Assembly (NCBI RefSeq): GCF_023703795.1
Contig: NZ_CP098518.1
Location: 2,480,001-2,544,000, forward strand
From: Haloplanus sp. HW8-1
GTDB lineage: Archaea > Halobacteriota > Halobacteria > Halobacteriales > Haloferacaceae
Reading direction: 5' to 3'
Length of the DNA: 64,000 nt
Below are positions 1-64,000 of the stretch, piece after piece; within the stretch, counting starts at the first letter, position 1; each line of letters opens with the position of its first letter. The notes beneath the pieces are model-generated. The model was not told where the DNA came from. It saw only the letters and a program-made list of their open reading frames with translations, and ran no database searches. The position numbers were made by a program, and so were the translations under genes.

Positions 1-2670
1 CTGGAGCGGGTAAACGACTCGTTCGACGTAACGATTAAATTCGATTTTGAGGTGGCGCTCAAAAATATTCACGACACACCCGTGGATTGTGTCCTCTGCG
101 ACTACGATCTGGAGGAATCGAACGGGTTGAGAGTATTAGAACGAGTCAGAGAGTTCGATTCAGAGTTGCCGTTCATACTGCTCACAGACGATGGGGACGA
201 GGACATCGCTAGCGACGCGATCTCGGCCGGCGTCACAGACTATTTCCAAAAAAATCGGGAGGAGAATCAATTGGAAGTGCTGGCAAACTGCATTGAGAGG
301 GTCGTTGAGCGATATCACTCTCAAAGAGCCGTCAAACGAGAGCGCGTACATCGCGATGCTCTGTTTGAGAACACGCCTGATCCAATCGTCAGGGTGACGT
401 TCGACGCCCAAACACCCGAAATTGTCGACGTCAACGCCGCCTTCGAGGCGGTATTCGGGTTTGAAGAGGAGGCGGTTATCGGCTCCAGCATTCGAGACGT
501 CATCGTTCCTGATTCGGAGCAAGTAGAGCATCGCTCGATCCGCGATGACGTAGTCGAAGGGGCACCGGTCGAGACAGAGGTTCGTCGGCAGACGAACGCT
601 GGCATTCGACAATTCAAGCTCCGAGTCATCCCGATAGACGGGGCCAACGGGGTTCGTGGTGCGTACGCGTGGTACACAGATATCACCGAACAGAAGCAGT
701 ACGAGGAACGTCTCGAGAGCTTGAATGAGGCGGGCCAGAATCTGATGACCGCCACTACCGAGACAGAGGTCGCGAATATCACAGTCAAAATCGCTCAAGA
801 GGTTCTCGAACAGCCACTGACGGCGATGTGGTCGTTCGACGCAGATGCGGAGGTCCTCCGCCCGCTAGCTGCTACTGACGCCGCGACCGAACTGAATGGT
901 TCCCGCGACGTTGGCAACGCGATCGGGAAGATTCCGGCTGGCACCACTGAGATCAACATATTCCACGAAGGCAAGCTGACAGAGATCGAGGATTACAGTT
1001 CGGTCGAGAACCCGGCCCACCCCGATACACCACTTGGAACGATCCTGATCGCGCCACTCGGTCGTCACGGGCAACTCCACATCGGATCCCGGACTGTCCA
1101 GCCGTTCGACGACACAACGCGCGACCTCGTGGAGATCCTGTGTCAGAATGCGGAAGCAGCACTTGAGCGTGTGCATCGTGAACAGACGCTGAGTAATCTC
1201 AGCGAATTGACCAGCGAACTAGTACAAGCGTCGTCGACCGAGGATGTCGTAACGGTCGCAGCCGAGGCCGGAAGTGAGATTCTGGAGTTGCCGTACACGC
1301 ACGTCTACCTGACTAACGACGACGGCGAGGTGCTGGAACCCGTAGCGGTAACAGACGCGACGCGCAATCGGTTTGGCGAGCTACCACGATTCCAACGGGG
1401 AGAGGGGCTGTTCTGGGAGACAATTTCGGCCGGGGAGGTTCGTCTCTACGACGACGTCCAGACCAAGCCCGGATTGGCGAGCGACGTTCCGTTCCGTGGG
1501 GCGGTCATCGCACCCCTCGATAAGAGGGGCGTGTTCGCGAGCGGGTCTCTGCAGCCCGCGGAGTTCAATGCGTTCGACAAAAAACTCGTCTCGATACTGG
1601 CAGCGACTACCGTAGAGGCTCTCAATCGGGCCGAACGCGAACAGCGGTTACGCGATCGTGAGCAGGAACTGAAGCGTGCCAGAGATCAATTCCAATCGGT
1701 GTTCGAACATAGCAACGACGCCATCATGATTTTCGACCCAGATGCCGACGAAGTACTTGAGGCGAACCCGCAAGCGAGCGAGTTGCTGGGCCACTCCTAT
1801 GAGGAACTCCTCTCGATGGGACCGTCTGATATCCATCCCGAGGAGATGGACCAGTTTCGGGCGTTCCTCGATACAATCCGCACGGAGGGTAGTGGTCGGA
1901 CGGACAAAATCTCTTGTCTCACGGAGTCTGGTGAGTACGTCTCGGCGGAGATCTCCGCCTCAACGCTGGAATTCGGTGGTCGTGATAGTGTTCTAGCCCT
2001 CATCCGTGATGTCAGTGAACTCCGAAAGTACGAGCGCGAACTCGAGCGAAAAAACGATCGACTCGAAGATTTCGCAAACATCATCTCTCACGACCTCAGG
2101 AACCCGTTGAACGTGGCAATGGGCCGAGTCGAAATCGCTCACAGGGAGCGTGAGATCGAATGTCTGGAAACTGCCAAATCGTCTTTAGAACGAATGGAAG
2201 AGATGATTGGCGACCTTCTGGCGTTGACCCGTGCAGGGGAATCCGTCGAAGAGACTAACCGCGTGTCACTCGATTCTATCGTCGAAGGATGTTGGCGAAA
2301 CGTCGATACCCGGGAAGCGACTCTTGAGGCGTCTGTCGAGATGACGATCTATGCGGACAAGAGCCGTCTACGTCACGTACTCGAGAATCTCTTTCGAAAC
2401 GCTATCGAACACGGCGGGTCCGACGTGACGATACGCGTTGGACTGCTCTCTAATGACACGGGATTCTACGTCGAGGACAACGGGCCGGGAATTTCTCCCG
2501 AAGACCGCGACAACGTGTTCGAACAGGGCTACTCAACCACCGAGGATGGGACGGGGTTCGGTCTGAGTATTGTCAAGGAAATCGTCGAGGCACATGGATG
2601 GGACATCACCGTTACCGACGGCACAAATGGTGGTGCCCGCTTCGGGATCAGCGGTGTCGATGTCGAGTGA
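1..2670 (+). CDS. multi-sensor histidine kinase, 5' end outside window
   Basis: Signal-transducing histidine kinase, probably cytosolic as no membrane segment is seen. The frame is open to the left edge, so the start lies upstream and a start at 52 would cut the receiver domain. In order: partial response-regulator receiver (acidic CDYDLEE segment, then ISAGVTDYFQK), PAS (about codons 115-235), GAF (240-390), GAF (400-550), PAS (565-680), HisKA with H box ISHDLRNPL (His codon at 2089), and HATPase with N box FRNAIEHG and G boxes DNGPGIS and GTGFGLSIV. The arrangement is typical of haloarchaeal bat/PAS-GAF kinases that receive a phosphoryl group and sense ligands or redox. The signal cannot be read from sequence. 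It ends 28 bases before the IS6 element. Confidence 0.93.
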   Translation: MERVNDSFDVTIKFDFEVALKNIHDTPVDCVLCDYDLEESNGLRVLERVREFDSELPFILLTDDGDEDIASDAISAGVTDYFQKNREENQLEVLANCIERVVERYHSQRAVKRERVHRDALFENTPDPIVRVTFDAQTPEIVDVNAAFEAVFGFEEEAVIGSSIRDVIVPDSEQVEHRSIRDDVVEGAPVETEVRRQTNAGIRQFKLRVIPIDGANGVRGAYAWYTDITEQKQYEERLESLNEAGQNLMTATTETEVANITVKIAQEVLEQPLTAMWSFDADAEVLRPLAATDAATELNGSRDVGNAIGKIPAGTTEINIFHEGKLTEIEDYSSVENPAHPDTPLGTILIAPLGRHGQLHIGSRTVQPFDDTTRDLVEILCQNAEAALERVHREQTLSNLSELTSELVQASSTEDVVTVAAEAGSEILELPYTHVYLTNDDGEVLEPVAVTDATRNRFGELPRFQRGEGLFWETISAGEVRLYDDVQTKPGLASDVPFRGAVIAPLDKRGVFASGSLQPAEFNAFDKKLVSILAATTVEALNRAEREQRLRDREQELKRARDQFQSVFEHSNDAIMIFDPDADEVLEANPQASELLGHSYEELLSMGPSDIHPEEMDQFRAFLDTIRTEGSGRTDKISCLTESGEYVSAEISASTLEFGGRDSVLALIRDVSELRKYERELERKNDRLEDFANIISHDLRNPLNVAMGRVEIAHREREIECLETAKSSLERMEEMIGDLLALTRAGESVEETNRVSLDSIVEGCWRNVDTREATLEASVEMTIYADKSRLRHVLENLFRNAIEHGGSDVTIRVGLLSNDTGFYVEDNGPGISPEDRDNVFEQGYSTTEDGTGFGLSIVKEIVEAHGWDITVTDGTNGGARFGISGVDVE

Positions 2671-2689
2671 GATCCGATCCTCTATCATA

Positions 2690-2698
2690 GTGGACTCG
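2690..2698. repeat. left direct repeat flanking IS6 element
   Basis: GTGGACTCG, repeated exactly at 3397-3405. Read as a target-site duplication; IS6-family elements usually make about 8-base duplications, so 8-9 bases fits. Confidence 0.7.
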
Positions 2699-3396
2699 GT
2701 CGCGTTAACTTTGGCATCGATTCCACCAGACAGCGAGGGCTTGGAGCCACGATTCTGCTGTCGTCGGCTCCACGTGGCTGAACGTATTTGAAAACGAAGA
2801 GGTTCGTCGTTTTATCTCACGAAAGAGACGTTCGACGGCATTCCGATTGCCATGGCGTTCGTATCTGCAATCGAGGCCGTGTCGATCGAGGGCAGTTTGG
2901 AGCCATTGAGCATCGTCGACGAGAAACACGGCGGTTTCGACATCGTGTTTCTCGCGTAACTCGCTCAGGAAGATTTCTGTAAGGCCGGTCGTATACGTGC
3001 TAAAGAGCCGAATATGAAGGAATGTGTTTGTTTCAGGATCGATGGCGGCGTACAGCCAGTATTGCTGATCGTTGATTCGAATCACGGTTTCGTCAAGCGC
3101 AACGTGATTCGGGCTCGCACCGCCTTCGGGCTGTAGATTGGCCTTCTGCACCCAGTTGTGGACGGCCGTTCGAGAGCGTTCGACACCCAACCTTTCAAGA
3201 ATCGAGATAGTATTCGAAAGTGATAGTCCAGCCACGTGCATCTGAATACCGAGCCGCATCGCGAACTCGGGTGTCCGCTGACGCTCCACAAAATCTAATT
3301 CGATCCAGTCGCTACCGTCGCTGAGGCGTGTGATTTCGGGCATAGAGCACTACGAAATCACCACGCCTCACTCTTCACGCTTAACTTGACACGACT
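2699..3396 (-). mobile_element. IS6-family insertion sequence, about 698 bp
   Basis: Bounded by imperfect terminal inverted repeats, 2699-2715 (GTCGCGTTAACTTTGGC) and the complement of 3379-3395 (GTCGTGTCAAGTTAAGC), with 12 of 17 positions identical. Just outside lies a 9-base direct repeat. One transposase gene fills the inside on the minus strand. Length and layout fit single-ORF haloarchaeal IS6 elements. The exact ends may be off by one or two bases. Confidence 0.8.
2705..3343 (-). CDS. IS6-family DDE transposase
   Basis: Transposase of 212 residues that would catalyse replicative transposition of the surrounding element. An N-terminal helix-turn-helix region (about 25-70, GLSLSNTISILERLGVERSR) precedes an RNase-H-fold catalytic core: first Asp in HVALDETVIRI (about 83), second Asp in AVFLVDDAQW (about 142) and Glu in NAVERLFREIKRRT (about 174), the DDE order and spacing of the family. 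The length is normal for haloarchaeal IS6 transposases and the frame is intact, so the copy may be active. Start chosen at the first ATG, giving the usual N-terminus close to the right inverted repeat. Confidence 0.92.
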   Translation of the reverse strand: MPEITRLSDGSDWIELDFVERQRTPEFAMRLGIQMHVAGLSLSNTISILERLGVERSRTAVHNWVQKANLQPEGGASPNHVALDETVIRINDQQYWLYAAIDPETNTFLHIRLFSTYTTGLTEIFLSELREKHDVETAVFLVDDAQWLQTALDRHGLDCRYERHGNRNAVERLFREIKRRTSSFSNTFSHVEPTTAESWLQALAVWWNRCQS

Positions 3397-3405
3397 GTGG
3401 ACTCG
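3397..3405. repeat. right direct repeat flanking IS6 element
   Basis: Second copy of GTGGACTCG, one base outside the right inverted repeat. Confidence 0.7.
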
Positions 3406-3590
3406 ATAAGAAAACTCACGTATGTACAAATAATTGAGGCAGTCGAAACTCACTGCTCTGCTTCGGCGAGATTCCAAGACGTAAATCTCGGTAGCTATTG
3501 CGGCTTCAGTTATGATCTGATAGATTCCCGCTACAGCCCGTATACCGGTCGCATCTAGCAGTTCAGCGCTGCAAGCGCACTATAAGAAAT

Positions 3591-4439
3591 TCAGAAGGTG
3601 ATGATTTCGTAATCGTCGTCGACCAGCGAACGGATACTCGGGTGTCCGTCGTGATCGTCGAAGGTGACTAACCCGGCCTCGGCGACGGCGTCCTCAACAC
3701 CGAATGCGCCGGAACAGTAGTCACAGACCGACGTGTCGTCACGGACTGCTTGGGAGAGTTCGTGGTAGTCGCTGTCCTCGTCTTCGAGTTCGGGAATCCA
3801 CTGCGTCCCGGCGCCGTCGAAGATGAGTTCGACCTCGTCGCCGTCTGTCTCGGCAAATTCCTTGGCCGCTTCGAGCCCGTTGGCGAGCCGACCGACGTTT
3901 TCGTGTCCCTCGGTTCCTGCGAGGATGATGACTGCTGCTTTTGTCATTGCATGGTAATCGACACCCCCGATGCCGTCGATGTCCGGAATCGCGGGGCGGG
4001 TTCCGGCTGCGATGAGGACCGTCTCGGCCCGAATCTGCGCCCCTTCGTCGTCGCCGCTCGCGATCTCGACCGTCCGTTCGTCGACGAACCGCCCTTCCCC
4101 CTCGTAGAGATCGTGTCGGGGGGAGGAACGGAGCCCTTTCCGGATAGAGGCGGCGTCGCCACTCACGTCCTCGTTGACCTCGCGAACCATCTCCGCGAAG
4201 TCCACATCAGTTATTTCTGCGTCAATGTGGAACGCGTCGGCACTCTCGATCGTCTCGAATACGTCAGCGTGGTAGAGCAGCATCTTGGACGGGATACACC
4301 CGCGGTTGAGACACGTCCCGCCGAGCGGTCCTTTCTCTACGACTGCGACTGACTGACCTCGGTTGGCTGCTGCGTTCGCAACGTCCAGTCCAGAGCCCGA
4401 ACCGATGACCAGAAAATCGACTTCGTTAATGAGGTCCAC
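3591..4439 (-). CDS. chimera: FAD-disulfide oxidoreductase N-half fused to DsrE
   Basis: A 282-residue frame made of two unrelated parts. Residues 1 to about 163 match the FAD domain of dihydrolipoamide dehydrogenase/mercuric reductase: dinucleotide-binding GSGSG, redox pair CLNRGC followed by IPSK, and VLIAAGTRP. The NAD(P) domain, the rest of the FAD site and the dimer interface are absent (full proteins are about 460 residues). From residue 165, starting at an ATG (minus strand, 3947-3945), comes a complete DsrE-like domain of 118 residues with CDYC. The two join in frame with no stop. Either part could be expressed: the DsrE part from its own ATG, or the fusion from the GTG at 4439. I infer a deletion or recombination joined two genes; the oxidoreductase part cannot work as a normal enzyme. 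Confidence 0.8.
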   Translation of the reverse strand: MDLINEVDFLVIGSGSGLDVANAAANRGQSVAVVEKGPLGGTCLNRGCIPSKMLLYHADVFETIESADAFHIDAEITDVDFAEMVREVNEDVSGDAASIRKGLRSSPRHDLYEGEGRFVDERTVEIASGDDEGAQIRAETVLIAAGTRPAIPDIDGIGGVDYHAMTKAAVIILAGTEGHENVGRLANGLEAAKEFAETDGDEVELIFDGAGTQWIPELEDEDSDYHELSQAVRDDTSVCDYCSGAFGVEDAVAEAGLVTFDDHDGHPSIRSLVDDDYEIITF

Positions 4440-4855
4440 TTTATCCCAGACGATATAATAATCGGTCGCGGGCGTGTCTTGTCGTTCCCCACCCGTACCT
4501 GACCTCGCTGATTGTGTTTTTCCGTCACACCACTATCGGTAGTTCCCAGTTCGTTCTCTGGGTACTGGGATACAGCGATTCTTCGATCGTGCAAGCAGAT
4601 TACAACAGCTCAGAATGGTCATATTCGTCTCCCTCATCGATACAATTGCGCGACAATCGTACCATCTGTCGCGCCGTAGGCTTCCGGTCTCCTTCCAGAC
4701 ACCTGCGACCCCCCTCTCCCCCTCTCGGTCAACGATTCATAGAGTGGTTACACAGAGAAAATATCTCGAGGACTAACGGAGGGCATCGTGATACGACTCC
4801 CACTGGTTGGTTTTGTTAAGTGTGTTCTCGTTGCATCAGCCACGAGCATTAATAT
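4440..4855. other. intergenic, divergent promoter region
   Basis: No convincing gene in 416 bases. It separates the divergent genes at 4439 (minus) and 4856 (plus). AT-rich boxes are seen at 4452-4463 and at 4811-4820 (TTTTGTTAAG), the latter a possible promoter for the membrane protein at 4856. Confidence 0.5.
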
Positions 4856-5380
4856 ATGAATCATACCGAGCATCTACCGCCAGTGAACGTTTTAGAACCC
4901 CTCAATCTGACGGTCAACGCGGATCCCGATTCGACGACTCGAATCTTGGCGTACCTCGGAGCGCTTCTGACCAGCATCGTAGCCGGGATCCATCTCATCC
5001 ATCCCAGTCACGCTGTTCCTAGACTGTTGATTATTGTTAGTGCGGATCCGACTCTGCTCGTGTTCGATCCGCGTCCACTCGCGTTCGTCGTTTCTGGGTT
5101 CGGACTTCTCGTTGGTCTAGCAGCGAGTAGGTCGGCACAGAACAGCGATCCGTACTACGTGGCAGGCATCCTACTAGCTATCGTCTACGTCGTTGGGTAC
5201 TTTGCGTGGCACTTCACCGGCCACGGCGGCTTTTTACCCGGTCGTGAACCGCTTTTACACGGGCTGTCCCCGCTTGAGAACGTCATCGCTCATCTCACAG
5301 GGGAGCCGTGGGCGGCAATTGCGAAAGGGACGGAGTTAGCGATGATCGCTGTTCTCGGTGTACTGTACTTCAGGGACTGA
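4856..5380 (+). CDS. multi-pass membrane protein, unknown function
   Basis: Protein of 174 residues with about four hydrophobic segments (about 28-48, 72-92, 103-122 and the last 20 residues). The third segment ends YVVGYFAWHFTGHGG, with two histidines near the membrane face. The same core (IVYIVGYFGWHVSGH) is found in the protein at 12306-12773, so the two are paralogues. The histidines could bind a metal or heme, but nothing proves it. It faces the peroxiredoxin gene tail to tail with a 25-base gap. No family name recognised. Confidence 0.75.
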   Translation: MNHTEHLPPVNVLEPLNLTVNADPDSTTRILAYLGALLTSIVAGIHLIHPSHAVPRLLIIVSADPTLLVFDPRPLAFVVSGFGLLVGLAASRSAQNSDPYYVAGILLAIVYVVGYFAWHFTGHGGFLPGREPLLHGLSPLENVIAHLTGEPWAAIAKGTELAMIAVLGVLYFRD

Positions 5381-5405
5381 ACGAGAATCCGATCCATGTC
5401 GAGAG

Positions 5406-5900
5406 CTAGGTTTGTGAGGATTCGTCGATCTCGTCGAGAATCTCGTCAATTTCGGGTCTATCGAACGTCGAGGACCCCCGGTGGACGTACACGACTTTCG
5501 GCTCCGTACCACGTCTATCGATGATGACCACTTCGGGCATCCGGCCGAAGAAATCGGAAAACCGACCGAGGAGGCCGAACCGGACCGGCTGATCGTACGC
5601 ATCTCCTGCTTCCGTGTTGGGGTCCGCCAACAACGGGTAGGGTAGATCGTACGACTCCTGCCACTGTTCGACGCGTTCGACCGGTTCCGGAACGATGGAG
5701 ACAACCTCGGCATCGCGCTCTCGGAACTCGTCGATACGATCTGCGAGTTGCTGAACTTGCTTCCGGCAGTTCGTACAGTAATAATCGCGCTGAAAAAAGA
5801 GGACGACGAACGAGACGTCTTCCGAAAGCGCAGAGAGGGAGAACGGATTCGGTCCGACAGCGACGTTCGGGAGCGAGAACTCCTGGACTCGTTCGGTCAT
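5406..5900 (-). CDS. peroxiredoxin-like (AhpC/TSA) redoxin
   Basis: Thioredoxin-fold redoxin of 164 residues, predicted to reduce peroxides or disulfides in the cytosol. The active-site region reads FFQRDYYCTNCRKQV (about residue 40), giving a CxxC pair rather than the single peroxidatic Cys of classic TSA proteins. The later strand-and-helix pattern (PYPLLADPN, MPEVVIIDRRG) is typical. ATG at 5900 is chosen because an AT-rich box at 5925-5932 lies 26-27 bases upstream and the longer frame has no family-like sequence. It follows the DUF547 gene by 40 bases on the same strand. A broken relative lies at 11199-11603. Confidence 0.85.
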   Translation of the reverse strand: MTERVQEFSLPNVAVGPNPFSLSALSEDVSFVVLFFQRDYYCTNCRKQVQQLADRIDEFRERDAEVVSIVPEPVERVEQWQESYDLPYPLLADPNTEAGDAYDQPVRFGLLGRFSDFFGRMPEVVIIDRRGTEPKVVYVHRGSSTFDRPEIDEILDEIDESSQT

Positions 5901-5924
5901 GTGGTACGATGTATGTCCGTCGTC

Positions 5925-5932
5925 AAAACGGT
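5925..5932 (-). promoter_or_regulatory. TATA-like box for peroxiredoxin
   Basis: Minus-strand CGTTTTGA, centred about 27 bases before the ATG at 5900. Supports a leaderless transcript and that start. Confidence 0.45.
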
Positions 5933-5940
5933 GGGGATGG

Positions 5941-6690
5941 CTACTCCGCGAACTTGCCAGCCGCTTTCGTCCAATCCCACGAGTCGTATCGGATCTTCGG
6001 CGTCGCGTCGTCGGGAATCGCGTCGTACGCACGCAACAGTTCACGGATCCCCGACCCCCCACCGAAGTCCCCACGGAACCACAGGAACACGCGTGGCACG
6101 AGAACGGTATTGGCACCCGAATCGTACGCCACCGTCGCGTCGAGGTAGCTACGGGTCGCCAGATCCAATTGCTCGTCGACGCGGTCCGGTTCGTACGCGC
6201 GGATCGCTGGACAGCTCTCGGCTCCGCAGTTCAGCGCGAAGTGGATTCGCGGATCACAGTCGTCGAGCCGGTAGCGTCGCTCGAAGTTCGTGACGTTGAT
6301 TTTCGGGAGATAACCCAGTCCATACTTCGAGCGACCACCGCGCAAGAGCCCGTTCTCGATGCGGTCTAACGGCAGCGAGGTGCCGGCGACCGTGACTGCC
6401 GATGCGTGAAAGAACCGAACGAATCGAAGCGGGCTCTCGTAGAGATCGGAGCGCTCCTCGAGGAGGAGTTGGGTCCCCGCGTTGTAGCAGTTGAGCCAGA
6501 ACGCCAGCCCCGTTCGTCGGTCCTCACGGACCCGGTGGAGGTCGGCGTCCGTGGCTTCGGCGAGCGCGGTCCGGTACCGTTCGGTCGGATCGCCACGCCG
6601 GCACGCGACGAGCAGGTCCTGTGCGAGTGCCGTCGGTGTGCTGTCGACCCCCGGCGTTGACGACCTGACCGCCGGGCTCGAACCGGTCAT
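5941..6690 (-). CDS. DUF547 domain protein
   Basis: Protein of 249 residues with the DUF547 core: a conserved helix with FWLNCYNAGTQLLL (about 65-78), LDRIENGLLR, and the cysteine-containing FALNCGAESCPAIRAYE (about 155-172), then the RVFLWFRGDFGG region. DUF547 proteins are widespread and mostly uncharacterised; the conserved Cys/Asn suggest a cysteine-peptidase-like fold, which is inference. Start at 6690 is favoured by a TATA-like box at 6711-6720; a start at 6732 would add 14 residues. It is divergent from the radical-SAM gene (132-base shared promoter) and sits upstream of the peroxiredoxin. Confidence 0.85.
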   Translation of the reverse strand: MTGSSPAVRSSTPGVDSTPTALAQDLLVACRRGDPTERYRTALAEATDADLHRVREDRRTGLAFWLNCYNAGTQLLLEERSDLYESPLRFVRFFHASAVTVAGTSLPLDRIENGLLRGGRSKYGLGYLPKINVTNFERRYRLDDCDPRIHFALNCGAESCPAIRAYEPDRVDEQLDLATRSYLDATVAYDSGANTVLVPRVFLWFRGDFGGGSGIRELLRAYDAIPDDATPKIRYDSWDWTKAAGKFAE

Positions 6691-6710
6691 ACGACTCCTC
6701 CGGTGCGACG

Positions 6711-6720
6711 GCGAAAAAGG
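6711..6720 (-). promoter_or_regulatory. TATA-like box for DUF547 gene
   Basis: Minus-strand CCTTTTTCGC, centred about 26 bases before the ATG at 6690; decides that start. Confidence 0.5.
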
Positions 6721-6792
6721 GTTGCGCGCCATGGCAACGGCCGTGTCCAACGGCGACGGCGCTTTCGCTGCATCGCCGCACACCCCCGGCAG

Positions 6793-6800
6793 GCTTATTT
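6793..6800 (+). promoter_or_regulatory. TATA-like box for radical-SAM gene
   Basis: GCTTATTT, centred 26 bases before the GTG at 6823. Supports a leaderless GTG start rather than the longer upstream frame. Confidence 0.6.
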
Positions 6801-6822
6801 CAGCCCATTCCTGCCTTCGACC

Positions 6823-8319
6823 GTGAACGGAAGCGACACGCTCGCGACGACGACCAGTCTCTGTCCGGACTGCCTCGAAACGGTTCCCGGCCGCTACGAG
6901 GAACGGGAGGGGGGCGTCTTCCTCACGCGGGAGTGTCCGGATCACGGCTCGGCCAGTCGGCAGGTCTGGGGATCGCTGGACCACTGGGAGTGGGCCGCCG
7001 ACTTCGGTCCGACCCCGGAGTACGACGGCGGCGATCTGACCGTCGACCCCGACCACGCCTGTCTGGCGATCGTCGAGGTCACGGAGGGCTGTAACCTCTC
7101 GTGTTCCTACTGTTTCGCCAGTTCCGGTCCCGGCGGTGCACACCGATCGCCAGAAGAAATCGACGCGTTGCTGGACACCGTGGCCGACGCGGGCGGTCGC
7201 CCGATACAGTTCTCCGGCGGCGAACCCACGATCAGGGACGACCTGCCGGACCTCGTCGAGCGTGCTCGGAGCAAGGGAATCGACCACGTCGAGGTGAACA
7301 CGAACGGAATCCGCCTGGCGACAGAAGACGGCTACGCAGGGTCGCTCGCCGACGCCGGCGTCACCGCAGTGTACCTGCAGTTCGACGGCCTGACGAGCGA
7401 GACCTACGAGCGGATCCGCGAGGTCGACCTCGTCGAGGAAAAACACGCGGCGATCGAGGCTTGCCGGAGCGCCGATCTACCGATCGTCCTCGTTCCGACA
7501 GTCGTACCCGGTGTCAACGATCACGAGATGGGTGACATCGTTCGATTCGCCCTGGAGAACAGGGACGTCGTCCGCTCGGTCAACTTCCAGCCGGTGGCAC
7601 ACTTCGGTCGCTACGAAAGGAACGATGGTCGGTTCGCTCTAGACGACGCCACGCGACTGCTGGCCGAGCAGATCGAGACGCTCGATCCCCGAGATATGCT
7701 GCCCGCACCGTGCTGTTCGGCGTACTGTCAGATCGGGACCGCCTTCGTTCCCAGAGACACGGACCCGAGCGACGTGGGCAACTCGGACATCGATCGATCG
7801 GATGACCGTGGCTGTGGCGACGAGTGCGCGGACGTTGACTCGTTCGTTCCACTGACGCAGTACGTCGACGACCGACTCTGGGACACGCTCTCCGGACTGG
7901 TCGACGAGGGCGACTACATGGAACTGCTGGCTGGCACCGCCGCCGGGGAGGAGTGGGCCTGCAAGACTGCCGGCTGCTGTGGAATCGACGTTCCTGGCGG
8001 TGTCGAGGGACTGTTCGACGAGGTCGTCCCGGTGTCGTTCACGGGGTTCATGGACGCCGACGCGGCCGACGTGAACCGGTTGAACAACTGTTGTCTCTCG
8101 GTGCCGACGACAGAGGGCGAGTTGGTCCCGTTCTGTGGCTACAACATGACGACCGAGGACGGCGACTACGCACTCCGGAACCGCAACGACTGGGGCGGTC
8201 GGACCACAGTCGAGGACCCTCAACCCCCAAGTGAGACCACTGTCGGCTATCGGGGCGACGGGACGACCACCGATGGGGGATGTACTCCGGACGAGAGCGG
8301 AGACGGATGCGACCGATGA
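6823..8319 (+). CDS. radical SAM protein, MJ0619/Tes-like architecture
   Basis: Radical S-adenosylmethionine enzyme of 498 residues. The N-terminus has a rubredoxin-like zinc knuckle (CPDC at about 12, ECPDHG at about 38). The [4Fe-4S]-binding CNLSCSYC (CxxxCxxC) lies near 90 and the SAM-binding GGEP near 133. The C-terminal half adds three Cys clusters (APCCSAYC, WACKTAGCC, LNNCCLSVP...PFCGYNM) that could hold auxiliary clusters. This layout recalls the archaeal MJ0619 family that includes tetraether synthase, but haloarchaea normally make archaeol, so the substrate is open. Start GTG 6823 is set by the TATA-like box. The stop overlaps the next start (ATGA), so it is coupled to the methyltransferase. 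Confidence 0.85.
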   Translation: MNGSDTLATTTSLCPDCLETVPGRYEEREGGVFLTRECPDHGSASRQVWGSLDHWEWAADFGPTPEYDGGDLTVDPDHACLAIVEVTEGCNLSCSYCFASSGPGGAHRSPEEIDALLDTVADAGGRPIQFSGGEPTIRDDLPDLVERARSKGIDHVEVNTNGIRLATEDGYAGSLADAGVTAVYLQFDGLTSETYERIREVDLVEEKHAAIEACRSADLPIVLVPTVVPGVNDHEMGDIVRFALENRDVVRSVNFQPVAHFGRYERNDGRFALDDATRLLAEQIETLDPRDMLPAPCCSAYCQIGTAFVPRDTDPSDVGNSDIDRSDDRGCGDECADVDSFVPLTQYVDDRLWDTLSGLVDEGDYMELLAGTAAGEEWACKTAGCCGIDVPGGVEGLFDEVVPVSFTGFMDADAADVNRLNNCCLSVPTTEGELVPFCGYNMTTEDGDYALRNRNDWGGRTTVEDPQPPSETTVGYRGDGTTTDGGCTPDESGDGCDR

Positions 8320-9020
8320 ACGGACTCCTCGACGCTGCCCTCGCGAACCCGTGGGGAACGCTCGACACGGTACTCGACGGGCCGCTCCATCCGGGCGGAA
8401 CCGAGGCGACGGTGCGGTTGCTCGACCGAGCCGACGTCGGGGCCGGAACACGGATACTGGACGTCGGCTGTGGGGCCGGCGACGCGCTGACCGTGGCCCG
8501 GGAACGCGGTGCCGACGCCGTTGGTGTCGACCCCGACCCGGCATCGGACGCTACTCGGGTGGTCCGGGGGGATGCGACGACGCTGCCCGTCCGGGACGGG
8601 ACGATAGACGTCCTGCTCGCGGAGTGTGTGCTCTGTCTCACGGACCTCCCCGTCGCCCTCGGTGAAGCCCACCGCGTCCTCGAGGGCGGCGGTCGGCTGG
8701 CCCTCTCGGACGTCGTCGTCGACGGCGACGGGCCCGCGGTTCCCGATCGGGTGGCTGAGGCGCTCTGTCTCGACGGGGCGGGGGGTCGTGACCGCCTCCT
8801 GAGGCAGGTGAGTGACGCCGGATTCGACGTGGAGACGGTGTCCGATCACCGCGACGAACTCCTCGTGATGCGTGACCGAGTGGTCGACCGCGTCGACTAC
8901 GAGGGGATACTCGGTCTGCTGGGTGAACGCGGTCAGCGTGCCTTGGAGGCCATCGAAGAACTCGAAACGGCGGTCGACGCCGGAGACGTGAGCTACGTCT
9001 CGCTCGTCGCGAGGGCGTAA
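8316..9020 (+). CDS. class I SAM-dependent methyltransferase
   Basis: Methyltransferase of 234 residues. Motif I is ILDVGCGAGDALTV (about 48-61), followed by GVDPDP and the acidic motif, then LLAECVLCLTDLP and the post-II strand EGGGRLALSDVVV: a Methyltransf_11-type Rossmann fold. The start at 8316 overlaps the radical-SAM stop as ATGA; an ATG at 8307 would add three residues. Tight coupling suggests both act on one substrate or on successive steps. The many cysteines of the partner and the C-terminal helical extension here do not identify the substrate. Confidence 0.88.
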   Translation: MNGLLDAALANPWGTLDTVLDGPLHPGGTEATVRLLDRADVGAGTRILDVGCGAGDALTVARERGADAVGVDPDPASDATRVVRGDATTLPVRDGTIDVLLAECVLCLTDLPVALGEAHRVLEGGGRLALSDVVVDGDGPAVPDRVAEALCLDGAGGRDRLLRQVSDAGFDVETVSDHRDELLVMRDRVVDRVDYEGILGLLGERGQRALEAIEELETAVDAGDVSYVSLVARA

Positions 9021-9349
9021 CACGGCCGACGCCGATTGCAGGATCTATAGTAGTCTTTGTAAATCATCGCCCACCTGATCGCACGCAGTCCTGCGTCAGG
9101 TGTGAAACAGTTCCAAACGCGACTATAGTTCGCGTGGTCGGCTCGCAGTCCTGACGAACGGACCACCCTCGACGCGTTGCTGACGGCGACGAACTGCCGG
9201 GACGAGGAGTGTACTATCGACGAGTCCGAAGAGTCGGTCTGACGTGGCAAGACAGCTAATATCGTTCGTCTCGTCTATTATCATCGCGAGCGTCAGGACG
9301 GGAGGGTTGACTGCTGACGTACCATCCTCCTGAACTGCGACCGATCTGT
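9021..9349. other. intergenic with hairpin element and possible gene remnant
   Basis: Apart from the hairpin element at 9045-9128, the plus strand at about 9138-9242 has an open tail rich in acidic residues with two cysteines (CRDEEC, then ESEESV and a TGA). No start codon in frame, so at most a gene remnant. Confidence 0.35.
9045..9128 (-). repeat. dispersed hairpin element, copy A
   Basis: 84-base imperfect palindrome, CTATAG at both ends. Read on the minus strand: TTTGGAACTGTTTC, a stem around CACCTGA, a loop, the stem complement, then GATGATTTACAAA. It shares the CTGT / GATGA internal loop with copies B, C and D. Lies 25 bases after the methyltransferase stop. Confidence 0.8.
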
Positions 9350-9949
9350 TCAGAGCCTCGCTGGGTCGATCCGCCGACCGACTAGAACGAGACTTACGAG
9401 CAACAGTATGACTGCGATCGGCAACAGGAACTGGAACGCCGTCACGACGATGCCCGACGCTTGGATCCCGAGGACGATGAGGACGACGGGTCCACAGCAG
9501 GCGGTCCCCGACAGAATCGCCGGAATGCTCGCGAGGACTCCGGACGACGAGGATCCGATTCCACAGGCCGCGGGCCGACGCCACGCGAGATACGTGAGAC
9601 CGAGATTGAGACCGACCAGGCCGGCGAGACCCAGGCCTACGACCGTGTTGAGCGAGAACAAGTAAGTCACCGGGCCGACCGACACGCGAGCGACGGGGGT
9701 GAACGAAAACGGACCGAGTTCCGGCTGGAAGAATTTACCGAGAGCCCCGGAGACGACGGTAACGTCGAACCCGCCGATACCCGGTGCGAGATGCCCGAGT
9801 GCGTACAGGTAGATCAGGAGATATCCGGCTGCCGTCCCGGCGGCGACGAGCGTCGCATCGGGGCGGTGGAATACCTCCGTCGCGGCCGCAATCGTTCGAG
9901 AGACTGCGACTCCGACACGCCCGAGAGGGTGGTCGTTACGCGTAGACAT
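9350..9949 (-). CDS. membrane protein with CCGP motif
   Basis: Integral membrane protein of 199 residues with about five hydrophobic segments (about 34-54, 92-112, 116-135, 146-170, 174-195). A conserved-looking LSGTACCGPVVLIVLGI begins the fourth region; vicinal cysteines next to Gly-Pro in a membrane segment are also seen in mercury/thiol-linked transporters, so a metal or thiol role is possible but not shown. Start at 9949 makes the gene overlap the end of the DUF3179 gene by 14 bases, so the two are almost certainly co-transcribed. I cannot assign a named family. Confidence 0.8.
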   Translation of the reverse strand: MSTRNDHPLGRVGVAVSRTIAAATEVFHRPDATLVAAGTAAGYLLIYLYALGHLAPGIGGFDVTVVSGALGKFFQPELGPFSFTPVARVSVGPVTYLFSLNTVVGLGLAGLVGLNLGLTYLAWRRPAACGIGSSSSGVLASIPAILSGTACCGPVVLIVLGIQASGIVVTAFQFLLPIAVILLLVSLVLVGRRIDPARL

Positions 9950-11045
9950 GGGTGTCTGGATAGTATCCGTGCCAGGCGAACCACATCGCATCGAACGTGT
10001 GGATCTCAGCGAGCGGCAGGGCGTCCGGTTCGTACGAGGACTCTCCAACCAACACGGTCCTGCCGTCGATCATGACCGTCCGTTCGTCGGGGTTCAGGTA
10101 GACGTACCCGGTATCTAGGCGCGTGTCGGCGACTGCGACTATCGGCGTCTCGCTCAGTTCGCCCGTCATGACCCCTTCGTCGAGGAGCGTAGATTTGTCG
10201 AACGCGACGGCCCCGTCCGCAGTCCGGGCACCCATGAACACGCGTTTCCGGCTGAATCGGTCGCCGTCTTCGAGCGTTTCGAAGAGCGTGTGCTCGTTGG
10301 CATAGTACCCCCTGGGCGGATTGTAGGAGCCGTACGGATCTCTACCGTAGTTTTTTGCGAACCCTGTCTCCGTCGAGAGGACCTGCGTATCGGGAGAGCG
10401 GTCGCGCCACTGCTCCCAGGTCGTCCACACGAGTCTGAACTCCCGTAACGATCTAGTTCCGGGGGCCGAATTCCACGGCCCGGGTATCGACGTGGCGAGA
10501 ATCTGGGGCCACCAGGCCTCAGTAGCCCGATCGTACATGATCAGATTGTTGTTGAGCAGACGGCCGGAGACGCCGAAGGTCGTCCCCCCACGCTCGAACC
10601 CCTGGACGGTCCCGGTGAGTGGACAGTACGTCACTGCGACGGGGAGGTCACCGAGGCGGTCGTTGACGATCTCGTGTTGAACGAGAATCTTCTGTGGGTA
10701 TGCTTTGACGTCACCGTTCAGTGCGACGCCGAACACGGGATCACCGGGGTCGAGGAAATCGACATCGTCCGGTCCGACGAACGAAGGATCGTCGATGGAT
10801 GGAATCCCGTCTTTAGGTGGACCACCCGAGACCGCGAGTGATTCGAGTTCGCTGGGATCCATCGGCAGTGTTAGCGTCTCCTTTGCAGTCGGGACGGCTC
10901 CGTCGGTGACCGACGTCGATCCGGCGGCACTCGACGCTGCTGTCGTGGCCGACACTCCGGACGATCCAGGGTCTGCACCGCCGGTACACCCCGCGAGCGC
11001 ACTGAGGCCGACTGTCAGCAGGAGGCGTCGTCGAGTGAATCCCAT
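9936..11045 (-). CDS. DUF3179 lipoprotein
   Basis: Extracytoplasmic lipoprotein of 369 residues. The N-terminus has a twin-arginine signal (TRRRLLL) and a lipobox LSALAGC at about residue 20, then a Ser/Thr-rich tether. The DUF3179 domain follows: FGVALNGDVKAYP, VAVTYCPLTGTVQGF, then GRLLNNNLIMYDR and TETGFAKNYGRDPY. The family is common and uncharacterised. Start at 11045 gives a proper signal peptide and has a TATA-like box about 28 bases upstream; the frame stays open far upstream but without family sequence. Overlaps the CCGP membrane-protein gene by 14 bases. Confidence 0.9.
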   Translation of the reverse strand: MGFTRRRLLLTVGLSALAGCTGGADPGSSGVSATTAASSAAGSTSVTDGAVPTAKETLTLPMDPSELESLAVSGGPPKDGIPSIDDPSFVGPDDVDFLDPGDPVFGVALNGDVKAYPQKILVQHEIVNDRLGDLPVAVTYCPLTGTVQGFERGGTTFGVSGRLLNNNLIMYDRATEAWWPQILATSIPGPWNSAPGTRSLREFRLVWTTWEQWRDRSPDTQVLSTETGFAKNYGRDPYGSYNPPRGYYANEHTLFETLEDGDRFSRKRVFMGARTADGAVAFDKSTLLDEGVMTGELSETPIVAVADTRLDTGYVYLNPDERTVMIDGRTVLVGESSYEPDALPLAEIHTFDAMWFAWHGYYPDTHVYA

Positions 11046-11068
11046 TAGGTAACAGAAGGTGTGAGAAC

Positions 11069-11077
11069 GGATTAACG
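11069..11077 (-). promoter_or_regulatory. TATA-like box for DUF3179 gene
   Basis: Minus-strand CGTTAATCC, centred about 28 bases before the ATG at 11045. Confidence 0.5.
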
Positions 11078-11198
11078 CTTGATCGATCGTGTGTCTCGTC
11101 CGCACACGCCGATTGGCTACGTCGTGTGATCTCCCGAACAGTGTCGCCTCGATCCACGATGGTGCTCGCGTTACGAATCCATACAGGAACCACTGTCG

Positions 11199-11603
11199 GT
11201 GAGTGCCACGACATTCGAATTGGAAACGCTGGGGCAGCGTTGTCGCCGTTCCGGCTCGAAGAGACGGCTTCGACTCCCCATATCGACGCAGTCGTTCTGT
11301 TGCTCCAGCGAGACTACCACTGCCGGAAGTGCCGGCAACAGGTGCAAGGCGTCGCCGCCCGCTACGACGACGTTCATCGAGGAGCGCGGGATCGACTACC
11401 GGCTGTTCAGCGACCCGCAAAACGGCGTCGCCGAGGACTATGGCATCGTCAACGATCTCGATGGGATGGCAGGAATCAGCGAACCACGGCCTGCCGCGTT
11501 CCTCATAGACGAGGAACGGAGGGTTCAGTACGCCTGGGTGGCCCAGAAGTGGCCGGATTTCCCCGACTACGACGAGATCAAGGACGAACTCGCTGCCCTC
11601 TGA
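11199..11603 (+). pseudogene. broken peroxiredoxin-like gene
   Basis: Remains of a redoxin related to the gene at 5406-5900, split between two plus frames. The start MSATTFELETLG (11199 frame) shifts near 11230 into the frame that reads SPFRLEE...VLLLQRDYHCRKCRQQV with the CxxC site. It shifts back near 11370 to FIEERGIDYRLFSDPQNG and runs to the TGA at 11603. About 20 residues expected between the active-site helix and the DP strand appear missing. At least two frameshifts and an internal deletion make it non-functional. The hairpin element B begins one base after the stop. Confidence 0.8.
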
Positions 11604-11604
11604 T

Positions 11605-11686
11605 ATAGTAGGGTTTGTAACTGTCCGCACACCTGATCGCATGACAGCGTGCGACCAGGTGTGTGATGACTTACAAAGGCTACTAT
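11605..11686 (+). repeat. dispersed hairpin element, copy B
   Basis: 82-base palindrome, the best-paired copy. Arms begin ATAGTAGGGTTTGTAACTGT and end GATGACTTACAAAGGCTACT; the inner stem is CACACCTGATCGCA against TGCGACCAGGTGTG. Begins one base after the stop of the broken peroxiredoxin. Confidence 0.85.
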
Positions 11687-11764
11687 CGGAACGATCGAAA
11701 GTCATCAGCGGTTCCCGCCGTGACGGGTGGGCGAACCACCGGTACCGACGTACAATATGCCGTA

Positions 11765-11922
11765 TCAGAGTGCGATTTCTCGCAACGTATCCGACTGCCC
11801 GCAGTACGGGCCTGGAAGTCGTCGATGGTGACGTCGGCGGGCATATCGTAGGTGTAGTGGAGTTCGGCCATATCGAGTTCACACTCGTCGTTCTCACACG
11901 CGATTTCGAGGGTCGCAGGCAT
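11765..11922 (-). pseudogene. frameshifted small zinc-ribbon protein
   Basis: Small haloarchaeal zinc-ribbon-type protein that would have about 52 residues. It starts MPATLEIACENDECELDM, with the first cysteines, and runs to DDFQ. There the frame should continue CPYCGQSDTLREIAL and a TGA at 11765-11767. The base run after DDFQ is GCCCG where TGCCCG is expected, so one T is missing from the cysteine codon and the natural frame reads through without the second CxxC. I infer a single-base deletion or a sequencing error. Confidence 0.72.
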
Positions 11923-12305
11923 ACCGTCCAATACAGGAAGAGTGCAGATAAACAGGAGGATCACAGCAATAACGAGAGACGGTCAAAGAGGTGCGAAATT
12001 CTCCGGAAGGAACTCTTCTTGGTATTCTCTCGGTCAGTACGTTACATCCCGGTTACCGTGAGATTATACGAGACGCGTCCCAACGAACGAACTGGAATCG
12101 GTGATTGTCCCCCAACCCCCATAGATCCCCGAAACCGATTCCCTTGCTGTCCCCTTTTTGATCGCAGTATCGTTCCTGTGCATAGCTCTCTCCGGTCCAC
12201 TCCGGCTAGGATCGCGGAGGATCCCGTACTCCCTGTCAGCAGTTCCGGGGGGGGCACCAACCACCGAGAGGAGCGAATATCTTGAACCAGTCACGTACAG
12301 GAGTA
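11923..12305. other. intergenic, no feature recognised
   Basis: 383 bases between two minus-strand genes. Several short frames occur but none shows a motif or promoter. A run of eight G at 12247-12254 stands out. No gene or RNA recognised. Confidence 0.4.
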
Positions 12306-12773
12306 TCAGTTGGGGGAATAGACAGTCTCCTCGGTGAAGAACAAATAGAGGAGAACGACGAGCAGCCCCGCTTCGGACGCGAGCGAGAGGAACTCGACTG
12401 GGCCGGCGACGACGTGAGCGAGCAGATACGAGACGGTCGATCCGTGATGGTGCGTTCCCGGTCCGACGACGAAGAGCGGTCGGTGGCCACTCACGTGCCA
12501 GCCGAAGTAGCCGACGATGTAGACGATCATGAGTACGCTTCCACCGACGTACAGCGGTCGCTTCGGGTACCCCGAAACCAGCGCGACGATTCCGACGACG
12601 ACGGCCAAACCGGAGACGACGAAGAGCGGCCATCGAAGGTCAGGCGGGAGCAGTATCCCGGCACTCGCGTACTGCGCCCAGTTGAGTATCCCGAGTGCAA
12701 GATGAATGATCCCCGTCACGAGTGCCAGGTGGGCGGCGACGATGTGGATCGGCCGCAGTGATCGAGAGGCCAT
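12306..12773 (-). CDS. multi-pass membrane protein, paralogue of 4856 gene
   Basis: Protein of 155 residues with about four membrane segments: residues 8-30, 44-66, 73-95 and 122-147. The third segment carries IVYIVGYFGWHVSGH, matching the equivalent stretch of the protein at 4856-5380. A second His cluster (THHHG) follows in the loop. Start ATG at 12773 gives a short cytosolic N-terminus; the frame is open further upstream but the extra residues look non-coding. Function unknown; the shared histidines suggest a ligand-binding role common to both paralogues. Confidence 0.8.
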   Translation of the reverse strand: MASRSLRPIHIVAAHLALVTGIIHLALGILNWAQYASAGILLPPDLRWPLFVVSGLAVVVGIVALVSGYPKRPLYVGGSVLMIVYIVGYFGWHVSGHRPLFVVGPGTHHHGSTVSYLLAHVVAGPVEFLSLASEAGLLVVLLYLFFTEETVYSPN

Positions 12774-12905
12774 CGTTCCCCCGTTAGAACGAACTACGGA
12801 AGAAGCTCTCGACACGAGGATATACGCTTCGTTCACCGAAGATTCCCGGCACCTCCCGAATGCAGTATAGCGATCAGCGCGGCTGGACACCAGACGGACC
12901 CGCTG

Positions 12906-12916
12906 ATTTTTGTAAG
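12906..12916 (+). promoter_or_regulatory. TATA-like box, shared by UspA paralogues
   Basis: ATTTTTGTAAG ending 20 bases before the ATG at 12937. The second UspA paralogue has the same TTTTTGTAAG at the same distance (32614-32624). Confidence 0.65.
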
Positions 12917-12936
12917 TCCACTCTGATGTACGGAGT

Positions 12937-13836
12937 ATGCATTCGCCGTCGCTGGGTGGATTACTCGCAACCGACGGTGAGACGCCCGATGCGACATCCC
13001 ACGTGGTAGGGCGATTCGATGGCAATCAGATTCTCGTTCCGCTCCTCACCCGAGCGGTTCCTGCGCTGACCGATCAGTTGAAAGTCGCAACGACGCTCGC
13101 ACGCGCGACGGACGCCTCGCTGACGGTCATCAATCCGGTTAGTACTCTCTCAGGGACACCTAACGAATATCATCACGAGATATCCGACGGCGACGAAGCC
13201 GACCTTCTGGAGTGGGTGTTCGATCAGACCACCGAATCGCTTCCACGAGTGAACGGGGATTGTGTCTACACCCGCGGTGTCGTGACCGGCGTCCTCCAAG
13301 CAGTCAGAACGCGAAACGTGGATACCCTCGTCGTGCCCGGGAGCAGCCGTGAGCGTCGCCTCCGCATGGGCATCACCGAACGGATTGCGGCCCACGCCGA
13401 TGCGGACGTGGTCGTCGTGAACGGTCGGACCGGATTCACGGATCCTGCATCGATTCTCCTCCCGATTGCTGGCGGCCCTCACTCGGGGCTAGCCGCCGAT
13501 GTGGCCGCCTCTATCGCCACCGGCTCCGACGCTTGGATCGACATTCTACACGTTATCGACGATGACGCACCCGATCAGCGGCGAAACGAAGCCGAAGAGT
13601 TGGTAGACGACATCTACCGTCGGATCGGCCGCCCTGATACCACGACGAAGTGGGTACTCGAGACGACAGACACTCTGGCGGCGATCACCGACCAATCGCG
13701 GTGCTACGACCTCACGATCATCGGCGCTCCGACGAAAGGCCGTCTGCGGAAGTTCATGTTCGGATCGACGAATCAATCCGTCCGGAAACATGCCGGAAGC
13801 GTCGTGCTTTCGGTCCGAAACAACAGTCGACGCTAA
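12937..13836 (+). CDS. tandem universal stress protein (UspA) family
   Basis: Cytosolic protein of 299 residues with two UspA-like domains: the first (about 30-165) begins NQILVPLLTR and ends ADVVVVNGR; the second (about 175-297) begins SILLPIAGGPHS and contains the nucleotide-loop-like GAPTKGRLRKFMFGSTNQSV, ending GSVVLSVRNN. This is the arrangement expected of a stress-response ATP- or cAMP-binding protein. A clear paralogue lies at 32645-33547, with nearly the same C-terminal 60 residues and the same promoter box at the same spacing. Leaderless start at ATG 12937. Confidence 0.88.
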   Translation: MHSPSLGGLLATDGETPDATSHVVGRFDGNQILVPLLTRAVPALTDQLKVATTLARATDASLTVINPVSTLSGTPNEYHHEISDGDEADLLEWVFDQTTESLPRVNGDCVYTRGVVTGVLQAVRTRNVDTLVVPGSSRERRLRMGITERIAAHADADVVVVNGRTGFTDPASILLPIAGGPHSGLAADVAASIATGSDAWIDILHVIDDDAPDQRRNEAEELVDDIYRRIGRPDTTTKWVLETTDTLAAITDQSRCYDLTIIGAPTKGRLRKFMFGSTNQSVRKHAGSVVLSVRNNSRR

Positions 13837-13979
13837 TCCGAATTCGCCACAGAGAGATGTGCGGTGTGAAACCTCTTGCAGTCTCGGTCCGGGATCATAG
13901 CACGTGCCGTGTGAACTGCGTTGCACACTCGCCGGGACTATTTGCCGTGTTTCAGTGAATGAACGATCGGTGACCATCG

Positions 13980-15275
13980 ATGGATACTGACCTCGGACCC
14001 ACCGGGACGGAAACGCTCTGTGACGTGTGTACGACCGAACTGGATCGTGTATCGAAAGTCGGACGGCTCGCCGATCGGGAACTGGACCTCCTCCGACAGC
14101 CCAAACGTCGTATCAACGTGAACATCCCGATACGGATGGACGACGGGAGCGTGGAGGTGTTCCCCTCCTTCCGGATCCAGTACAACACCGCCCGTGGACC
14201 GACGAAAGGTGGGATTCGGTACCACCCGTCGGTGAACGCCGACGAAGTCGACGAACTGGCCTTCCTGATGTCGCTGAAGTGTGCCGTCGCCAACATCCCG
14301 TTCGGCGGCGCCAAAGGGGGGATACAGGTCGACCCGTCGCGGCTCTCGGAGGGCGAACTGGAGCGCCTTTCGCGAGCCTACATCAACGAGTACCACCGGA
14401 ACATCGGCCCGGAGACGGACATCCCCGCGCCCGACGTGAACACCGACGGCCGGATCATGGCGTGGATGCGGGACGAATACGAGTCGATCACCGGGGGGCA
14501 GGCACCGGGCGTGATCACAGGGAAACCGGTCGAACTCGGCGGGAGCGAGGGCCGCGAATACGCGACCTCCCTCGGTGGGGCAGTGATCCTCGACGAGTTC
14601 GTGGACGAGGTGGAGATGACACGGGAGAGAACGACCGTCGCGGTTCAGGGGTTCGGAAACGTCGGCTCCTACCTCGCGAAGTTCCTTCACGAGCGCGGAT
14701 ACGATGTCGTTGCGGTCAGCAACGTCGACGGCGGAATCCACGATTCGAGCGGCATCGACATGCCGGCGCTGTTCGATGCGTACGAGTCGAGCGACGACCT
14801 ATTCGAGTTCGGTGCGGCGGAGATTACCAACGCCGACCTGTTGACACTCGACGTCGACGTGCTGATTCCGGCCGCCATCGAGAATCAGATCACCGAGGCC
14901 AACATGGCGGAGGTGCAGGCGGACGCAGTGCTGGAGATGGCCAACGGCCCGACGACGTCGCGGGCGGATGAACACCTCACCGAGCGGGGGATTCCGGTGA
15001 TCCCGGATATCCTCGCCAACGCCGGCGGGGTCACGGCGTCGTACTTCGAGTGGGTGCAGAACACGACGAACGAGTACTGGACGGAAGAGCGGGTGCGTGA
15101 GAAGTTGGCGACACAGCTCCGAGAAGCATTCGCCGACCTTCGAGAGATCAAGACAGCGTCGAAGACGACACGCACCTGGCGAGAAGCGGCGTACACGCGC
15201 GCCGTCGAGAGCGTGTTACAGGCAGAGGCGTACCGGGGCAACGTCGCGAGGGCCGACGCCGAACGATCGGACTGA
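13980..15275 (+). CDS. gdhA: glutamate dehydrogenase
   Basis: Oxidative deamination of glutamate or reductive amination of 2-oxoglutarate, linking carbon and nitrogen metabolism. The 431 residues are full length for hexameric Glu/Leu/Phe/Val dehydrogenases. Visible landmarks: substrate-binding GGIRYHP (about 77), catalytic-Lys region MSLKCAVANIPFGGAKGG (about 95-112), PAPDVNT (about 146), and the Rossmann motif VAVQGFGNVGSYLA (about 220). The C-terminal PDILANAGGVTASYFEW is standard. Coenzyme preference is not readable. It stands alone, 144 bases after the UspA gene, and borders the decayed integrative element on its 3' side. Confidence 0.95.
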   Translation: MDTDLGPTGTETLCDVCTTELDRVSKVGRLADRELDLLRQPKRRINVNIPIRMDDGSVEVFPSFRIQYNTARGPTKGGIRYHPSVNADEVDELAFLMSLKCAVANIPFGGAKGGIQVDPSRLSEGELERLSRAYINEYHRNIGPETDIPAPDVNTDGRIMAWMRDEYESITGGQAPGVITGKPVELGGSEGREYATSLGGAVILDEFVDEVEMTRERTTVAVQGFGNVGSYLAKFLHERGYDVVAVSNVDGGIHDSSGIDMPALFDAYESSDDLFEFGAAEITNADLLTLDVDVLIPAAIENQITEANMAEVQADAVLEMANGPTTSRADEHLTERGIPVIPDILANAGGVTASYFEWVQNTTNEYWTEERVREKLATQLREAFADLREIKTASKTTRTWREAAYTRAVESVLQAEAYRGNVARADAERSD

Positions 15276-15334
15276 TCACCGTGCCCGAGCCGGGCGGTTT
15301 ATTCACTTCCCTGTGATCGGGTAGGAATCACGTT

Positions 15335-15580
15335 CAATGGCCCAATGATTAGATCCATCTGATTGCGGTATAGATGTAGCGAACCGCGGGACGAAACCGC
15401 CATCGGTCGGAATCGGTCAGTAGCTGAACGAAATCAACGGCAGTGCACTCAGAGCCGATGATATCGACGATCACCCCGTCGTTGTCGTGCGATTACGACC
15501 GAGAAATCGGCGATGGGCGCTGCAGGCGCTCGTTCGGTCGGCGAACGAAGTCCCTTGATGGGCCTGAGACGGTCGAAATC
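15335..15580 (+). repeat. long direct repeat, left copy
   Basis: About 246 bases matching 19628-19874 in the same direction, roughly four of five bases by eye and almost unbroken in the last 100. Best-kept stretches are CCCAATGATTAG near the start, GGCGATGGGCGCTGCAGGCG, and GAACGAAGTCCCTTG. Both copies can be translated on the minus strand with similar peptides (KGLRS...APAAPIA.FS), but no intact gene is evident. Probably a remnant of the end of a mobile element. Confidence 0.75.
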
Positions 15581-15729
15581 GGGGGTTCTGAATACACCGC
15601 TGAGAAGGATATGTCGGTCTCGGTCGCTGACACTCCGAGAGACGACTCGCATATCGCAGATCGAGGATCCGTTTCCATCGCACCGGGTTCGATCCGTGAA
15701 TACAAGGCGACCCTCCTCAAAGAATAGAT

Positions 15730-16053
15730 GTGAGCCACTCCTCGAAGTACCGCTGTATCACCTGTATGGACGAGACCGTCACGCGTGAATTCGACGTTTC
15801 ACATCTTTCCCGCACGTGCGGCGTTTGCGGAGAGTTCGATCGGTTCGTCAATACCGTGGTTATCGAGCGGTTCAATGAGTTGGATGCGGATCCACCTCCA
15901 CATCTCCACTGGGAGCAACTTGATCGCCTCCGGAAATTTCTGATCGCCGAACGGCTCAGTCGGCGGGACCACACGATTGATGACTTTGAGGTAGCGGGCG
16001 ACGATGACCATTCAGAGCAGACAGGGAAGAGCGAGGCCAACGCCGAAGTGTGA
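15730..16053 (+). CDS. small zinc-finger protein, unknown
   Basis: Protein of 107 residues starting at a GTG. Two CxxC pairs (CITC at about 9-12, CGVC at about 30-33) would form a treble-clef or ribbon zinc site. A helical middle (HLHWEQLDRLRKFLIAERL) and an acidic tail follow. Starting at the ATG at 15766 would lose the first CxxC, so the GTG is preferred. Similar small zinc proteins are common in haloarchaeal plasmids and integrated elements; the function is unknown. It directly follows the left long repeat. Confidence 0.65.
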   Translation: MSHSSKYRCITCMDETVTREFDVSHLSRTCGVCGEFDRFVNTVVIERFNELDADPPPHLHWEQLDRLRKFLIAERLSRRDHTIDDFEVAGDDDHSEQTGKSEANAEV

Positions 16054-16123
16054 GGCCTAGATTGCGCTGCAAGAGTCACAAGTAGTGCTCCTGAGAACGC
16101 AGATCCCGAAGAGAGATTAGCTG

Positions 16124-16423
16124 TTAGTTCGTGGCGGCACGGGCATCACCAAGCCACCTCGGTTCGCGCACATCAGTGGATCCGAGGTCTGTGATTTCGC
16201 CCGACTGCCTAACGATGATCACCTCACCGCCATTCTCAAGCACAACCTGATATGAGAACTCCGTGAGGACGCCTTGATCGGACACGACAGCCGATCGATA
16301 GTGGATTAGTTCACACGTCGAATCCGTTCCGCCTGAGTGCCTCCGCCAGTTCTCCATCAGGGTCAACCGTAAACTCAACCAACGATGACTCTGGTCTTGT
16401 TGTTGTATATAGATCCGAGTCAA
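16124..16423 (-). CDS. small ORF, unknown (possibly frameshifted with next)
   Basis: Up to 99 residues, overlapping the upstream ORF. Only the C-terminal part (after about residue 38, IHYRSAVVSDQGVLTEFSYQ) looks protein-like, with a beta-rich pattern. The start is uncertain; there is no good start at the junction. It may be the frameshifted second half of the ORF at 16311-16511. Function not recognised. Confidence 0.35.
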   Translation of the reverse strand: MTRIYIQQQDQSHRWLSLRLTLMENWRRHSGGTDSTCELIHYRSAVVSDQGVLTEFSYQVVLENGGEVIIVRQSGEITDLGSTDVREPRWLGDARAATN

Positions 16424-16511
16424 TATTGTCGGGAATCTCGTTCGTGTGTGACTCGTCTACAACTGCAACTGATATTTGTGGCTTAGTGGCAGTGTCTTCT
16501 GACTCACTCAT
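16311..16511 (-). CDS. small ORF, unknown
   Basis: 66 residues from the ATG at 16511 (a 97-residue form from 16604 is possible). The start MSESEDTATKPQ is haloarchaeal in style, then a short strand-rich segment ending LAEALRRNGFDV. Its end overlaps the following ORF in another frame, so the pair may be one broken gene. No family recognised. Confidence 0.4.
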   Translation of the reverse strand: MSESEDTATKPQISVAVVDESHTNEIPDNIDSDLYTTTRPESSLVEFTVDPDGELAEALRRNGFDV

Positions 16512-16652
16512 TAACTGATAGTACGGGAGAGCGACGTTTGGCCTTTCGCATTCGAGTATAAAATGTTCTTTACGACACGCGTGCTTGACAGGATAAACCA
16601 TCACAACCGCACCAATAAACTCAAATTATACTGGGCGATTGAGTTTCCCAGC

Positions 16653-17075
16653 CTATAGTGATGTGTCGATGGAGGATGTCAGATGTTGCTGTGTTTCCAG
16701 CCCTGATTGGAAGCGGTTGAGGACTTCTGTTTGGTGCTGTGGGCAGGCCATGAGGGCGACTGCTCCGGTGTGGATCGGGATTACTGGCTGATGTAGATTG
16801 TAGTGTGCGAGCTGGCAACTGGGGCAGCGGATACCTCCTGCCGGTCGATGCCCTATGATGTCTGCTCTACCAGTAGTAGTGAGTTCGCAGATAGAAACGA
16901 ACTGGTCGACGTGGTCTCCGCAACCGATGATAGGGATGGTAAGCTGATCCAGAAGTAGGAAGGAAACACTGTCGTCGTCGCGGCTGTGGAGAGCGGACTC
17001 ACAGTCCTCGCACTGGATGGGTGGATGGCCTTGGATGTCGTCGGGATCCGGTCGAGTAGCATCTGCTGGAGGCAT
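16653..17075 (-). CDS. zinc-ribbon protein of mobile-element type
   Basis: 140 residues from ATG 17075 (MPPADATRPDPDD). Cysteine/histidine pairs occur at CEDC (about 22), GCGDH (about 50), CPSC (about 84) and CPQH (about 112), enough for two zinc sites. Proteins of this look are frequent in haloarchaeal integrated elements, usually uncharacterised. The longer frame to 17108 adds a poor N-terminus. The coding sequence has lower GC than the flanking core genes, consistent with acquired DNA. Confidence 0.7.
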   Translation of the reverse strand: MPPADATRPDPDDIQGHPPIQCEDCESALHSRDDDSVSFLLLDQLTIPIIGCGDHVDQFVSICELTTTGRADIIGHRPAGGIRCPSCQLAHYNLHQPVIPIHTGAVALMACPQHQTEVLNRFQSGLETQQHLTSSIDTSL

Positions 17076-17150
17076 ACTGAGAGGTATACAAAGCGGTTGA
17101 GTCGCCATACAGGTAAGTTATAGGAACGCCTCACAGGCTCTCTCCTATCC

Positions 17151-17306
17151 CTGATAACCGGCAAGACTCCGAAACACGGGCGATGTCTGGAGTGTGATGA
17201 GAGTATTTCTGCTGCACATATCTTAGTCGAATATGAGAAAGACGATTGGACGACTAGAATCTTGGCAGAGTGTCCAGTTTGCGATGATGTCGTAAGGTCC
17301 GAGTGA
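17151..17306 (+). CDS. small zinc-binding protein, DUF7837-like, start unclear
   Basis: A 50-residue zinc-ribbon pattern: GRCLECDESISAAH, then LVEYEKDDWTT, then LAECPVCDDVV and a TGA at 17304. The two CxxC pairs and the EYEK core resemble the small haloarchaeal DUF7837 proteins. No ATG, GTG or TTG lies in frame between the upstream stop at 17121 and the first cysteine; CTG 17151 is only a placeholder. Either an unusual start is used or the start codon has been lost. Confidence 0.5.
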   Translation: MITGKTPKHGRCLECDESISAAHILVEYEKDDWTTRILAECPVCDDVVRSE

Positions 17307-17375
17307 GCATTCAGGACTGCGTTGCGACAGTAGAATCAAGTGTTCTGCTCTATTATCCTGCTGAGAGGCCAACTA

Positions 17376-17798
17376 ATGGAGATTTCTGAAGAACTCGAAT
17401 GTTTGTTTTCAGCCTCGATCGTAGAACAGGACGGGTCGTCCGTGATTGAGGTCCCCGAGCGCGAACTGCAACTGGGTGACCTACAGCAAGGAGAAACATA
17501 TCGCGTCGCACTCGTATCTTCTCCGACACAGAGCGAGTCGGAACAGACCGAACAGGCTGAACCGGAATCACAGCAACAGCGTCAGCCACCGGAGCCACCA
17601 GTTGAGGAAGGTGAGACTCGGGAAGTCGAGATTGAAGACCTCGGCGAACAGGGTGATGGCATCACTCGAGTTGAACGTGGCTTCGTCGTAATCGTACCTG
17701 ATACCAAAAAGAGTGAGCGAGTCAACATTGAGATCACCGATGTACGACAAAACGTCGCTTTCGCTGAGGTCGTCGACCGGTTGAGTTACTACGAGTGA
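17376..17798 (+). CDS. TRAM domain protein
   Basis: 140 residues. The C-terminal 60 (about 78-138) form a TRAM RNA-binding beta barrel: REVEIEDLGEQGDGITRVERG then VVIVPDTKKSERVNIEIT and NVAFAEVV. The N-terminal half has a short beta region and a Gln/Glu/Pro linker (about 50-75). Haloarchaeal TRAM proteins are small RNA-binding, chaperone-like regulators. ATG 17376 is chosen for the normal N-terminus MEISEEL and an AT-rich box about 23 bases upstream (17350-17357). Confidence 0.85.
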   Translation: MEISEELECLFSASIVEQDGSSVIEVPERELQLGDLQQGETYRVALVSSPTQSESEQTEQAEPESQQQRQPPEPPVEEGETREVEIEDLGEQGDGITRVERGFVVIVPDTKKSERVNIEITDVRQNVAFAEVVDRLSYYE

Positions 17799-18193
17799 TT
17801 TCTCGCTGTGCGGTCACCACACTTGAGAACTGTTAGTATTCCGCTCCGATGACACAGCGGATACGCACCGGCTACCTGCCAGAAATAGCGTGACCGATAC
17901 AGAGAGTGTAATCAGCAAAATGTCCGGACTGTATTGGGAAAATAGGAGGCGTGGATGGTGTGCCCAACTGGGTAGCAAATTCGAAGTCCTATCGGTCGTA
18001 TATACCCGTCCGTGTACCGGAATCTCCGCCGGACATACGAGTTGTTCGCTCCGGAATTGGGGAGACGAATCGGGACGGCCACCGACTGAGCGATTGTCAG
18101 TATGTTGGACCATTGCTGGCGTCAGATCAACGGCCACCACTGTCGGCTCCGCCAGAAGTGACTAATCGGAACGGTTTCGAGGTGTGCCGGGAG
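17799..18193. other. intergenic, no feature recognised
   Basis: 395 bases between convergent genes. Several 60-110 codon frames exist on both strands, none with a motif, promoter or family resemblance. Nothing supported. Confidence 0.4.
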
Positions 18194-18652
18194 TCATGAT
18201 TCTTCGTTCGCGTACTGGTAGGTCGGACGGACGTCCTCGAGAAGCTCTTCGATGATTTCCCAAAGGACCAGGGAAGGGATTTCGTGTTCAAACGTAATCC
18301 CCCAGCGGTCCCCGGTATCGGCGGTTGAGTACTGAAAATGCGCCTGCCCGAGATCGGGATGGTCCTCGTCCTGGTGCCAGCCGGCGTGAAAGCCCGTATT
18401 CGGGTCCGTGTAGTTGATACGGAACCAATCGTCCGGATCCTGTCGATACCACTTGATGGTGAGTTCAGGTGATTCAGGGCCTGTCGGGGGATCAAGGCGG
18501 CCCGGATCGAAAATCACTCGCAGCTGCTTGGCCTCGATATCATCCGGAACGAACTCGACCGCTGCAATCTGTGGTACACGATCGAGGACGTCCCGCTTCA
18601 GCTGAGCATAGAGGTTCGCGTTCGGATCACCACCTAGATGCGGGACAGACAT
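18194..18652 (-). CDS. hypothetical protein, possible toxin partner (TumE-like)
   Basis: 152 residues, no membrane segment. A beta-rich centre (LTIKWYRQDPDDWFRINYTD) is followed by a His-containing strand (FHAGWHQDEDHP...AHFQY) and a C-terminal helix LVLWEIIEELLEDVRP. The layout is reminiscent of the DUF6516/TumE-type toxin fold, but this is weak resemblance only. It starts three bases after the stop of the winged-helix gene, so the two form an operon. Such pairs in mobile regions are often toxin-antitoxin modules; that role is inference. Confidence 0.55.
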   Translation of the reverse strand: MSVPHLGGDPNANLYAQLKRDVLDRVPQIAAVEFVPDDIEAKQLRVIFDPGRLDPPTGPESPELTIKWYRQDPDDWFRINYTDPNTGFHAGWHQDEDHPDLGQAHFQYSTADTGDRWGITFEHEIPSLVLWEIIEELLEDVRPTYQYANEES

Positions 18653-18655
18653 CCG

Positions 18656-19195
18656 TTAGCTGTTGGCCTCAGCAGATTCTGTCGTTGGAGTGAGGAAGTC
18701 CCATTCGCGGATGGCGAAGCCAACGATCTGGATACGTCGCTGCAGGTGCTCCCACTCACGGGCAATCTCACGGCGACGGGTTTCCTCGTCAGCGTCAAGG
18801 GACTCGTCAGCGAGCGTTCCGCGAAGTTGGTTCGGTGACTCAACGTCGAATTCGTCTTCCCAGTCGCGGATCTGCGTCTTCATATCGGCGAGACGGTCGG
18901 TGAGCTCTTCGACAGTGTGCCCACTGTCTCGAAGACGCATCGCTTCCTGCATCGCCTGACGGCGATAATCAGGGTAGTACGTCGTGTGGGTGCCGCTCTC
19001 GTCACGATGGAGAATACCGTCGTCGACGAGCCGTTCAAGGACGCGCTTGGTTGGTTCGTGTGACCAGCCCGCTTCGGAGGCGATCCAGTTGGCCGTCCGC
19101 GGCTCCGACAGCTGCCGGGCGGTCATCCGAACCCGGTCTTCACCCGTGGTCTGGCGTTCGATCAAGCTCTCGGAGTTCGACTCGTCTTCGGTCAT
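18656..19195 (-). CDS. winged-helix regulator, DUF7342-like
   Basis: DNA-binding protein of 179 residues. Residues about 25-85 form a winged helix: ARQLSEPRTANWIASEAGWS, then KRVLERLVDDGIL and a wing with THTTYYPDY. A long helical tail (85-170) probably dimerises or binds the partner protein. Start at ATG 19195 is fixed by a TATA-like box (CTATATTAAG on the minus strand, 19217-19226) 26 bases upstream. First gene of a two-gene operon with 18194-18652; likely represses its own promoter if the pair is a toxin-antitoxin system. Confidence 0.78.
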   Translation of the reverse strand: MTEDESNSESLIERQTTGEDRVRMTARQLSEPRTANWIASEAGWSHEPTKRVLERLVDDGILHRDESGTHTTYYPDYRRQAMQEAMRLRDSGHTVEELTDRLADMKTQIRDWEDEFDVESPNQLRGTLADESLDADEETRRREIAREWEHLQRRIQIVGFAIREWDFLTPTTESAEANS

Positions 19196-19216
19196 ACAAT
19201 ATCGTTCGGGCTTTGT

Positions 19217-19226
19217 CTTAATATAG
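19217..19226 (-). promoter_or_regulatory. TATA-like box for winged-helix operon
   Basis: Minus-strand CTATATTAAG centred 26 bases before ATG 19195; leaderless start. Confidence 0.65.
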
Positions 19227-19627
19227 GTTGAGTCCATTAGTCCTATAGCGGATTTACTCCTTTGCCATCGCCTCAGCCTCGGCCGAGGGTAACTAGAGCA
19301 AACTCGAACCCCGTGTTTGAGGGCTCTACCCGCGGACGCGTCGTCGTGAGGCGGTTACAGTATTCGTGCGTCACCGACGGCGGGGTAGTTCAAGGGACCC
19401 GTGATTATTGCTATGATCATTCCACTAAAACCGACACATCTCATTCACGAATTCCAATAAAATGTCGCTCCCGATTCATTTGACCAAATTGAAACGTAGT
19501 ATTAAAATCTATCCGCCGGAGCGGGGACTACGAAGACAACCCTCAATCAGCAATAGTAGGTGGCTCGTGACCAACCACTCTCAGCTCTCAATACTGCTGG
19601 GCTCAGTTGATTGCAGCCGAGAGACAT
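19227..19627. other. intergenic, AT-rich, no gene recognised
   Basis: Low-GC spacer upstream of the right long repeat. Contains a short CAAAC...GTTTG hairpin at about 19302-19320 and AT-rich runs near 19435-19510. No convincing reading frame. Confidence 0.4.
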
Positions 19628-19874
19628 CAATGACCCAATGATTAGCAGCCATGCGCCACGCCGTAGAGGCGGCGAACCAGAGGACGAAACCGCCGTCAAT
19701 CGGAATCGTTCAGTGGCCGAACGAAAGCAACGGCATTGCACTCAGAGACGGTGATATCGACGACCATCCCGACGCTGTCGTGCGATTACGAACGAAAATT
19801 CGGCGATGGGCGCTGCAGGCGCTCGGTCGGTCGCTGAACGAAGTCCCTTGCTGGGCCTGAAACGGTCGAAATCG
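19628..19874 (+). repeat. long direct repeat, right copy
   Basis: Second copy of the ~246-base repeat at 15335-15580, same direction. It ends 45 bases before the integrase fragment. The two copies bracket the 4-kb stretch of zinc-finger, TRAM and winged-helix genes. Confidence 0.75.
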
Positions 19875-19919
19875 ACACCCTGAGATCGGCGGTTTGAGCC
19901 TCGGTTCGCAGCCGTAAAC

Positions 19920-20573
19920 ATGAGTCTCGAACCAATCGAACCGGACACCGCGCTTGAACTGTACCTAGCAGACAGGAAAAATAACGTGACCGAGGCGACG
20001 ATATACTCGCATCGGTCTCGTCTCGGACACTTCGTCCGATGGTGCGCTGAGGAAGAGATTTCGAATCTGAACGAGTTGACTGGACGGAAGCTGCACCGAT
20101 TTCGGCTGTGGCGGCGTGACGAAGGTGATCTAGCACCAGCGACCGAGAAAACTCAGATGGACACGCTTCGGGTCTTCATAAGGTGGGTTGAATCGATTGA
20201 CGGTGCACCGGAGGATCTGCACGTGAAAATCAGATCGCCAACTCTGACTGGCGACGACAACGTCCGCGACGAAATGCTGGAAGACGACCGCGCCGAGGAG
20301 TTGCTGAACTACCTGCAGCGATACGAATACGCCTCACGTCCTCACGTGGTCATCGCACTGATGTGGCACACGATGATGCGAGTCGGTGCGATTCACGCCC
20401 TCGATGCCGACGACATCAGGGCCGGATCCACATCGATCGGGACCGGTGTCTGTCGGCCGGGTGGATCGGGGTCGGGAGCCACAGGCGAAAGTGGGTCCCC
20501 CCGATCGATATCGGATAGTACGCGGTCGAGAAACCCGAGCGAGACCAACACCTCGACTGGGGGTAAACAGTGA
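19920..20573 (+). pseudogene. tyrosine recombinase (integrase), 3'-truncated
   Basis: Residues 1 to about 165 are a phage-type integrase: SAM-like core-binding domain (ALELYLADRKNNVTEATIYS...TLRVFIRWVESI) and the start of the catalytic domain, MLEDDRAEELLNYL, up to ALMWHTMMRVGAIHALDADDI. That last stretch holds the first catalytic Arg (MRVG). After about position 20415 the frame goes into unrelated low-complexity sequence and stops at 20573. The later catalytic residues (HxxR, H/W, Tyr) are missing, so it cannot recombine. A decayed C-terminal piece is suggested at 21900-22200. Confidence 0.85.
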
Positions 20574-21889
20574 TGCAGGACGAGACAGCGTCCAACACCA
20601 GCTCCCGTGGGATGACGCGCCGGAGTCTGCTTGCCGCGGCTGGTGTGAGTGCCATCGCCGGCTGTAGCTCCATCGATAGTCCGACTAGTGGCAACGACCC
20701 GACCATCAGAACCGTCGAGTTACCCGACGTTGATGCCGGTTCGGTGCCCGAACCGGTCGTCGCGCCGTCGGTCCCCGTCGATGTCGACCCCGCCTACTTC
20801 GTTGGGCGTCGAGACCGAATCAACGAGTTGCTTGCGTCCCTGCCGATACCGCTCGGCCCGGACGACGTCCCGAACGGACACGTCCGGGACCACCTCAGCG
20901 ACGCTGCCGACACCGCGACGAACGGTCTCGACGAGGCCCGGACCGCCCGAACCGATCTGGTGGCACTCCAGTCGCTCCGTGACGCCCGGGGACACGCACG
21001 GTACGCGGCCGCCGGGTGGGCCGTCGCGGAGCGTAGACTGTCGGTCGGCCCGCTCCGCCGGGCACACCGGAGTGTCGTCGCCGACGCACAGTCGTTCCGG
21101 GAGGATCACGAGTACGTCGGCAGGGACCCGATCAAGGCAGCACTCGTACACGCTCGCATCGAGGAGTGGCTGGACCGGGTGACCGACGCCGACCGACCGC
21201 GTATTCACGACGAGAGGGAACTGCTGACCGTCGCAGAGTGGGGCGAGACGGTCGAATCCGCGCAGGCATATCTCGACGACGCCGCACATCTTGACGAACG
21301 GTTCAGGGAATCGCTCTCCGACGACACGGAAACCGTCGCCGACGACCTCGCCCGGGCCGCTGAAGTGCTATCCGCGGACACCCGCTCGCGGCGATCCGAC
21401 CTGCCGCCGGAGCCGACTGCTGAGAAGTGGGGGCTCACTGAAGAGGTCGTTCACGAACTCCGCAGAGGGCTCGATCGGGGGCCCTACAGCGTCGCGGACG
21501 CGCACGGCCCGGCTAGTGCAGTCGTGGACCTCACGGACCGCCTGACGAGGTTCCGGGCGCTGGAGCGCGTCCAAGAACGCATCGAGGCCGGAGAGATCAC
21601 TAGTGCCGAGAACGCCGGTGTGGTCCGTGATGCCCGTACCGCCGCATACGACGCTCTCGACGCCGCACTCGCGGACAGTCCGAACGCCGACCTCGCGCGG
21701 ACGGTACTCAGCGATGTCTCTTGGCGGGTTTCGAACGCGGACCAGGAACTCGACCGATATCGGAGACGGGCGGAGGTCTCCGCCACGAATCTGGACGACA
21801 TCATGGAGGAGTATATCATCACGGCGGCCATCGCGCGAGCAACCCCCGACGCCTGTCAGCAGACCGCCAACGCTTTCGATGCGGTCTGA
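20573..21889 (+). CDS. Tat lipoprotein, helical, unknown function
   Basis: Secreted lipoprotein of 438 residues: twin-arginine motif TRRSLLAAAGV and lipobox SAIAGC at about residues 14-31. The mature part is almost all helix, acidic and Arg/Ala/Asp-rich, without cysteines until near the C-terminus, perhaps coiled-coil bundles (about 65-410). No enzyme motif seen. GTG at 20570 would add one residue. It lies between the N-terminal integrase fragment and the integrase-like C-terminal remnant, and its high GC differs from the low-GC element genes, so it may be a later insertion. Confidence 0.75.
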   Translation: MQDETASNTSSRGMTRRSLLAAAGVSAIAGCSSIDSPTSGNDPTIRTVELPDVDAGSVPEPVVAPSVPVDVDPAYFVGRRDRINELLASLPIPLGPDDVPNGHVRDHLSDAADTATNGLDEARTARTDLVALQSLRDARGHARYAAAGWAVAERRLSVGPLRRAHRSVVADAQSFREDHEYVGRDPIKAALVHARIEEWLDRVTDADRPRIHDERELLTVAEWGETVESAQAYLDDAAHLDERFRESLSDDTETVADDLARAAEVLSADTRSRRSDLPPEPTAEKWGLTEEVVHELRRGLDRGPYSVADAHGPASAVVDLTDRLTRFRALERVQERIEAGEITSAENAGVVRDARTAAYDALDAALADSPNADLARTVLSDVSWRVSNADQELDRYRRRAEVSATNLDDIMEEYIITAAIARATPDACQQTANAFDAV

Positions 21890-21899
21890 TTCCGGGTAG

Positions 21900-22200
21900 G
21901 GCGCACGTCCGGACGGTTACCGGACCACTCGAAGACGGCGAGGTCTTGTGTCGGTCGGACAATGCGCGTCCGTGGCTGTTCCTGTCGAAGTCGGGCGAGA
22001 AAAAACTGGATCAGGACAACGTCGACGACGTCTGAAAGAAGCACTCTTGGCCGGAGTACGGCCCGAATGAACGCTACCGGGGCGTCTCATCCCACTACGG
22101 GCCACATTAGTTCACGACGTGGTTCCGGATCGAACGAGAGTGGTCACGCGACCTAATTACGTACCTCCTCGTCGTCGCGGACGGCCCACGGTGGCGTGAA
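21900..22200 (+). pseudogene. degraded integrase C-terminal fragment
   Basis: One plus frame, interrupted by stops at 22033-22035 and 22108-22110. It reads ARPWLFLSKSGEKKLDQDNV, then a stop, KKHSWPEYGPNERYRGVSSH, YGPH, a stop, FTTWFRIEREWSRDLITYL. This is the pattern expected around the HxxRH box of tyrosine recombinases (HYGRHWFTTW); here the Arg codon reads Pro and the Trp codon reads TAG. No intact Tyr region follows. Assignment rests on my reading of the motif. Confidence 0.55.
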
Positions 22201-22235
22201 TAGTTAACAATCAGTATGATAAACTAGAGGAACGC

Positions 22236-23018
22236 ATGTCCGAAACGACTCAACGGCTGGAACCGATGGACCCGCGTCCGCTCGCGGATCGAACCTGCGT
22301 CGTCACCGGGGCGTCCCGTGGGATCGGTCGAGAGATCGCCTTCGAACTGGCGCGTTGTGGCGGGGAGGTCGTCGTGAACTATCGCAGTTCCGACGCGGAG
22401 GCACGGGCAGTGGCCGACCGGATCGAGGAGGCCGGCGAGACGGCGATGTGCGCGCAGGGTGACGTCTCCGACCCCGCGGCGGTCGAGCGGATGGCTGCGG
22501 AGGTCCGCGACGAACTCGGCTCGGTCGACGTCCTGGTCAACAACGCCGGCATCACCATCGACCGGAAGTTCGAAAACATGACCCACGACGACTGGCAGAC
22601 GGTCATCGATGTCAACCTCGGCGGGACGTTCAACTGCACGAAGGCCTTTTTTGAGGACATCCGATCGGCCGACCACGGACGCCTGATCAACATCTCCAGT
22701 GTGGTCGGCCAGCAGGGAAACTACGGCCAGGCGAACTACGCCACCTCCAAGGGAGGGCTGTTCGCGTTCACGCGGACGCTGGCGCTCGAACTCGCCGCAT
22801 CCGGGTCGACGGCCAACTGTGTCGCCCCCGGCTTCGTCAAGACGGACATGCTGGAGAAGGTGCCCGAACGGGTCCAGAATCGGATCCGGGAGAAGATTCC
22901 CCTCGATCGGTTCGCCGACCCCGAAGACATCGTCGGAATGGTCCGGTTTCTGGCCAGTGACCACGCGGGCTACATGACCGGACAGGTGCTCGGGGTCAAC
23001 GGCGGACTGGAGTGGTGA
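22236..23018 (+). CDS. SDR reductase, 3-oxoacyl/acetoacetyl-CoA reductase type
   Basis: Short-chain dehydrogenase of 260 residues that would reduce a 3-oxoacyl thioester with NAD(P)H (FabG/PhaB group). Cofactor motif VTGASRGIG (about 23-31), NNAG (about 105), catalytic Ser-Tyr-Lys in INISSVVGQQGNYGQANYATSK (about 151-172, quoted in part) and C-terminal TGQVLGVNGGLEW typical of the FabG/PhaB type. In haloarchaea this enzyme usually serves polyhydroxyalkanoate synthesis rather than fatty acids, but no PHA synthase is in the window. A TATA-like TAGTTAACA lies about 30 bases upstream. Confidence 0.88.
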   Translation: MSETTQRLEPMDPRPLADRTCVVTGASRGIGREIAFELARCGGEVVVNYRSSDAEARAVADRIEEAGETAMCAQGDVSDPAAVERMAAEVRDELGSVDVLVNNAGITIDRKFENMTHDDWQTVIDVNLGGTFNCTKAFFEDIRSADHGRLINISSVVGQQGNYGQANYATSKGGLFAFTRTLALELAASGSTANCVAPGFVKTDMLEKVPERVQNRIREKIPLDRFADPEDIVGMVRFLASDHAGYMTGQVLGVNGGLEW

Positions 23019-23064
23019 GCGGTCCCACCGAGGGAGCTTTGAGCGTGGCGGCCAACCCCGATGC

Positions 23065-23631
23065 ATGGTCACCGTCGCTGCGGTTGCCGGCAGTCTTCGG
23101 ACGGAGAGCTACACCCGACTCGCGCTCGACCACGCCCTCGACGCCGCCGAGACGGCCGGCGCCGAGACGGAGCTACTCGACCTCCGCAGTTTCGACCTGC
23201 CGCCTCTCGATCCGGACGTGAACGAGCAGGGCGATGCCGCCGCCTTCTCCCGGCAGGTCCGCGCGGCCGACGCCCTCCTACTCGGCTCCCCGATGTACCA
23301 CGGATCGTACTCCGGCGTGCTGAAAAACGCCATCGACCACTGCGGGTTCGACGAGTTCGAGGGCAAGACGGTCGGTCTGCTCGGCGTCGCCGGCGGCGCC
23401 TTCCCGATCACGGCGCTCGAACATCTGCGGTCGGTGTGTCGCGCCCTCGACGCGTGGGTGCTCCCACACCAGGCGGCCATCCCGCGGGCGTCCGCGGCCT
23501 TCGCGGACGGTGCGTTCGTAGACGAGGGACTGGCGGGGCGCGTTCACACCCTCGGCCGCCGAGTCGTCGAGTACGCCGCCATCGAACCAGAGCCGGCGAC
23601 CTTCGAGAGCGACCAGAACGTGGGTGGCTGA
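23065..23631 (+). CDS. NADPH-dependent FMN reductase (NADPH:quinone type)
   Basis: Flavodoxin-like fold of 188 residues: AGSLRTESYT phosphate loop (about 8-17), LLGSPMYHGSYSGVLKNAID (about 72-91) holding the FMN isoalloxazine contacts, and GLLGVAGGAFP (about 103-113). Predicted cytosolic FMN-bound reductase of quinones, azo compounds or flavin. It follows the SDR gene by 46 bases on the same strand, possibly one transcript. Hairpin element C starts immediately after the stop. Confidence 0.88.
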   Translation: MVTVAAVAGSLRTESYTRLALDHALDAAETAGAETELLDLRSFDLPPLDPDVNEQGDAAAFSRQVRAADALLLGSPMYHGSYSGVLKNAIDHCGFDEFEGKTVGLLGVAGGAFPITALEHLRSVCRALDAWVLPHQAAIPRASAAFADGAFVDEGLAGRVHTLGRRVVEYAAIEPEPATFESDQNVGG

Positions 23632-23632
23632 T

Positions 23633-23710
23633 ACGGATTATTGTAACTGTTCACCGGTGGTTCGCCGAGACGGTCCGCCGAACCGCCGGTGATGACTTAC
23701 AATAACCCGT
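23633..23710 (+). repeat. dispersed hairpin element, copy C (different stem)
   Basis: 78-base palindrome. Shares TTGTAACTGT and GATGACTTACAA with copy B, but the inner stem is CACCGGTGGTTCG against CGAACCGCCGGTG, a different sequence that still pairs. Starts one base after the flavin-reductase stop. Confidence 0.85.
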
Positions 23711-23753
23711 CTGAATCAGAACCCATTTGCCGACCGACCACCCAGACCCTCCC

Positions 23754-24347
23754 GTGACGACGTGGGTCGAAAATCCCCGCGGTGGGCGGGACCGCGGACC
23801 GCGCGGCATCGCCCGCGCGTGGGTCGAGGTGCTGATTCGCCCCCGGCGGTTTTTCCGTCACGGGGTGGCTCCCGGTGACCAGGCGCCCGGTCTCGTCTTC
23901 GCCATCGTGATCGCCGTGACCTACGCCCTCGGCCTCGCCCTCCTCGATCCGCGCCGCTTCCCCGCGACCGGGGTACCCCGGGCGGCGGTGGTCGTCCTCC
24001 TCGTGGCCGTCCTGATCGCCCCCGCCGCCCTCCACCTGCTTGCGGCGATCCAGACCCTCTCGCTGATGGCGACCGTCCGCGATCGGGCGGGCGTCAGCGA
24101 GACGGTGCAGACCCTCGCCTACGCGACGGCGCCCTGTCCCCTGGCTGCGGTTCCCGTCCCCGAACTCCGGGCGGTCTGCTGTCTCTACGGCGCGGCGCTC
24201 CTGGTGGTCGGGCTTCGGGTCGTCCACGACACTACGACCGGTCGGGCCGCCCTCGCGGCGGCGCTCCCGTCCGCGCTCCTCTTCGGCTACGGCTTCGGCG
24301 GCTTCGACGCACTCGGCGTCCTCCTGCGGGCCTGGTACATCGTTTAG
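23754..24347 (+). CDS. YIP1 family membrane protein
   Basis: 197 residues with about five membrane segments after a short cytosolic stretch MTTWVENPRGG. The segment FFRHGVAPGDQAPGLVFAIV begins the membrane domain typical of haloarchaeal YIP1-like proteins; later segments lie near 75-95, 115-130, 140-160 and 165-185. GTG 23754 is preferred to the TTG at 23727 because it gives the usual N-terminus. Function in archaea unknown. Confidence 0.8.
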   Translation: MTTWVENPRGGRDRGPRGIARAWVEVLIRPRRFFRHGVAPGDQAPGLVFAIVIAVTYALGLALLDPRRFPATGVPRAAVVVLLVAVLIAPAALHLLAAIQTLSLMATVRDRAGVSETVQTLAYATAPCPLAAVPVPELRAVCCLYGAALLVVGLRVVHDTTTGRAALAAALPSALLFGYGFGGFDALGVLLRAWYIV

Positions 24348-24371
24348 ACCGTCGAGTCGTTTCGACAATCG

Positions 24372-24378
24372 TTTTACG
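24372..24378 (+). promoter_or_regulatory. TATA-like box for S1/DHH gene
   Basis: TTTTACG centred 26 bases before ATG 24401. Confidence 0.5.
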
Positions 24379-24400
24379 TTGCGGCTGTTCGATTCCATCA

Positions 24401-26452
24401 ATGGATTGGATCACCCACGAAGAGGACGTTTGGTTTGATTTCCGCGGCTCCACCCCGGACCAACTGGTTTCGGGACGGTACTACAAGGGAACGGTCGACG
24501 GCTTCGCCGACTTCGGCGTGTTCGTCGACCTCTCACCCGGCGTGACCGGCCTGCTCCACCGGAGCGAAGTCGACCGCCGGCTCGAAAGTCTCGACTGGGA
24601 GCCCGGCGACACCGTGTTCGTCCAGGTGAAGAACGTTCGCGACAACGGCAACGTCGACCTCGCGTGGTCGATTCGCCAGTCCACCCGCGAGTTCCGGGGC
24701 GCACAGATCCACGACCCCGAGGGTGACGCCGACGGCGACCCGATCGACGGATCGACCGAGGAGTCGGACGACGAACCTTCCGGTCCCGTCAAGACGACGC
24801 CGGCCCCGCGGGACGACGAGGCGCTGAACGGCGACGACGTGGCGGTGGACTCGGCGTCGCCGGACGAGTCGGCCGACGCGGCCGGGGCGACGGACGACAC
24901 CCCGACGACCGACGCGGCCACGACGGCGACCGATCGTGACGCCGACGGCGCCCCCGAGCGCGTCGACGTGGCGTCGCTCTCGGACCGCGTCGGCGAGACT
25001 GTTCGTCTCGACGGCGAGGTCGTCGGCATCCGTCAGACCAGCGGTCCGACGGTGTTCGAACTCCGGGACGGGACCGGCGCGGTCGACTGCGCGGCCTTCG
25101 TCGAGGCGGGCGTCCGCGCCTACCCCGACGTCGAGGTCGGCAGCATCGTCCGCCTCGACGGCGAGGTCGAAGAGCGCTACGACGAACTCCAGGTCGAGAC
25201 CGAGGACCTCGACATCCTGACCGACGACGAGGCGGCCACGATCGAGGAACGACTCGCGGACGCGCTGACGGCAGAAGCCCGTCCGGACTCGGTGACGACG
25301 CTGATCGACCACGACGCGGTCGACGCGGTCGAAGAATCACTGCGCGACGCCGCGGAGACGATCCGGCGGGCGGTGCTCGAATCCCGTCCGGTGGTGGTCC
25401 GCCACGCCGCGACCGCCGACGGCTACGTCGCCGGCGCCGCCATCGAGCGTGCGGTCCTTCCGCTGATCCGCGAGGAACACGCCGCCGCCGACGCCGAGTA
25501 CCACTACTTCACACGCCGGCCGCTCGAGGGGTCGGTCTACGACATGGACGACGCCACGAACGACGTGACGCGGATGCTCCAGGACCGCGACCGCCACGAC
25601 GAGAAACTCCCGCTGGTCCTGCTCGTCGGCACGGGCAGTACCGTCGAGTCGAGCGACGGCCTGGGACTGCTCGGCATCTACGGCGCCCGACGCGTCGTCG
25701 TCGACGCCGAGGTGGCAGACGCCGCCGTCGCCGACGACTGCGAGGCCATCGTCAACCCCGGCCTGGCCGGCGTCGACGCCGCCGACCTCTCGACCGGCGC
25801 GCTCGCGGCCACGCTCGCAGCGACTGTCGGTCCCGACGTGGCTGCCGACCTCTCGCATCTCCCCGCCGTCTCCTACTGGGACGGCGCCCCGCAGTCCGCC
25901 CTCGATCTCGCCGCCGAGGCGGGCTACGACGCGGACCGTACGCGCGAACTCCGTGAGGCCATCGCGCTGGAGGCGTACTACCAGTCCTACGAGGACAAGC
26001 GTGAACTCATCACGGATCTGCTGTTCGACGACGCTGGCGGCCTCGCCGGCCACATCAGCGAGCAGTTCCGACAGAAACTCGACACGGAGGTCGACACCGC
26101 GACGGCCAATCTCGACCGCCGCGAGGACGGCGACGTCGTCGTCGACGTCCTCGACACCGACGCCTACACCCACCGCTTCGACTTCCCGCCGACGGGGCTT
26201 CTGCTCGACGAACTTCACCGTCGCCGGAGCGGGGACGGCACCGACCTGACCGTCGGCGTCGGCACGGACGAACTCTACCTGCGGAGCGACGACGACCTCG
26301 ACCTCCGCGGTGTCGCCAGTGACGCCGCGGACCGTGCTCCCGACGCCGGTATCGTCGCCGCGAGCGTCCGTGACGGCCGCATCGAGTTCCTCTCGGGACG
26401 CCGCGACGCCGCCGTCGACGCCGTCGTCGACGCCGCCGTCGACCGGCTCTGA
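24401..26452 (+). CDS. S1/OB-fold/DHH-family nucleic-acid protein
   Basis: Cytosolic protein of 683 residues with three parts. An S1 domain (about 24-90: GRYYKGTVDGFADFGVFVDL, then LLHRSEVD) is followed by a disordered acidic linker (about 105-185). An OB fold (about 190-270: VRLDGEVVGIRQTSGPTVFEL) leads into a RecJ/DHH-like phosphoesterase domain beginning PVVVRHAATADGYVAGAAIE (about 327) and ending RDGRIEFLSGRR. The expected DHH triplet reads TADG here, so the metal site may be altered. Haloarchaeal proteins of this type are linked to DNA repair or RNA turnover; whether it is a nuclease is uncertain. Confidence 0.85.
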   Translation: MDWITHEEDVWFDFRGSTPDQLVSGRYYKGTVDGFADFGVFVDLSPGVTGLLHRSEVDRRLESLDWEPGDTVFVQVKNVRDNGNVDLAWSIRQSTREFRGAQIHDPEGDADGDPIDGSTEESDDEPSGPVKTTPAPRDDEALNGDDVAVDSASPDESADAAGATDDTPTTDAATTATDRDADGAPERVDVASLSDRVGETVRLDGEVVGIRQTSGPTVFELRDGTGAVDCAAFVEAGVRAYPDVEVGSIVRLDGEVEERYDELQVETEDLDILTDDEAATIEERLADALTAEARPDSVTTLIDHDAVDAVEESLRDAAETIRRAVLESRPVVVRHAATADGYVAGAAIERAVLPLIREEHAAADAEYHYFTRRPLEGSVYDMDDATNDVTRMLQDRDRHDEKLPLVLLVGTGSTVESSDGLGLLGIYGARRVVVDAEVADAAVADDCEAIVNPGLAGVDAADLSTGALAATLAATVGPDVAADLSHLPAVSYWDGAPQSALDLAAEAGYDADRTRELREAIALEAYYQSYEDKRELITDLLFDDAGGLAGHISEQFRQKLDTEVDTATANLDRREDGDVVVDVLDTDAYTHRFDFPPTGLLLDELHRRRSGDGTDLTVGVGTDELYLRSDDDLDLRGVASDAADRAPDAGIVAASVRDGRIEFLSGRRDAAVDAVVDAAVDRL

Positions 26453-26492
26453 GCGATACCCTTAACCTCGCGACCCGACGAGGAAACAACGA

Positions 26493-28181
26493 ATGACTGC
26501 TTCCGGCGAGGGCGTCGCCGCCACGAGCGAGGCGTTCGACCGCGTCTGTGAGGACCTCGTCGAGCGCATCCTCGACGGCGACCTGGACCGCGACGGTCTG
26601 GAGTCGGCGAAACTCGACGCCTGTTCCGAACACGGCGCCTCGAAGGTTCCGAAGAACGCCCACATCCTGCAGTACGCCCCCGACGAGCGTCGCGACGAGG
26701 TGCAGAGTGTCGTCCGGCGGAAACCCGTTCGCACCGCCTCGGGCGTCTCGCCCGTGGCCATCATGACCGCGCCGCACATGTGTCCCCACGGGAAGTGTCT
26801 CTACTGTCCCGGCGGTCCCGCCTCCGAGTTCGATAGCGCCCAGAGTTACACGGGCCACGAACCCGCTGCAGCCCGGGGCGAGCAGAACGACTACGACCCC
26901 TACGGCCAAGTGACCTTACGACTGGAACAGCTCAGACATATCGGCCATCCGGTCGACAAGGTGGAACTCATCCTGATGGGGGGGACCATGACGGCGCGGA
27001 GCCACGACTATCAGGAGTGGTTCGTCAAGCGAGCGCTGGAGGCGCTCAACGACTACGACACCGATTCGATCCCGAACCCGGCGGAGGGCCGGAGTTTCGC
27101 CGAGGACGACCCCGACTTTCGATATCTGGCGGACGTGATCACCGAGAACGAGACGGCCGACGTCAGGAACATCGGCACCACCTTCGAGACCAAACCCGAC
27201 TGGTGTGGCCCCGAACAGATCGACCGGATGCTCCGGTTGGGCGGCACGAAGGTGGAGGTGGGCGTCCAGACCACCTACGAGCGGATCAACCGCGAGATGC
27301 ACCGCGGCCACGGCGTCCAGGCCTCAATCGACGCCAACCGCCGCCTGCGCGACGCCGCGTTCAAGATCGGTTTCCACATGATGCCCGGCCAGCCGGGAAT
27401 GACGACGGAGATGTGTCTGGAGGACTTCCGGCAACTGTTCGAGGACCCGCGCTGGCGCCCCGACTACCTGAAGATCTACCCGACGCTCGTGGTCCGCGGC
27501 ACCCGGACCTACGACATGTGGCGCCGGGACGACTTCGATCCGCTCGACAACGACGAGGCCGCGGACCTCGTCGCGGAGGTCATGGGCATGATCCCGAAGT
27601 ACACACGCCTCCAGCGGGTGCAACGCGATATCCCCGCCGACCACATCGACGCCGGCGTCTGGAAGTCGAACCTGCGGCAACTGGCCGCTCAGCGCGCCGA
27701 CGAGAAGGGGATCACGCCCCGTGACATCCGCGCCCGCGAGGTCGGACACAACGACGCCGACCCGGACCCCGACCGAATCGAACTCGACGTGCTGACCTAC
27801 GAGGCCGGCGGCGGCACCGAACACTTCCTGAGCGTCGAGGATCCCGAGGCCGACCTGCTGATCGGCTTCTGTCGCCTGCGGTTTCCGAACGATCCCGTCC
27901 GGCGCGAACTCGACGGCGCCGCACTGGTGCGCGAACTCCACGTCTACGGGAGCGAGGCGGGCATCCGCGAGGAGGGCGATGGGGACTGGCAACACCGTGG
28001 CTACGGCCGTCGCCTCCTCGCGCGCGCCGAGGAACTGGCGGCCGAGGCCGGCTTCGACAAACTGAGCGTCATCAGCGGCATCGGGGTCCGTCGGTACTAC
28101 CGCGACAAACTCGGCTATCACCAGGACGGGCCGTACGTCTCGAAGCGTCTCGGCCGGCGGTCGCCGGCGCGGTCGGACTGA
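26493..28181 (+). CDS. elp3: archaeal Elp3, tRNA U34 cm5 radical SAM/acetyltransferase
   Basis: Modifies uridine 34 in tRNA wobble positions using acetyl-CoA and SAM chemistry. 562 residues. The radical-SAM domain has APHMCPHGKCLYCPGG (about 91-106, CxxxxCxxC type characteristic of Elp3) and LILMGGTMTA; Elp3-specific YLKIYPTLVVRGT follows. The C-terminal GNAT domain contains ELHVYGSEAGI and QHRGYGRRLLARAEELA (acetyl-CoA loop), ending with ISGIGVRRYYRDKLGY. Full length and intact. It follows the S1/DHH gene by 40 bases; TATA-like CCCTTAACC lies about 30 bases upstream. Confidence 0.96.
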   Translation: MTASGEGVAATSEAFDRVCEDLVERILDGDLDRDGLESAKLDACSEHGASKVPKNAHILQYAPDERRDEVQSVVRRKPVRTASGVSPVAIMTAPHMCPHGKCLYCPGGPASEFDSAQSYTGHEPAAARGEQNDYDPYGQVTLRLEQLRHIGHPVDKVELILMGGTMTARSHDYQEWFVKRALEALNDYDTDSIPNPAEGRSFAEDDPDFRYLADVITENETADVRNIGTTFETKPDWCGPEQIDRMLRLGGTKVEVGVQTTYERINREMHRGHGVQASIDANRRLRDAAFKIGFHMMPGQPGMTTEMCLEDFRQLFEDPRWRPDYLKIYPTLVVRGTRTYDMWRRDDFDPLDNDEAADLVAEVMGMIPKYTRLQRVQRDIPADHIDAGVWKSNLRQLAAQRADEKGITPRDIRAREVGHNDADPDPDRIELDVLTYEAGGGTEHFLSVEDPEADLLIGFCRLRFPNDPVRRELDGAALVRELHVYGSEAGIREEGDGDWQHRGYGRRLLARAEELAAEAGFDKLSVISGIGVRRYYRDKLGYHQDGPYVSKRLGRRSPARSD

Positions 28182-28216
28182 CCGGCCTTCGGATCCGCGG
28201 GTCGCTCGCCCGGAAA

Positions 28217-28224
28217 GTTTAATC
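28217..28224 (+). promoter_or_regulatory. TATA-like box for surface protein
   Basis: GTTTAATC, centred about 28 bases before GTG 28249 and 40 before ATG 28261; favours the GTG as a leaderless start. Confidence 0.5.
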
Positions 28225-28248
28225 GGCGGGTCGAATCACACTGTTGTA

Positions 28249-31200
28249 GTGTTACGTTCCATGAGTGCCGGGGCGAACGGAGAGACGCGGAGTCGCAGTG
28301 ACGGCCACACCACCGTAACCGGAGCGGCACTTGCGGTGTTGATCGCGTCGTTCGTCGTCGTGGGTCTCGCCACGCCGTTCGTGGGGACGGTGGCGGCGGC
28401 ACAGGACGACGTCGCGATGTACGACGGGGTCAACGGGAGCCAGATCAGCACTGCGACCGACGGGCAGACGGTCTACATCAACGCGAACGACAGTACCACG
28501 AACGGGACGACGGAGACGGTGACGGTGACCAACGGGAGCGGCGGGTCGATCAGCGTCACCTTGAGCGACGACGGGAGCGGCGACGATCCGACCGGGGGCG
28601 ACGGCGAGTACTGGGGCTCGTTCACCGTCAACGCGACGACGACCGACGACTCGACGGACACCCTGCAGGTCCAGGACGGCGGAACGGCGAGCGTGACCGT
28701 CGACCTCGACGGGCAGAATGACGGCGCGTCGGCGTCGGTGACGGCCGACTACGGGCCGGTTCCGCAGTCGGCGACGACCCACGACAACACGACCGACGGC
28801 ACCGTCGACAACGTGACGGTCACGTTCGACGAGGCGGTCGGCTCGACGTCGGTCGACGCGAGCGACTTCGGAATCAGCGACGGGTCGGTGGCCGGCGTGA
28901 CCGACGTCGCCGACGAGGACGACACGCTCGTCCTCGAAGTCGACGGTGCGACGTCGAACGACACCGCGATCACGCCCGACGTGACGGTGCTGCAAGATAG
29001 CTTGTCGGACACCGGTGGCAACGTTGGCCCGGCCACCGGCGACGTAACGGTTACGGCGTCCGACGGCGCGGCACCCGCCATCGTCGCCGCCGAGACGGCC
29101 GACACGGACGCCGACGGGACGGTCGATCAGGTGAACGCGACGCTCTCGGAGCCGCTCTCCGACACCGCGTCCACCCTCGATTCGACCACCTTCGACTCGG
29201 TGACGGATGCGACGGTCGGGTCGGCGTCGACCGGGACGATGGCCGACGACGATGGCATCGTCGTCGGCGTGAGCGGAACGCCCACCGACGACACGAGCGT
29301 CACGCTCAGCGACCTCGTCCTCGCATCGGGGACGCTCTCGGACGGGACGAATGCCAACGGCGGGCAGACGGTCGGGACCGTCGCGGACGGCGCGGCGCCG
29401 ACCTTCTCCGTCGTGGTGACCGACGATCTGGACGCGAACGGGTACGTCGACGTCCTGAAGGTGACCTACACGGAGTCGATCGCGTCCGGAACTGTGGAGG
29501 CGTCCGACTTCTCGATCGGATCGGCGAACGGGCTCTCGGGGACCGTCTCCGGCGTGAGCGGCGACGACGGCGATGGCTCCGTTTCGATCACGCTCTCCGA
29601 AGGCTCGACTGCCGACACGGGCGCGACGCCGACGCTGTCGTACGCGGTGAGCGGCGGGACCGACGTGCAGGACGCCGCGGGCAACCTGATGGTCGACACC
29701 ACTTCGCCTGCCGCGGTGGACGCCGCCGCGCCGCAGGTGACCGCAGTGACATCGATCGACGCGTCGAGTGACGGATCGGTCGACCGGATCGACCTGACCT
29801 ACAGCGAGGACGTGTCGGCGAGTTCGCCCGAGGTCGGCGACTACACGCTGGGCGGTACCGACGCCGGCAACGTCACCCTCGACTCGGCGGGGGTGACCGG
29901 GGACACCGTCGAACTATCCGTGACGGCCCCGGAGAACGACACCGCCCTCGACCTGACGCTGTCGTACGATCAGTCGGCCGGCACGCGCGACAGCGTCGTC
30001 GACTCGGTCGGCCAAGGCGCGCCTTCCTTCGCCGACCGAACCGTCGCCGACGGCGCGGGGCCGCTGATGGAGTCGGTGGGAACGCAGGATACGGATTCGG
30101 ACGGCACCGTCGACTGGCTGGTGGTGTCGTTCACCGAAACCGTCGACAGCGGCACGATACAGGCGGGCGACTTCGCCTCGACCACCGGAACGGTCGACTC
30201 GGTCATGGTCCCGCTGTCGGCGGATTCGGTGAATCTGGTCGTGGACGGCTTCCCGACGGACACGAGTGTCACGCCCGACGTGACGCTCGCAGGGAATTCG
30301 ATCACCGATGACGCCGGGACGCCGAACAGCAACCCGCCTCAGACGCTGACGGCCGCCGACAGCGCGCCGCCGACGATTACCGGCGCCACGACCGCGGACG
30401 CCGACGATGACGGCAATATCGACCGCATCGACGTGACGCTCTCCGAGTCGCTCGACGACGGCGCCTCGACCCTCGATCAGTCGGCGTTCTCCCTGAGTTC
30501 CGGGAGCGTCGACGGCGTGAGTACGGGCGTGTCGGCCGACGACGACGCCGTCCGCCTGACGGTGTCCGGGCTCTCGGGCAGCGACGCGACGCCGGACGTG
30601 ACCCTCGCGGCCGACTCGCTCTTCGATCCGGTGGGGAACGCGGTCGGTGGGTCGGAGACGTTCGCCGGGACGACCAGTGGCGCCGCGCCCGTCGTCCAGT
30701 CGGCGACGACCCTGGATCGCGACGGCGACGGCGACGTTGACGCCGCGACGGTCGTCTTCTCGGGCGCCGTCGACGACTCGACGGTTACGGCCGGCGACTG
30801 GGCGCTCGGGGGGACGCCCGCCGATGCGGTCGACACGCTGGCGACGGCCGACGACGACACGCTCCAACTGCGCATCACGACCGACGCGAACGAGGTGTCC
30901 GGCACTGGTCCGGTCGAGGTGACCTACTCACCGGGGACGACCGCGGGCACGAACGGGAACTCCGTCGCTTCCGTCGCCGCCGGCGACGTCGCCGAGGCCG
31001 ACGGCGCAACGCCGGTGATCACGGACCTTTCGGCCGACCTCTCCGACGGGAGCGGGTCGCGCATCGAGGTGACGGCGACCGCCTCGGAGGGACTCTCGAC
31101 GGTCGCCGTCGATCTGAGCGGGCCACAGTCGCGAACCCTCTCCAGTTTCTCCGTCTCGGGGAGTGGGCCGTACACGCACACGCTCACCTACGACGCCGAC

Positions 31201-32001
31201 GTCGAAGGCTCGTACACGGCAACGCTCCGAACGGCAGCCGACGACGCAGGCAACGACGGGGCGTCGGGCCGGACGGACACGGTGTCCGTCGACCTGCCCG
31301 ACGGTGGCGGTGCCGGTCCCGCGCCGCCGGGGTCGGCCGCGACGCGCACGTCGTCCACGCAGGTCGCGGTCTTCTCGAATGCCCGATCAGCGACCTTCGA
31401 CCTCGACGGCGGTACCATCGACGGGGCGACCGTCGAGACGTCCGGGTCGGGGACGGGATTCGCCCGAGCGACGTCGCTCTCGTCGCTGCCGAGCGGGACG
31501 AGCGCTCCCTCGACCCGCGTCGTCGGCCTCGTTGACCTCCAGATGCCCGACGGGTGGCGCGACGAGGCGGCGACGCTCCGGATACGGGTCGACCTCTCCG
31601 AAACCGACGCCGATCCGGAGCGACTGCAGCTCGTCCACCACGACGCAGCGACCGACTCGTGGTCGCCACTCGAGACGACCGTCGAGAGTCGTTCCGACGG
31701 GACGGCGACGCTCGTGGGTGAGACGACCGGATTCTCGCTGTTCGCGGTGACGGAGCGGGCCGGCCAGATCGAGGGCGGTTCGGTCTCGCTCACGGTGGAG
31801 ACGGCGACGGCCACGCCCGCCGCGACCGCGACTCCGACGCAGACGGCGACGCCGACGGCCGCCGATCGAGGCCGGACGACCACGGGATCGCCGGCCACGA
31901 CCGCCGGAAGCGGCCCCGGGTTTGGCCCCGTGGCGGTCGGCATCGCCCTCGGGGGACTCGCGGCGCTCGGCATGGGACGGTATCGGCGCCGGCGTCGATG
32001 A
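28249..32001 (+). CDS. PGF-CTERM surface protein with calcium-type repeats
   Basis: Large exported cell-surface protein of 1,250 residues. A hydrophobic signal (about 28-50, AVLIASFVVVGLATPFVGTVAAA) is followed by seven modules of about 103-110 residues. Each begins with an acidic motif such as DTDADGTVD, DANGYVD, SSDGSVD, DTDSDGTVD, DADDDGNID or DRDGDGDVD, at about residues 180, 285, 395, 505, 615, 718 and 823. These resemble EF-hand-like calcium loops in bacterial Ig-like adhesins. A PGF-pre-PGF domain (about 1020-1165, ending TGFSLFAVTE), a Thr-rich tether and a C-terminal GPGFGP-helix-RRRR (PGF-CTERM, archaeosortase signal) complete it. ATG 28261 is an alternative start. Confidence 0.9.
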   Translation: MLRSMSAGANGETRSRSDGHTTVTGAALAVLIASFVVVGLATPFVGTVAAAQDDVAMYDGVNGSQISTATDGQTVYINANDSTTNGTTETVTVTNGSGGSISVTLSDDGSGDDPTGGDGEYWGSFTVNATTTDDSTDTLQVQDGGTASVTVDLDGQNDGASASVTADYGPVPQSATTHDNTTDGTVDNVTVTFDEAVGSTSVDASDFGISDGSVAGVTDVADEDDTLVLEVDGATSNDTAITPDVTVLQDSLSDTGGNVGPATGDVTVTASDGAAPAIVAAETADTDADGTVDQVNATLSEPLSDTASTLDSTTFDSVTDATVGSASTGTMADDDGIVVGVSGTPTDDTSVTLSDLVLASGTLSDGTNANGGQTVGTVADGAAPTFSVVVTDDLDANGYVDVLKVTYTESIASGTVEASDFSIGSANGLSGTVSGVSGDDGDGSVSITLSEGSTADTGATPTLSYAVSGGTDVQDAAGNLMVDTTSPAAVDAAAPQVTAVTSIDASSDGSVDRIDLTYSEDVSASSPEVGDYTLGGTDAGNVTLDSAGVTGDTVELSVTAPENDTALDLTLSYDQSAGTRDSVVDSVGQGAPSFADRTVADGAGPLMESVGTQDTDSDGTVDWLVVSFTETVDSGTIQAGDFASTTGTVDSVMVPLSADSVNLVVDGFPTDTSVTPDVTLAGNSITDDAGTPNSNPPQTLTAADSAPPTITGATTADADDDGNIDRIDVTLSESLDDGASTLDQSAFSLSSGSVDGVSTGVSADDDAVRLTVSGLSGSDATPDVTLAADSLFDPVGNAVGGSETFAGTTSGAAPVVQSATTLDRDGDGDVDAATVVFSGAVDDSTVTAGDWALGGTPADAVDTLATADDDTLQLRITTDANEVSGTGPVEVTYSPGTTAGTNGNSVASVAAGDVAEADGATPVITDLSADLSDGSGSRIEVTATASEGLSTVAVDLSGPQSRTLSSFSVSGSGPYTHTLTYDADVEGSYTATLRTAADDAGNDGASGRTDTVSVDLPDGGGAGPAPPGSAATRTSSTQVAVFSNARSATFDLDGGTIDGATVETSGSGTGFARATSLSSLPSGTSAPSTRVVGLVDLQMPDGWRDEAATLRIRVDLSETDADPERLQLVHHDAATDSWSPLETTVESRSDGTATLVGETTGFSLFAVTERAGQIEGGSVSLTVETATATPAATATPTQTATPTAADRGRTTTGSPATTAGSGPGFGPVAVGIALGGLAALGMGRYRRRRR

Positions 32002-32044
32002 CCGCGGGTCACGGTTTCAAGACGACGGCGCCCGTAGCCCGGCC

Positions 32045-32578
32045 GTGACCGATTCGGGCGCCGACCGCCGACACGACCGCCTCGACCGCCATCCTGCGGC
32101 GGGGCCGCGGAACTCGCTGTGGCACTGGACGGACGCGAAACACCCGCTCCGGGTCGTCGTGAACTACCTCGCGGTCTGGCTGATCCGCGTCTCGCCGAGC
32201 CTGCGGCTGAAAAACTGGCTCCTCCGGCGCCTCGGCGCGACCGTCGAGTCGGGCGTCGCCGTCGGCCTGGAGGCGACGCCGGACGTGTTCTGGCCCGAAC
32301 TCGTGACGCTGCGGGCCGACGCCATCGTCGGCTACGACGCCACCTTGCTCTGTCACGAGTTCCTGCAAGACGAGTATCGTACCGGCGAGGTGGTAGTCGG
32401 CGAGCGCGCGATGATCGGCGCGGGGGTCGTCGTCCTTCCGGGCGTCGAAATCGGCGCCGACGCGACGGTGGCGGCCAACTCGCTGGTGGTCGAGGACGTG
32501 CCGCCGGGGACGACGGTCGCCGGCGTGCCGGCGCGGCCGGTCGAGGGGGGACTGCGCGAGACCGGCGAGGGTAGGTGA
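32045..32578 (+). CDS. hexapeptide-repeat acyltransferase
   Basis: 177 residues from GTG 32045. N-terminal helix pair (RVVVNYLAVWLIRVSPSLRLKNWLLRRLGA), then a left-handed beta helix with isoleucine-patch repeats: VFWPELVTLRADAIVGYDAT, CHEFLQDEYRTGEV, VVGERAMIGAGVVVLPGVEIGADATVAANS and GVPARPV at the end. Typical of O-acetyltransferases of the LacA/maltose group. Acceptor unknown; a sugar or polymer is likely. It lies 43 bases after the surface-protein gene. The longer frame to 31922 overlaps that gene and is not used. Confidence 0.85.
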   Translation: MTDSGADRRHDRLDRHPAAGPRNSLWHWTDAKHPLRVVVNYLAVWLIRVSPSLRLKNWLLRRLGATVESGVAVGLEATPDVFWPELVTLRADAIVGYDATLLCHEFLQDEYRTGEVVVGERAMIGAGVVVLPGVEIGADATVAANSLVVEDVPPGTTVAGVPARPVEGGLRETGEGR

Positions 32579-32613
32579 CCGCAACCGCGTGGTCGCCCCG
32601 GATCGTCGTCCGG

Positions 32614-32624
32614 TTTTTTGTAAG
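32614..32624 (+). promoter_or_regulatory. TATA-like box, shared by UspA paralogues
   Basis: TTTTTTGTAAG ending 20 bases before ATG 32645; same sequence and spacing as at 12906-12916. Confidence 0.65.
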
Positions 32625-32644
32625 ACGAGCACCTCACGTGGTCC

Positions 32645-33547
32645 ATGAGTCTCACGTCGCTGGGGGAGTTTCTGGGCAGCGACGACGACGCGCCCGAGGT
32701 TCTGCCGGGGATCGCAGGGCGATTCGACGGCGAGCATATCCTCGTTCCGCTTCTCACCTCCGAGGGTCCGGCGCTCTCCGACCAACTCAAGATCGCCACG
32801 ACACTCGGCCGGGCGACCGGTGCCGCGCTTTCCGTCATCGATCCGGTGCCCGTCACCGAACGGACACCCGGGACGGTCGGCGACGCCGAAGACGATACCC
32901 TTCCGAACTGGCTGTTCGATGGGGCTGCCGACTCAGGGTCCCAACCGGACGGTGATTTCCTCCGCACGGGGAACGCGGCCACGGGCGTTCTCCGGGTAGT
33001 TCGGGCGAACGACGTCGACACGCTCGTGTTGCCGAGTGGTTCCCACAGTCCTCGTCTCCGCAAGCGAATCGTCGGGGCAATCGCGGTACACGCCGAGTGT
33101 GACATCGTCGTCGTGAACGGCCGGTCCGGATACGAGACGGTGCCGTCGATCCTGTTGCCGGTCGCCGGCGGCCCGCACTCGGGGGTCGCCGCCGACCTCG
33201 CTCGGGCCATCGCCGCCGACTGTGGCGCGTGGATCGACGTGCTCCACATCGTCGACGAGGACGCCTCCCGGCGTCGGCGGGAGGCGGCGAACGACCTCGT
33301 CGACGACGTCTATCGTCGCATCGGCCGTCCCGAAACGACGACCAAATGGGTGCTGGCGGCCGACGGCGTCACGGAAGCGATCATCGAACAGTCCCGGTAC
33401 TACGGGCTCACGGTCGTCGGCGCCCCGACCAAGGGGCGTCTCCGTCAGTTCATCTTCGGGTCGACGACCCACTCCGTGCGAACGAACGCGGGGAGCGTCG
33501 TTCTGTCCGTGCGCAACAACAGCCGTCGACCGGCCGCCGACGACTGA
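32645..33547 (+). CDS. tandem universal stress protein (UspA), second paralogue
   Basis: 300 residues, two UspA-like domains, aligned end to end with the protein at 12937-13836: EHILVPLLTSEG / SDQLKIATTLGRATGA in domain 1, and ILLPVAGGPHSGVAAD, YRRIGRPETTTKWVL and VGAPTKGRLRQFIFGSTTHS in domain 2. The central ~40 residues (about 85-125) are the most divergent. Leaderless promoter identical in its core to the other copy. The two probably respond to related stresses. Confidence 0.88.
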   Translation: MSLTSLGEFLGSDDDAPEVLPGIAGRFDGEHILVPLLTSEGPALSDQLKIATTLGRATGAALSVIDPVPVTERTPGTVGDAEDDTLPNWLFDGAADSGSQPDGDFLRTGNAATGVLRVVRANDVDTLVLPSGSHSPRLRKRIVGAIAVHAECDIVVVNGRSGYETVPSILLPVAGGPHSGVAADLARAIAADCGAWIDVLHIVDEDASRRRREAANDLVDDVYRRIGRPETTTKWVLAADGVTEAIIEQSRYYGLTVVGAPTKGRLRQFIFGSTTHSVRTNAGSVVLSVRNNSRRPAADD

Positions 33548-33593
33548 CCACTGCCGTGGCTTCCCGGAACGTGCCCGGGCACCCGACCGGCCG

Positions 33594-34376
33594 CTACGAC
33601 CGAACCAGTGCGAACCCGTCGGCGAACACCGTGTTGTTCGGGAGGACGTACTCCTTGTCTTCCGCTTCGATGTGCGTGACGAACAGGTCCATCTCCTGGA
33701 CGATGCCGCGAATCTCGCCGACACGGATCTCGTCGCCGATGGTGTACGGCTGATGGAGGAGGAGGTAGGCGCCGATGGCGCCCGCCGAGAGCAACTGTCG
33801 GCAAGCGAGGCCCCCGAGGAAGACGAGCGCGAAGACGTAGGCGGCGAGCAACACGATCAACGCGGCGGTGGCGACCCCGACCTGTCCGAGGGCGATCAAG
33901 GCGGCCAGGTAGAAGACGCTGTACTTCGCCACGACGGGGAGGACGTTGATCTGTGGGAGTTTCACCCCGCGGAAGCGTTCGGAGACGAGCAGTTCCACCT
34001 TGTCGCCGAGGACGACGCCGACGATGAGGACGATGATGGCGAAAAAGAGTTGGGGGAGAAAGCCCGCGACGGCGTTCCAGAACTGGGCGACGTACTCGAT
34101 TTCGGCGACGGCGACGGCGGCGAACACCGCAATGCCGAAGACGAAATAGCCCGCGATGGCCCCGAGGATCGCCACCGTCGAGGTGCCGAACTCGCGGGCG
34201 GTGCGCTCGAAGGTGGTGCCCTCGATGGCGCCGGGGACGCCCGCACGTCGGAGGAGGCGGCGGCTGATCACCCGGGTCACCCAGCCCAAGACGAGGCCGA
34301 GTGCGAGCGTCGCCACGGCCAGCCAGAACCGGAGGGGGACCGCCGTGAGTGCCTCTCGAACCGTGCCGACCTGCAT
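33594..34376 (-). CDS. MscS-family mechanosensitive channel-like protein
   Basis: Membrane protein of 260 residues. Membrane segments near 15-35, 65-100 (AGYFVFGIAVFAAVAVAEI), 105-127 and 150-200, followed by the beta-domain start LLHQPYTIGDEIRVGEIRGIVQEMDLFVTHI and EDKEYVLPNNTVFA, the signature of the MscS middle beta domain. The large C-terminal alpha/beta vestibule is absent. It begins one base after the DacZ stop, so translation is linked; a channel controlled together with c-di-AMP would fit osmotic regulation, but that is inferred. Confidence 0.87.
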   Translation of the reverse strand: MQVGTVREALTAVPLRFWLAVATLALGLVLGWVTRVISRRLLRRAGVPGAIEGTTFERTAREFGTSTVAILGAIAGYFVFGIAVFAAVAVAEIEYVAQFWNAVAGFLPQLFFAIIVLIVGVVLGDKVELLVSERFRGVKLPQINVLPVVAKYSVFYLAALIALGQVGVATAALIVLLAAYVFALVFLGGLACRQLLSAGAIGAYLLLHQPYTIGDEIRVGEIRGIVQEMDLFVTHIEAEDKEYVLPNNTVFADGFALVRS

Positions 34377-34377
34377 C

Positions 34378-35187
34378 TCAGTACTCCTCCGGATCGATCT
34401 CCAGAATCAGGTCGCCGCCTTTGAACGCCCGGACCATCCCGTCCGACTCCGAGAGCACGATGGCGATGGCGTTGGTGTCCCGCGTGATCGCGCCGCCGGC
34501 CATGTGGCGTGCGCCAAGCCCCTTCGGGATGTCGACGCCCTCCGCGGACGGCTCCAGGTAGCGGTACGCCGAGACGATCTTGCCCGAGTCCGAAACGACG
34601 AAGGCGCCGTCCAGCCGGGAGAACTCCTTGAGCATCACGTTCACGATGGGGTCGCCGACGTGGACGTGGGATTTCTCGAAGGGGTTGTAACTGAGCGGCC
34701 GGGACTTGTTCATCACCTTGCCGGCGTCGCCGACGACGAACAGGGCGCCCACGGGCTTGCCCTTCTGCCCTTTCTTCCCGAGGTCGATGGCCACCTCGAT
34801 CACGTTACGGATGACGCCCGGTTCGGCCCGGGAGTCGGTAAAGAGGTTGTAGATACCGGAGCGCATCGACTCGTCGGCGCGCACCCGGACCAGACAGTCA
34901 GGATCGTCGCCGAACATCGCCGCCGTGCAGGCGACGACATCCCCCTCGGCGACGAAGCCCTGCTCCATCGCGCCCTCGATCCCGAACTTGATCCGATCCC
35001 GCGTGTTCTCGAACGACAGCGGGAGTTCGACGAAGTCCTCCGCGCCGACCATATTTTCGGCGTCGACGACCACACGAGTCACGTCCACGTCGTCGAAGCG
35101 CTCGTAGTAGGAAGCCGACGGGGAAAACAGGAACAGACCGTCGACGTCCGCCACGAGCTCGCCGAGAGAATCCCGTAACGTCGCCAT
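34378..35187 (-). CDS. dacZ: diadenylate cyclase DacZ
   Basis: Makes the second messenger c-di-AMP from two ATP. 269 residues, full length for archaeal DacZ. The C-terminal DisA_N-type catalytic domain shows DGAFVVSDSGKIVSAYRYLE (DGA motif, about 192) and GLGARHMAGGAITRDT (RHxxA motif, about 224); the N-terminal ~120 residues belong to the archaeal-specific domain. In Haloferax volcanii c-di-AMP is essential and needs tight control. Start ATG 35187 is set by a TATA-like box 27 bases upstream. Operon with the MscS-type gene. Confidence 0.95.
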   Translation of the reverse strand: MATLRDSLGELVADVDGLFLFSPSASYYERFDDVDVTRVVVDAENMVGAEDFVELPLSFENTRDRIKFGIEGAMEQGFVAEGDVVACTAAMFGDDPDCLVRVRADESMRSGIYNLFTDSRAEPGVIRNVIEVAIDLGKKGQKGKPVGALFVVGDAGKVMNKSRPLSYNPFEKSHVHVGDPIVNVMLKEFSRLDGAFVVSDSGKIVSAYRYLEPSAEGVDIPKGLGARHMAGGAITRDTNAIAIVLSESDGMVRAFKGGDLILEIDPEEY

Positions 35188-35210
35188 TGGCGGAACGAGG
35201 AGACGGGCCG

Positions 35211-35217
35211 AAATAAA
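35211..35217 (-). promoter_or_regulatory. TATA-like box for dacZ-mscS operon
   Basis: Minus-strand CTTTATT centred about 27 bases before ATG 35187; leaderless. Confidence 0.6.
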
Positions 35218-35258
35218 GGTTTGCGGACCGTCACACGCCCGTCATGCGCTTACCGTTA

Positions 35259-36623
35259 TCACTCACGCAGTCGATCGACGTGGTCGATCCGTCGCTGGAC
35301 GAGCGACGGTTTCCCGATATCCTCCCTGACGCGCAGGCCGTCGCCCGCAGCCGCGAGTGCACCATCGGCGATGGCCTCCGCGTCGCCGATGGTCTCGTCC
35401 ACGCCGACGACGGCGAAGGCCCGGGAGGTGGTGGTGTAGAGGCCGTCCTCGCGGGCGTCGACGCTCGCATAGAAGAGGTGCGCCTCGCCCGCGTCGGTGC
35501 CGCGTTCGGCCGCCGCACGCTCGACGCTCCCCTCGTCCACCTCGATGCGCGCGCCGGCCTCGGGATCGGTCGGATAGCCCGCCGGGACGGCGTACTTACA
35601 GACAGTCGCCCGCGGCACGAAGGAGAGGTCGGGAAGCGACTCGCCGTCCCGCGCGGCCGTGAGCACGTCGATGAACGGCGTCTCCATGACCGGCAGCGTG
35701 TTCATCGCCTCGGGGTCGCCGAAGCGGGCGTTGAACTCCACGACGCGAACCCCCTCGGCGGTGAGCATGAACTGGCCGTAGAGGACGCCCGCGTAGGTCG
35801 GGAGGGCGTCGACTGTCGCTTCTAGGACGTCCACCGCGGCGTCGTAGTCGGCGGCGTCCATGAACGGCAGCGTCGGGTCGGCGTCGCTGTAACTCCCCAT
35901 CCCGCCGGTGTTGGGCCCCTCGTCGCCCTCGTAGGCGCGCTTGTGGTCCTGGACCGCCGGGGTCGTCCGCACCTCGCCGTCCGTCACCGGGCTGCGTCCG
36001 GTTGCCCGAGGGGTCTCCGACCCCTCGCTGGCGACGAACGCCTGTACGGTGAACTCCTCGCCGACCAGTCGCTCCTCCAGGACGACGCGGTCGTAGTCCG
36101 AGTCGCGGAGATACGCCTTCGCCTCCGCTTTCGTCACTTGGTCGCCGGTGACGCGGACGCCCTTGCCGCCGGTGAGGCCGGCGGGCTTGACCGCCAGGTC
36201 GCCGTCGTAGCCGTCGATGTACTCGCAGGCCGCTTCGGTGTCGTCGAACGTCTCGAAGTCGGGACAGCCGGGGATGCCGTGTTCGCGCATGAACTGCCGC
36301 TGGTAGGCCTTGTCGGTCTCGATGCGCGCCGCCTCGGCCCGCGGGCCGAAGGTGTAGACGTCCGCCGCCGCCAGCGCGTCGGCGACGCCCGCCGCGAGGG
36401 CGGACTCCGGGCCGATCACCGCGAGCGTGGCCCCCACGTCCGTCGCGAAGTCGACGATACCGTCGGCGTCGCGTTCGTCGATCGACCTGACCGCCTCGGC
36501 CAGCGCGGCGATGCCGGGATTGCGGTTGCTCGCACAGGCATAGAGCTCACAGTCCGGCGCGACGGCGCGGGCGATGGCGTGTTCGCGCCCGCCGCCGCCG
36601 ACGAGGAGCACTGTCTCTGACAT
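35259..36623 (-). CDS. purD: phosphoribosylamine-glycine ligase
   Basis: Second committed step of purine synthesis: joins glycine to phosphoribosylamine with ATP. 454 residues. VLLVGGGGREHAIA at the N-terminus, ATP-grasp elements DLAVKPAGLTGGKGVRV (about 145) and VLEERLVGEEFTVQAF (about 178), PNTGGMGSYS (about 242) and VEFNARFGDPEAMNTLP (about 303) are all intact. C-terminal ATP-grasp C domain present. Slightly longer than the ~430 of bacteria. Single gene with a TATA-like box at 36648-36655. Confidence 0.96.
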   Translation of the reverse strand: MSETVLLVGGGGREHAIARAVAPDCELYACASNRNPGIAALAEAVRSIDERDADGIVDFATDVGATLAVIGPESALAAGVADALAAADVYTFGPRAEAARIETDKAYQRQFMREHGIPGCPDFETFDDTEAACEYIDGYDGDLAVKPAGLTGGKGVRVTGDQVTKAEAKAYLRDSDYDRVVLEERLVGEEFTVQAFVASEGSETPRATGRSPVTDGEVRTTPAVQDHKRAYEGDEGPNTGGMGSYSDADPTLPFMDAADYDAAVDVLEATVDALPTYAGVLYGQFMLTAEGVRVVEFNARFGDPEAMNTLPVMETPFIDVLTAARDGESLPDLSFVPRATVCKYAVPAGYPTDPEAGARIEVDEGSVERAAAERGTDAGEAHLFYASVDAREDGLYTTTSRAFAVVGVDETIGDAEAIADGALAAAGDGLRVREDIGKPSLVQRRIDHVDRLRE

Positions 36624-36647
36624 ACAGGCTGACCCCCTCGGAGCGGC

Positions 36648-36655
36648 CTAAACGT
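36648..36655 (-). promoter_or_regulatory. TATA-like box for purD
   Basis: Minus-strand CGTTTAGG centred about 28 bases before ATG 36623. Confidence 0.5.
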
Positions 36656-36667
36656 TGCCCTTCGCGC

Positions 36668-37921
36668 CTACCGGCCGTCCCCCGGCGCGTCGACGACGCC
36701 CGTCCGCCCGCCGGCGACGACGAACAGGACGCCCGCGAGGAGTCCCGCGCCGACGCCCGCGACGCCGAGTGGCAGTTCGTAGCCCAGTCGCGCCGCGGGG
36801 AGGGTAAAAAGCGGCGGACCGAGCGCCTGCGCCCCGAGGACGACGCTCGTCCGCAGGCTCATAACGCCCCCGCGGAATTCGGGGCCCGCGAGCCCCGACA
36901 GCGCCGACGCCACCGACGGGAGGACGAGGCCGTGGCCCGCCCCGAAAATCGAGAGCGCGAGGAGGATGCTCGGCACGGCGGTGGACGCCCACACCCCGAC
37001 GAGGCCGAGGGCGTAGCCGACGAATCCGAGGGAGACGAGCCCGAGATTCGACAGGTGACGAGCGAACCGACCGTTGAACACGGCCACGACCGCCGCGAGC
37101 AACATCGCACCCGTCACCAGCGCCCCCACCTGACCCGACGCCAGCCCGTACGTCTCCTCCAGCAGGAACGGGACAGCGGTGAGGACGCCCCCGAAGACGA
37201 ACGCGAACCCGGCGAGCGTCGCGCCGTACAGCGCCAGCGCCTCCGCCGCCGGGAGCGACGCCACCGCCGCACGCAGGTAGGACGTATCGTGTGTCCCCGT
37301 CGGTCGCGACTCGGATCGCCCGTCGCCCTCTTGTTCGCCGTCACCCCTCCCCGCCGGCGCGTCGAGATAGCGATAGACGAAGGCCGCGACGACGACGCTC
37401 GTCCCGTAGAGGGCGAAGGGTGCGTCCCACGACCGGGCGGCGAGGACGCCGCCGAGGACGGGACCGGTGGCGGCGCTGAACGAGAGCACCGCACTGAGGG
37501 CACCCATGACGGCGTTGCGGCGGGCCCCCTCGTAGTAGTCGCCGACGAGCGCCATCGACAGCGCGGCAAGGATGCTGCCGCCGACGCTGCCCTGGACGGC
37601 CCGGAGGACGAGGACGATCCAGAACTTCGTGGCCAACGTCACGGCGACGCCGGCGAGGCCGAAGAGCAACAGACAGGGGACGACGACCCGTCGCCGGCCG
37701 AAGCGGTCGGCGTACATCCCCACGACGGGTGCGAGGACCGCTCCCGGGGCCGCGAAGGCGGTGATGACGAGGCCGCTCCGGGCGCTCGAGACGCCGAACG
37801 CGTCGCCGATGGCCGGCAGCGCCGGGCCGAGGATGGTCACGTCGAGGGGTGCCACCGCCGCTGTCGCCAGGAGGAGATACAGCCGTCCGGATCGCCACGG
37901 GACGCCGGTCTCGTCCGCCAT
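36668..37921 (-). CDS. MFS transporter
   Basis: Twelve-segment major facilitator of 417 residues in the cell membrane. The loop between segments 2 and 3 has the family motif GMYADRFGRRRVVVP (about 67-81), and a second half begins after a soluble loop (about 190-215, RGDGEQEGDGRSE). Acidic residues in segment 1 (DVTILGPALPAI) recall proton-driven drug/metabolite exporters (DHA type). Substrate unknown. It lies 48 bases downstream of the Lrp-TRASH gene on the same strand, so it could be under that regulator. Confidence 0.88.
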   Translation of the reverse strand: MADETGVPWRSGRLYLLLATAAVAPLDVTILGPALPAIGDAFGVSSARSGLVITAFAAPGAVLAPVVGMYADRFGRRRVVVPCLLLFGLAGVAVTLATKFWIVLVLRAVQGSVGGSILAALSMALVGDYYEGARRNAVMGALSAVLSFSAATGPVLGGVLAARSWDAPFALYGTSVVVAAFVYRYLDAPAGRGDGEQEGDGRSESRPTGTHDTSYLRAAVASLPAAEALALYGATLAGFAFVFGGVLTAVPFLLEETYGLASGQVGALVTGAMLLAAVVAVFNGRFARHLSNLGLVSLGFVGYALGLVGVWASTAVPSILLALSIFGAGHGLVLPSVASALSGLAGPEFRGGVMSLRTSVVLGAQALGPPLFTLPAARLGYELPLGVAGVGAGLLAGVLFVVAGGRTGVVDAPGDGR

Positions 37922-37969
37922 CGCTCGGGCCGAGACGCGGGACGGTAATCAACGGTTCGGGAGGCGGCG

Positions 37970-38575
37970 CTACGTCGGGTCGTCCGCCGCTCCCGCCTCG
38001 AACCGCTCGTATCGCGATTCGAACCGGCTCTCACAGGAGGGACAGCAAAACTGGTGGCGGTCGCCGCCGATCCGGGCGGTCGTCCCCTCGCTGGTCACCG
38101 TGTTCCCACACTCGGCACAGGAGAGGGCGAAGCCGGTGCCGCCGACCGTCGGCGTCCACTCGCCTTCCGTCAGGAGCGTCACCTCGTAGTCGTCGACGAC
38201 GCCCTCCGCGAGGGTCGCGTCGAGCCACTGCGGGACGTTTCCGGCGGGGACGCGAGCGTAGCAGATCAGGTCGCGTTCGGCGGTCGTAAACAGGTGTTCG
38301 ACCGCCTCGGCGTCCCGGAGCGTCGACCGCACGTCGTCGGTCGCCTCGGTCGCCGTCTCGATGCGGACCAGCACTGGCACTCCCTCGCGGAGCTTCGAGC
38401 GGTCGATGTCGACGGTGAATCGGCGGACGATCCCAATCTCGCGGAGACGGTCGACCCGATCCGACACCGCCGGTGGGGAGAGATCGACCACCTCGGCGAT
38501 CTCCGCCCACGGTTTCCGGGCGTCGCTCATCAGCAACCGCAGGATCTCCAGGTCGGTCTCGTCGAGGTCGCGCAT
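37970..38575 (-). CDS. Lrp/AsnC regulator with C-terminal TRASH domain
   Basis: DNA-binding regulator of 201 residues. N-terminal AsnC-type winged helix (about 1-60: DLDETDLEILRLLMSDARKP, then AEVVDLSPPAVSDRVDRLRE), a short RAM-like effector region (about 65-145), and a TRASH metal-binding domain at the end: CAECGNTV...HQFCCPSCESRFESRY. TRASH-Lrp proteins in Halobacterium (VNG1179C) control copper efflux, so metal sensing is a fair inference. ATG 38575 gives the standard N-terminus; the longer form to 38632 is unlikely. Confidence 0.9.
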   Translation of the reverse strand: MRDLDETDLEILRLLMSDARKPWAEIAEVVDLSPPAVSDRVDRLREIGIVRRFTVDIDRSKLREGVPVLVRIETATEATDDVRSTLRDAEAVEHLFTTAERDLICYARVPAGNVPQWLDATLAEGVVDDYEVTLLTEGEWTPTVGGTGFALSCAECGNTVTSEGTTARIGGDRHQFCCPSCESRFESRYERFEAGAADDPT

Positions 38576-38643
38576 GCCCGAGCGAACGGCCGGCAGGGGG
38601 TTGTAGTTTCGGTCCCGGCAGGCTGCTCGCACGCACGCTCCCG

Positions 38644-38973
38644 TCAGGACCCCTCGGAGTCGGTGTCGTCGGCGTCGGACGGCAACAGGTCGTCCGGACG
38701 CCGCCGGTCCGGGGATTTGGCCAGATGCCTCCGGATCCGCTCACGGTCGGCATCGGTAATTCCGTCTCCGGCATCGTCGCCCCCGTCGGTCCCGTTTCGG
38801 GCGCCGTCCTCCCTCCCCCGTCGCTCCCCGTTTGCGTCCGTGTCCGCCTCCGCGCCCGTGCCGGGACCGTCGGGCAGGATCCCGAGGGCGACTGCCCACG
38901 CTCCCGCCGTCACCAGCACTCCCGCGGCGACGAGGGCGATCAGAACGACCGTCAGTAACGTGTACGGCTCCAT
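38644..38973 (-). CDS. single-pass membrane protein with acidic tail
   Basis: 109 residues: one membrane helix at 5-33 (LLTVVLIALVAAGVLVTAGAW) and then a long disordered acidic tail rich in Gly, Asp and Arg, with a short helix ITDADRERIRRHLAKSPDRR. No enzymatic motif. Divergent or independent of neighbours. Function unknown. Confidence 0.65.
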   Translation of the reverse strand: MEPYTLLTVVLIALVAAGVLVTAGAWAVALGILPDGPGTGAEADTDANGERRGREDGARNGTDGGDDAGDGITDADRERIRRHLAKSPDRRRPDDLLPSDADDTDSEGS

Positions 38974-39129
38974 GAGTGTCGGTCACGCCGTGGTACTCCC
39001 GCCGACGTAATCAATCGTGAAGAAGTGAAAATACAGGGACATCTTTAATCCGGCTTTACCCGATTTAATCGTCGCTTCATCCGTCGCGTTCCGGACCGAT
39101 TCCTCCGGCGGGGGACGGCGCGTCTCTCG

Positions 39130-40035
39130 CTATCCATCCTCGCGCAGGCGCTCGCGATGCAACGAGAGGATCAGATCCGCGAGGACGCCGAACATCAACA
39201 GTTGGACGCCGACGAGGATGGCGAATGCGGCGACCACCGCGAGCACCTCGTGGGAGATGCCGCGGGTCACCCACTCGACGCCCACGTAGGCGGCGATCAC
39301 CACGCCGGTGATCGACGACACGGTCCCGATGCTCCCGAAATAAAAGAGCGGGTTGTTGGTCTTCGCCCGACGGTAGAGTTCGAGGAGGATGATTCCACCG
39401 TCGCGGAAGGGGTGGAGGTTGGTGTTCGACCCCGACGGTCGGGGGAGGTACGTGATGGGGACCACGGCCGTCGGAATGTCGCGTTTGGCACACTCGACCG
39501 CCATCTCCGTCTCGATGCCGAAGCCGTCGGCCGTGAGATGCATCCGCTCGAAGGACTCCCGGGTGAACGCCCGGTAGCCCGAGAGAATGTCGCCGAAGGA
39601 CTCGCCGTGGATGGCGGCGAAAGCGCCGTTGATGAGACGGTTGCCGACGCGGTTGAGCGCCGTCATCGCGCCCGGTCGCATGTCGGCAAAGCGGTTACCG
39701 ATGACGTGGTCGGCCTCGTCCTCGCGGAGGGGTTCGAGGACTGCCGCCGCGTCCTCGGCCCGGTACGTCCCGTCGCCGTCCAGCATGAGGACGTACCCTG
39801 CCTCGACGTGGTCGCGAACCGCTTCGCGAACCGCCTGTCCCTTGCCGGCCCCCGACTGCGTGACGACGCGGGCACCCGCCTCGCTGGCGGACGCCACCGT
39901 GCCGTCGTCCGATCCGCCGTCGACGACGAGGACGTCCTCGAACCCCGCCTCCCGGAAATCCGAGACGACGTCGCCGATGGTCGCCGCCTCGTCGAGCGTG
40001 GGGATGAGGACGCAAACGGCGTCGGTGCCGGGCAT
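39130..40035 (-). CDS. aglJ: GT2 glycosyltransferase, AglJ-like
   Basis: Predicted dolichol-phosphate hexosyltransferase starting the N-glycan of surface proteins. 301 residues. GT-A domain: VCVLIPTLDEAATIGDVV, VVDGGSDDGT, LMLDGDGTYRAED (DxD-like, about 93) and GNRFADMRPGAMTALNRVGN (DPM1-like). Then DGFGIETEMAVECAKRDIPT and YLPRPSGSNTNLHPFRDGG, very like haloarchaeal AglJ. Two membrane helices near the C-terminus (about 235-258 and 266-290). ATG 40035 gives the usual start; the longer frame to 40074 is spurious. It is divergent from the next glycosyltransferase. Confidence 0.85.
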   Translation of the reverse strand: MPGTDAVCVLIPTLDEAATIGDVVSDFREAGFEDVLVVDGGSDDGTVASASEAGARVVTQSGAGKGQAVREAVRDHVEAGYVLMLDGDGTYRAEDAAAVLEPLREDEADHVIGNRFADMRPGAMTALNRVGNRLINGAFAAIHGESFGDILSGYRAFTRESFERMHLTADGFGIETEMAVECAKRDIPTAVVPITYLPRPSGSNTNLHPFRDGGIILLELYRRAKTNNPLFYFGSIGTVSSITGVVIAAYVGVEWVTRGISHEVLAVVAAFAILVGVQLLMFGVLADLILSLHRERLREDG

Positions 40036-40185
40036 ACCCGTTCCTCGCCGGGGGAGCCCAAAAGTCGTTCCCATCCGTATCGACTCGGCGCCGTCGGTCG
40101 GTCGGACGGCCCGGTCGCCGATCGCGTCGGGAGCCCACTCGCAACCGGCCGTCGGCCCCCTCGCGTCCGACGGACTGCGGAGGGA

Positions 40186-40193
40186 TTTTATTC
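40186..40193 (+). promoter_or_regulatory. TATA-like box for small ORF/GT4 transcript
   Basis: TTTTATTC centred 25-26 bases before the ATG at 40215, the start of a 46-codon ORF rather than of the glycosyltransferase. Confidence 0.5.
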
Positions 40194-40214
40194 GGCTCCC
40201 GTCAACGCCGAGCC

Positions 40215-40355
40215 ATGTGCCAACTCGCGCCGTTGCGTACGTCGGACGGCGTCCTCCGCCGTGACCGGTGCCACGCTGTGGCCCGGGCGGATCGGGCCAT
40301 CCGGCCGCCGGCCGCCGGCGAGCGAGTTACACCCGTCGAGGGGAGGTCCGCATGA
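40215..40355 (+). CDS. 46-residue ORF coupled to downstream GT4
   Basis: Small frame, start MCQLAPLRTSDGVL, Arg/Ala-rich, two cysteines (one at position 2). A TATA-like box fits a leaderless start here, and its TGA overlaps the glycosyltransferase ATG as ATGA. The downstream gene also has a GGAGGT ribosome site inside this ORF, which would be needed if the transcript starts at 40215. It could be a real small protein or a leader peptide; no homology can be claimed. Confidence 0.45.
   Translation: MCQLAPLRTSDGVLRRDRCHAVARADRAIRPPAAGERVTPVEGRSA
40342..40347 (+). promoter_or_regulatory. Shine-Dalgarno for GT4 at 40352
   Basis: GGAGGT 5 bases before the ATG. Notable because most genes here look leaderless; fits an internal position in a transcript starting near 40215. 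Confidence 0.6.
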
Positions 40356-41434
40356 AGACGCTGCTGGTCACGCACCGCTACCCACCCCGAACCGGCGGCG
40401 TCGAGACACACGTCCGGGAGTTGGCGACCCGACTCGCCGACCGCGGGGACGACGTGACGGTGTTCAGCGCCGACGCCGGGCCGGACGTGCCGACCGACAC
40501 GGTCGCGGACGGCGTTCGAGTCCGCCGATTTCGCGCCGCGAGTCCCGGCGAGTCGTTCTACGTCGCGCCGGGGCTGGTTCCCGCCGTCCGCCGTGCCGAC
40601 GCGGACGTGGTCCACGCCCACAACTATCACGCTCTGCCCCTCCTGCTTGCCGCCCTGGGTGTGACTGACGAGCGGTTCGTCGTGACTCCACACTACCACG
40701 GGGCGAGTGCCGACGGTGTGCGGAACGCGTTGCTGTCCGGGTACCGTCCCCTCGGCCGCTGGGCCCTGCGACGGGCCGACGCCGTGATCGCGGTGAGTGA
40801 GTGGGAGCGCGACCGGCTCCGCGCCGACTTCGGCGTCGACGCGACGGTGATCCCCAACGGCGTCGACGTGGAGCGGTTCGCGGCGGCGGACGCCGAAAAG
40901 CGAACGCGGCCGTACCTCCTCTCGGTCGGCCGACTGGAGGAGTACAAGGGCGTCCAGCACGCGATCCGGGCGCTGTCCGAACTCTCCGACTACGATCTGG
41001 TCGTCGCCGGCAGCGGGCCGTACCGCGACGAACTGGAACGGGTCGCCCGCGAGGAGGGGGTCGCGGACCGCGTCGACTTCCTCGGGTACGTCGCCGACGA
41101 GCGGCTACCGGGACTGTACGCCGGGGCCGAGGCGTTCCTGAACCTCTCGGCGTTCGAAGCCTACGGGATCACGGTGGCGGAGGCACTGGCCGCGGGGACG
41201 CCGTGTGTGGTGCGGGAGGCGGGGGCGCTGGGGGACTGGTCGAGCGCGGCGGGGTGTGTGGGAGTCTCCGCGCTCGATCCGTCGCCGATCACTGACGCCG
41301 TCCTCTCGGCCCGGTGTCGTTCCAAAACCGCCACGTCCGGCGTCGAGGTTCCGACCTGGAACGAGACCGTCGACACGGTGTACGAAACCTATACGGCCAG
41401 TTCCGACCCGCCGTCACCGTCGACGAACGGATGA
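40352..41434 (+). CDS. GT4-family glycosyltransferase
   Basis: GT-B fold enzyme of 360 residues that transfers a sugar from a nucleotide donor, at the cytosolic face of the membrane. N-terminal half: LLVTHRYPPRTGGVETHV (about 4-21), VVHAHNYHALP (about 87). C-terminal half: VIPNGVDVERF (about 165), LLSVGRLEEYKGVQHAI (about 190), and donor-site ALFNLS-type FLNLSAFEAYGITVAEALAA (about 264), with the ExxxxxxxE pair. ATG 40352 has a strong ribosome site and ATGA overlap with the small upstream ORF. Followed by a GT2-like gene 46 bases on. Confidence 0.9.
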   Translation: MKTLLVTHRYPPRTGGVETHVRELATRLADRGDDVTVFSADAGPDVPTDTVADGVRVRRFRAASPGESFYVAPGLVPAVRRADADVVHAHNYHALPLLLAALGVTDERFVVTPHYHGASADGVRNALLSGYRPLGRWALRRADAVIAVSEWERDRLRADFGVDATVIPNGVDVERFAAADAEKRTRPYLLSVGRLEEYKGVQHAIRALSELSDYDLVVAGSGPYRDELERVAREEGVADRVDFLGYVADERLPGLYAGAEAFLNLSAFEAYGITVAEALAAGTPCVVREAGALGDWSSAAGCVGVSALDPSPITDAVLSARCRSKTATSGVEVPTWNETVDTVYETYTASSDPPSPSTNG

Positions 41435-41480
41435 TCGACAGGGTTACCACGACCTCCCCTCGAACTAACTCAGACACAGG

Positions 41481-42041
41481 ATGACGGACTTCGAGGATGT
41501 CAGCGTGATCGTTCCCACAATCAGGGAGGACAACGTCACGTTCGATACCATCCCGTCCGAAGCGGAGCGGATCATCCGACGCGACGAGGGGCTGAACGTC
41601 GCTCGAAACGCCGGCGTACGGTCTGCGACGAACGACTGGATCGTCATCGCCGACGACGACATCGAGTTTCCGACCGAGACTGTCGCCGAAACTCTCGACC
41701 GACTCGACGACTGGACGCTTGCCGGTCTTCGGGACTTCGAACCCCTTCGGTGGGTCATCGGACGACTGTTGATCTTCCACCGGAACCTGTGGGAACGGGT
41801 CGGTGGGTTCGACGAATCGAGACACCACGGGGGCGATACCGACTTCGCCATTCGGGTAGAGAAAGCCGGCGGCCGGATCTATCACCTCGATCGGGACGCG
41901 GTCCCCCATCATGACGTCGATACCGGGGAGTCGATGGCACCGCTAGCGCATCTGGAGTGGCTGCTGTATCTAACCCGCCGCCACCCACGGCGCTTCGGTC
42001 CTGTCGCCGTTCGAATCGTCCTGGGACGGCTCCGACGATGA
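41481..42041 (+). CDS. short GT2-like glycosyltransferase
   Basis: 186 residues, shorter than usual for the family. VSVIVPTIREDNV at the N-terminus, RRDEGLNVARNAGVRSATND and WIVIADDDIEFP (DDD metal site, about 58) and GGFDESRHHGGDTDFAIRV (ED/DTD acceptor region, about 113-131) are present. About 40 residues normally between the first strand and the helix before the DxD are missing, so it may be a trimmed or divergent member. Its TGA overlaps the next ATG (ATGA). Confidence 0.82.
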   Translation: MTDFEDVSVIVPTIREDNVTFDTIPSEAERIIRRDEGLNVARNAGVRSATNDWIVIADDDIEFPTETVAETLDRLDDWTLAGLRDFEPLRWVIGRLLIFHRNLWERVGGFDESRHHGGDTDFAIRVEKAGGRIYHLDRDAVPHHDVDTGESMAPLAHLEWLLYLTRRHPRRFGPVAVRIVLGRLRR

Positions 42042-42517
42042 CCGTCCAGCGACCGCTTCGGGACGGCCGAACGACGCGACTCGCCGCCATAGCGATACTG
42101 GTGTGTCTACAGTTCGGCCTGCTCGTCTGGTTCGGCGGCGTCGGCTACGGGGGGGAGCCTTTCCCCGGAGGCGCGGAACTGTCAATCGACACAGAGGCAT
42201 ATGTCGGCGAGGAGGCCGTCGTCTACGGCCAAGTGATCGAAACGGAACCGCTCACGCTGGAGTACGACGACGACGGACGGATCGTCGAGTTTCGAGTGAC
42301 CGGCGTTCGAACCTCCGTTGAGGAGGGACAGTATCTCGAGGTGTACGCGACCGTACGGGACGACGGGTCACTGGCGGCTATCGAAACCGTCGCGTACGCC
42401 GAGCGAGGACACTGGTACGCCTACGGGATCTCCGCGCTCGCGGCCGTGATCACCGGTTATCGACTGCTGGCGCACTGGACGGTAGACCGACGGACGTTCG
42501 GCCTGAAACCACGGTAA
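42038..42517 (+). CDS. membrane protein with OB-like domain, unknown
   Basis: 159 residues: membrane helix at about 15-36 (IAILVCLQFGLLVWFGGVGY), an extracytoplasmic beta-rich stretch (45-120, YVGEEAVVYGQVIETEPLTL ... FRVTGVRTSVEEGQYLEVYA) resembling an OB fold, and a second helix at about 127-148. Haloarchaea have similar small membrane proteins in glycan loci; the role is unknown. It is coupled by ATGA to the upstream gene, and the next gene starts 6 bases after its stop. Confidence 0.75.
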   Translation: MTVQRPLRDGRTTRLAAIAILVCLQFGLLVWFGGVGYGGEPFPGGAELSIDTEAYVGEEAVVYGQVIETEPLTLEYDDDGRIVEFRVTGVRTSVEEGQYLEVYATVRDDGSLAAIETVAYAERGHWYAYGISALAAVITGYRLLAHWTVDRRTFGLKPR

Positions 42518-42523
42518 GAGAAG

Positions 42524-43015
42524 ATGCCCGACTTACTCGCACACGCCCTGTTTGCGTACGCCGCGGCGACGTTCGCAGCCAGGCGGTTCGGCTGGATGAC
42601 GCCGCCGTTCACGACCTTGACGATGGTCGGTGCGATGCTCCCCGACCTCAGCAAGGTATATCTCGTCCTCGACGACGACGTCTTGGAGGCCATCGTCGGC
42701 GGGCCGATCGAGTGGCTGGCGCTTCACACCGGTGGGGGGATCGTTCTCTCGGTCGCCATCGGCGTCGTCGCGGTCGCGGGGCGGTACCGTCGACGGGCGG
42801 CGGTGGTACTCGGCGGCGGCGCCCTGTCTCACGTCGTGCTGGACCTGTTTCTGCACACCGCGTCGGGACTTGCACCTTACGCGATCTTCTGGCCGCTGAC
42901 CCCGTACCGCCCACCGACGCCAGGGGTCTATCTCAGTACGCAGCTGTGGCCGACGGCTCTCGCTGGCGCGCTTGCGGCGGTCACCTGGTACGACTCGACG
43001 TCGCGTTCCCCGTAG
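42524..43015 (+). CDS. membrane-bound metal-dependent hydrolase-like (YdjM/DUF457)
   Basis: 163 residues with four hydrophobic segments. N-terminal PDLLAHALFAYAAAT contains the HxxF/Y His, LPDLSKV the Asp, and GGGALSHVVLDLFLHT the later His/Asp pair characteristic of the YdjM/DUF457 membrane metallohydrolases. Substrate unknown; in bacteria linked to phospholipid or DNA-damage responses. Last gene of the plus-strand group starting at 40215. Confidence 0.85.
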   Translation: MPDLLAHALFAYAAATFAARRFGWMTPPFTTLTMVGAMLPDLSKVYLVLDDDVLEAIVGGPIEWLALHTGGGIVLSVAIGVVAVAGRYRRRAAVVLGGGALSHVVLDLFLHTASGLAPYAIFWPLTPYRPPTPGVYLSTQLWPTALAGALAAVTWYDSTSRSP

Positions 43016-43071
43016 CGACCGGCGGACTCGCCGTCACTCCGCGACGGCGAGTGCTCATCCGAGGAACGTCG

Positions 43072-43272
43072 TCACTCTAGGTAGCCGAGATCCCGAAGCT
43101 TGTCCATTACTTCCTCCCGATCACCCGCCGTCCCCTCCCCGTCCCCTTCGATCCGATCGAGAACGGTGGCGACGACGTACTCGACGTACTCGTCGGCGTC
43201 CTCGAAATCGCTCGCGTCGACCCGGGACTGCACGCGCTCGTAAATCGAGTCGGAGAGGTGAACTTCGGCCAT
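43072..43272 (-). CDS. small ribbon-helix-helix-like protein
   Basis: 66 residues: a beta strand and helix of CopG type (AEVHLSDSIYERVQSRVDAS), then DADEYVEYVVATVLDRIEG and a charged tail ending DKLRDLGYLE. The same tail is found in haloarchaeal proteins next to, or at the end of, alkaline-phosphatase-family genes. Likely DNA- or protein-binding; it may be the last gene of the minus-strand glycan operon. Confidence 0.7.
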   Translation of the reverse strand: MAEVHLSDSIYERVQSRVDASDFEDADEYVEYVVATVLDRIEGDGEGTAGDREEVMDKLRDLGYLE

Positions 43273-43331
43273 ACTGGAAGCCTCGAAGACGGCGCAGTAA
43301 AGGGTTGTGTTCGGTCTCGACTAGAGAGGAA

Positions 43332-44735
43332 TCACGAGACGGCGATCCGGCGAACCTGCCGTCTCGTCGTGGGCGAGATGGCGAAGACGACCGCGGCGTA
43401 GACACCGACGCCGAGGAGGACGAGGCCGAGGACGGTCACGATTCCGGGACCGTCGACCCACCGCAGTGCGACCTGCACGACGACGCCCATCGTGAGCGCG
43501 GATGCGAGTTGACTGGCGAGTGTCCGCCAGTGGATCTGGACGGCAACGTGCCGCCGGAGAGCATTCAACGAGAGAAACGTTGCGAGGCCGATCGACCCCG
43601 CCGTCGCGATCGCCGCGCCGACCGCCCCGATCTGCCACGTCAAGACGACGTTGCCCACGATGTTCGTGACGAAGAAGACAAGCGAGATGCGAAAGGTGAC
43701 CTCGGGGAGGTCGAGTGCGTTCAGCGACTGGAGCAGGACCGTCTCGTAGGACTGGAGGATTCGCCCGGCACTGAGAACCACCAGCGGGAGAAATCCGACG
43801 ACGAACGCCTCTCCGTACAGTTGGAGGATCGGCCGTCCGAGTACGAACGCACCGACGATACCGGGAATGGACAGGAAGCCGGCGAAACTTATCGAGCGGC
43901 GGATCGTCTCGGCGATCCGGTCGTACTCGTCCGTCGACTCGCTGCGACTGACGTCCTAGAACAGCACCTTGGTCATGGCGGTCGGCAGGAGGATGAACGC
44001 GGCCGAGATCCGCCACGCGACCTCGTACCCGGCGACGACACCCGGTAGCACGAAAAATCCCAACACGATGGTATCCAGCCAGGAGTACGACATCGCCTTG
44101 ACCGAGCTCAGCCACGAGAACTTGGCGTACTCGTAGATCGATCGGACGTGTTCGACGGTGGGGCGACCGAACGGCCACAACAGCGCGACGAGAGCAAGGA
44201 CGGTCACCGCCGTTGCGACGATCTCGCCCCAGAGCAGTCCCGTGAGCGCCGCACCGGCGAGGACGAACGCCAGTTGAACCAGTACCCGAAGGATATTCCA
44301 CCCGCCCTCGACGACGCTTGCGGATTGGACGCGGCCGGCGCCTCGAAGCGACGCCAGGAGGAACGTAGATAACGACTTCGTGACGAGGACCGCCGCCACG
44401 AGTCCGGCCGCCGCCGCGCCGACGTAGGCGTCCACGTGGCCCGCAAAGACGAGGATCGCCGCCGCCTCGATACAGACGAACGAAAGCTGGATCGCGGTGC
44501 CGGCGGTCAGATACTCGTCCGGCTCGTCCCCCTCGCTGATCCGCTTCATCGTCGCGCCACGGACACCTGCGACCGGGATCAACAGCCAGTTGACGACCGC
44601 GAGTGCGAGGTAGTACTTGCCGAGGACCGTCGCCCCCAGTTCGTTTGCGAAGTACAGGGTCGCCGCGAACCCGACGATCGTCTGCAACCCCTGGGCCCCG
44701 AACTGGATCGTGGACGCACGCGCGAGCCGGCCCAT
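43332..44735 (-). pseudogene. polysaccharide flippase (Wzx-type) interrupted by one amber codon
   Basis: Would translocate a lipid-linked oligosaccharide across the membrane. 467 residues if read through, about 12-14 membrane segments, and alignable along its length with the intact flippase at 53719-55134: starts MGRLARASTIQFGAQGLQT against MAKLARSSGIQFGIQIVQT; ISEGDEPDEYLTAG against VSEGDEPDAFFTAG. The frame is open from the ATG 44735 to TGA 43332 except for a single TAG at 43956-43958, between AMTKVLF and DVSRSESTDEYD; the paralogue has Pro there. Translation alone would give a 259-residue truncated protein. No second mutation seen, so the defect is recent or a sequencing error. Confidence 0.85.
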
Positions 44736-44736
44736 C

Positions 44737-45651
44737 TCAGAAGCGGAAGTACGTATCGAACAGCGAGTCGCGAAGTTCTTCGTTGGTCTCTTCGATCGGC
44801 CGGGAGGTGTCCACGCGCGTGACGTGTCCGACGTCGGCAGCGTGTTTCCGGTAGAGTTCCTGCCGCCGTTCGAGATACGTTCTCGCGTCCGTGTCGATGT
44901 GGAGACGGTCCAGCATCTCTTGGGTGTCGTCTTTCCGGTCCAGTGCCGTCTCGACCGGCACCTCCATCAGCACCGTCCGCTCGGGCGACGGCAGGAGTCG
45001 GCGGAGCAGCGTCGCAGCCCGGGGATTGTACAGTCCGTCGTACTCGAGTTCGACGAGCTGGTCGAGCAAATATCTGTCCACGAACACCACCTTTCCGCGT
45101 AGCAGCGGAACGAGCAGGTGCCTGGAAAAGAAGATCAGCTGGTCCAGCGCCACCAGATATCCCCAGACGTGTCGTAACGTTCGACTGCGGTGGTAATCCT
45201 TCCGCCGCCAACCGAACAACACGTAGAGGACGCCCATGAGCGGATAGGAGACGAACGGGCGCCAGCGCGCCCACACGTGAACGGCGGGGACGTCGATCGC
45301 CTCGAACTCCTCGATCAGCCGTTCGGCCTGGGTCGTCTTGCCGGCCCCGTCGATTCCGGAGAAACTCACCAATAGCCCGCTCCGTAGGGCGCCGAGCCGT
45401 CCTCGCCGAAGCTCCGAGACCAGCCGGCCGAGAGAGACGGTCCTGGTGGAGGGGTATCTGAGGAGTTTGTATCCCGCCGGACAGAGCATCGCCGCCCACA
45501 CCGTCGCGACGGTGCCGAGTGCGAACCAGCCGAGTGTACCGACGGACGACTGCGCGACTCGGAACAGGGACCCCAGAGCCAGCGCTGGCGCAGCCCCCGT
45601 CACCAGTAGTCCGAACCCGACGGCGCCGTCGGAGGTCGGGAGCCCGTCCAT
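44737..45651 (-). CDS. dTMP-kinase-like P-loop protein with membrane anchor
   Basis: 304 residues. The first ~85 hold two membrane helices (LLVTGAAPALALGSLFRVAQ, GWFALGTVATVWAAMLCPAGY). The kinase domain begins LLVSFSGIDGAGKTTQAERL (Walker A, about 92-111), with VHVWARWRPF, a lid region DRYLLDQLVELEYD (DRY motif, about 195) and PSPERTVLMEVPVETALDRK (about 220). Kinases of this form occur in archaeal and bacterial polysaccharide loci, likely phosphorylating a sugar or lipid rather than dTMP, since a membrane anchor is unusual for nucleotide synthesis. It starts two bases after the stop of the nucleotidyltransferase gene. Confidence 0.85.
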   Translation of the reverse strand: MDGLPTSDGAVGFGLLVTGAAPALALGSLFRVAQSSVGTLGWFALGTVATVWAAMLCPAGYKLLRYPSTRTVSLGRLVSELRRGRLGALRSGLLVSFSGIDGAGKTTQAERLIEEFEAIDVPAVHVWARWRPFVSYPLMGVLYVLFGWRRKDYHRSRTLRHVWGYLVALDQLIFFSRHLLVPLLRGKVVFVDRYLLDQLVELEYDGLYNPRAATLLRRLLPSPERTVLMEVPVETALDRKDDTQEMLDRLHIDTDARTYLERRQELYRKHAADVGHVTRVDTSRPIEETNEELRDSLFDTYFRF

Positions 45652-45653
45652 AC

Positions 45654-46682
45654 TCAGGCTTCCCCCCTGACGAGCATCGATCCCAGCGTGAGTGCGTGGG
45701 ACTGGAGATCCTTGTACGCCGTTCGGAGCGATCGAGTTCGAGCGATCCGCGGCAAGTGGTGGGCCGCCGAGAGCACGGTCGGCAAGTGGAGGGGAAACTG
45801 TACGGGAAACTCAACCGGGGGTTCGAGCCCGTCCCACCATCGACGGACCGCCCCGGCGACGGGTCCCGTTTCGAGCGCCTCGACGACGTCTTCCGGTATC
45901 GGTTCGCGGCCGCTCGCTCGGAGGTACCAATCGAGGGGGTAGACGTAGGCCAGCAGGGCGTCCCGGCAGCCGTATTGATCGGCCTGCTCGACGAGTCGCG
46001 ACCACTCCACGTCCGAACCCTCGACGACCGCCACACCGTGGACGAGTTCTGCGAGCGTCACCGAGAGGTGGGAGTAGGCGTGTGTGGCGACGAGATAGAG
46101 GTCGTCGGCCGGTGACGGCTCCCGTGGGGGAGCCGACTCCGCCCTGACGACGACGGATTCGGGGTCACAGACCACCTTTCGGATCCACATCGCGTCCGGG
46201 TAGATGTCGACGGGACGTGGATCGCGGGCGGACCGTTTGGCCATCATCTTCCGCGGATGGGCGAGTAAGCGAAACCGGTAGAATTCGTAGTCCCGCTCGG
46301 CGAGGACCCGCGCCGCGACCGCGTGATCCCCGGGGTCCGGAACGAGCAGGTCCACGTCGCTCATCATCGCGTACGGTGCTTTGAGGTTCTTGATCGCGGC
46401 GAACGAGACGTCGGCGGCGACGAGCGCCTCGGTGACTCGTTCGAGCCGTTCCCGACGTGCCTTTCGGTGGTCGGCGTCGGTCCGCGCGCCCTCGCCGCAC
46501 TCGTCTCCGAGCAGTTCCCGCGAGAGTTTGTTCGCGTCGAGTGCGGGTTCGAGGTCCGCACGGTCCATCGCGTCGTCCGTTTCGAAACGGGTCCCGCCGC
46601 TCAGATCGTCTTCGATCCGCGCGATGATCGACCGGGATCGCGGACCGGCGAAAGACGGATCGCTTCGGCGGTGCCCCTGCAT
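45654..46682 (-). CDS. nucleotidyltransferase-like protein (PF14907 type)
   Basis: 342 residues. Centre resembles the uncharacterised nucleotidyltransferase family PF14907: VSFAAIKNLKAPYAMMSDVDLLVPD (about 93, with the DxD pair), then a helix and VDIYPDAMW (about 160, third Asp) and PSPADDLYLVATHAYSHLS (about 190-208). These proteins occur with HPr-kinase-like partners in polymer loci of bacteria. Start ATG 46682 is supported by a TATA-like box 27 bases upstream; ATG 46568 would trim 38 residues of low-complexity sequence. First gene of the operon that includes the kinase and the flippase. Confidence 0.75.
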   Translation of the reverse strand: MQGHRRSDPSFAGPRSRSIIARIEDDLSGGTRFETDDAMDRADLEPALDANKLSRELLGDECGEGARTDADHRKARRERLERVTEALVAADVSFAAIKNLKAPYAMMSDVDLLVPDPGDHAVAARVLAERDYEFYRFRLLAHPRKMMAKRSARDPRPVDIYPDAMWIRKVVCDPESVVVRAESAPPREPSPADDLYLVATHAYSHLSVTLAELVHGVAVVEGSDVEWSRLVEQADQYGCRDALLAYVYPLDWYLRASGREPIPEDVVEALETGPVAGAVRRWWDGLEPPVEFPVQFPLHLPTVLSAAHHLPRIARTRSLRTAYKDLQSHALTLGSMLVRGEA

Positions 46683-46704
46683 ACGTGTCCGGAGCCATCT
46701 CCGG

Positions 46705-46714
46705 ATAATAAAAG
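46705..46714 (-). promoter_or_regulatory. TATA-like box for nucleotidyltransferase operon
   Basis: Minus-strand CTTTTATTAT centred 27 bases before ATG 46682; supports the long start. Confidence 0.6.
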
Positions 46715-46770
46715 AAGCGTTACACGGTTCGGCCGGTTGGTGATGGCGGGTTCGCGTGCCCGGTGTTCGA

Positions 46771-46851
46771 TGTAGTAGCCTTCGTAAGTCATCGCACCTG
46801 ACCGACTGCAGTCCTGCGCCCGGATGGTCGAACAGCTCCGAACGCTACGAT
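46771..46851 (-). repeat. dispersed hairpin element, copy D (decayed)
   Basis: Minus-strand core TTCGGAGCTGTTCG ... GATGACTTACGAAGG, inner stem partly mispaired. Lies in the spacer between two divergent genes; the upstream reading frame of the 46956 gene runs through it, so that extension is not coding. Confidence 0.7.
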
Positions 46852-46922
46852 ACGCCATGGAGAGTACAAACGCTACTACACGCGACACGCCGCGTCGACG
46901 TTCCCGTCGACGACCGGAACAG

Positions 46923-46929
46923 TATTTAT
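46923..46929 (+). promoter_or_regulatory. TATA-like box for oxidoreductase
   Basis: TATTTAT, centred 30 bases before ATG 46956. Confidence 0.5.
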
Positions 46930-46955
46930 CGTCCACCGTCGACGATGAGTCATCG

Positions 46956-47993
46956 ATGGATCTCGAGTCTTGCTGGCGCTCCGGCGCCGGAGGCGGGGCC
47001 GTCTCGGTCGGCGTCGTCGGTGCCGGCTCGATCACCGAGATGGCGCATCTCCCGATCCTCTCGAACATCCCGGACGCCGATATTTCGTACGTGGCGGACA
47101 TCGACGCTGGACGCGCCCGACGGCTGGCACGGGAGTACGGAACGGACCACGTTGACGTCTCCGATCCGGCCGACCTTCCCCGGACGGACGCACTCCTTCT
47201 CGCGATCCCCGTGGGAGTCAGAGACGACTATTACGAGATGATCCGGGACCGGAATCGGGACCTCGCGGTGTTCTCCGAGAAGCCATTCGCAACGACGACG
47301 GCGGAACACGAGCGGTGGAGCGACAGTGCGACCCGCATCCTCTGTAACTACATGCGGACCGAATACAGTTCGACGCGACAGTTGGGACGGATCGTCGAGG
47401 AGGGCCTCTTCGGTGCGGTCGAATCGATCACGATCACCGAGTCGTACGTGGGTGCGACCGGCATTCCGACCGACCATTACCGTACGAACACCGATCTGAG
47501 CGGCGGCGGCGTTCTGGCCGAACGAGGAGGGCACACGCTTAGCCAGTTGGTTCACCTCCTCGACGAGGGAACGCTCTCGCTCGAGGACTGTACGTTCGTC
47601 ACCGACGACGGTCTCGACGTGGCCGTCGACGCCGCGTTGACGGCGACGGCCAGCGGGAAAGAGGTCGACATCTCGTATCGGATCACCCGTCTCGACCGCA
47701 TCGAGACGGCGCTGGCGATGGAGTGTGCGGACGCGACGGTCCGAGTCGACCACACGGATGCCGACACACGGCTCTCGGTGTTGCCCCCGGAGGAACAACA
47801 GCCCGCGTTCGAACTGGCACCGGACGGCGAGTGGGCGACGTCGTGGTCGCAGGCGATCTACCTCCGCTGGCGACGGTTCCTCGATGGAGCGGGGGAGAAG
47901 ACGGACCGTGACCGCGAAACCGGCTATCCCGTGACGGCTCTGATCGAACGTATGTACGAGGATGGAACCGTTCGGAGGCGGATCGACGCGTGA
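46956..47993 (+). CDS. Gfo/Idh/MocA oxidoreductase
   Basis: NAD(P)-dependent sugar dehydrogenase family, 345 residues. Rossmann motif VSVGVVGAGSITEMAHLPIL (about 17-36), ADIDAGRARRLAREYG, then SEKPFATT (EKP motif, about 105-112) and the C-terminal beta-sheet domain with GGGVLAERGGHTLSQLVHLL (about 190-209, His at the catalytic place). Likely oxidises or reduces a sugar nucleotide in glycan synthesis. Start ATG 46956 is set by the TATA-like box and avoids the repeat. GTGA overlap with the next gene. Confidence 0.85.
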   Translation: MDLESCWRSGAGGGAVSVGVVGAGSITEMAHLPILSNIPDADISYVADIDAGRARRLAREYGTDHVDVSDPADLPRTDALLLAIPVGVRDDYYEMIRDRNRDLAVFSEKPFATTTAEHERWSDSATRILCNYMRTEYSSTRQLGRIVEEGLFGAVESITITESYVGATGIPTDHYRTNTDLSGGGVLAERGGHTLSQLVHLLDEGTLSLEDCTFVTDDGLDVAVDAALTATASGKEVDISYRITRLDRIETALAMECADATVRVDHTDADTRLSVLPPEEQQPAFELAPDGEWATSWSQAIYLRWRRFLDGAGEKTDRDRETGYPVTALIERMYEDGTVRRRIDA

Positions 47994-49069
47994 ACATCGC
48001 AATCATCGGTGCCAACAGCGCCGTGGGGACCGAACTCTCGGTTCTGCTGGACAGGCGCGGTCACGACGTACTTCCGGTCGTCAGAAACCGACTGGCGGCG
48101 TCGTTTCTCCGCCAGTTCGAGTTCGACGTCGAGCTGGCGGACTTCTCCGATCCGGATCCGAAGACGTCCGTGCTCGATACCGCCGACGTCGTCGTGGTGG
48201 CGGCACGGGCCGGTGACGACAACCTGCGTGTGCGATCACGGACGAATCGACGACTGATCACGAACGCCGTTCGGGCGACACCGAGGGACGGTGCCGTCGT
48301 TTTCTTCAGTTCCATCTCTGCACTGGGGCGCGAACTCCACGGATCACAGATGGATACCGTTCCGGGGATCCGGAACTACATCTACGAGAAACGGGAAGCG
48401 GAAGGAACGTTTCGGGACGAATGCGATCGCCTAGGGAAATCGGGATACACGTTCCGACTCGGACACGTCTTCGGCGCCAACCAGGAACGGACCCGGGACA
48501 TCGGTCGAACCGGGAAGACGACCGATCCACTCGCGGTCACGGTCGATCCGAACGCACCCTCGAACGTCGTCAGTACCGCGACGGTGGCCGAATCCATCGT
48601 GGCGTGCGGACGGCACACGGCCGAGCCCGGCCGGTACACGGTCGTCAACGATCCTCAGTGGTCGTGGGATCACGTGCTCCGCTGTTACGTCGCACCGGGG
48701 ACGACGATCCGGTATTTCGAGCCGGATACAGCGGAGTCGTCCGGACGGCTCCGGCAGGTGATCGATGTCGGCTGGAGCCTCCTCGAACGGATCGGCGGCG
48801 ACCGCCTCTACCCGCTGCGTGTCCGTCTCCCGGAGCGGATCGAATCGTACGCCCTCGCGAAAGGGAAACGCGAGTACGTCGGCACACAGATCGCAGACCT
48901 TCGACAGGGCCGGGAACGTGATCTTCACCTCTCCATCTTCGAGCACGATCCGGTTCGTCCGGAATCGGTGACGGACACCCCGTCGATGGCCGAGATCGTC
49001 GGCGAGGAGCGCGAGATGGCTGACGCGTTCGACTTCCCCGGCGTCGCCCCCTCGCCGCCCGACCGTTGA
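47990..49069 (+). CDS. NAD-dependent epimerase/dehydratase-like protein
   Basis: 359 residues, extended SDR fold. N-terminal IAIIGANSAVGTELSVLLDR (cofactor loop GxxxxxG), VVVVAARAG, VVFFSSISALG and YIYEKREAE (YxxxK, about 130); then LGHVFGAN. The C-terminal half is more divergent and includes a NDPQWSWDHVLRCY substrate region. GTG start overlaps the oxidoreductase stop. A sugar epimerase or dehydratase working with the preceding enzyme is likely. Confidence 0.82.
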   Translation: MNIAIIGANSAVGTELSVLLDRRGHDVLPVVRNRLAASFLRQFEFDVELADFSDPDPKTSVLDTADVVVVAARAGDDNLRVRSRTNRRLITNAVRATPRDGAVVFFSSISALGRELHGSQMDTVPGIRNYIYEKREAEGTFRDECDRLGKSGYTFRLGHVFGANQERTRDIGRTGKTTDPLAVTVDPNAPSNVVSTATVAESIVACGRHTAEPGRYTVVNDPQWSWDHVLRCYVAPGTTIRYFEPDTAESSGRLRQVIDVGWSLLERIGGDRLYPLRVRLPERIESYALAKGKREYVGTQIADLRQGRERDLHLSIFEHDPVRPESVTDTPSMAEIVGEEREMADAFDFPGVAPSPPDR

Positions 49070-49111
49070 ACCGGTACGTTTTAATTCGGGTGCGCAGAAC
49101 GCTTGGCGCAA

Positions 49112-50290
49112 ATGGGGATCGCAACTGATCGCCTCCAGAGACACGTGGCGGACCTCTCCTACGAGTTCTACGACCTGCCACGGTTCGAACCGCTGGAGGC
49201 GTACGACGACGCCCGCGATACGTTCGTGGATCGGCTCTCGGGAGTCGACGGTGTCGTTTCGGTGTACGAATCCGGTGACGGGCCCGGAGTCCCGGGCATC
49301 TCCGACGTCGATATGGTGGTCGTCGTCGAGGACGACTACGACGACCCCGAACGCCTGCGGGAACGGATCGAGGCGGCCAAGGTCGACGAGTACTTCTTTT
49401 TCCACGGCCCCGACGTCGTCCCGGAAAGCACGTTCTCGGATTACTACAGCGTCCTGCCCGTTCCGAAGGACATGCATCTGCACTACGGGGCAGACCTCGA
49501 ATACGAGAAAAACGAGAGCGCGCACAATAGACTCGCGTACCTGATTGATTCGTTCAACGACACGTATCCGCGCGAGTTCCTCGAGTTCCTGTTTTTCCCC
49601 GGTGTCCTGCTTTCCGACCGGCAGTACGATATCGCCGCGAACGACATGATCGACCTGTTCGTTCCGCGGCTCATCGCGGACCGTCTTCCCGTCCACGTCG
49701 AAACGCGGCTTGCGATCCATCGGCTCAACTCCCTGCGGAACGATATGGCCCTGTTCTGCGAGACGGCGGACGTCAGTTCCGACGTCCTGACCCAGTTCGA
49801 CGAATCGATCACGGATCTCCGGTCCCGGTGGTTCGACGAACCGACGAACCGTCAGGAGACCCTCCTCCTCGATCGGTTGGCGGACGCGGTGACCGCGTGT
49901 TTCGAATTCGCGGATCTGGTCAGAGAGTACGTCGCCACCGAGGGGATCGCCCCGTCGACGGAGAGCGAAACGACGGAGAACGTCAACGTGTACGTCAACA
50001 GTTACCACGACGACTGGTCGGCCGACGCCGGGGAACGCGTGACGGTCGACCGGTTCCGGTACGGGCGGATCAAATCCCTCTGTCTCCCGAACGAGTTTCG
50101 GGTGAACATGCTCTCACGGCGGGACGATCCGCGGGTTCCCGCGGCGTACGCCGACGCTGTCGAACGCCGTGACGAGACTGCAAAGGAACGGATGCAGGCG
50201 CTCTCTACGTACCGGTTCCACCCCTTGCGCGATACGTACATGTCCCTCGTCGAGCGACTGAACCGGGCGAAAGCGTGGTACGTGCTGTGA
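49112..50290 (+). CDS. nucleotidyltransferase-like protein, unknown
   Basis: 392 residues. A nucleotidyltransferase core is suggested by GVPGISDVDMVVVVEDDYDD (about 63-82): a G-S then DxD on a strand, as in the pol-beta superfamily. A long helical C-terminus (about 150-390) lacks known motifs. TATA-like TTTTAATT lies about 29 bases before ATG 49112. The stop overlaps the HPr-kinase-like gene (GTGA), so the two are coupled. Probably modifies a sugar or carrier; activity unproven. Confidence 0.7.
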   Translation: MGIATDRLQRHVADLSYEFYDLPRFEPLEAYDDARDTFVDRLSGVDGVVSVYESGDGPGVPGISDVDMVVVVEDDYDDPERLRERIEAAKVDEYFFFHGPDVVPESTFSDYYSVLPVPKDMHLHYGADLEYEKNESAHNRLAYLIDSFNDTYPREFLEFLFFPGVLLSDRQYDIAANDMIDLFVPRLIADRLPVHVETRLAIHRLNSLRNDMALFCETADVSSDVLTQFDESITDLRSRWFDEPTNRQETLLLDRLADAVTACFEFADLVREYVATEGIAPSTESETTENVNVYVNSYHDDWSADAGERVTVDRFRYGRIKSLCLPNEFRVNMLSRRDDPRVPAAYADAVERRDETAKERMQALSTYRFHPLRDTYMSLVERLNRAKAWYVL

Positions 50291-51339
50291 GTGGAGACGC
50301 CTCCCAAGACGCCGAACTCGGGACCTACCGGATTCACGATTTTCTTACGGTCGAGACCAACGTCGACCTGCAGATCCCGGAGTTTCACCGTGTGTCACCG
50401 GAGTCGGCGCTTCAGGAGCCCCGGCTCCGAATCGAGGAGACGACGGACCGGTCCGCCGTCGCCCCCGACGAGGGGGCGGTGGCGTTCGCCGACGGCACCC
50501 TGCGTCTCCGTCCCGATGGTACGGGAAGCGACGCCGCGATCTCGGTGAGCGGGCTGGAAGCCGACCGAACGACCATCCGGTGGACGCCGGCGTTCCGGCG
50601 CCATCACGACTACATGAGCGTCTACGAGGGGGCGCTGACCGCCAAGCTTCTGGACCGGGACGTGGCGGTGGTTCACGCGGCCGGCATCGAACGGGACGGG
50701 AACGGACTACTGCTCGCGTCGATGGGCAGGATGGGAAAGACGACGACGACGCTCAACGTTCTCGACGCCGTGCCGTCGGCCGGGTTCCTCTCCGACAACC
50801 TCCTGTTCGTCGACCGATCCGGAACGGCGTACGCGTATCCGGCGACGCCCGTCGTCTTCCCGGGCACGAAATTCGATCGCCGGCAGCTCGGTCCGGTCGA
50901 ACGCGTCGCCCTCTGGGGTCGGCGCACCGTCGCGCGCTCGGAACTCGGGAGCGCACTCCTTCTCCATCGGTACGGGATCGACCTCTCACAGTCCATCCTC
51001 GCGGAGGAGTACGCCGAACGGGTCGTCGCGTCGGCACCCGTCTCCGAACTGGTGCTTCTCAACGGCGGACGCGCGGGGCCGTCGGAACGCACCCACACGC
51101 CGGCGTCGGCGGTCCCCAAAATAGCGACGGGAACCGACATGGAACTCGAACCCGGAGACGACGCGCTGAGCCAGTACGCGCTCCGTGCCGGCGTCCCCCG
51201 GATCCACGCGAGTTCGATCAAACGCCGGCGTCACGAACTACTCGTCGACGCGCTCGACTCGGTTCCGCTTTCGGAACTGTTCCGGAACGACATCGCGGAC
51301 TACGCCGACGCGCTCGTCCCTCGACTGCGGAACCTGTGA
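50287..51339 (+). CDS. HPr-kinase-like P-loop protein
   Basis: 350 residues. The core is HPr kinase-like: AVVHAAGIERDGNGLLLASM, Walker A GRMGKTTTTL (about 142), GFLSDNLLFVD (about 161, at the place of the catalytic Asp-Asp strand), and YPATPVVFPGTKFDR. The N-terminal ~110 residues and the C-terminal part (IHASSIKRRRHELLVDALDS, about 305) also recur in the P-loop-less protein at 60820-61659. HprK-like proteins in polymer loci are uncharacterised; the substrate might be a peptide, lipid or sugar. Coupled to the nucleotidyltransferase-like gene. Confidence 0.75.
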   Translation: MSGDASQDAELGTYRIHDFLTVETNVDLQIPEFHRVSPESALQEPRLRIEETTDRSAVAPDEGAVAFADGTLRLRPDGTGSDAAISVSGLEADRTTIRWTPAFRRHHDYMSVYEGALTAKLLDRDVAVVHAAGIERDGNGLLLASMGRMGKTTTTLNVLDAVPSAGFLSDNLLFVDRSGTAYAYPATPVVFPGTKFDRRQLGPVERVALWGRRTVARSELGSALLLHRYGIDLSQSILAEEYAERVVASAPVSELVLLNGGRAGPSERTHTPASAVPKIATGTDMELEPGDDALSQYALRAGVPRIHASSIKRRRHELLVDALDSVPLSELFRNDIADYADALVPRLRNL

Positions 51340-51364
51340 GTCCGGCCGTCAGGGGACGGCTCCC

Positions 51365-51560
51365 TCACGCGGGAACTTCCGTCGCTCGGTCGTCGGATCG
51401 TTCGAACACGAGCAGGTTCTCGTCCCGATACTGCATCTTCTTCGGGGAGTATTCGTCCCGCAGCGACGCCGTCAGCTCCCGTCGGAACTCCATTCCCTCC
51501 CGCTGGAACTTGTCGATCCAGTAGTCGGCTGGTTGTTCGTTGAGGTGGGGTCGTCTTGTC
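51365..51560 (-). pseudogene. 3' remnant of a SAM-methyltransferase gene
   Basis: Minus-strand frame ending PHLNEQPADYWIDKFQREG then ENLLVFERSD, the typical last 60 residues of small class I methyltransferases in glycan loci. The upstream part is missing: beyond about 51560 the sequence turns AT-rich and unlike. I read it as a gene cut by insertion of the AT-rich block. Confidence 0.6.
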
Positions 51561-51772
51561 GGAGAAATGTCGACGAGACGACGCCCTCGTCTTTCAACGA
51601 GTCGTGAGAACGATCGTAATATAAATACACCCACAAGCAACGTGAATCCGTAGATCAATGAGTCCGGGATATAGAGGACAACCACAGATGAGCCGCTCGA
51701 ACTGGCGAGAACGATATCAGAGTAACGCGACCATGAGGATAAATGTTCGAGGGGCGTAGGAGACCTCCAATA

Positions 51773-52522
51773 ATGAATATGGGACCTCTGAAACGTAGAT
51801 TGGGAGTTATCGCTGACCAGATACGATTGAAAACGGGTGGGCCTCTTCATACAGCGGACATTGGAGACTGGTCGGCGACGTTTTTGACCACGACTCCGAG
51901 AGAATATCATAACGCTCACCGCTACACGGGTGAAAAGGAAGTTCTCAGGGAATTCTTATCCTCTATCAATTCGGACGATGTTGTCCTTGATGTCGGGGCA
52001 AACGTCGGCGTGTTTTCCTGTTTTGCACTTTCTGCGATAGAAGATGGCCACGTAGTTGCCGTCGAACCTCATAAACCAACAGCTGTGCGTCTTCGGACGA
52101 ACCTTGCCCAAAATGCGTCGGAAAATATCTGGACTGTATTTAATCAAGCATTCGGTGACGAGGATGCAATGCAGCACTTTCGTGTTAAAAATGACATGAG
52201 TGGATTTCCCTCGAATCGGGTCGATACGGAGGGGGATTATAAGGTACAGGTCCACCGCCCCGAGACTCTTATTACTGAGGGCAGACTCCCACAGCCAGAT
52301 GTCATAAAAATCGATGTAGAAGGAGCTGAACAGAGGGTGTTGGATGGATTCGGACCGTATCTCTCCGAGGTACGCGAGGCATTTATCGAACTTCATCCGA
52401 CAGCGGGCGTGGAACCGGATTCCATCGAGAGTCGACTGCATCATCATGGGTTTACGATCCATACTCGCACGACTGCAGAAAATGAAGGTACTCCATTGTG
52501 GCATGCCGTTTCTGAACGATAG
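51773..52522 (+). CDS. FkbM-family methyltransferase
   Basis: 249 residues. SAM-binding VVLDVGANVGVFSCFAL (about 70-86), VAVEPHKPTAVRLRTNL, then the FkbM signature DVIKIDVEGAEQRVLDGFG (about 182-200) and AFIELHP. Likely O-methylates a surface sugar. The ATG at 51773 is preferred to the one at 51743: it has a GGAG site upstream. AT-richer codon use than the flanking genes, so probably acquired with this block. Confidence 0.87.
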   Translation: MNMGPLKRRLGVIADQIRLKTGGPLHTADIGDWSATFLTTTPREYHNAHRYTGEKEVLREFLSSINSDDVVLDVGANVGVFSCFALSAIEDGHVVAVEPHKPTAVRLRTNLAQNASENIWTVFNQAFGDEDAMQHFRVKNDMSGFPSNRVDTEGDYKVQVHRPETLITEGRLPQPDVIKIDVEGAEQRVLDGFGPYLSEVREAFIELHPTAGVEPDSIESRLHHHGFTIHTRTTAENEGTPLWHAVSER

Positions 52523-52617
52523 CAGCACGAACTCATCAACAGTATTGCAATACTGAGGGGACGAGGCGTAGTTAGCGGACATATACTGCAGTGGCACGGT
52601 GCCCGTTAAGACCGAAT

Positions 52618-53526
52618 CTACGGGAATTGCCGTTTGAGAACTTTCCCACTTTTCATCACCAGGTCCGATATCGAAAGTTCATCGTACTTGAGTTCCTCGC
52701 AAACGTCGCGCTCTTGAACCGCGTAAGTCCACCCCTTTCGTACTGCATCCCGGAGGGCGCGGAGATGCGCACCCATTGCATCGTGTTCTCTGGCTCGGAG
52801 GCCGAAAAGACCGATACGGTAGAGGCTATGGACGATCGCGGCGTCAGCCGGATAGTATTTCCAGTAGAACCATAGTTTGTTTCGAACACAGTAGTAGATA
52901 CGCAGTGGGGTTAGGTCCGCCTCCCAGTCCCGTTTGTGTACGGTCGTCACTTCCGGAAACGTTCGGAGTGTATACCCGTGACTTAGTAAACTGGCTGCCA
53001 ATTCGAGGTCGTCAACATAAACAAAGTAGTTATCATCGAAATAACCACAGTCCTGCAACGCTTCGCGCCGAGCCATGATTCCACAGCCGATGAACCAAGA
53101 GATCTCCCCTGGTTCGGTGAACAGATGTTTTTCGTCGGGCGCCTTGGGGTGATACACTTGAGGCTGCAACAAGCCGAGGGTTAAATCGGAGCGTTCGAAT
53201 TCGTTCACCAATTCACTCGTCCATTGGGATCCGATTTCTGAATCGTCGTCAAGTAGTGCTATGTACTTTCCCTCCGCCGTTTCGAACCCGATATTCGAGG
53301 CACCAGTCCGACCCAAGTTTGAAGGTAGGCAAATCAACGTCACTTCCGGAAATTCGTCTCTTATTACTTCTCGGGTTCCATCGTCAGAATCGTTATCAAC
53401 CACCAGTACCTCTATTTCGGGATACGATTGGTCTCTCACGGAGTGTAGACATTCCGTTATATATTCGCGGCTATTGTATGTGGGAATAACGAACGAAACA
53501 AGCGGAGGAGCACTCGTAGGATTCAC
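52618..53526 (-). CDS. GT2-family glycosyltransferase
   Basis: 302 residues, GTG start. GT-A fold: VSFVIPTYNSREYITECLHS (about 10-29), VVDNDSDDGT (about 41), IALLDDDSEIG (DDD, about 89-99), and MARREALQDCGYFDDNYFVY with VDDLELA (about 150-172). A C-terminal membrane-proximal helical region follows (about 215-260). Rhamnosyl- or galactosyl-transferase-like; donor not readable. Last gene of the minus-strand group in the AT-rich block. Confidence 0.88.
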   Translation of the reverse strand: MNPTSAPPLVSFVIPTYNSREYITECLHSVRDQSYPEIEVLVVDNDSDDGTREVIRDEFPEVTLICLPSNLGRTGASNIGFETAEGKYIALLDDDSEIGSQWTSELVNEFERSDLTLGLLQPQVYHPKAPDEKHLFTEPGEISWFIGCGIMARREALQDCGYFDDNYFVYVDDLELAASLLSHGYTLRTFPEVTTVHKRDWEADLTPLRIYYCVRNKLWFYWKYYPADAAIVHSLYRIGLFGLRAREHDAMGAHLRALRDAVRKGWTYAVQERDVCEELKYDELSISDLVMKSGKVLKRQFP

Positions 53527-53718
53527 TATAGTTACAGCTGTTGCCTTGCAATGTATTTCAATTTTTTCGACTAGCTCAGCGTGACATTATCACGGATCAG
53601 CAAACGATAGTTCGACGTCGAGACTGTCCTGTTCGGCTACAGTGCGGACAGGATCACAACTCCAACATGTTTCTCGGTCGTTACGGGTGCTCCAAGTTGG
53701 TACACCGGCTGTATCGTA

Positions 53719-55134
53719 TTACTCCGATCTCATTGCGACTATTCTAAAGGCGAGCGAGCGTAACTCACTCGAAGCCAAGGAAACAACTGAGAAGTACACA
53801 CCAGCGGCTACGATTATTTGGGCGACTATGCCGATCGAGGATTCCGGTAACCAGACCGTTCGAAGGATAACTAGTGAGAGTCCCATCACCGCCGCACTCA
53901 CTAGCTGCGAGAGTATCGACCGATGAGAGACGTTCAATCGAATTTCGCTGGCGACGATTTTGTACGCCATCCCTGCGCTCACACTGATCGAAATAACCGT
54001 GGCAACCGCTGCTCCGACCTCGTCGAATCGAGACACGAGCAGGACGTTCAGCGTGACATTGAGTGCGATAAAGAGAACCGATATTCTGAATGACCGGTCC
54101 GGTTTGTCCAATGCATTTATCGCGCTCATGAGGAGAATTTCGAAAGATTGGGCGATGCGTGCCGTGGCGAGGATGACCAGTATCCAGAACCCTGCCGCAA
54201 ATTCGGGTCCATAAATTCGCAACACGTCTGTTCCAAGGATCGACACACCGATAACCCCCGGAAAAGCGAGTAACCCGGCGAACGTAATCGCACGTCTGAG
54301 AGTCTCCTCTACACGATCGAGATCGCCTGCTGACGCATGTTGACTCATATCGGGAAACGATACCTTGGCCATCGCACTCGGTAAGAGGATCAGCAGAGCG
54401 CTAATTCGCCATGCGATCTCATATATGCCGACCGAAGACGCAGAAACAAAAAAACCGAGTACGATCGTATCCATCCAAGCAAATGATCTCGTTTTGATCG
54501 CTCCCGCCCACGTGTATTTGCCGAATTCGTAGAGGGAGCGAAAGTGGTCTCGAGAAACACGCTGAATCGAAAGAGAAACAGTGTAAAATGCGACGGCGAT
54601 AGTTACCACCGCGGCGACGATCTCTCCGATTAAGAGAGAGAGTAATCCAACGCTGGCAGCGGCTAATCCAACTTGAGACAGTGATTGTAGAATATACCAT
54701 CCCCCTTCATAGAAGCTGGCAATATCCAACTTCTGTTCGCTACGTAGGGCTGCCAACATGAAGGTACTCACGACGTTCAGGAAGAAGATCGCGACGACGA
54801 ATTTGGTTGCGGGAAAGCCAACGTATTCACGAATGTATTGGTGGGCGCCCAGTGTGACGGCGGATAGGAGCAAGCAGAGTGTTACTAATGTAATCAAGCC
54901 AGCAGTGAAAAACGCATCAGGTTCGTCGCCTTCGCTCACTCGCTTTGACATCGCTCCGTGAACACTCAGACAGGGGATCTGCAGCCAACTAACGACCGCC
55001 ATCACGAGGAAATACTTTCCAAGCGTGTCCGAACCGAGGAACCTAGCGAGAAAAACGATGGCTACGAACCCGATCGCTGTCTGAACGATCTGAATCCCAA
55101 ATTGAATTCCAGAAGATCGAGCTAGCTTGGCCAT
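53719..55134 (-). CDS. polysaccharide flippase (Wzx-type), intact
   Basis: 471 residues with about 14 membrane segments, MATE/Wzx superfamily. N-terminal MAKLARSSGIQFGIQIVQTA, loops GDEPDAFFTAG and AWMDTIVLGFFVSASSVGIYE, and long hydrophobic runs to the end. Would move a lipid-linked glycan to the outer face of the membrane. It aligns with the amber-interrupted flippase at 43332-44735 over its length and may supply that function. Confidence 0.88.
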   Translation of the reverse strand: MAKLARSSGIQFGIQIVQTAIGFVAIVFLARFLGSDTLGKYFLVMAVVSWLQIPCLSVHGAMSKRVSEGDEPDAFFTAGLITLVTLCLLLSAVTLGAHQYIREYVGFPATKFVVAIFFLNVVSTFMLAALRSEQKLDIASFYEGGWYILQSLSQVGLAAASVGLLSLLIGEIVAAVVTIAVAFYTVSLSIQRVSRDHFRSLYEFGKYTWAGAIKTRSFAWMDTIVLGFFVSASSVGIYEIAWRISALLILLPSAMAKVSFPDMSQHASAGDLDRVEETLRRAITFAGLLAFPGVIGVSILGTDVLRIYGPEFAAGFWILVILATARIAQSFEILLMSAINALDKPDRSFRISVLFIALNVTLNVLLVSRFDEVGAAVATVISISVSAGMAYKIVASEIRLNVSHRSILSQLVSAAVMGLSLVILRTVWLPESSIGIVAQIIVAAGVYFSVVSLASSELRSLAFRIVAMRSE

Positions 55135-55307
55135 TTAGAGATCAGATCAGTTCCCTTCGTTCTGTTTTGTTTTTTCGGTGTATTGTAGTCGTCCCCGCAT
55201 GGGGAGGATCGACGATAGTTTCCGATCAGCACCTCCGCCCATCGAAGGTTCGCGAATATTTGGAATGGCTACGCCAAAATTTCTGATCAACCGACATGAG
55301 CAGCCGA

Positions 55308-56237
55308 TTACTGTAGCGCCCGGAATTTATCTGCGAGTTCTTCTACCCCTTGGTCGATCGTATAACACGTTTCGAATCCTTCATTCCTGATTTTCTCGTC
55401 GCTCACGACGTATGAGAGTTGATTGAGTTGTTCGGCCTCCGTATAGCCAATGTTGACGTCCGGGAAGTGGCGTTTGATAGCATCGACGATATCCTGCAAC
55501 CGGCCGTTCTGTCCGACCACATTATAGGCTTCGCCGTCACCGAGAGAATCAGCCGCGAACATCATCGACCGTACGGAATCTTGGACGTGGAGGTACGGTC
55601 GTTTCTGGTTCTCCGCCCCCTCGTAGACTGTCAGGGGTTGGCCGGATGCCGCGAGGTACGCGAACTTATCAACTACAGTATCGAACCGCATTCCGGTTGT
55701 CCACCCGTACACTGTTCCGAGACGAAGGCCAGTCACGCCCATCTCTCCCCCATATCGATCGAATATCTCTTGCTCGGCCTCAAGTTTCGCCTCACCGTAC
55801 GGTGACTCCGGATCACAGTCGAAATCCTCCTTGATCTTCTCTTCAGTCGTCCCATAGACCGAACAGGTGACAGCGTTGACAAACTGATCCACGCCGGCAT
55901 CTTTAGCCGCTTCGAATACGGTTAGGGAACCCTCATAATTCACATCCCAAGTCTCCTCAGGAATATCGAACGTCTGGGGTGCATTGGTGATCGCTGCCAA
56001 GTGGAACACCGTATCGACTCCCTCCATGAGATCTCGGACGAGTTCTGCGTCTCGGATGTCTCCCTCCACGAAGTTGTATTTCGTGTAGGAGGGTAGATCC
56101 CACAATGCGTGGAATCGAGGCTGTCGAAGGTTGTCTAGGATCCGAATCTCCTCGTTCGAAAAGGAGGGATGGTCGGGAAGCTCTCGAATGAGACGGGAAC
56201 CGAGATAGCCAAGTCCCCCTGTAACGAGTACGGTCAC
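55308..56237 (-). CDS. NAD-dependent epimerase/dehydratase
   Basis: 309 residues, GTG start (VTVLVTGGLGYLG). Extended SDR: cofactor loop GGLGYLG, FHLAAITNAP (about 77), TCSVYG and SPYGEAKLEAE (YxxxK, about 143-153). GLRLGTVYGWTTG (about 167) and ENQKRPYLHVQDSVR are typical of UDP-glucose 4-epimerase-like enzymes. It lies in an operon downstream of the RmlA-type gene and a zinc ribbon. Substrate not assignable; not a clear dTDP-glucose 4,6-dehydratase. Confidence 0.87.
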   Translation of the reverse strand: MTVLVTGGLGYLGSRLIRELPDHPSFSNEEIRILDNLRQPRFHALWDLPSYTKYNFVEGDIRDAELVRDLMEGVDTVFHLAAITNAPQTFDIPEETWDVNYEGSLTVFEAAKDAGVDQFVNAVTCSVYGTTEEKIKEDFDCDPESPYGEAKLEAEQEIFDRYGGEMGVTGLRLGTVYGWTTGMRFDTVVDKFAYLAASGQPLTVYEGAENQKRPYLHVQDSVRSMMFAADSLGDGEAYNVVGQNGRLQDIVDAIKRHFPDVNIGYTEAEQLNQLSYVVSDEKIRNEGFETCYTIDQGVEELADKFRALQ

Positions 56238-56253
56238 CTTGTATGCTGACCGG

Positions 56254-56436
56254 TTACTCCGATTTGTACTTTTCCTTATTGTCCAATACGTAGTTCCGAT
56301 CGTCTTCGGGGAGGTCATCGAATCGGAGGACGGACTCACAGTCCATCCGGGGACATTTCATCACGCGCTGTTTCTCAAGGACGTTTTCAGCCACGATGGT
56401 TCCACAGTCGGGGCAGCGAAGTGTGATGATCTGCAT
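56254..56436 (-). CDS. 60-residue zinc-ribbon protein
   Basis: CPDCGTIV (about 8-15) and CPRMDCESVLRFDDL (about 28-42) provide a CxxC and a CxxxxC pair for one zinc. A short acidic, Lys-rich tail follows. It sits two bases after the nucleotidyltransferase stop and 16 before the epimerase start, so it is translated within the operon. Its role in sugar metabolism is unknown. Confidence 0.75.
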   Translation of the reverse strand: MQIITLRCPDCGTIVAENVLEKQRVMKCPRMDCESVLRFDDLPEDDRNYVLDNKEKYKSE

Positions 56437-56438
56437 GG

Positions 56439-57515
56439 TTATATTTCGAGCGATGAGTTCTCTCCGACGACCAATTTATCACCCTCGGGCCGTCGTCGCT
56501 CCTTCGAAGTGACCGTCGCGTCGTAACCGAGGAGACTATCTACGATTTTTCTATCGGCTGCGATCTCGTTTTTGCCCATTGCGACACTGGCTTCGATATG
56601 AACGTTGTCCACGAACGAGTCGTCGCCGATGCTGGTGAAGGGTCCAACGTACGCGTCCGACCCGATGATCGTGCTTTCCCCGATGGATACCGGACCTCTG
56701 ATGACTGCGCCTTGCTTGATGACGCTGTTTTCTCCGAGTTCGATGCGGCCGGTCACCGTGTCCTCATCTTCGATCGTCCCGCGCACGTCGGACTGTATCT
56801 CGTCCAAAACCAAACGGTTCGCGTGGAGAACATCACTCGGCTTCCCGGTGTCCTTCCACCAGCCATGCACGATGTGTGACTGGACTCGGTTTCCGTCCTC
56901 CAGAAGTCCTTGGATGGCGTCGGTTATTTCGAGTTCACCCCTCCATGAGGGTTCGATTCGTTCGATCTGGTCGAAGATCGCAGGTGTGAACACGTAGACG
57001 CCGATAAGTGCGAAGTTCGACGGCGGATCGTCCGGTTTCTCAATCAGATCGACAATATCACCCGTCTCCTCGTCAACGTCGACGATGCCGTAACGACTTG
57101 GTTCGTCGACCTCCTGCAACCCGATTCCTGCCGCATATTGCTCGGGGTCGAAATCATCGATGAGATCGCCAATCCCGTCTCGCATCAGGTCATCACCAAG
57201 ATACACGACGAACGGATCGTCAGCCACGAATTCCCGGGCACATCCGACGGCGTGGGCGAGGCCGAGAGGTGCACCCTGGACAATGTATGTGATATCGACA
57301 CCGAACTCCGTTCCGTCACCGAGGTGTGCTTGTATCGTATCACGTCCCTTGTCCCCGAGAATTATCCCGATCTCGGAAATACCGGATTCTCTGAGGTCGT
57401 CGATCGCATATTCGATAACGGGCTTGTTCGCGATCGGAACCAGCTGCTTTGGCCCCGTGTGGGTTATCGGTCGGAGACGGGATCCTGTCCCGCCTGCAAG
57501 TATGACGCCCTTCAT
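56439..57515 (-). CDS. rfbA: glucose-1-phosphate thymidylyltransferase (long RmlA type)
   Basis: Forms dTDP- (or UDP-) glucose from glucose 1-phosphate. 358 residues. Signature MKGVILAGGTGSRLRPITHT (about 1-20), GPKQLVPIANKP (catalytic Lys, about 21-32), YLGDDLMRDG, IEKPDDPPSN and GWWKDTGKP (about 224). C-terminal left-handed beta helix (about 245-340, GENSVIKQGAVIRGPVSIGE). It starts the minus operon and is divergent from RmlC at 57695. Confidence 0.92.
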   Translation of the reverse strand: MKGVILAGGTGSRLRPITHTGPKQLVPIANKPVIEYAIDDLRESGISEIGIILGDKGRDTIQAHLGDGTEFGVDITYIVQGAPLGLAHAVGCAREFVADDPFVVYLGDDLMRDGIGDLIDDFDPEQYAAGIGLQEVDEPSRYGIVDVDEETGDIVDLIEKPDDPPSNFALIGVYVFTPAIFDQIERIEPSWRGELEITDAIQGLLEDGNRVQSHIVHGWWKDTGKPSDVLHANRLVLDEIQSDVRGTIEDEDTVTGRIELGENSVIKQGAVIRGPVSIGESTIIGSDAYVGPFTSIGDDSFVDNVHIEASVAMGKNEIAADRKIVDSLLGYDATVTSKERRRPEGDKLVVGENSSLEI

Positions 57516-57694
57516 AGAAGCTCGTGACGTTCAAGAAGCCAGGTGCAATATAAACCTTCGGCAACGAATACCCAACACTGTGTTTTTGAACAAGCCCGCG
57601 CCCCTCCGTGGGTTTGGAGCGGTAGTGCGTACAGCCGAAAGCGATAGACGGCACGCGAGAAACTGTTATGGCGTGCGAGAGCAGTCCCAGATGT

Positions 57695-58249
57695 ATGCCG
57701 TTTGAATTCGAACGGACGGATATAGCCGATGTCGTCGTCGCAACGCCTCAAATATTCTCGGACGAGCGTGGATACCTGCTCGAAAGCTATGACAGAACGG
57801 TCTTTGAGGAGGTCGGGATAGACGATGATTTCCAGCTTGCTTTCTACTCACGGTCGCGTTCTAATGTGCTTCGGGGACTACACATGCAGGTCGAACCAGC
57901 CGAGCAGGCGAAACTCGTCCACGTCAGTCAAGGGAGCGTATTCGACGTGGTCGTCGATCTCCGTGGGAGCTCCGATACGTTCGGAGAACATGTCGTCCGC
58001 ACGCTTTCGGGTGATAACAAGGAGATTCTGTACGTACCCGAGGGTTTTGCACACGGATATTTGGTGCAAGAAGACGACACGGTGGTGCACTACAAGGCAT
58101 CCGCTCCGTATTCTCCCGAAAACGTCGAGGGGTTAGCATGGGATTCCCAAACCCTCGATGTCGACTGGCCAACGGACGGAGAGCCAATACTGTCCGACCA
58201 GGATCAGGAATGGCCGACGCTCCGGGAGTGGCGAGCGAGGCGGACTTGA
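57695..58249 (+). CDS. rfbC: dTDP-4-dehydrorhamnose 3,5-epimerase (RmlC)
   Basis: 184 residues, cupin fold. VLRGLHMQVEPAEQAKLVHV (about 59-78, catalytic His), SVFDVVVDLR (about 81-90, Asp), LYVPEGFAHGYLV (about 119) and VHYKASAPYSPENVEGL (catalytic Tyr) give the full active-site set. Start ATG 57695 (MPFEFERTD) is the family norm; 57668 would add nine residues. The next gene of the pathway lies 97 bases on. Confidence 0.9.
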   Translation: MPFEFERTDIADVVVATPQIFSDERGYLLESYDRTVFEEVGIDDDFQLAFYSRSRSNVLRGLHMQVEPAEQAKLVHVSQGSVFDVVVDLRGSSDTFGEHVVRTLSGDNKEILYVPEGFAHGYLVQEDDTVVHYKASAPYSPENVEGLAWDSQTLDVDWPTDGEPILSDQDQEWPTLREWRARRT

Positions 58250-58346
58250 CCGCCCGTCCGTGTCTATCGAAGCGCGGTCGCAGTGAAAATCGCACGAGGA
58301 CCCGTTCGGATTCGAGAGTCGAAGTACTATTGTCCCCTCCGCGATA

Positions 58347-59588
58347 GTGAAACGTATGAGCGACGATACCGAGGTACGACAAGAAGAGGGGGAAGTAGAA
58401 CGTGTACTCTACGCAAAAGCAACGTACGATGAGGCAGAAAAAGAGGCGGTTCAGGATGTACTCGAGACACCCGAACGTCTCGTGGGTGGGGACTACACTG
58501 ATGAGTTTCAGGAGAAGGTAGCCAAGCGCTTCGGGAAGACACACGGAGTGATGACCAATTCCGGCTCTTCCGCCAATATGTTGGCACTCACATCACTTAT
58601 GCTCTCAAAGGGTGCGGAGATCATCACACCCATCACTACCTTTTCCACGACGGTTGCCCCGATCGTACAGAACGATCTTATTCCCGTGTTCATCGATATC
58701 GATGTCGGGAGTTATCAGATCCAGATCGACAAAATAGAGGCAGCGATCACGGCGGATACCGAGGCGATCATGATTCCTGCACTGGCCGGAAACATCCCCA
58801 ACTGGCCGCGACTTCGTGCAATCGCGGACGAACACGATCTCTATCTCATCGAGGATTCCTGTGACACGATCGGAGCGAGGATACAGGGCGAGCCGACGGG
58901 AGAGTTCACGGACGTCTCCACGACGAGTTTCTACGGATCTCATATCATAACGGGGTTTGGAGGAGGTGGAATTGTCTGCTTCCATAGGCAGGAATACGCC
59001 GACAAGGCCAAGAAATTCCGCGCGTGGGGTCGAAAGTCAGCCGTTGATGAAAATGTCACCATCGACGAGCGGCTCGAAACCCAACTTGGCGATATCTCCT
59101 ACGACTCGAAGTTCGTTTTCGACGAGGTCGGATACAACTTCCTCCCGCTGGAGGCCAGCGCAGCATTCGGAGTTGAGCAGTTGAAGAAACTGGACGATTT
59201 CGCCGAACGGCGGCGGGAGAACTTCCAGCGTCTCTCGGAATTCTTCCGGCAATACGACGAGTGGTTTGTTCTCCCCGAGGAGCGCGACGATGTCGAAACC
59301 GCTTGGCTGGCTTATCCCCTCACAATCACCGAGGAAGCTCCGTTCGACCGCGTTGACGTCGTCAAATACTTGGAAAACAACGATATTCAGACCCGCTCTC
59401 TCTGGACTGGAAACATTCTACGTCACCCCGGATTCGAGGACATCGAGTGCCGGATCCCGTTCGAAACGCCGAACGCGGACCACGTGATGAAAAACGCGTT
59501 CGTGATCGGTTGTCATCAATCTCTTACGAATCGAAAACTCGATTACGTCGAGCAGACATTTGAAGAATTTTTCGAATCCGCGACATAA
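58347..59588 (+). CDS. DegT/DnrJ-fold enzyme with His in place of PLP Lys
   Basis: 413 residues, aspartate-aminotransferase fold of the sugar DegT/DnrJ/EryC1/StrS group. TNSGSSANMLALTSLMLSKG (PLP-phosphate loop, about 70-89), LIEDSCDTIGA (about 170) and SFYGSHIITGFGGGG (about 193-207). In aminotransferases this last motif has a Lys that binds PLP (about SFHPVKNITTGEGG); here the matching residue is His, as in the 3-dehydratases ColD and E1 (RfbH). It is therefore more likely a PLP/PMP-dependent sugar 3-dehydratase than a transaminase. The E1 iron-sulfur Cys set is not evident. The following gene starts at the next base. Confidence 0.82.
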   Translation: MKRMSDDTEVRQEEGEVERVLYAKATYDEAEKEAVQDVLETPERLVGGDYTDEFQEKVAKRFGKTHGVMTNSGSSANMLALTSLMLSKGAEIITPITTFSTTVAPIVQNDLIPVFIDIDVGSYQIQIDKIEAAITADTEAIMIPALAGNIPNWPRLRAIADEHDLYLIEDSCDTIGARIQGEPTGEFTDVSTTSFYGSHIITGFGGGGIVCFHRQEYADKAKKFRAWGRKSAVDENVTIDERLETQLGDISYDSKFVFDEVGYNFLPLEASAAFGVEQLKKLDDFAERRRENFQRLSEFFRQYDEWFVLPEERDDVETAWLAYPLTITEEAPFDRVDVVKYLENNDIQTRSLWTGNILRHPGFEDIECRIPFETPNADHVMKNAFVIGCHQSLTNRKLDYVEQTFEEFFESAT

Positions 59589-60479
59589 ATGGAACTGTTA
59601 GTTACCGGCGGTTCGGGGATCGTCGGCTGGGATCTAGTTCGGCGTGCATCGAACGCCGGTTACGATGTCACCTACACGCGGTATTCGACCGAACCATCCG
59701 CCGATGTGGACACCAGCACCGAGTCGCACTATCTCGATGTTCGTGATGACGACCGCGTTCGAGATCTCGTAAACGATCTAAAACCGGATATCATCGTTCA
59801 TGCAGCTGCGATGACCAACGTCGACGAATGTGAACGAGATCCAGAGCGTGCAACTGCGATCAACGTCCGGGGAACGGAGCACGTCCTTGCTGCTGCGGAA
59901 GCGGTTGACGCTAGGCTCGTATTTTTTTCGACGGGATTCGTGTTCGACGGCAACGGTGACTCCTTCGTCGAGGATAGCCCACGCAACGCCGTGAACCACT
60001 ACGGCGAGACAAAAATTAGAGGCGAAGACCTGATCCTCGATTCTACAGTCGACTCTACGATATGCCGTATCGACCAACCGTACTGCTGGTCGGCCTCCTG
60101 GCAGACACCATCGTTCGTCGAGTGGGTTCTGAATCGTCTCGACAGTCGCGACTCTTTCCAAGTCTTCAGTGACTGGTACAATACACCCGTCTACGTTCCG
60201 GACTGCAACGAGGCCGTCTTGAGACTCCTGAAGGACGGGCACACGGGGACCTTCCACGTTACTGGTTCCCAGTATACGAGTCGATATGATTGGGCGGTCA
60301 AGATAGCGGAGACGTTCGGATATGCTCCCGATATCGTGAAGACAGGATGTTCGGACGACGTCGACCTGCCTGCAGACAGACCGAACAATCACCTATCAAA
60401 TGAAAAGATACGTGAAGAAGCGGGAATCGCGTTCCGGACACTCGAAGTAGGGGCACAAGAGATGCTGAACAAGCAATAA
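59589..60479 (+). CDS. rfbD: dTDP-4-dehydrorhamnose reductase-like (RmlD)
   Basis: 296 residues, extended SDR. MELLVTGGSGIVGWDL, HAAAMTNVDECERDP (about 71-85, RmlD hallmark), INVRGTEHVLAAAEA, FFSTGFVFDGNG (about 114) and NAVNHYGETKIRGE (YxxxK, about 133-146). PYCWSASWQTPSFVEWVL is a divergent substrate region. It directly follows the DegT-fold gene (ATG right after TAA). Could reduce a 4-keto sugar other than dTDP-rhamnose given the partner enzyme. Confidence 0.88.
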   Translation: MELLVTGGSGIVGWDLVRRASNAGYDVTYTRYSTEPSADVDTSTESHYLDVRDDDRVRDLVNDLKPDIIVHAAAMTNVDECERDPERATAINVRGTEHVLAAAEAVDARLVFFSTGFVFDGNGDSFVEDSPRNAVNHYGETKIRGEDLILDSTVDSTICRIDQPYCWSASWQTPSFVEWVLNRLDSRDSFQVFSDWYNTPVYVPDCNEAVLRLLKDGHTGTFHVTGSQYTSRYDWAVKIAETFGYAPDIVKTGCSDDVDLPADRPNNHLSNEKIREEAGIAFRTLEVGAQEMLNKQ

Positions 60480-60819
60480 CGGTACGTTTCCGATACTGAT
60501 CGACGAGTGAGTGTCCGCCGTTCCTGCTATTCGTCGTCTCGGGGTGTCGCTGGGCCCGCGTACGAGTAATCATCCTCCGTGCAGGGAGCGTGATCAGAAC
60601 TGCTTTGTGGACCCGCTCTTGCAGATCCTCTATTTCGCACCGATCGAAATGGTGGACTGCGATCAGAAACCAAAACCGGAGGTACTCTGAACGGGGTCAC
60701 GAGGGCACGCGACGAGAGCGGACCGTCTCGGAGCCTTACGGTGTCGGGTTTGATTGTGGTAGACGTCATCGTACGCCCATCACAGGACGGGGTACGATCG
60801 GCATATCGGGTTTCAACCG
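60480..60819. other. intergenic, no gene recognised
   Basis: 340 bases between two convergent genes. Frames of 60-130 codons occur on both strands without motifs. On the minus strand a short tail YSYAGPATPRDDE before a stop at 60527 looks gene-like but has no support further upstream. Confidence 0.35.
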
Positions 60820-61659
60820 CTATAGCCGTCCGTCACCGGCAACGTCACCCGCCGGAACCGAACGGCGTTCGATGCGTCCGACGCCTTCCAGTCGCTCCCG
60901 AAGGGCGTCCCGTCGGAGCGACTTGACGGCGCTCGCGTGGATCTCCGGGTCGTCACTCGCGAACGCGTACAACGACGGATAGTACTGCTCCGGATCGACG
61001 ACCGCGTCGGTGACGGTTTCGAGGGTCGCCGCGGCACCGTCGGGCGTCAGCGTCCCGTCGGCGTTCGCGCTCCGGTCGTGGGGATCACACACCTCGACTG
61101 CGGTGAGCGTCTCCGACAAGACGGTGCCGGTCGAGTCGTACGTCGCGACGACAGGCCCCGCGGTGTCCGTCGTCGCCCCGTCGGTGAGAACGACGACGGA
61201 CTGCGAGGAGGGATCGTCTCCGAGGGTGACCGAGAGCGTAGATTGGCCCGGGGCGGCCGACCGAAGGGTGCCGACGACCGGCACGACCGCGGCCGAGAGC
61301 AGTCCCCGGACGAACAGGGCCGACAGCAGCGAGCCGAACTGCGCCATCCGCCGGAACGCCGGCGTGTATTCGACGCGGACCGTCGGCGTCCCGAGTCCGG
61401 CGATACGGACGGCGACCGAATCACCCCACGGCAGCGACGGATACACGACGCGGAGGTCGCCGTCGTCGAACCAGAACCAGTGAGTGGCGAGTCGACGCCC
61501 CCGCGACCGGGGCGGCGTCTCCACCGCCGAGACCTCGCTCAGCCGCACCTCCGCCGTCGGCGTCGCGTCCCGTTCACGCATCGGTATCGGTGTCTCGTAC
61601 GACTCCGCGGCCCGCACACCGAACCGTCCCGTCGGATCGACGTATAGGTCGCCGGTCAC
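60820..61659 (-). CDS. HPr-kinase-like protein lacking the P-loop
   Basis: 279 residues. Flanking parts match the protein at 50287-51339: RVEYTPAFRRMAQFGSLLSA against IRWTPAFRRHHDYMSVYEGA, and PEIHASAVKSLRRDALRERL against RIHASSIKRRRHELLVDALD. The centre, where the other has HAAG and GKT, reads VVPVVGTLRSAAPGQSTLSV with no Walker A, so it probably does not bind ATP in the same way. Its ATG overlaps the glycosyltransferase stop (ATGA). A degenerate subunit or regulator of the active paralogue is possible. Confidence 0.65.
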   Translation of the reverse strand: MTGDLYVDPTGRFGVRAAESYETPIPMRERDATPTAEVRLSEVSAVETPPRSRGRRLATHWFWFDDGDLRVVYPSLPWGDSVAVRIAGLGTPTVRVEYTPAFRRMAQFGSLLSALFVRGLLSAAVVPVVGTLRSAAPGQSTLSVTLGDDPSSQSVVVLTDGATTDTAGPVVATYDSTGTVLSETLTAVEVCDPHDRSANADGTLTPDGAAATLETVTDAVVDPEQYYPSLYAFASDDPEIHASAVKSLRRDALRERLEGVGRIERRSVPAGDVAGDGRL

Positions 61660-62816
61660 GGGACCACCTCGTCGTACACCTCGCGCAGCTGTGTTGCGAC
61701 CGTCTCGGGAGCGTGTCGGGTCTCGACGACGTCGCGCGCCGCTCGGCCGATCCGGCGCCGCTCCTCCGGACGGTCAGCGAGTCGGCTGATGGCGTCCAAC
61801 AGGCCGTCGACGTCGCCCGGCTCGCGGAGATAGCCCGTTTCGCCGTCCTGAAGGAGCGTCGGCAGGGAGAGACACCGAGTGGTCACGACGGGACGGGCGG
61901 CAGCCATCGCTTCGAGAACGGACAGCGGTGGATCGATGATGGGGGCGGAGGTCCGATCGTCGAAGTCGAACGGGAACAGCAGTACGTCACAGGCCCTGAA
62001 GAACAGCCGTTTCTCCCGCGGATCGAGATAGCGGTTGACGACTGTCACCCCGGATGCGTTCGAAAACGGGTGGTCCTCGATCAGTTTCGTCGCGACGAGC
62101 ACCGTCACGTCCGATCGATCCGCGAACTCCTCGATCCGCGCCGCGACTGCCCGGGGAAAGCGGCGTTCGTTCACGTTTCCGAGGTAGCCGACGACGAAAT
62201 CGCCGTCGTCAACGGCAAATTCGGCGCGGGCGTTCTCGCTCCCCGGCGTGTCGAAGTCGGTCGTGAAAACGGGTGCGTCGACCGCGTGGAGCTTCCGTTC
62301 GGGGACTCCGAGTTCGCGTAACGTTTCGAGATCACCGCGGGAACAGGAGACGTACGCGTCGATTCGGTCGAAGGTCCCGAGCCGCTTCGCCAGGTCCGCG
62401 TGTTCGATGCCGCCGAACGTCTGTGCGACGAACGCGGCGTCGCTCACGGCATCGGCGAGCGCGGAGAACATCGTGTGGCTCGCGAAGCCGGCGTGGACCA
62501 CCTCGGCCTTCCGCGCCTGCGCGATGAACCGTCGAAAGAGCCGGGCGAGCATGACGACGTCCGTATTGTACCGATAGCCGCCGAGGTGCTCGACGAGGTC
62601 GCCGACGACCGACTCGCGGACGTACGTGATCGGCAGTTCTTCGGCAGGGGTTGCACCGGCACCGATCGTCGACAGGCAGGAGACGTCGATACCCTGGGTG
62701 TGGAGCAGACTACGGACGACGTCCCGGGTGAGTACCCGCGTCCCCTCGCTCCACGGCGGATGCAGTCCGTATCCGAGAACACAGACGGCCCGGTCTCCTG
62801 TCGGTGTCGCCGTCAC
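61656..62816 (-). CDS. GT4-family glycosyltransferase
   Basis: 386 residues from GTG 62816. GT-B fold: VCVLGYGLHPPWSEGTRVLT (about 10-29), EVVHAGFASHTM (about 103), FDRIDAYVSCSRGDLETLRE (about 148), GDFVVGYLGNVNERRFPRA (donor domain, about 207), and PLSVLEAMAAARPVVTTRC (about 312). Transfers a sugar at the cytosolic membrane face; specificity unknown. It follows the phosphoesterase gene by 22 bases and overlaps the HprK-like gene by four. Confidence 0.88.
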   Translation of the reverse strand: MTATPTGDRAVCVLGYGLHPPWSEGTRVLTRDVVRSLLHTQGIDVSCLSTIGAGATPAEELPITYVRESVVGDLVEHLGGYRYNTDVVMLARLFRRFIAQARKAEVVHAGFASHTMFSALADAVSDAAFVAQTFGGIEHADLAKRLGTFDRIDAYVSCSRGDLETLRELGVPERKLHAVDAPVFTTDFDTPGSENARAEFAVDDGDFVVGYLGNVNERRFPRAVAARIEEFADRSDVTVLVATKLIEDHPFSNASGVTVVNRYLDPREKRLFFRACDVLLFPFDFDDRTSAPIIDPPLSVLEAMAAARPVVTTRCLSLPTLLQDGETGYLREPGDVDGLLDAISRLADRPEERRRIGRAARDVVETRHAPETVATQLREVYDEVVP

Positions 62817-62838
62817 GGTCGACTCCCCGTTTCGACGA

Positions 62839-64000
62839 TCATAGCCCGTCTTCGAGAGCCCTGACCGCGCTATCGATCCGCGTGCGTTCCCCCCGATACT
62901 CGACCTCGCGGGTCGCCGGTTCGCTCTCCGCGGAAAAGATATCCTTCCTGACGCGTCCGTCCATCTCCTCGGCGATGGGGTATCCCATCGCGTGGAGGAC
63001 GGTCGGCGCGACGTCGAAGATATCGAGATCGGCGGACGATTCGCGGATGTCGGGGCCGTTGGCGATGAAGATGCCCGGCTTCGCGTGAACGCTCCACCGT
63101 CCCTCGAGATCCGTCGTGTTCCACACGTTCGGGGAGTAGGCCGGGCTGACGAACCCCTCGTCTCTGGGCAACAGCAACACGTCGGGGACCTCGTCGTCGT
63201 CGCGCGGAAGGGTCTCGCCCGGCGCGTACAGTTCTTCGGGCCGGTACGCGTCGACAAGGACGGGGTCGCCGGTCTCCGGGGAGGTGATCTCGGTGACCCT
63301 CTCCATCAGTTCCGTTCTGACCTCCTCGTACCGGGGGCCGAGACGATCGACGTTGAGGAAGATGCCACCGCCGTACATGACCGCATCGCTCTCCTCCCAG
63401 ACGAGCCGTTCCGAGAGCTGATCGACGCCGACCTCCCCCCGCGGGTTCGGCACCTTTCGCCGCGTCGACTCGGGGACGAGCGCCCGAACGAGGGGCATCA
63501 GTCCGAACCGATCGAGCCACGCGGACAGCGTCTTCGTGTCGACGGAGAGTCGTTCGAAGAGGCCGGTAGTTTCGTTCCCCTCCAGCGTGAGATAGCCCTC
63601 CTTTTCGAGCCAGCGGTTCAGGTAGAAGATCCCCGTGTCGAGCCGTTCGAACCCGTGGTCGGAGACGACAAACACGTTCGTCCCGTCCGGGACTCGGTCG
63701 AGTACGTCGCCGAGTTGCTCGTCGACGTACTCCCACATCTCGTTGAGGATCTCGGGCTGATTCCAGAAGAAGTGCTGGTACGTGTCGGTGTAGTACATCG
63801 TGAGCTGGAGGAAGTCGAGTGACAACTCGTTGAGTGCGAACTTCGCCAGCTCGAACCGGCTCTGCATCACCGACCTGATCTCCGCGCGAGCCTCGGCCGT
63901 GTCCTCGGCGAGCAGTTCCGTGTGGACCGGGAACGACACTTCCGGCCTGTAGTCGAACTCCTCTTCGACGAACTCCCGCATTTCTTCCGGATAGATCCAG
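62839..64000 (-). CDS. alkaline-phosphatase-superfamily phosphodiesterase, 5' end outside window
   Basis: At least 387 residues of a type I phosphodiesterase/nucleotide pyrophosphatase-like protein. The frame continues past the ATG at 63981 (WIYPEEMREF) to the right edge, so the gene begins outside. YYTDTYQHFFWN (metal/substrate Asp-His), NVFVVSDHGFERLDTG (DHGF, Asp-His pair) and KPGIFIANGPD...DIFDVAPTVLHAMGYP (final Asp/His region) are in the expected order. Haloarchaeal glycan loci often contain such enzymes; the substrate may be a phosphodiester-linked polymer or lipid-linked sugar. Confidence 0.88.
   Translation of the reverse strand, partial: WIYPEEMREFVEEEFDYRPEVSFPVHTELLAEDTAEARAEIRSVMQSRFELAKFALNELSLDFLQLTMYYTDTYQHFFWNQPEILNEMWEYVDEQLGDVLDRVPDGTNVFVVSDHGFERLDTGIFYLNRWLEKEGYLTLEGNETTGLFERLSVDTKTLSAWLDRFGLMPLVRALVPESTRRKVPNPRGEVGVDQLSERLVWEESDAVMYGGGIFLNVDRLGPRYEEVRTELMERVTEITSPETGDPVLVDAYRPEELYAPGETLPRDDDEVPDVLLLPRDEGFVSPAYSPNVWNTTDLEGRWSVHAKPGIFIANGPDIRESSADLDIFDVAPTVLHAMGYPIAEEMDGRVRKDIFSAESEPATREVEYRGERTRIDSAVRALEDGL

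Follow-up and report, generated by a model that had tools for sequence, protein, structure and literature searches.

Palindromic 80-bp elements of haloarchaeal genomes with the features of IS630-type miniature transposons

INTRODUCTION

Insertion of IS630 family transposons duplicates a TA target. Several short palindromic repeats that have been described resemble the elements reported here. RUP (Repeat Unit of Pneumococcus), a MITE of IS630-Spn1, is alike in size (about 100 bp), copy number (about 100), TA target, hairpin fold, IS630-type ends and a transposase provided in trans, as set out in the portions of PMC2229807 and PMC3049150 devoted to it. However, RUP is bacterial, measures 107 bp and has an unrelated sequence, and those portions describe neither a class with a TNA target nor placement at stop codons. 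ERIC and Correia (NEMIS) elements also have TA termini, a target duplication, a stem-loop spanning the whole element and intergenic locations, according to the sections of PMC2229807 that treat them; they too are bacterial, at 127 bp and 107 to 155 bp, respectively, and the evidence for RNase E/RNase III processing in those sections is theirs and not that of the present family.

Among haloarchaea, Haloquadratum walsbyi carries SMRs and MITEs of 80 to 110 bp, with prominent inverted repeats, no transposase and tens of copies (PMC3119063). Unlike the elements studied here, and as far as a comparison by description alone can go, the SMRs are reported to have neither a target duplication nor similarity to any transposon (PMC3119063). 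YPAL of Yersinia is likewise a palindromic mini-insertion with known empty sites that may affect upstream transcripts, but it is about 168 bp long, lacks TA termini and makes duplications of 3 to 26 bp. REPs and PATEs, which belong to the HUH systems, are palindromic, extragenic and present in high copy number; they differ in that PATEs have no target duplication and no terminal inverted repeats (PMC3119063) and REPs are only 20 to 40 bp long with a one-sided GTAG tag.

RESULTS

The window is the entire 64,000-bp stretch of Haloplanus sp. HW8-1 DNA that was analyzed. Elements were assigned to two classes. Class 1 has TAGTAGC tips and is flanked by TA (2 bp), usually inside CTAG, whereas class 2 has TACGG tips and is flanked by TNA (3 bp), mostly TGA or TCA. 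The original prediction had placed four hairpin copies in the window, and all four were recovered at 41 to 83 bits by R1, a covariance model made from 19 gap-free copies, with limits that agree to within a few bases with those first given. Copies B and C have a length of exactly 86 bp, made up of the 80-bp core and 3 bp at either side, and copies A and D are shortened by 2 bp.

Copy A (9045-9128, minus strand; class 1a; 57.9 bits, E = 2e-13) has a core of 78 bp (9048-9125) after two 1-bp losses. It lies between TA on either side, and its edges, read directly from the sequence, are CTA/TAGTCGC...GACTACTA/TAG, where slashes mark the limits of the core. Copy B (11603-11688, plus strand; core of 80 bp, 11606-11685; 82.1 bits) is a class 1a variant with CTGTCC. 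It starts on the final A of the TGA stop codon (11601-11603) that closes the upstream AhpC/TSA-like gene at 11199-11603, which matches Pfam PF00578. A degenerate fifth copy of 80 bp (11685-11764, minus strand), identified by a tip scan and sequence resemblance only, adjoins copy B; its left arm is class-2-like, its right arm is class-1b-like, and it gives no R1 match at E ≤ 10. Copy B appears to have inserted at the edge of this degenerate element.

Copy C (23629-23714, plus strand; core 23632-23711; 82.9 bits) belongs to class 2. Its duplicated TGA can be read directly at 23629-23631 and 23712-23714, and an FMN reductase-like gene (23065-23631; Pfam PF03358) uses the left TGA as its stop codon. 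Copy D (46770-46853, minus strand; core of 78 bp, 46773-46850; 40.6 bits) is a decayed class 1 copy, and a possible class 1 end remnant beside it (GTAGCGTTTGTAC, 46864-46876, minus strand) was found as a one-mismatch pattern match. Two other parts of the window, 15330-15599 and 19538-19876, are repeated near MITE copies in the genomes G000 and G096 at about 80 to 85% identity.

The element folds into an outer stem (core columns 4-18 with 69-83) and an inner stem (columns 23-38 with 49-64) closed by a 10-base loop. The outer helix first described as TTTGTAA against TTACAAA exists, but it extends to as many as 15 bp of the core, not 7. The internal loop between the stems does have CTGT on one side; its best pairing is a symmetric 4x4 loop against TGAC or TGAT, and not the asymmetric one predicted. 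In copy C, the left box CTGT occupies 23647-23650 (plus strand, columns 19-22) and resembles one end of the IS630-type element IS-B described below, and the right box TGAC occupies 23693-23696 (plus strand, columns 65-68) in an arm that resembles the other IS-B end. Compared with shuffled sequence, copies B (z = -5.6) and C (z = -6.1) fold far better than chance, copy A is marginal (z = -2.1), and copy D is no better (z = +0.3). Two structural motifs were dismissed upon inspection: a box C/D or kink-turn (GTGATGA/CTGT), since most class 1 copies have GCGATGA and the register forbids the inner stem, and a transcript terminator, since no T-run follows the stem.

A covariance-model search of haloarchaeal genomes, proposed along with the original prediction, recovered the window copies and the family across the host order. 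Copy numbers are lower bounds, and the search counts a palindrome on each strand; with matches on both strands merged, the element occupies at least 56 places in the window's own genome, and a reversed control pattern gave none. All 12 genomes sampled from the genus carry it. Across the host order it occurs in 36 of the 117 genomes sampled and in 21 of the 49 genera, and nearly all matches there are 84 to 86 bases long. A phylum scan of 295 genomes under stricter filters gave no match outside the host order. Plasmids of Haloferax mediterranei (19 places), Natrialba magadii (15 and 17) and Haloarcula hispanica (11) carry the element, and Halobellus, Natronorubrum and Halomicrobium are further carriers; among the matches listed, most have no annotated feature beneath them in the plasmid records. 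Rfam contains no matching family.

Pattern scans gave 11 matches in 84,980 species genomes, a set apparently without the window's own group and in which about 7.5 would be expected by chance (an estimate), and 1 in viral contigs. The sole haloarchaeal match of the former scan, L056, folds like a true copy. Recent bursts are represented by G096 and G247, each with about 20 copies that are nearly identical and lie at unrelated sites. In two species, L105 (G000:C1:2293486) and L180 (G090:C1:753874) hold the same element in the same place with flanks 99.8% identical, which suggests that this region was transferred recently. Tandem pairs of elements 1 to 3 bp apart occur in G247 (L165:2001-2173) and G190 (G190:C49:27970-28144), and an inserted element may thus offer a new target through its own ends.

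The length of the element is tightly fixed, with a tip-to-tip distance of exactly 80 bp in 156 of 162 pairs, some places being represented more than once. The core is short, encodes no transposase and is an inverted repeat over nearly its whole length, as in a MITE. Insertion also duplicates the target. In class 2, 54 of 62 copies have the same complete TNA 3-mer to the left and to the right, where shuffling predicts 25.5, and its middle base agrees in 60 of 62 (C/C in 32, G/G in 25, A/A in 2 and T/T in 1). This identity cannot be the result of pairing, since on the same strand C faces C and G faces G.

Empty sites agree with these duplications. Within G247, the filled locus L166 has an empty, 96%-identical duplicate, L163, which reads ...CACAGATG-TGA-GACGAG at the join; L166 has TGA on both sides of the element, a clean duplication. 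Two further comparisons, L111 with L190 and L192 with window positions 17319-17904, are at about 82 to 87% identity and fit a join at TA. For class 1, the case for a TA duplication rests on these two diverged sites, because statistics alone cannot separate TA from a conserved end. CTAG is under-represented, with 118 found against 294 expected from trinucleotides in the window genome plus L169-L188, and yet it is the preferred class 1 target.

A PF13358 search identified IS630-type transposases in the window's own genome (2), G096 (20) and G247 (19). The transposases of the candidate parents match PF13358 (DDE_3) with E values of 4e-24 and 1.5e-39 and also match NCBIfam NF033545, which is IS630. 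The limits of two full-length elements were obtained by comparing copies. IS-A is 1,055 bp long, with ends CTA/TAGTAGGCATTAGAAG... and CTA/TAGTAACCGTTAGAA..., tips CTA/TAGTA and a TA duplication. IS-B is 1,122 bp long, with ends TNA/TAGTGTCTAGGGAACTGTTTTACCG... and TNA/TAGTGTTTAGTTCGAATCTTTACCGGTG..., tips TNA/TAGTG and a TNA duplication; it has two reading frames, both matching the NCBIfam IS630 model, and two copies in the own genome, one between TGA and TGA and one between TCA and TCA. Class 1 and IS-A duplicate TA, and class 2 and IS-B duplicate the 3-bp TNA. The loci L243 and L246 (G000:C1:1338016 and 1655338) are IS630-type with a 3-bp TNA duplication and have separate frames for the HTH and DDE parts.

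The MITE left arm and IS-B end 1 have AACTGTTTACCG in common, with one T fewer in the MITE. The class 2 right arm and IS-B end 2 match along 24 bp (P = 0.002), L094, a MITE copy from another genus (G057) with a TAGTGTTTA tip, matches both IS-B ends (P = 0.001), and the class 1 arms match IS-A (P = 0.001 to 0.02); these similarities cover stretches of about 11 to 28 bp against hand-picked consensus ends, and all P values are uncorrected values for the best pair. On this short similarity, the MITE has ends in common with the autonomous elements IS-A and IS-B. Since its arms match the two IS-B ends, the best reading of the fixed internal loop (CTGT/TGAC) is that two differing ends of an IS630-type element would face each other there. 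No full-length IS with the exact class 2 tip (TACGG) was found, and with a close class 1 tip the own genome has no element with a longer interior, the ends always being about 63 bp apart. DDE_Tnp_1 (PF01609) elements were also considered as parents, but those examined have different ends. At L206 (G096:C1:840940-845026), two opposed class 1a copies flank an IS630 (DDE_3) gene (842099-842569), about 3.1 kb overall, and this pair could act as a composite unit.

The replacement of the stem between copies B and C with pairing retained is real and extends well beyond the window. In 29 order-wide copies, 28 of the 31 pairs are doubly changed and 89.8% of cells are paired, compared with 67.7% in shuffles and also above all slid registers; between nearest copies there are 9 paired double changes against 0.83 expected, and since these tests count related copies, the excesses are indications and not probabilities. 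The only differences between L158 and L151, for example, are at columns 30 and 57, which pair with each other. Inner-stem mismatches (columns 26-38) are equally divided, with 36 G-T and 31 A-C; therefore, the fold of neither strand is favored, whereas selection of one strand's fold in a structured RNA should favor G-U over A-C. In addition, eight loop sequences are present both ways round with respect to the asymmetric boxes, including CAGACTGCGT (6 times) and ACGCAGTCTG (5 times). Arm homogenization and spacer inversion are reported as products of template switching between inverted repeats (PMC8604942; see also PMC8794818), a process that explains both the paired changes with loop inversion and the lack of a G-T bias. 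The matching arm changes seem better explained by errors of copying at a palindrome than by an RNA fold with a function.

Gene context was taken from a simple codon-based gene caller. A stop codon lies exactly at the boundary of class 2 copies in 14 of 18 cases in the own genome, where the TGA is the duplicated target, in 9 of 11 in genus relatives and in 9 of 24 in G247. Of the sites at which an insertion would leave every gene intact, 40% are stop codons, and weighting by the preference for flanking bases raises this share to 58%. The 24 of 30 class 2 copies at stops give a P value of 8e-6 against the 40% null and 0.009 against the 58% null, the weighting being partly circular. Class 1b copies lie in a TAG stop inside CTAG in 8 of 11 cases (that of both convergent genes in 5), compared with 12 of 82 CTAG sites outside gene interiors. 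Class 1a has none of this placement.

Target sequence and selection explain the stop-codon placement of classes 2 and 1b only partly. Persistence beside stop codons is probably tolerated insertion, which accounts for much of the pattern and to which target preference perhaps adds. That these two classes truly prefer stops (TGA, preserved by the 3-bp duplication, and TAG, including a CTAG common to two convergent genes) and act as portable gene ends is unlikely; if they did, the stop-preferring elements would be bidirectional hairpins set between genes. It is possible that copies affect mRNA 3' ends.

DISCUSSION

We conclude, with a probability of roughly 88%, that these hairpins are a non-autonomous IS630-type MITE whose ends would be bound by a trans-encoded transposase and whose arms are most likely kept alike by template switching. 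A MITE was one of several options in the original prediction, and this option holds. At the level of sequence, the comparisons establish a family of fixed length with target duplications, empty sites and related IS ends that have the same duplication modes; that the IS630 transposase of the full-length elements moves the MITE today is what we infer from them.

In the proposed mechanism, the MITE is an 80-bp core that is palindromic almost throughout, and full-length elements of about 1.05 to 1.12 kb would supply an IS630-type transposase in trans that binds both of its ends. The asymmetric conserved boxes, AACTGTTT on the left and AAGTCAT on the right (read inwards), would each represent one of the parent's two differing ends. 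The transposase would excise or copy the MITE, which would insert at TA (class 1, with CTAG preferred) or at TNA (class 2, mostly TGA or TCA) and duplicate those 2 or 3 target bases. DNA polymerase would most likely switch template between the arms, homogenizing them and inverting the spacer, so that the arms change and yet stay complementary while the loop flips. The boxes would stay different because the transposase presumably needs both ends. The constancy of 80 bp across genera is not explained by template switching alone and calls for some constraint, for instance the geometry of synapsis.

The original prediction favored a conserved RNA or a hairpin recognized in folded form, and this reading is very probably wrong. 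Its argument was that the compensating stem reflects selection on structure and not mere copying, which is not supported, because the 2- or 3-bp target duplications, the empty sites and the related IS630 ends show copying by transposition; copies that prove to be the termini of a known IS or MITE with no transcript had been named in advance as evidence against it, and the copies do turn out to have the ends of an IS-related MITE. A structured RNA or mRNA 3'-end signal (for termination, processing or stability), in which the host keeps the hairpin for its fold in the transcript, is very unlikely even with the strong covariation, the predominance of convergent or tandem gene contexts and the class 2 copies at stop codons (24 of 30 in the own genome and genus, with nulls of 40% unweighted and 58% context-weighted) in its favor. 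The equal numbers of G-T and A-C mismatches in the inner stem, the decay of copies after insertion (copy D, z = +0.3; copy A, z = -2.1), the absence of a fixed relation of class 1a to genes, the absence of an Rfam family and the loop flips that accompany paired double changes all argue against it.

The perfect TNA duplications and the clean empty site weigh against another kind of hairpin, a REP/PATE-like element moved as a single strand by an HUH/Y1 (IS200/IS605, RAYT) transposase that reads the folded strand. REP/RAYT and PATE elements make no target duplication, and for IS605-type elements and PATEs, both target duplications and terminal inverted repeats are reported to be lacking (PMC3119063). 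The MITE recognized as a folded hairpin, as offered in the original prediction, is at odds with the duplications for the same reason. The imperfect hairpin with conserved mismatches, a GTAG close to the class 1 foot and four Y1_Tnp genes in the genome would suit such a system, but the element matches IS630 ends instead, and we regard this as highly improbable. More deserving of weight, although still tentative, is an IS630 MITE in which selection would maintain the pairing of the arms, since a cruciform or DNA hairpin would be needed by the transposase or during excision. The inner stem (columns 26-38) lies past most of the IS-end similarity and is nonetheless paired, at fixed length, in almost all order-wide copies, as this would require. 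However, proliferating copies often have stem mismatches, such as G-G at columns 11 and 76 and G-A at columns 16 and 71 in class 1a, and template switching produces arm changes and loop inversion without selection.

The IS630-type MITE favored here is of a known kind. No haloarchaeal IS630 MITE is described in the literature covered by our search, which did not include ISfinder, and the family is likely an undescribed one among the palindromic IS630-type MITEs, with a chance of about a third that it already has a name. A common haloarchaeal repeat that is unannotated in the plasmid records examined is now tied to a transposon family. For transposon specialists, the 3-bp TNA duplication beside the TA duplication in IS630-type elements and the placement at stop codons are of interest. 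The family is also a warning that textbook RNA-style covariation can come from template switching in a palindromic transposon, with no sign of selection on an RNA. With its many recent copies and loops in both orientations, it allows covariation by template switching to be tested directly.
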